A program made the position numbers and the translations under genes. A DNA stretch of 8,843 bases from Actinomycetota bacterium (GTDB taxonomy: Bacteria > Actinomycetota > Thermoleophilia > Solirubrobacterales > Solirubrobacteraceae). The stretch lies in assembly GCA_019348575.1 (NCBI GenBank), contig JAHWJE010000038.1, forward strand, positions 1-8,843, written 5' to 3'. The notes below the pieces were generated by a model, which did not search any database, had not been told where the DNA came from, and worked only from the letters and a program-made list of their open reading frames with translations. This document shows positions 1-8,843 of the stretch, in pieces. Within the stretch, counting starts at the first letter, position 1. Every line of letters begins with the position of its first letter.

Positions 1-519
1 ATCAAGATCAACGCGGTCGGCATGCGCGGCTTCACGGAGACCGAGATCCTGCCGATGGCGGAGTTCGCGCGCTCGCATCCCTACGAGGTTCGCTTCATCG
101 AGTTCATGCCGCTGGACGCCGATCACGCCTGGGACCCGAGCCTCGTGCTGACCGGCGAGGAGATTCGCGCGGCGATCCACGAGGTCTATCCGCTCGAGGC
201 CCAGCCGCGCGAGCCGAGCGCCACCGCGCGCGTCTACCGCTTCGCCGACGGCACGGGGAAGATCGGCTTCATCAATCCGGTCTCGGAGCCGTTCTGCGGC
301 GACTGCGATCGCATCCGGGTGACCGCTGAGGGCAAGTTGCGCACCTGCCTGTTCAGCCTTCACGAGACCGACCTGCGGGCGCCGATGCGCGACGGCGCGT
401 CGGACGACGAGCTGCGCGAGACGATCCGCGACGCCGTCTGGCGCAAGGAGCTCAAGCATCACGTCAACGAGCCCGGCTACCGCCAGCCCGAGCGCTCGAT
501 GTCGCAGATCGGCGGTTGA
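1..519 (+). CDS. moaA: GTP 3',8-cyclase MoaA, C-terminal part (5' end outside window)
   Basis: This is the C-terminal 172 residues of MoaA, a cytoplasmic radical-SAM enzyme that rearranges GTP to 3',8-cyclo-7,8-dihydro-GTP. MoaC then converts that product to cPMP in molybdenum cofactor synthesis. The reading frame is open from base 1 and begins IKINAVG, a conserved MoaA stretch; the ATG at 22 is internal. Next come RFIEFMPL (the end of the radical-SAM barrel) and the C-terminal [4Fe-4S] binding region FCGDCDRIRVTAEGKLRTC. Its three cysteines are encoded at 295, 304 and 346 and match the CxxC-x13-C pattern that holds the GTP-binding cluster. The protein ends in the Gly-Gly tail typical of functional MoaA. 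Full MoaA is about 330 residues, so roughly half is missing, including the N-terminal CxxxCxxC SAM cluster. No other moa gene is visible; the next gene is convergent. Confidence 0.96.
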   Translation: MKINAVGMRGFTETEILPMAEFARSHPYEVRFIEFMPLDADHAWDPSLVLTGEEIRAAIHEVYPLEAQPREPSATARVYRFADGTGKIGFINPVSEPFCGDCDRIRVTAEGKLRTCLFSLHETDLRAPMRDGASDDELRETIRDAVWRKELKHHVNEPGYRQPERSMSQIGG

Positions 520-646
520 AGCTGTTTCCTCCCTCCGTCTCGTAGGGGGCTGGTAGAGGGGCCCGGGGGGCGCGACATGGCGCCCTTGCCCACTGCTGAC
601 GCAGCCACCGAAGGAGCGGACGCGTCGCGGGCCGGATCTCGGCGAG
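520..646. other. Convergent intergenic region with a weak hairpin
   Basis: This 127-base gap separates the 3' ends of moaA and the minus-strand anchored protein gene. The only structure I see is an inverted repeat, GGGCGC (568-573) and GCGCCC (580-585), around a 6-base loop, preceded by a G-rich stretch at 545-570. Neither strand has a T-run after the hairpin, so it is not a convincing intrinsic terminator, although some signal must end the two converging transcripts. No gene is visible here. Confidence 0.4.
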
Positions 647-1252
647 TCAACGTATCTCGAACGAGCCGGCGATCGCGTCGAACGTCGGCTGCAGCGCAGG
701 CAGCTTTGACGCCGGAACCGCCTGCAGCACGATCTGGATGAGCCGGTCGCCCTTGAAGAGGAAGTAGTGGACGTGTGCGCCCAACCCGCCGCCCTCCCTC
801 CGATACGTGTACGTGTACCGGTAGCCGGGAAGCCCGTCGATCATCACCGCGACCGGCTCGGGAACCGCCGTGATGCGGTCGTCCGCGCGCAGCAGGTCGT
901 CGGTCAGCGGGCGGACGATCGGCAGCGTCTCGGACGTCACCGTCTCGAGGTTCGACGGGCGGACGCTGACGCTCACGGCCGCGGACGCGTCCGGTGACGC
1001 CGCGACGATACGGACGCGCTGGTCGCCCGGCAGGCGCCGCTTCCACGTACCGGGATACGCGATCGACACATCGGTCAGCGTGTCTGTGAAGCGTTTGGTC
1101 TCGGGCGGGGCCGGCTCTTGCGCCGCGGGGGGAGGCGTCTCAGCCGGCGTCGGGACGATGCTGCGCCCGACGACGCCACCGACCACAAGCGCGAGCACGG
1201 CGAAGAGGGCGAGCACGCCCACGACGCCTGCGACGAGCCACTTGCGCTCCAT
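647..1252 (-). CDS. Membrane-anchored protein with PsbP/DcrB-like extracytoplasmic domain
   Basis: A 201-residue protein of unknown specific role. Residues 1-4 (MERK) give a positive start, 7-29 form one hydrophobic helix, and 32-52 are a Pro/Ala/Glu-rich linker. Residues 53-201 form one compact domain that should lie outside the membrane by the positive-inside rule. The domain opens with FTDTLTDVSIAYPGTWKR and closes with PTFDAIAGSFEIR. This start and finish are typical of the Mog1p/PsbP-like fold seen in bacterial DcrB, LpqN and related small lipoproteins. There is no lipobox cysteine, so the helix itself would be the anchor. The ATG at 1252 has no clear Shine-Dalgarno sequence and begins only 14 bases after the U-run of the terminator that closes the upstream operon. 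Its own promoter would have to overlap that terminator or lie inside the preceding gene, or the gene depends on read-through. The fold call is by pattern only. Confidence 0.8.
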   Translation of the reverse strand: MERKWLVAGVVGVLALFAVLALVVGGVVGRSIVPTPAETPPPAAQEPAPPETKRFTDTLTDVSIAYPGTWKRRLPGDQRVRIVAASPDASAAVSVSVRPSNLETVTSETLPIVRPLTDDLLRADDRITAVPEPVAVMIDGLPGYRYTYTYRREGGGLGAHVHYFLFKGDRLIQIVLQAVPASKLPALQPTFDAIAGSFEIR

Positions 1253-1266
1253 GGCACGCCAGCCTG

Positions 1267-1297
1267 AAAAAAGAGTCCGGCCGGAGCCGGACTCTTT
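1267..1297 (-). terminator. Strong intrinsic terminator of the eight-gene minus-strand operon
   Basis: A perfect 12-bp inverted repeat (1270-1281 paired with 1286-1297, loop of 4) runs into a six-A tract at 1267-1272 on the plus strand. Read on the minus strand this is a GC-rich hairpin followed by six U, starting 8 bases after the stop codon of gene H. In the plus direction only three T follow, so the minus direction is the functional one. It sits just in front of the 201-residue anchored-protein gene. Confidence 0.9.
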
Positions 1298-1305
1298 CTC
1301 AGCGT

Positions 1306-1932
1306 TCAGCGCTCCCTCGGCTCCTCGATCCTGCGGCCCTCCGCGTCGCGCGTACGCGTGCCGGGCGTCTGCGCGCTCTCGTACGGAGAGTGCACGGGAT
1401 CCTTGCCGATGACCGGCGACTTCGGGATCCTCCGGCTCGGGTCGCGACGATCCGGCGGCGCCGGGTAGAGCTTCGCGACCTCGGTCGTGGAGTACTGCGG
1501 ATCGCGGACAGCCGCGCCCTTCTCGTGCGCGACGCCGATCGGCGCCCCGCGGCCCAGGCCGGCGAGGATGCCGACACCGCGCGTGTACACGGTGCCGACG
1601 TTGACGACCTTGCCCGTCCGGCCGACGCGGCGCAGGAACTTCGCGCCCTCGCCCGGGAACAGCGACTCGACGAGACCCGCTGAGTCCGGACCGGCCTTCT
1701 TCAGCATCAGGTTCTCGAGCGCGTCGCGCGTGACGACGAGGTTCGCGTTGATGTCGTCGACGATCGGGTTGACCGGCGCCGTCTTCTCGACGATCTCCCC
1801 GACCAGGGGAAGCACCACGCTCAATCCGTTGTAGATCTTGAACAGCTGCATGATCGTCGCGATCAGGTAGATCGCCGCCGCCGCGATGATCAACGCGGCC
1901 AGCAACAGGATGAGTGCTACTTGAATCTCCAT
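1306..1932 (-). CDS. Operon gene H: single-pass membrane protein with long basic tail
   Basis: I do not recognise this 208-residue protein. Residues 5-29 form a very hydrophobic helix. After it comes a helical segment, 30-75, with the motif TAPVNPIVDDINANL (51-65), which resembles the proline motifs in operon products A, B, C and F. Residues 91-135 are rich in Gly, Arg and Val. Residues 145-208 are rich in Pro, Arg, Asp and Glu and look disordered. The acidic N-terminus and basic remainder predict an outside N-terminus and a cytoplasmic tail. It is the last gene of the operon, with its stop followed at once by an intrinsic terminator. Its ATG is 9 bases from the stop of gene G. The junction is an inverted repeat (CTAGGGGGCCCCTAT on the minus strand) that includes the G-run likely to act as ribosome binding site. 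Confidence 0.85.
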   Translation of the reverse strand: MEIQVALILLLAALIIAAAAIYLIATIMQLFKIYNGLSVVLPLVGEIVEKTAPVNPIVDDINANLVVTRDALENLMLKKAGPDSAGLVESLFPGEGAKFLRRVGRTGKVVNVGTVYTRGVGILAGLGRGAPIGVAHEKGAAVRDPQYSTTEVAKLYPAPPDRRDPSRRIPKSPVIGKDPVHSPYESAQTPGTRTRDAEGRRIEEPRER

Positions 1933-1941
1933 AGGGGCCCC

Positions 1942-2208
1942 CTAGTAGTCCGGCAGCGCGGCATCGAGTGAGCTGCCGTAGTCGAGCACGGACTCCCGGA
2001 TCGACTTGATGTAGCCCTGCGTCGTGAGCAGGACGGCCACCGCATCGAGGTCCCTGGACGCCGCCGCCGCAATGCCGGCGATCGCGTCGATCTTCGGCGG
2101 GATGCTCGAAGCTGCCGCGAACACGCGCTTCAGGCAGGAGACGAGGAGCACGGCCGACGCGATCAGGACGATGACCGTGATCCAGAGTGCTAGATCAGCA
2201 ATATCCAT
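1942..2208 (-). CDS. Operon gene G: small single-pass membrane protein
   Basis: An 88-residue protein of no recognised family. Residues 1-5 are acidic (MDIAD) and 7-26 form the membrane helix, which includes Cys25 at its end. Lys27-Arg28 follow at once, predicting outside-N, cytoplasmic-C topology. The rest is an Ala-rich amphipathic helix with a Pro37-Pro38 break, ending in TTQGYIKSIRESVLDYG (62-78). That ending loosely resembles the C-terminal part of gene E (QDGYMNALTDGY), suggesting the two are relatives. The ATG at 2208 is 5 bases after the stop of gene F. A G-run (GGGGGG) about 9 bases upstream, inside the end of F, can serve as ribosome binding site. Confidence 0.85.
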   Translation of the reverse strand: MDIADLALWITVIVLIASAVLLVSCLKRVFAAASSIPPKIDAIAGIAAAASRDLDAVAVLLTTQGYIKSIRESVLDYGSSLDAALPDY

Positions 2209-2213
2209 ATCGC

Positions 2214-2492
2214 TCAGCCCCCCTGCGCCTTGCGCACGACGAGGCGGGCCTTGCCCGCGATCACCGGCAGCGTGTCGACGATGATCTTCAGCGGACCGTT
2301 GACGTCCGCCACGAGCTTGTCCAGCGGACGCAGGTGCTGTGACTCCACGTTCGCAAGGATGCTGCCGAGCTTGCCGAGGCCATCGGAGATGACCTCCAGT
2401 CGCTTCCCCACCATCGTGAGAGCGGTGGCGAGGATCACGACCAGCAGCACCGCCGCCAGCATGCTCAGAAGGATCATGACCTCAGTGCTCAT
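2214..2492 (-). CDS. Operon gene F: small single-pass membrane protein with PLD motif
   Basis: A 92-residue protein with no known family. I chose the ATG at 2492 although the frame stays open further upstream. It overlaps the stop of gene E as ATGA and is preceded by AGGAG with 7-base spacing, and upstream extension would only read through gene E in another frame. Residues 6-27 are the membrane helix, with one acidic residue before and Lys30-Arg31 after, predicting a cytoplasmic C-terminus. Residues 30-85 look helical, with hydrophobic residues spaced three and four apart. The motif RPLDKLVADVNGPL (55-68) aligns with APVNPIVDDINANL of gene H: five identical positions of fourteen, and most others conservative. 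No cysteine or catalytic signature is present. Confidence 0.85.
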   Translation of the reverse strand: MSTEVMILLSMLAAVLLVVILATALTMVGKRLEVISDGLGKLGSILANVESQHLRPLDKLVADVNGPLKIIVDTLPVIAGKARLVVRKAQGG

Positions 2493-2797
2493 ACCGTCTC
2501 TCCTGCCGCCGTGTAACCGTCGGTGAGCGCGTTCATGTAGCCGTCCTGGATGATCGCCTCTTCGATGATCAGGTTGAGGACGGGTGGCGTGGCGGCGAGC
2601 TTCGGGATGTTCTGCGTCTGCGAGGAGACGACGCCCGCCGTCTCCAGCAGGCTCGCGACGCTCGCCTGGATGTCCTTCACGAGACTCAACAGGAGCATCA
2701 TGAGGATGATCACGACCGCGAGCACGACGTAGCTCATCCCGATGACGACCTGCCAGATCGCGTGCGTGTCGTGTGATGATGCGATTACGTCCATCAT
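2489..2797 (-). CDS. Operon gene E: small single-pass membrane protein
   Basis: A 102-residue protein of unknown function. A polar N-terminal stretch with Asp3, His9, Asp10 and His12 precedes a long hydrophobic helix at about 16-40, followed by Lys41. Positive-inside logic therefore puts the N-terminus outside and the tail in the cytoplasm. The tail is an amphipathic helix interrupted at Pro65 and by TPPVLNLIIEE (70-80), a weak form of the proline motif found in the other operon products. It then has QDGYMNALTDGY (84-95), which echoes gene G. The start is ATGATG at 2797, overlapping the TGA of gene D; either of the two ATGs could be used. The stop overlaps the start of gene F by four bases. 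Both joints imply translational coupling. Confidence 0.85.
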   Translation of the reverse strand: MMDVIASSHDTHAIWQVVIGMSYVVLAVVIILMMLLLSLVKDIQASVASLLETAGVVSSQTQNIPKLAATPPVLNLIIEEAIIQDGYMNALTDGYTAAGETV

Positions 2798-3051
2798 TTA
2801 CCCACCGCCACCTTCCGCAGGGCCCGGGCCATGTGAAGGATCCGGACCGCCGAGTCGTTGACCCTGTCGACACCGTCAGCGAGGCTCGACGATTGAGCCC
2901 TGACGGTGTCGACGCCCGCATCGGCCTCCGCCGCCTGGTCTGCGATCCGCGCCGCCAGCGTGAGGATGACGGACACGATGATCACGACGACCACGATGAC
3001 GAAGAACGCCAGGCCCATGCCGATGTACCAATCGGTGTACGTAGCAGCCAT
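2794..3051 (-). CDS. Operon gene D: small single-pass membrane protein with short heptad helix
   Basis: An 85-residue protein without a recognised family. I chose the ATG at 3051: it overlaps the TAA of gene C by one base (TAATG) and gives MAATYTDWYIG followed directly by a membrane helix at 11-33. Longer in-frame starts (to 3129) would add residues only by overlapping gene C and lack similar logic. After Arg35 the protein is a charged helix with hydrophobic residues exactly seven apart at Val50, Leu57, Val64, Ile71 and Leu78, so it may form a short coiled coil. The Arg/Lys content after the helix predicts that this part is cytoplasmic. The gene marks the change in the operon from three large products to five small ones. 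Confidence 0.85.
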   Translation of the reverse strand: MAATYTDWYIGMGLAFFVIVVVVIIVSVILTLAARIADQAAEADAGVDTVRAQSSSLADGVDRVNDSAVRILHMARALRKVAVGK

Positions 3052-3857
3052 TACCTGACACACCCCGTTCCACCGATTCGGTTGCCGGTCAGCGCCTTCT
3101 CGAGAAGCTGCAGCGGGAGGTTGAGACACCCGAGGAGGTCGAACGGCGGCGAGCAGTCGATGCTGTTCGCGTGGCCGTTGATGTGTGAAGCGAACGGGCC
3201 ATTGCGGCCCTGCTGGCCCACGTTGGCGTCGATGCCGACGAAGTCCGTCTTGATCGGCGCCGCGGTGTTGTCGATGTCAGTGGCCAGGCCGACGATGGTC
3301 GCAACGGCGCGGTCGATGCTGTTGACCCGGCTGAGGATCGAACCACCGCTCACCAGGATGCTCCGGGCGCTGCGGTTGATCTCCCGGGCGGACCGATCGA
3401 TCGTCCCGACGTTGCCTCCGATCCCGAGCACGCTCGTGTTGATCGAGCTCGCGCTGCCGAAGATCTGATCCACGGTGGTGCCGATCTGCAGCACCGTCGA
3501 GTTGATCTCACCGGCGACCGAGTTGATCTGCCCCACCTTGCCGAGGATCCGCTTCAGCTTCGGGTCGATGCCCTTGCTCGCGAGCTCGAGCGTCGTCGCG
3601 AGATGCCCCGACAGCGGCTCAGCCGCCCGGAGGATCTTCGTCGACGTGTCCCGGATCGTCCTCGCCTGGTCGATGAAGGGGGCCTCCGTGCCGATCTCCT
3701 CCACGTTTGGCTTGATGACCGCCACCGAGCGATCGATCGATCGCGCGGCCAGCAGCGTCCCGGTGAGGAACATCACCGAGAGCAGCGCCCACGCGATCAG
3801 GATCGTGAGCACGACGGGCGCCATGCCCCGTGCTCCACTGAGAATGTCTCTCAACAT
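3051..3857 (-). CDS. Operon gene C: membrane-anchored Ile-heptad rod protein
   Basis: A 268-residue protein of unknown family. Residues 13-37 form the membrane helix. RAAEPLSGH (77-85) carries the shared proline motif. From Ile111 to Ile209 every seventh residue is isoleucine, fifteen times without a break (111, 118, 125 and so on to 209). Most repeats have Ala or Val four residues after the Ile, and several begin with Ile-Asn or Ile-Asp. This 4-3 spacing fits a coiled coil with Ile at d and small residues at a. The C-terminal 55 residues leave the repeat and contain Cys235, Cys244 and Cys266. N-terminal charges (Arg3, Arg10) are balanced by Arg39 and Arg43, so orientation is uncertain by charge alone; likeness to A and B favours an outside C-terminus. 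The ATG at 3857 lies 7 bases after the stop of B with no good Shine-Dalgarno sequence. A second ATG at 3824 has GGAG 8 bases upstream and could be the true start. Confidence 0.87.
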   Translation of the reverse strand: MLRDILSGARGMAPVVLTILIAWALLSVMFLTGTLLAARSIDRSVAVIKPNVEEIGTEAPFIDQARTIRDTSTKILRAAEPLSGHLATTLELASKGIDPKLKRILGKVGQINSVAGEINSTVLQIGTTVDQIFGSASSINTSVLGIGGNVGTIDRSAREINRSARSILVSGGSILSRVNSIDRAVATIVGLATDIDNTAAPIKTDFVGIDANVGQQGRNGPFASHINGHANSIDCSPPFDLLGCLNLPLQLLEKALTGNRIGGTGCVR

Positions 3858-3864
3858 GGCTGAC

Positions 3865-4602
3865 TCAGCACTTGCCCGCGTTGCCGCTGAGTGCCGCCAG
3901 CGCCTGGATCGCGGTCGACCTGCAGATGCTCGTCAGGTGGTTGTGAGCATCCGTCAGACCGTCGTTGATGGGGGTCGTGTCCGCGAGGATCCCGCCCAGC
4001 GAGCCGTTGATGCTCGCGACGAGCGGAATGACCGCTGCGGTGCCCTGGCTCTCGGCCGACCGAACCTGCCTGAGCTGCCTGTTGATCGTCTTGACGCGGC
4101 TGTCGATCGTGACCAGCGTGCCCGAGATGCTGCGCAGGCCGCCGGTGATCGTCCCGAGCATGCCCGTCGTGCCCGTCAGCGAACCTGACGTGTCGACCAG
4201 CGACCCGGAGACCGTCGTCAGCGTGCCCGACGTGTCGACCAGCGAGCCCGAGGTGTTCAGCAGCGAGCTCGACGTCGTGCCCAGAGCGGCGTTGATACGG
4301 CCGGTCGAGCGGTTGATCGAGGTCAGCGCGTTGAGGATCGCGACGCCCTGGCCGGGAACCGGCTCCAGCGCCTGGTCGATGTTGGTCAGGTTCTTGTTGA
4401 TCGTCTGGATGTAGCCGGTCAGCGGCTCGGCCTCGCCGCCGACCTCGGTCAGCGTCTGGTCGGTCGTGCCGAGCGCCTTGTCGATGGAGTTCAGCGCGCT
4501 CGTGATACCGGAGAGAAATCCGATCACCACGACCACGACCAGGATCAGGATCGTTCCGAAGATCCAGGTCCAGCGGAGATCTGTCGCTACGCCACGCTGC
4601 AC
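3865..4602 (-). CDS. Operon gene B: membrane-anchored Thr/Ser/Gly heptad-repeat protein
   Basis: A 245-residue protein of unknown family. I place the start at the GTG at 4602: AGGAGG lies five bases upstream, whereas the upstream ATG at 4668 would run 23 bases into gene A and has no such site. Residues 12-33 are the membrane helix after Arg3 and Arg10, so the C-terminus should lie outside. Short heptads at 33-54 and 68-82 flank the motif GEAEPLTGY (56-64). A long heptad array covers 96-180, about 12 repeats, with Ile, Thr or Val at the first position and mostly Leu at the fifth. The middle is unusual: TSGSLVD, TSGTLTT, VSGSLVD, TSGSLTG, nearly uncharged and with Gly in each repeat. The end holds Cys227 and Cys245, the last residue. 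L-x-x-G-type heptads recall the spacer of YhgE/Pip proteins, but nothing else of that family is present. Confidence 0.87.
   Translation of the reverse strand: MQRGVATDLRWTWIFGTILILVVVVVIGFLSGITSALNSIDKALGTTDQTLTEVGGEAEPLTGYIQTINKNLTNIDQALEPVPGQGVAILNALTSINRSTGRINAALGTTSSSLLNTSGSLVDTSGTLTTVSGSLVDTSGSLTGTTGMLGTITGGLRSISGTLVTIDSRVKTINRQLRQVRSAESQGTAAVIPLVASINGSLGGILADTTPINDGLTDAHNHLTSICRSTAIQALAALSGNAGKC
4187..4245 (-). repeat. Internal 21-base-period repeat in gene B
   Basis: The 17-base string GACGTGTCGACCAGCGA (plus strand) occurs identically at 4187-4203 and 4229-4245, 42 bases or two heptads apart. It encodes part of the TSGSLVD heptads. The nucleotide identity suggests recent in-frame duplication of heptad units, or gene conversion, rather than only protein-level selection. 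Confidence 0.8.
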
Positions 4603-4607
4603 GGGGT

Positions 4608-4613
4608 CCTCCT
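4608..4613 (-). promoter_or_regulatory. Shine-Dalgarno site fixing the start of gene B
   Basis: CCTCCT on the plus strand reads AGGAGG on the minus strand, five bases before the GTG at 4602. It is the best ribosome binding site in the operon and argues for the GTG start over the ATG at 4668. Confidence 0.85.
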
Positions 4614-4645
4614 CAGTGCCTTCTCGTTGCTCTTCGTCGCGCGGC

Positions 4646-5461
4646 TCACGGTCGGCCCTCGCAATCACCCTTGGGCGCCTTGGGGTTGCCCAGGTTGGCG
4701 TTGATGTCGATGCAGGCCGCGGTGTCCTCGATCTGGATCGCGTCGCCGAGGATGTCGCCCGAGTCGGACTTGATCCCCCTGGCGATGCTCAGCGTCCGCG
4801 TCAGGCCCTGGACGATCGTCTCGGCGTCGTTGTCGATGATCCGTGCGATGCCGAGGATGCCCGAACCGCCGCCGGCGGTCTGGTTGATGCTCCGCGCCGT
4901 GCGGTTGATCGTGCCCGCGACGTTGTTGATCCCGGTGGCGAGGCCGCCGATCTGCCCGGCGGTCGTGTTGATCGTGCCGGCGGTGCCACCGATGTCCGTC
5001 GCGGTGCCGCCGACGGTCGTGGCGGTCGTGTTGATCGTCCCCGCGGTCGACAGGATCGTGCTCGCGAGGCTGTCGATCGAGCTCGCATCACGGTTGATCG
5101 AGCGCGCGCGGGCGACGATCTTCGTGAGAAGCGGGTCAAGCGGCGCTGCCGTCTCGAGAATCGAGTCCGCGATCTGATTCGTCCGCTGGAGCTGGCGAAT
5201 CGAGTCCGTCGCCGCGTTGATCCCGACGCCGGTGTCGCGGATGCTCTTGGCCTTCTTGTCGATCGCGCGAGCGGTGTTGACGGTCTCCGCGAGGAGACCC
5301 GCTGCGATCGTGACCGACGCCGCGACCAGGACCAGGATGATGACGTTGACGCCCTGGACGCCGCCGGAGCCGCCGCTGGACCTCGTCGCACCAGCGCTGC
5401 TGGCGCTTGCCGCCGCAGGCCGCTGCTGCGGGGACTTGGGCTTCCTCTTTAGCGCTGGCAC
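4646..5461 (-). CDS. Operon gene A: membrane-anchored INTTA-heptad protein, first gene
   Basis: A 271-residue protein of unknown family. I chose the GTG at 5461, with GGTGGAG upstream (GGAG, 6-base gap). The frame continues upstream to 5710 but that part has no domain and reads as non-coding. The N-terminus is basic (VPALKRKPK), then a Ser/Ala/Gly-rich cytoplasmic stretch to about residue 37 and a membrane helix at 38-58, so the remainder should lie outside. Heptads with Ile at 67, 74, 81 and 88 precede the motif TAAPLDPLL (104-112). A second array from Ile115 to Ile192 has 12 repeats with Ile (once Val150) at each seventh residue. It is rich in Gly, Thr and Ala, and INTTA occurs twice. The tail contains Cys250 and Cys267. 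It is the first gene after a long leader region and is separated from gene B by 43 bases. Confidence 0.87.
   Translation of the reverse strand: MPALKRKPKSPQQRPAAASASSAGATRSSGGSGGVQGVNVIILVLVAASVTIAAGLLAETVNTARAIDKKAKSIRDTGVGINAATDSIRQLQRTNQIADSILETAAPLDPLLTKIVARARSINRDASSIDSLASTILSTAGTINTTATTVGGTATDIGGTAGTINTTAGQIGGLATGINNVAGTINRTARSINQTAGGGSGILGIARIIDNDAETIVQGLTRTLSIARGIKSDSGDILGDAIQIEDTAACIDINANLGNPKAPKGDCEGRP
4958..5038 (-). repeat. Internal 21-base-period repeat in gene A
   Basis: The 18-base string GGCGGTCGTGTTGATCGT (plus strand) occurs identically at 4958-4975 and 5021-5038, 63 bases or exactly three heptads apart. It encodes the repeated segment around INTTA. Between the copies, diverged units keep the 21-base period. 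Confidence 0.8.
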
Positions 5462-5467
5462 GGAACA

Positions 5468-5474
5468 CTCCACC
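5468..5474 (-). promoter_or_regulatory. Ribosome binding site fixing the start of gene A
   Basis: CTCCACC on the plus strand reads GGTGGAG on the minus strand, leaving six bases to the GTG at 5461. This is the reason for choosing that start over upstream candidates. Confidence 0.7.
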
Positions 5475-5498
5475 GTCGCGGCGCCAATGCGTCTGGCC

Positions 5499-5507
5499 GT
5501 ATAAGCA
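5499..5507 (-). promoter_or_regulatory. Possible extended -10 promoter for the operon
   Basis: The minus strand reads TGCTTATAC here: a TGn extension plus TTATAC, close to TATAAT. A start about 7 bases downstream would give a leader of roughly 30 bases before gene A. The -35 region (ACAACA at 5522-5527) is poor. The call rests on one element in GC-rich DNA and is tentative. Confidence 0.3.
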
Positions 5508-5648
5508 CTGTGGCTCCCCTCTGTTGTACGCCCCTGAAGCACCCTGGCGTAGTGCCAAGGCGCCCCAGCTGCTCGCTCCCTGATAACTCCGATTCCGGGT
5601 CCCGGTACGTCTCCCTCTGCCCCGACCCAGCCGGTTCTGGGCGCGACA

Positions 5649-5675
5649 GTAGTACACCGCAGGCCGGAATGTCCA
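5649..5675 (-). promoter_or_regulatory. Alternative promoter candidate for the operon
   Basis: The minus strand has TGGACA at 5675-5670 (five of six matches to TTGACA) and TACTAC at 5654-5649 as a weak -10, 15 bases apart, which is shorter than ideal. It would give a leader of about 180 bases for gene A. It competes with the candidate at 5499-5507. Confidence 0.25.
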
Positions 5676-5719
5676 GCGGGTGGTGGCGGCAGCCCGTCCA
5701 GCGCGGGCACCGGACGTGT

Positions 5720-5742
5720 AAAAAGCGCTGCTAGCAGGCGCT
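5720..5742 (-). terminator. Terminator-like hairpin upstream of the operon
   Basis: On the minus strand AGCGCCTGC and GCAGCGCT pair with one bulged base around a very tight centre (CTAG), and the 3' arm runs into five U (plus-strand A 5720-5724). It faces gene A. No annotated minus-strand gene ends here, so it would insulate the operon from antisense transcription, end a small RNA, or act as an attenuator in a long leader. Confidence 0.5.
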
Positions 5743-5759
5743 CTTAGCTTTCGTTAAGA
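5742..5759. repeat. AT-rich inverted repeat next to the hairpin
   Basis: TCTTA at 5742-5746 and TAAGA at 5755-5759 form an inverted repeat with an 8-base spacer, directly abutting the terminator-like hairpin. It could be a small operator or a second leader hairpin. The arms are short, so chance is possible, but the AT content stands out from the surrounding DNA. Confidence 0.35.
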
Positions 5760-5801
5760 AATGTTGAGGCCACCCGCCGCGGACCGACGCACCGCCTCTC
5801 G

Positions 5802-5815
5802 CCGGAACCTTCCGG
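5802..5815. repeat. Inverted repeat, possible operator
   Basis: CCGGAA at 5802-5807 and TTCCGG at 5810-5815 are perfect inverted six-base arms with a two-base spacer, about 200 bases before the hydrolase start. The spacing suits a dimeric regulator site rather than an RNA hairpin. No regulator gene is in the window. Confidence 0.3.
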
Positions 5816-6015
5816 TAGCGTGCCGGAGATGTCTGTCGAGACGATCCGGCGCGCCGCGTGCTGCCCGAGAACTCCCTGCGCGGGGGCGGTCCTGCGTCGC
5901 TGCGAGACGCGCCCGGGGCTTGGCATGACGCGCGCGCGGGGCTGATCCAGGGCAGCCGTTGCGCGGTTCGACCAGGCACAGATCGAGCGCAGCGAGGGGC
6001 GGCGACGGGCGCTCC

Positions 6016-6933
6016 GTGCGCGTCCTGCTCGTCGTCGTGTTCGTGCCCGTCCTGATCCTCGTCGGCGTGCTCGCCGGCGCGGTGCTCGGCAGCGGCGGCG
6101 GCGATGCCCCGTCGCGTGGTTCCGGCCCGCTGCCGGCGATCGTGTCCGAGGCGGCGCCGCGGCCCCGTGAGGCGGCGGCGGCCGTCCCGCCGCCCGTCGC
6201 GACGGCGGCGAGCGTCGAGCGCGTCGACGTCGGCAGCGGCGCGCAGGGCGCCGCGATCTTCCGGCTCCGCGGCCGCGCGGCGCGGCCGGGTCCGGTCGTG
6301 ATCTTCCTGCACGGCTGGGTGGCGGTCGAGCCGGCGCGCTACGGCCCCTGGATCGGGCACCTCGTCTGGCAAGGCGCGACGGTGGTCTACCCGGCCTACC
6401 AGACCAGGCCGTCCTACGACACGGTCACGCCGCTGGCCAACGTCCTGCGCGGCGTGCGCGCCGCGCTCGAGCAGGTGCAGCTGGCGCCCGGGCGGCTCGT
6501 CGTCGCCGGTCACTCGGCCGGCGGCGCGTTGGCGGCGGACTACGCCGCGGTCGCTGCGGCGCACGGGCTGCCCGCGCCCGCGGCGGTCTTCAGCGTGTAT
6601 CCCGGCCGCAAGCTGCGCCATCTCGCGGTGCCGATCCCGGCGGTCAGCCTCAGATCGATCGACGCGCGCACGCGCGTGCTCGCGTACGCGGGCGAGCGCG
6701 ACACCGCGGTCGGCCGCGGGACGGCGGCGCGGATCGTGTCCGGCGCGCCGCAGGCCGACGCCACGCTGCAGATCATCAGCGACGACGCCGTCGACGATCA
6801 CAGCGCGCCGCGGCGCTTCGACCGCGAAGCGCAACGGACCTTCTGGGATCCGCTCGACGCGCTCGTCGCCTCGACGGGACCATTCGCGGCGCCCGGCTCG
6901 GGGGCCCCGCACCCCGCAGCGGTCACGCCGTAA
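6016..6933 (+). CDS. Secreted or membrane-anchored alpha/beta hydrolase (esterase/lipase-like)
   Basis: A 305-residue serine hydrolase, specific substrate unknown. Residues 1-25 are a signal peptide or anchor (VRVLLVVVFVPVLILVG and on). Residues 27-68 are a Pro/Ala/Ser-rich linker and the hydrolase fold follows. FLHGW (97-101) is the oxyanion-hole HG motif. GHSAGG (165-170) is the nucleophile elbow with Ser167, Asp229 (GERDT) is the likely acid and His262 (DDHSAP) the likely base, so the catalytic triad appears complete and in normal order. The enzyme should act outside the cytoplasmic membrane on an ester or similar bond. The start is uncertain: TTG at 5959 would add 19 residues with AGA/AGG codons atypical of this gene, so I prefer GTG at 6016, though neither has a strong ribosome binding site. 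It is divergent from the operon and 89 bases before the acyl-CoA dehydrogenase gene. Confidence 0.88.
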   Translation: MRVLLVVVFVPVLILVGVLAGAVLGSGGGDAPSRGSGPLPAIVSEAAPRPREAAAAVPPPVATAASVERVDVGSGAQGAAIFRLRGRAARPGPVVIFLHGWVAVEPARYGPWIGHLVWQGATVVYPAYQTRPSYDTVTPLANVLRGVRAALEQVQLAPGRLVVAGHSAGGALAADYAAVAAAHGLPAPAAVFSVYPGRKLRHLAVPIPAVSLRSIDARTRVLAYAGERDTAVGRGTAARIVSGAPQADATLQIISDDAVDDHSAPRRFDREAQRTFWDPLDALVASTGPFAAPGSGAPHPAAVTP

Positions 6934-7010
6934 GCCCGCCCGAAGGGGACGGCGAGCGCGCCCCGCGCCTGTATCGTCCTCGTCTCCACCGGCCGGCCGG
7001 GCAAGGCAAA

Positions 7011-7014
7011 GGAG
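7011..7014 (+). promoter_or_regulatory. Ribosome binding site of the first acyl-CoA dehydrogenase
   Basis: AAAGGAG ends eight bases before the GTG at 7023 and fixes that start. The 89-base gap to the hydrolase contains a CG-rich palindromic patch (near 6990) but no hairpin with a T-run, so I cannot tell whether the gene has its own promoter. Confidence 0.7.
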
Positions 7015-7022
7015 CGACGTCC

Positions 7023-8237
7023 GTGGACCTCAACGACACTCCCGAGCAGGCGCGGTACCGCGCCAGGGTGCGCGCCTGGCTTCACGAGCACCGGCACGAG
7101 GCGCCCGCCGAGCAGGACGAGGAGGACCCCGCGTACATCGCCGCGCGCCGCGCGTGGCAGGGCAAGCTCGCCGCCGCCGGGCTGGCGGGCGTCACGTGGC
7201 CCGTCGAGCTCGGCGGCCAGGGCCTCGGTCCGATCGAGCACGTCATCGTCGGCCAGGAGATCATCCGCGCGCGCGTGCCCGGCATCCTCGACGTGATCGG
7301 CGTCGGGATGCTCGGCCCGACGATCATCGCCCACGGCAGCGACGAGCAGAAGAGCCGCTTCCTGGGGCCGATGCTGCACGGCGACGAGGTCTGGTGCCAG
7401 CTCTTCTCGGAGCCGGCGGCGGGGTCGGACCTCGCGGCGGTGCAGGCGCGAGCGATCCTGCAGGACGACGGAAGCTGGCGGCTGTCGGGCCAGAAGGTGT
7501 GGACGACGAACGCGCACTTCGCAGCGCACGGGCTGCTGCTCGCGCGAACCGACGCCGACGTGCCCAAGCACAAGGGCCTGACGATGTTCGTCGTCCCGAT
7601 GGACGCCGCGGGCATCACGGTCCGCGGGCTGCGCCAGATCTCCGGCGAGGCCGAGTTCAACGAGGTCTTCTTCGACGACGTGCGACTCGACGCCGACGCC
7701 GTCGTCGGCGGCGTCGGAAACGGCTGGGCGACGGCGCTGACGACGCTGATGTTCGAGCGGCTGACGATCGGCCTGGGCTCGGAGAGCCTCGGCTACAAGG
7801 CCGAGCGCTACGCCGCCGCGATCGCGACCGACGAGCACGCGCGGCGCGACCCCGAGGTGCGCCGCCGGCTCGGCGAGCTGTGCGTCGAGCTGCTGGCCGT
7901 GAAGTTCACCGGCTACCGGATGCTGAGCGCGCTGCAGCAGGGCCAGATCCCCGGTCCGGAGGCCGGCCTGGCGAAGGTCACGACGGTGCGCGCGGCGATC
8001 GAGGCGGGCGACCTGATCGCCGACGTGCTGGGGCCCGACGCGCTCGCGCAGGACAGCGAGTGGGCGTACATGATCTCGTTTCTGCCGGGCCTGAAGTCCG
8101 CGGGCGGGACGGAGGAGATCCTGCGCAACACGATCGGCGAGCGCGTGCTCGGCCTGCCGCCCGAGCCGCGCCTGGACAAGGGGATCCCGTTCAGCGAGCT
8201 GCGCGCCAGGGAGCGCGCGGGCGCGGGCGCGAGATGA
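7023..8237 (+). CDS. Acyl-CoA dehydrogenase, FadE-type, catalytic-subunit-like
   Basis: A 404-residue FAD enzyme that would introduce the alpha-beta double bond into an acyl-CoA thioester in beta-oxidation. The fold is complete. An N-terminal helical domain (4-120) contains WPVELGGQGLGPIE; the middle beta domain has LFSEPAAGSD (127-136) and KVWTTNA (158-164), both flavin/substrate signatures; FNEVFFDDVRL (212-222) follows; and the C-terminal helical domain holds KSAGGTEEILRNTIGER (358-374). Glu245 in MFERLTIG aligns by eye with the catalytic glutamate of the isovaleryl-CoA dehydrogenase (DLERLVL) and ChsE4 type. The usual C-terminal glutamate of medium-chain enzymes (YEGT) is replaced by AGGT. 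The next gene overlaps by four bases and encodes a second, dissimilar dehydrogenase. This is the arrangement of mycobacterial FadE26-FadE27 and FadE28-FadE29, heteromers acting on steroid side chains. The substrate here is unknown. Confidence 0.94.
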   Translation: MDLNDTPEQARYRARVRAWLHEHRHEAPAEQDEEDPAYIAARRAWQGKLAAAGLAGVTWPVELGGQGLGPIEHVIVGQEIIRARVPGILDVIGVGMLGPTIIAHGSDEQKSRFLGPMLHGDEVWCQLFSEPAAGSDLAAVQARAILQDDGSWRLSGQKVWTTNAHFAAHGLLLARTDADVPKHKGLTMFVVPMDAAGITVRGLRQISGEAEFNEVFFDDVRLDADAVVGGVGNGWATALTTLMFERLTIGLGSESLGYKAERYAAAIATDEHARRDPEVRRRLGELCVELLAVKFTGYRMLSALQQGQIPGPEAGLAKVTTVRAAIEAGDLIADVLGPDALAQDSEWAYMISFLPGLKSAGGTEEILRNTIGERVLGLPPEPRLDKGIPFSELRARERAGAGAR

Positions 8238-8843
8238 ACCTCGAGCTGACCGACGAGCAGAGCTTCCTGCGCGAGGCCGCGCGCGAGGCGCTGTCGCGCG
8301 TGAAGACCGTCGCGGCGGCGCGCGCGGCGCTCGAGGACCCGGCCGCGCGGCCCGACCTGTGGCCGACGGCGCGCGAGGCCGGCTGGGCCGGGCTGCTGGT
8401 GAGCGAGGACAGCGGGGGCGCCGGGCTCAGCGCGTTCGAGGCGATGCTCGTCATGACCGAGGCAGGCCGCGTGCTCGCCGGGATCGAGCTGCTCGGCCAC
8501 CTGCCGGCGTCGTCGCTGCTGGACGTGGCGGCTGATTCGCGCGTGGGTTCGGTCGCCGAGGGCGCGCTGCGCGCGTGCTTCGTGCCCGCGCGGCCACCGG
8601 GCGACCTCGACGAGCGCTGGACGGTCGAGCCGCGCTCGGGCTCGGTGCGGGTCGACGCGCCGGTGCTGTCGGACGACGGCAGGTTGAGCGGCAGCGTGGC
8701 GTGGGTGCCGGATGCGCCGGGGGCCGACGTCTACGTCGTCGCGGCGACGTCCGCCCGGGACGGAGCGCCCGTGGCGGTCGCCGTCGATGTGGCGGAGGCG
8801 AGGGTGGTTGCGGCCACGCGCTACGACGCGACGCGCTCGCTCG
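8234..8843 (+). CDS. Second acyl-CoA dehydrogenase subunit (3' end outside window)
   Basis: The frame is open from ATG 8234 to the end of the window, 203 complete codons. It starts MNLELTDEQSFLREAAREAL, the usual first helix of acyl-CoA dehydrogenases, and continues with GWAGLLVSEDSGGAGLSAFE (50-69) and a Met/Glu helix, as in the N-terminal domain. From about residue 115 the sequence is more divergent, with CFVPARPPGD in place of a clear flavin signature, as in the degenerate partner subunit of heteromeric FadE pairs. The ATG overlaps the TGA of the preceding gene (ATGA), so the two are translationally coupled and probably assemble together. The C-terminal half, including any catalytic glutamate, lies outside the window. 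Confidence 0.93.
   Translation, partial: MNLELTDEQSFLREAAREALSRVKTVAAARAALEDPAARPDLWPTAREAGWAGLLVSEDSGGAGLSAFEAMLVMTEAGRVLAGIELLGHLPASSLLDVAADSRVGSVAEGALRACFVPARPPGDLDERWTVEPRSGSVRVDAPVLSDDGRLSGSVAWVPDAPGADVYVVAATSARDGAPVAVAVDVAEARVVAATRYDATRSL

What the first reader, a model, noticed from the sequence alone, without database searches (positions are those of the whole stretch)
1306..5461. Eight-gene operon of single-helix membrane proteins with coiled-coil-like tails
Seen: eight consecutive minus-strand genes, gaps of 43 bases or less or overlaps, one terminator. Every product has one N-terminal membrane helix followed by helical sequence, and none has a recognised enzymatic or transport motif. 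Inference: they form one membrane assembly, perhaps an envelope scaffold or fence-like structure. I know of no named system with this composition.
Basis: partly seen in the sequence, partly recalled or inferred. Interest (0 to 1): 0.8.

Follow-up and report, generated by a model that had tools for sequence, protein, structure and literature searches.

The report
Membrane module of gas-oxidising enzymes
These eight genes look like a membrane docking kit that connects bacterial enzymes burning traces of hydrogen or carbon monoxide to the cell membrane, with the same five small proteins shared by two unrelated enzyme types; this is inferred from genome comparison and has not been tested in the laboratory.

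Summary
The eight genes are real: one TM each, one tight operon, strong terminator. They form two blocks: A1-A3 (g1-g3), long amphipathic tails with two invariant C-terminal cysteines; B1-B5 (g4-g8), C-terminus predicted inside. A PsbP-fold protein (647-1252) accompanies them.

Collinear B1-B5 orthologues lie directly upstream of coxM-coxS-coxL (form I CO dehydrogenase) and beside a clade of cytoplasmic [NiFe]-hydrogenases; the group 1h clade lacks them. In sampled Actinomycetota, CoxG lacks a C-terminal TM at 19 of 19 B-bearing cox loci where it is visible, and has one at 7 of 7 B-less loci. A Deinococcus locus breaks the rule.

Best explanation: B1-B5 are the membrane anchor, probably the quinone port, of CO and H2 oxidases; A1-A3 and the PsbP-like protein are an optional extension. 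The port role is inferred.

Prior art: "HylTM1-5" of group 1l hydrogenase clusters (PMC9561532, passages) match B1-B5 in number and, in one relative, in arrangement and profile. Ten searches showed no paper on the CODH link, the CoxG swap or the composite. An envelope fence is not supported.

The parts
4646..5461 (-). A1 (g1): N-terminal TM, long heptad-like tail (IN.TAG repeats), C-terminal Cys pair
   Evidence: 15 aligned sequences, invariant C250 and C267
3865..4602 (-). A2 (g2): N-terminal TM, S/T/G/L heptad tail, C-terminal Cys pair (C249, C267 numbering, 14 sequences); start GTG at 4602 inferred from orthologues
3051..3857 (-). A3 (g3): strongly conserved TM region, amphipathic tail, C-terminal GHANSIDCS motif and second Cys (C235, C266 invariant in 15 sequences)
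2794..3051 (-). B1 (g4): short single-TM protein, predicted C-terminus inside, motif NDS..RIL..ARALRKVAVGK
2489..2797 (-). B2 (g5): short single-TM protein, motif NIP.L.AT.PVL...EE...QDGYMNALTDG
2214..2492 (-). B3 (g6): short single-TM protein, motif VES(E/Q)HLR.L...V..IN
1942..2208 (-). B4 (g7): short single-TM protein, motif SKDLDAV.LLLTTQ...YGGSLD. A B4 profile made from eight sets other than the window's matched 4178 database proteins
1306..1932 (-). B5 (g8): single-TM protein (208 aa) with conserved segment VYTRG...LGR.AP and SPVIG; model is a 50-residue helix followed by a second helix
1268..1298 (-). terminator hairpin of the eight-gene operon
   Evidence: -29 kcal/mol, z -5.0
647..1252 (-). 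C: one TM plus PsbP-fold domain; in the same stretch as block A in 11 of 14 genomes of the order
   Evidence: (best PDB match 2xb3, E 4.4e-9)
1..519 (+). MoaA C-terminal part (PF06463; molybdopterin synthesis). Suggests the CO-dehydrogenase type of locus; cox genes themselves would lie off the left edge (inference from L002, L004)

Best explanation
B1-B5 (g4-g8) are dedicated membrane subunits of cytoplasmic gas-oxidising dehydrogenases: form I Mo-CODH (CoxMSL) and a clade of [NiFe]-hydrogenases. Each spans the membrane once with the N-terminus outside and sends a mostly amphipathic helix into the cytoplasm. Together they would make a hetero-oligomeric stalk that docks the soluble enzyme and lets menaquinone reach it, doing with five different subunits what HucM does with four copies of one, and replacing the C-terminal membrane anchor of CoxG. 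A1-A3 and the PsbP-fold protein C form an optional extension found beside both enzyme types. Shown here: gene-for-gene orthology and order, association with both enzymes, absence from the group 1h loci judged, CoxG without TM at the B-bearing cox loci where it is visible, no export signal or clear TM on the hydrogenase small subunits. Inferred: topology (positive-inside rule), oligomer, docking, quinone transfer. In the window the partner is most likely the CODH, whose cox genes would lie off its left edge.
For: Association: B sets directly upstream of coxM in 13 cox loci of the order (L099 shows four genes, cut by the contig end) and in 8 more found through B5 itself (L187-L194; L191 lacks B1 at a contig start). 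Of 20 phylum-level B5 hits fetched, 12 hold a Cox or Hyd subunit gene, 7 only hydrogenase accessory genes, 1 neither. Orthology: HHalign diagonal scores sys x cox 135-338 against at most 36 off-diagonal; sys x hyd 49-120 against at most 39. CoxG: with B, no C-terminal TM in 19 of 19 visible; without B, C-terminal TM in 7 of 7 uncut. CoxL of B-bearing loci carries the form I motif AYxCSFR. Hydrogenase tree: of the group 1h clade (19 rows) 0 have B, 14 none, 5 cut; 16 of 25 rows of the other clade have B. HydS proteins have no Tat motif and no clear TM. Topology: N-out in 137 of 139 B proteins, 2 ties, none N-in (one four-gene set occurs twice in G212 and is counted twice). Most B tails are amphipathic above shuffles. 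Published need: electron transfer from group 1h enzymes is described as unresolved (PMC6883350, PMC7174314; passages).
Against: No experiment, no quinone site, no complex model. B2 tails of the system and cox sets and B5 tails of the system are not clearly amphipathic above shuffles (z -0.1, 1.3, 1.1). No sequence match to HucM (B4 and B5 profiles). The CoxG pattern follows few lineages, since B-bearing CoxL fall in one clade of the order plus one distant clade, so the counts are not independent; five more loci where B could not be judged also have CoxG without TM (L103, L141, L142, L144, L146). Exceptions: Deinococcus sp. AJ005 has a 149-aa CoxG without TM and no B in 18 kb; L099 shows a second, 215-aa CoxG with TM 6 kb away; 9 of 65 B clusters show no oxidase gene in the fetched stretch, several on short contigs, but L195 and L204 in 20 kb. 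Four HydL rows of the B-bearing clade were labelled without B (one has B5 just beyond the stretch). Block A lies without a B set in 20 kb in L038 and L043. The topology of A1 and A3 is unclear.
Confidence: 0.6

Rival explanations
1. B1-B5 are an assembly or maturation scaffold at the membrane that helps load metal centres into CODH or hydrogenase, and are not part of the mature enzyme.
For: They sit next to hyp genes, CooC-like ATPases, MoxR-like and VWA genes in many loci; C has a PsbP fold, and plant PsbP assists a large redox complex (recalled; fold).
Against: Mo-Cu CODH and [NiFe] enzymes have unrelated active sites (recalled); MoxR-like and VWA genes also accompany cox operons without B (L105, L106); it does not explain why CoxG lacks its TM where B is present.
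Confidence: 0.2
2. B1-B5 only tether the enzyme to the membrane; quinone is still carried by CoxG or electrons by a NifU-Rieske protein, with no conduit in the B bundle.
For: TM-less CoxG is still encoded beside B-bearing CODH; a NifU-Rieske protein lies in the B-type hydrogenase locus tested (L036) and its relatives in others.
Against: A plain tether needs one helix, not five conserved, different ones; tails are mostly amphipathic.
Confidence: 0.15
3. Envelope scaffold or fence unrelated to gas oxidation.
For: Single-helix proteins with long coiled-coil-like tails; conserved Cys pairs in A1-A3 could be extracytoplasmic disulfides.
Against: Location beside CODH and hydrogenase genes across a phylum sample; separate sets beside each enzyme in one genome (G002, G004).
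Confidence: 0.03
4. MCE-like lipid-transport tunnel: outward helical needle for lipids.
For: Sub-threshold match of g2 to the MCE family model (E 0.012); one source calls an A1 relative MlaD-like.
Against: No MCE domain in g1-g8; no MCE or YrbE-type gene was labelled among the neighbours, but most neighbours were not scanned against Pfam.
Confidence: 0.02

Closest known systems
HylTM1-5 of group 1l [NiFe]-hydrogenase clusters (PMC9561532, passages seen; it cites Ortiz 2021, not held)
   Same: Five short predicted TM proteins beside a high-affinity hydrogenase; in locus L185 five B-type genes lie between HydS and HydL as described, and their sequences match the hydrogenase-type B1-B5 profiles best in the same order (whose printed heading wrongly says cox; B3 nearly ties with B5).
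   Different: In the window the set stands with A1-A3 and C beside MoaA; relatives serve Mo-CODH; no hydrogenase is in the window. The passages seen give no function.
HucM of Huc hydrogenase, M. smegmatis (PMC10017518, passages)
   Same: Amphipathic helices between a cytoplasmic gas oxidase and the membrane; proposed functional analogue.
   Different: HucM is one protein forming a tetrameric tube, peripherally associated; B1-B5 are five different TM proteins; B4 and B5 profiles found no HucM.
CoxG of Mo-CODH (Kropp 2025, not held; known here through passages of PMC13240472 and PMC13077300)
   Same: Proposed link from CODH to menaquinone at the membrane.
   Different: CoxG is a COXG-domain protein (PF06240, 4 of 4 tested), with a C-terminal TM in the B-less operons where visible; B1-B5 have no COXG domain and accompany TM-less CoxG.
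PsbP/CyanoP fold (for gene 647-1252)
   Same: Predicted structure matches 2xb3, E 4.4e-9.
   Different: Sub-threshold Pfam PsbP match (E 0.3); has its own N-terminal TM; found with gas oxidases.

Membership tests
HylTM1-5-type module | Five short single-TM proteins in a row | tested here: met
   g4-g8 (85-208 aa; g8 is longer than the rest)
HylTM1-5-type module | Homology to the five proteins of a 1l-arranged locus, in order | tested here: met
   L185 genes against hyd1-5 profiles: diagonal 43-63 (95-97% probability), best in every row, though B3 nearly ties with B5 (47 vs 45); sys x hyd diagonal also best. Published HylTM sequences not compared
HylTM1-5-type module | Lies between hydrogenase small and large subunit genes | tested here: not met
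   No hydrogenase gene in the window; met in relative L185. So the window set is filed as a variant, not as HylTM of a 1l hydrogenase
HucM | Sequence homology to HucM | tested here: not met
   B4 and B5 profiles against PDB sequences, no HucM match at E<=1; A2 profile matched mostly coiled coils. B1-B3, A1, A3 not searched
HucM | Tube of amphipathic helices joining enzyme to membrane, carrying quinone | tested here: inconclusive
   Tails mostly amphipathic; tube and quinone not testable here
CoxG | COXG domain PF06240 | tested here: not met
   None in g1-g8
MCE transporters | MCE domain | tested here: not met
   Pfam none; NCBIfam TIGR00996 sub-threshold on g2 only
Methyl-accepting chemotaxis proteins (database label) | MCP signalling domain over cut-off | tested here: not met
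   PF00015 14.1 bits against cut-off 34.6 on g3
PsbP family (gene 647-1252) | PsbP fold and Pfam PF01789 over cut-off | tested here: inconclusive
   Fold met; Pfam 11.5 bits against 23.5

The most novel reading that the evidence does not exclude
One hetero-pentameric membrane quinone port is a plug-in part shared by two unrelated metalloenzyme families, Mo-CODH and [NiFe]-hydrogenase, across Actinomycetota; A1-A3 plus the PsbP-like protein extend it into a larger envelope-spanning complex.
Probability: 0.4. Interest if true: 0.9.

Novelty: new variant of a known kind. Interest (0 to 1): 0.74.

Why it matters
How cytoplasmic group 1h-type hydrogenases pass electrons to the quinone pool is described as open (PMC6883350 and PMC7174314, passages). 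Finding the same five membrane proteins, in the same order, beside CODH and beside a clade of relatives of those hydrogenases, with CoxG lacking its anchor where they occur, gives a concrete candidate for these other enzymes and makes the question testable with gene deletions and co-purification. Soil uptake of atmospheric H2 and CO depends on such enzymes.

Tried and rejected
Rejected: chemotaxis protein (the database label of many relatives; MCP domain far below cut-off); MCE transporter (no MCE domain); phage origin (no relative in viral contigs); sequence homology of B4 and B5 to HucM. First attempt to delimit the families by iterative HMMs drifted between paralogues; replaced by position-based alignments and profile-profile comparison. 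The A1 and A3 topology test was inconclusive because gene starts were called crudely. AlphaFold of B5 had low confidence beyond its first helices (pLDDT 63.6, pTM 0.26), so no fold search was made with it. Gene starts in fetched loci come from a simple codon-usage caller, not a standard gene finder. Neighbour labels come from similarity to seed genes; the seeds HypC, HypD, HypE, HypF, HycI, MoaA, CoxM, CoxS, XdhC, MoxR-like, VWA, CooC-like and the globin were checked against Pfam and agree.

Rows set aside: 15 of 51 CoxL rows could not be judged (contig ends) and 6 are downstream tandem copies; one CoxL fragment under 600 aa was dropped; HydL fragments of 480 aa or less were left out. Of 25 new genomes with B5 hits in the phylum search, 20 were fetched. 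Loci fetched through HydL or CoxL searches are biased towards the association; the 40 fetched through B5 hits are not, and one of them (L206) proved to be a false match.
Full report
OBSERVATION. The eight minus-strand ORFs at 1306-5461 are present as described. Gaps are 5-43 bases or short overlaps when g2 starts at 4602. Each product has one strong hydrophobic segment near its N-terminus. A strong terminator hairpin follows g8. None reaches a Pfam or NCBIfam cut-off.

CONSERVATION. g3 has 529 database relatives at E<=0.001 among 3164 candidates; in the 23 sequences aligned, the TM region is nearly invariant. Relatives in named genomes were four Solirubrobacteraceae MAGs; none was found in viral contigs. 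In the order, 14 of 232 genomes carry g3. In these, g1-g2-g3 keep their order as block A (in G210 and G115 split over contigs), and C lies in the same stretch in 11 of 14. Block B follows A directly in some (window, L002-L004, L035, L047) and is a separate or divergent unit nearby in others; in L037 and L039 the nearby set has four genes, and in L038 and L043 no B set lies in the 20 kb stretch. A-B-C sets also occur outside the order, in L170 and L176 (A matches E 8e-58 or better).

NEIGHBOURS. In G001-G004 the system lies a few kilobases from coxM-coxS-coxL, with MoaA and MoaC between (L047, L002, L003, L004); in G073 (L100) only B5 and C are visible at a contig start before the same genes. 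CoxL of L047 is over the NCBIfam cut-off (1200 bits against 991). Of the other ten genomes with g3, eight have hydrogenase or Hyp genes on the same contig within about 20 kb (G071, G176, G187, G208, G209, G210, G212, G213), G186 has HydL about 31 kb away, and G115's contigs are too short to tell. All 14 genomes encode a [NiFe]-hydrogenase large subunit over the Pfam cut-off, against 87 of 232 in the order; 7 of 14 encode CoxL over its cut-off, against 41 of 232. The window has MoaA at 1-519 (PF06463) next to C, the arrangement of L002 and L004, so its cox genes should lie just off the left edge (inference).

BLOCK B ALONE. B sets without block A lie beside hydrogenase genes (L071, L072, L075-L077, L079, L086) and directly upstream of coxM-coxS-coxL in 13 cox loci of the order (L068, L088-L094, L096, L098, L099, L101, L136). 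Eight further strong B5 hits, on contigs where one search had given no intact coxL, proved to be B sets upstream of coxM (L187-L194). G002 and G004 hold two sets, one in the full system near CODH and one beside hydrogenase. A scan for runs of three or more single-TM genes found none in L105-L107, L108-L127, L128-L135 or L137-L146.

ORTHOLOGY. Alignments by position show shared motifs for each of the five. Profile comparison gives sys x cox diagonal scores 135-338 (off-diagonal at most 36), sys x hyd 49-120 (at most 39), cox x hyd 87-113 (at most 51). So gene order and identity are kept in all three settings.

DISTRIBUTION. B5 matches 46 of 232 genomes of the order and 29 of 396 of a phylum sample. 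Of 20 phylum loci fetched, 12 hold Cox or Hyd subunit genes, 7 hydrogenase accessory genes only, 1 neither. Over all fetched loci one search prints 68 clusters of three or more B-type genes, 59 with such a gene in the stretch, 54 within 5 kb; two places were fetched twice (L036/L087, L041/L085) and one printed cluster (L036:8790-11543) is block A, which leaves 65, 56 and 53. One four-gene set is present on two contigs of G212. The nine without are L044, L046, L069, L070, L174, L195, L199, L200, L204.

COXG. Where CoxG is visible near a B-bearing or full-system CODH it has no C-terminal TM in 19 of 19 (9 B loci and L100; L080, L081; L191, L167, L178, L182, L183, L184, L186). L099 has in addition a 215-aa CoxG with TM 6 kb away. 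In B-less cox loci with the upstream side visible, CoxG is visible and uncut in 7 of 12 and has a C-terminal TM in all 7; in L105 it is cut by the contig end; in 4 none is in view. Five loci that could not be judged for B have CoxG without TM (L103, L141, L142, L144, L146). Short and long forms match PF06240 in 4 of 4 tested. Outside Actinomycetota, Afipia carboxidovorans OM5 fits (205 aa with a TM-like segment, no B), Deinococcus sp. AJ005 does not (149 aa, no TM, no B), and the Thermomicrobium roseum locus shows neither CoxG nor B. The Nonomuraea locus gave no B match. The CoxL tree puts judged B-bearing rows in one clade of the order (100/100, which also holds L167) and one distant clade (100/100), so the pattern rests on few independent changes.

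HYDROGENASES. The HydL of a B-bearing locus (L037) has 5aa5, the C. necator group 1h enzyme, as its nearest solved relative at 453 bits; the HydL of a B-less clade member (L080) scores 929 bits against it. So the B-less clade is group 1h proper and the B-bearing clade is a more distant relative. In the tree of 46 HydL the group 1h clade (19 rows) has 0 B, 14 none, 5 cut; the other clade (25 rows) has 16 B, 5 cut, 4 none; two long-branch rows stand apart. The small subunits have no Tat motif and no clear TM. Loci of the second clade contain CooC-like ATPases and a NifU-Rieske protein. By the description in PMC9561532 they resemble group 1m (CooC, adjacent subunits, small TM proteins), and L185 resembles group 1l (five TM proteins between the subunits); this assignment was not tested with a classifier.

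TOPOLOGY AND HELICES. Of 139 B proteins, 137 have more K/R after the TM than before it, 2 tie, none the reverse: N-out, C-in. A2 is mostly N-in (10 of 14); A1 and A3 are not settled. Tails of most B families and all three A families are amphipathic above shuffles; sys2, cox2 and sys5 are not clearly so. The B5 model is a 50-residue helix followed by a second helix, low confidence beyond. C is a confident model (pLDDT 87.3) with a PsbP fold.

INTERPRETATION. CODH and [NiFe]-hydrogenase share neither fold nor active site (recalled); what they share is the need to hand electrons from a cytoplasmic enzyme to membrane menaquinone. A module that goes with both, is predicted to face the cytoplasm, and goes with loss of CoxG's anchor is most simply a membrane anchor and quinone port. 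HucM is the functional model (PMC10017518, passages: tetrameric amphipathic coiled-coil tube carrying menaquinone 94 A). No sequence relation to HucM was found for the two B profiles tested. Block A and C remain functionally open; the Cys pairs of block A suggest an extracytoplasmic, disulfide-bearing part, but only A2's topology supports that.

PRIOR ART. PMC9561532 (passages) mentions HylTM1-5 in group 1l clusters and two 82-92-aa TM proteins in group 1m clusters. Full-text searches for HylTM and for group 1l with transmembrane proteins found only that paper. Ten searches in all showed no paper linking these proteins to CODH; subscription papers are mostly not held, and only listings and passages were read, so this is not proof of absence.

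Noticed in passing
L047:9422-9859, L036:4842-5279, L042:7705-8139, L043:12798-13295 and others: A DUF4383 protein (PF14325, for L047) recurs beside the full system in several loci; it may be another component.
   Followed up: partly
L047:9958-10332, L003:13923-14297, L100: A bacterial-like globin (PF01152, for L047) lies between the system and MoaA in several CODH-type loci.
   Followed up: partly
L068:16371-18659, L088, L089, L090, L091, L093: A second form I CoxL (AYACSFR or AYSCSFR) downstream in B-bearing cox operons, without its own CoxM/CoxS directly upstream; these rows group together with unjudged rows in the CoxL tree.
   Followed up: partly
L068:15259-15702: A YceI-like gene (PF04264) directly before the TM-less CoxG; YceI proteins bind polyisoprenoids (recalled), which would fit quinone handling.
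   Followed up: no
L195:8827-10245 (G176:C58), L204:8385-10039 (G208:C4): Complete B1-B5 sets with no hydrogenase or CODH gene in the 20 kb stretch (a CooC-like gene in L204).
   Followed up: no
L205:1903-4132: Two consecutive four-gene B-type sets beside one hydrogenase.
   Followed up: no
L036:12030-16682, L046:14763-17508: Several CooC/MinD-like ATPase genes near the hydrogenase-type loci.
   Followed up: no
window 5959-6933 and 7023-8842: Alpha/beta hydrolase and two acyl-CoA dehydrogenase-like genes (first one PF02770/PF02771) on the plus strand, divergent from the operon; a similar set stands in the same place in L047.
   Followed up: partly
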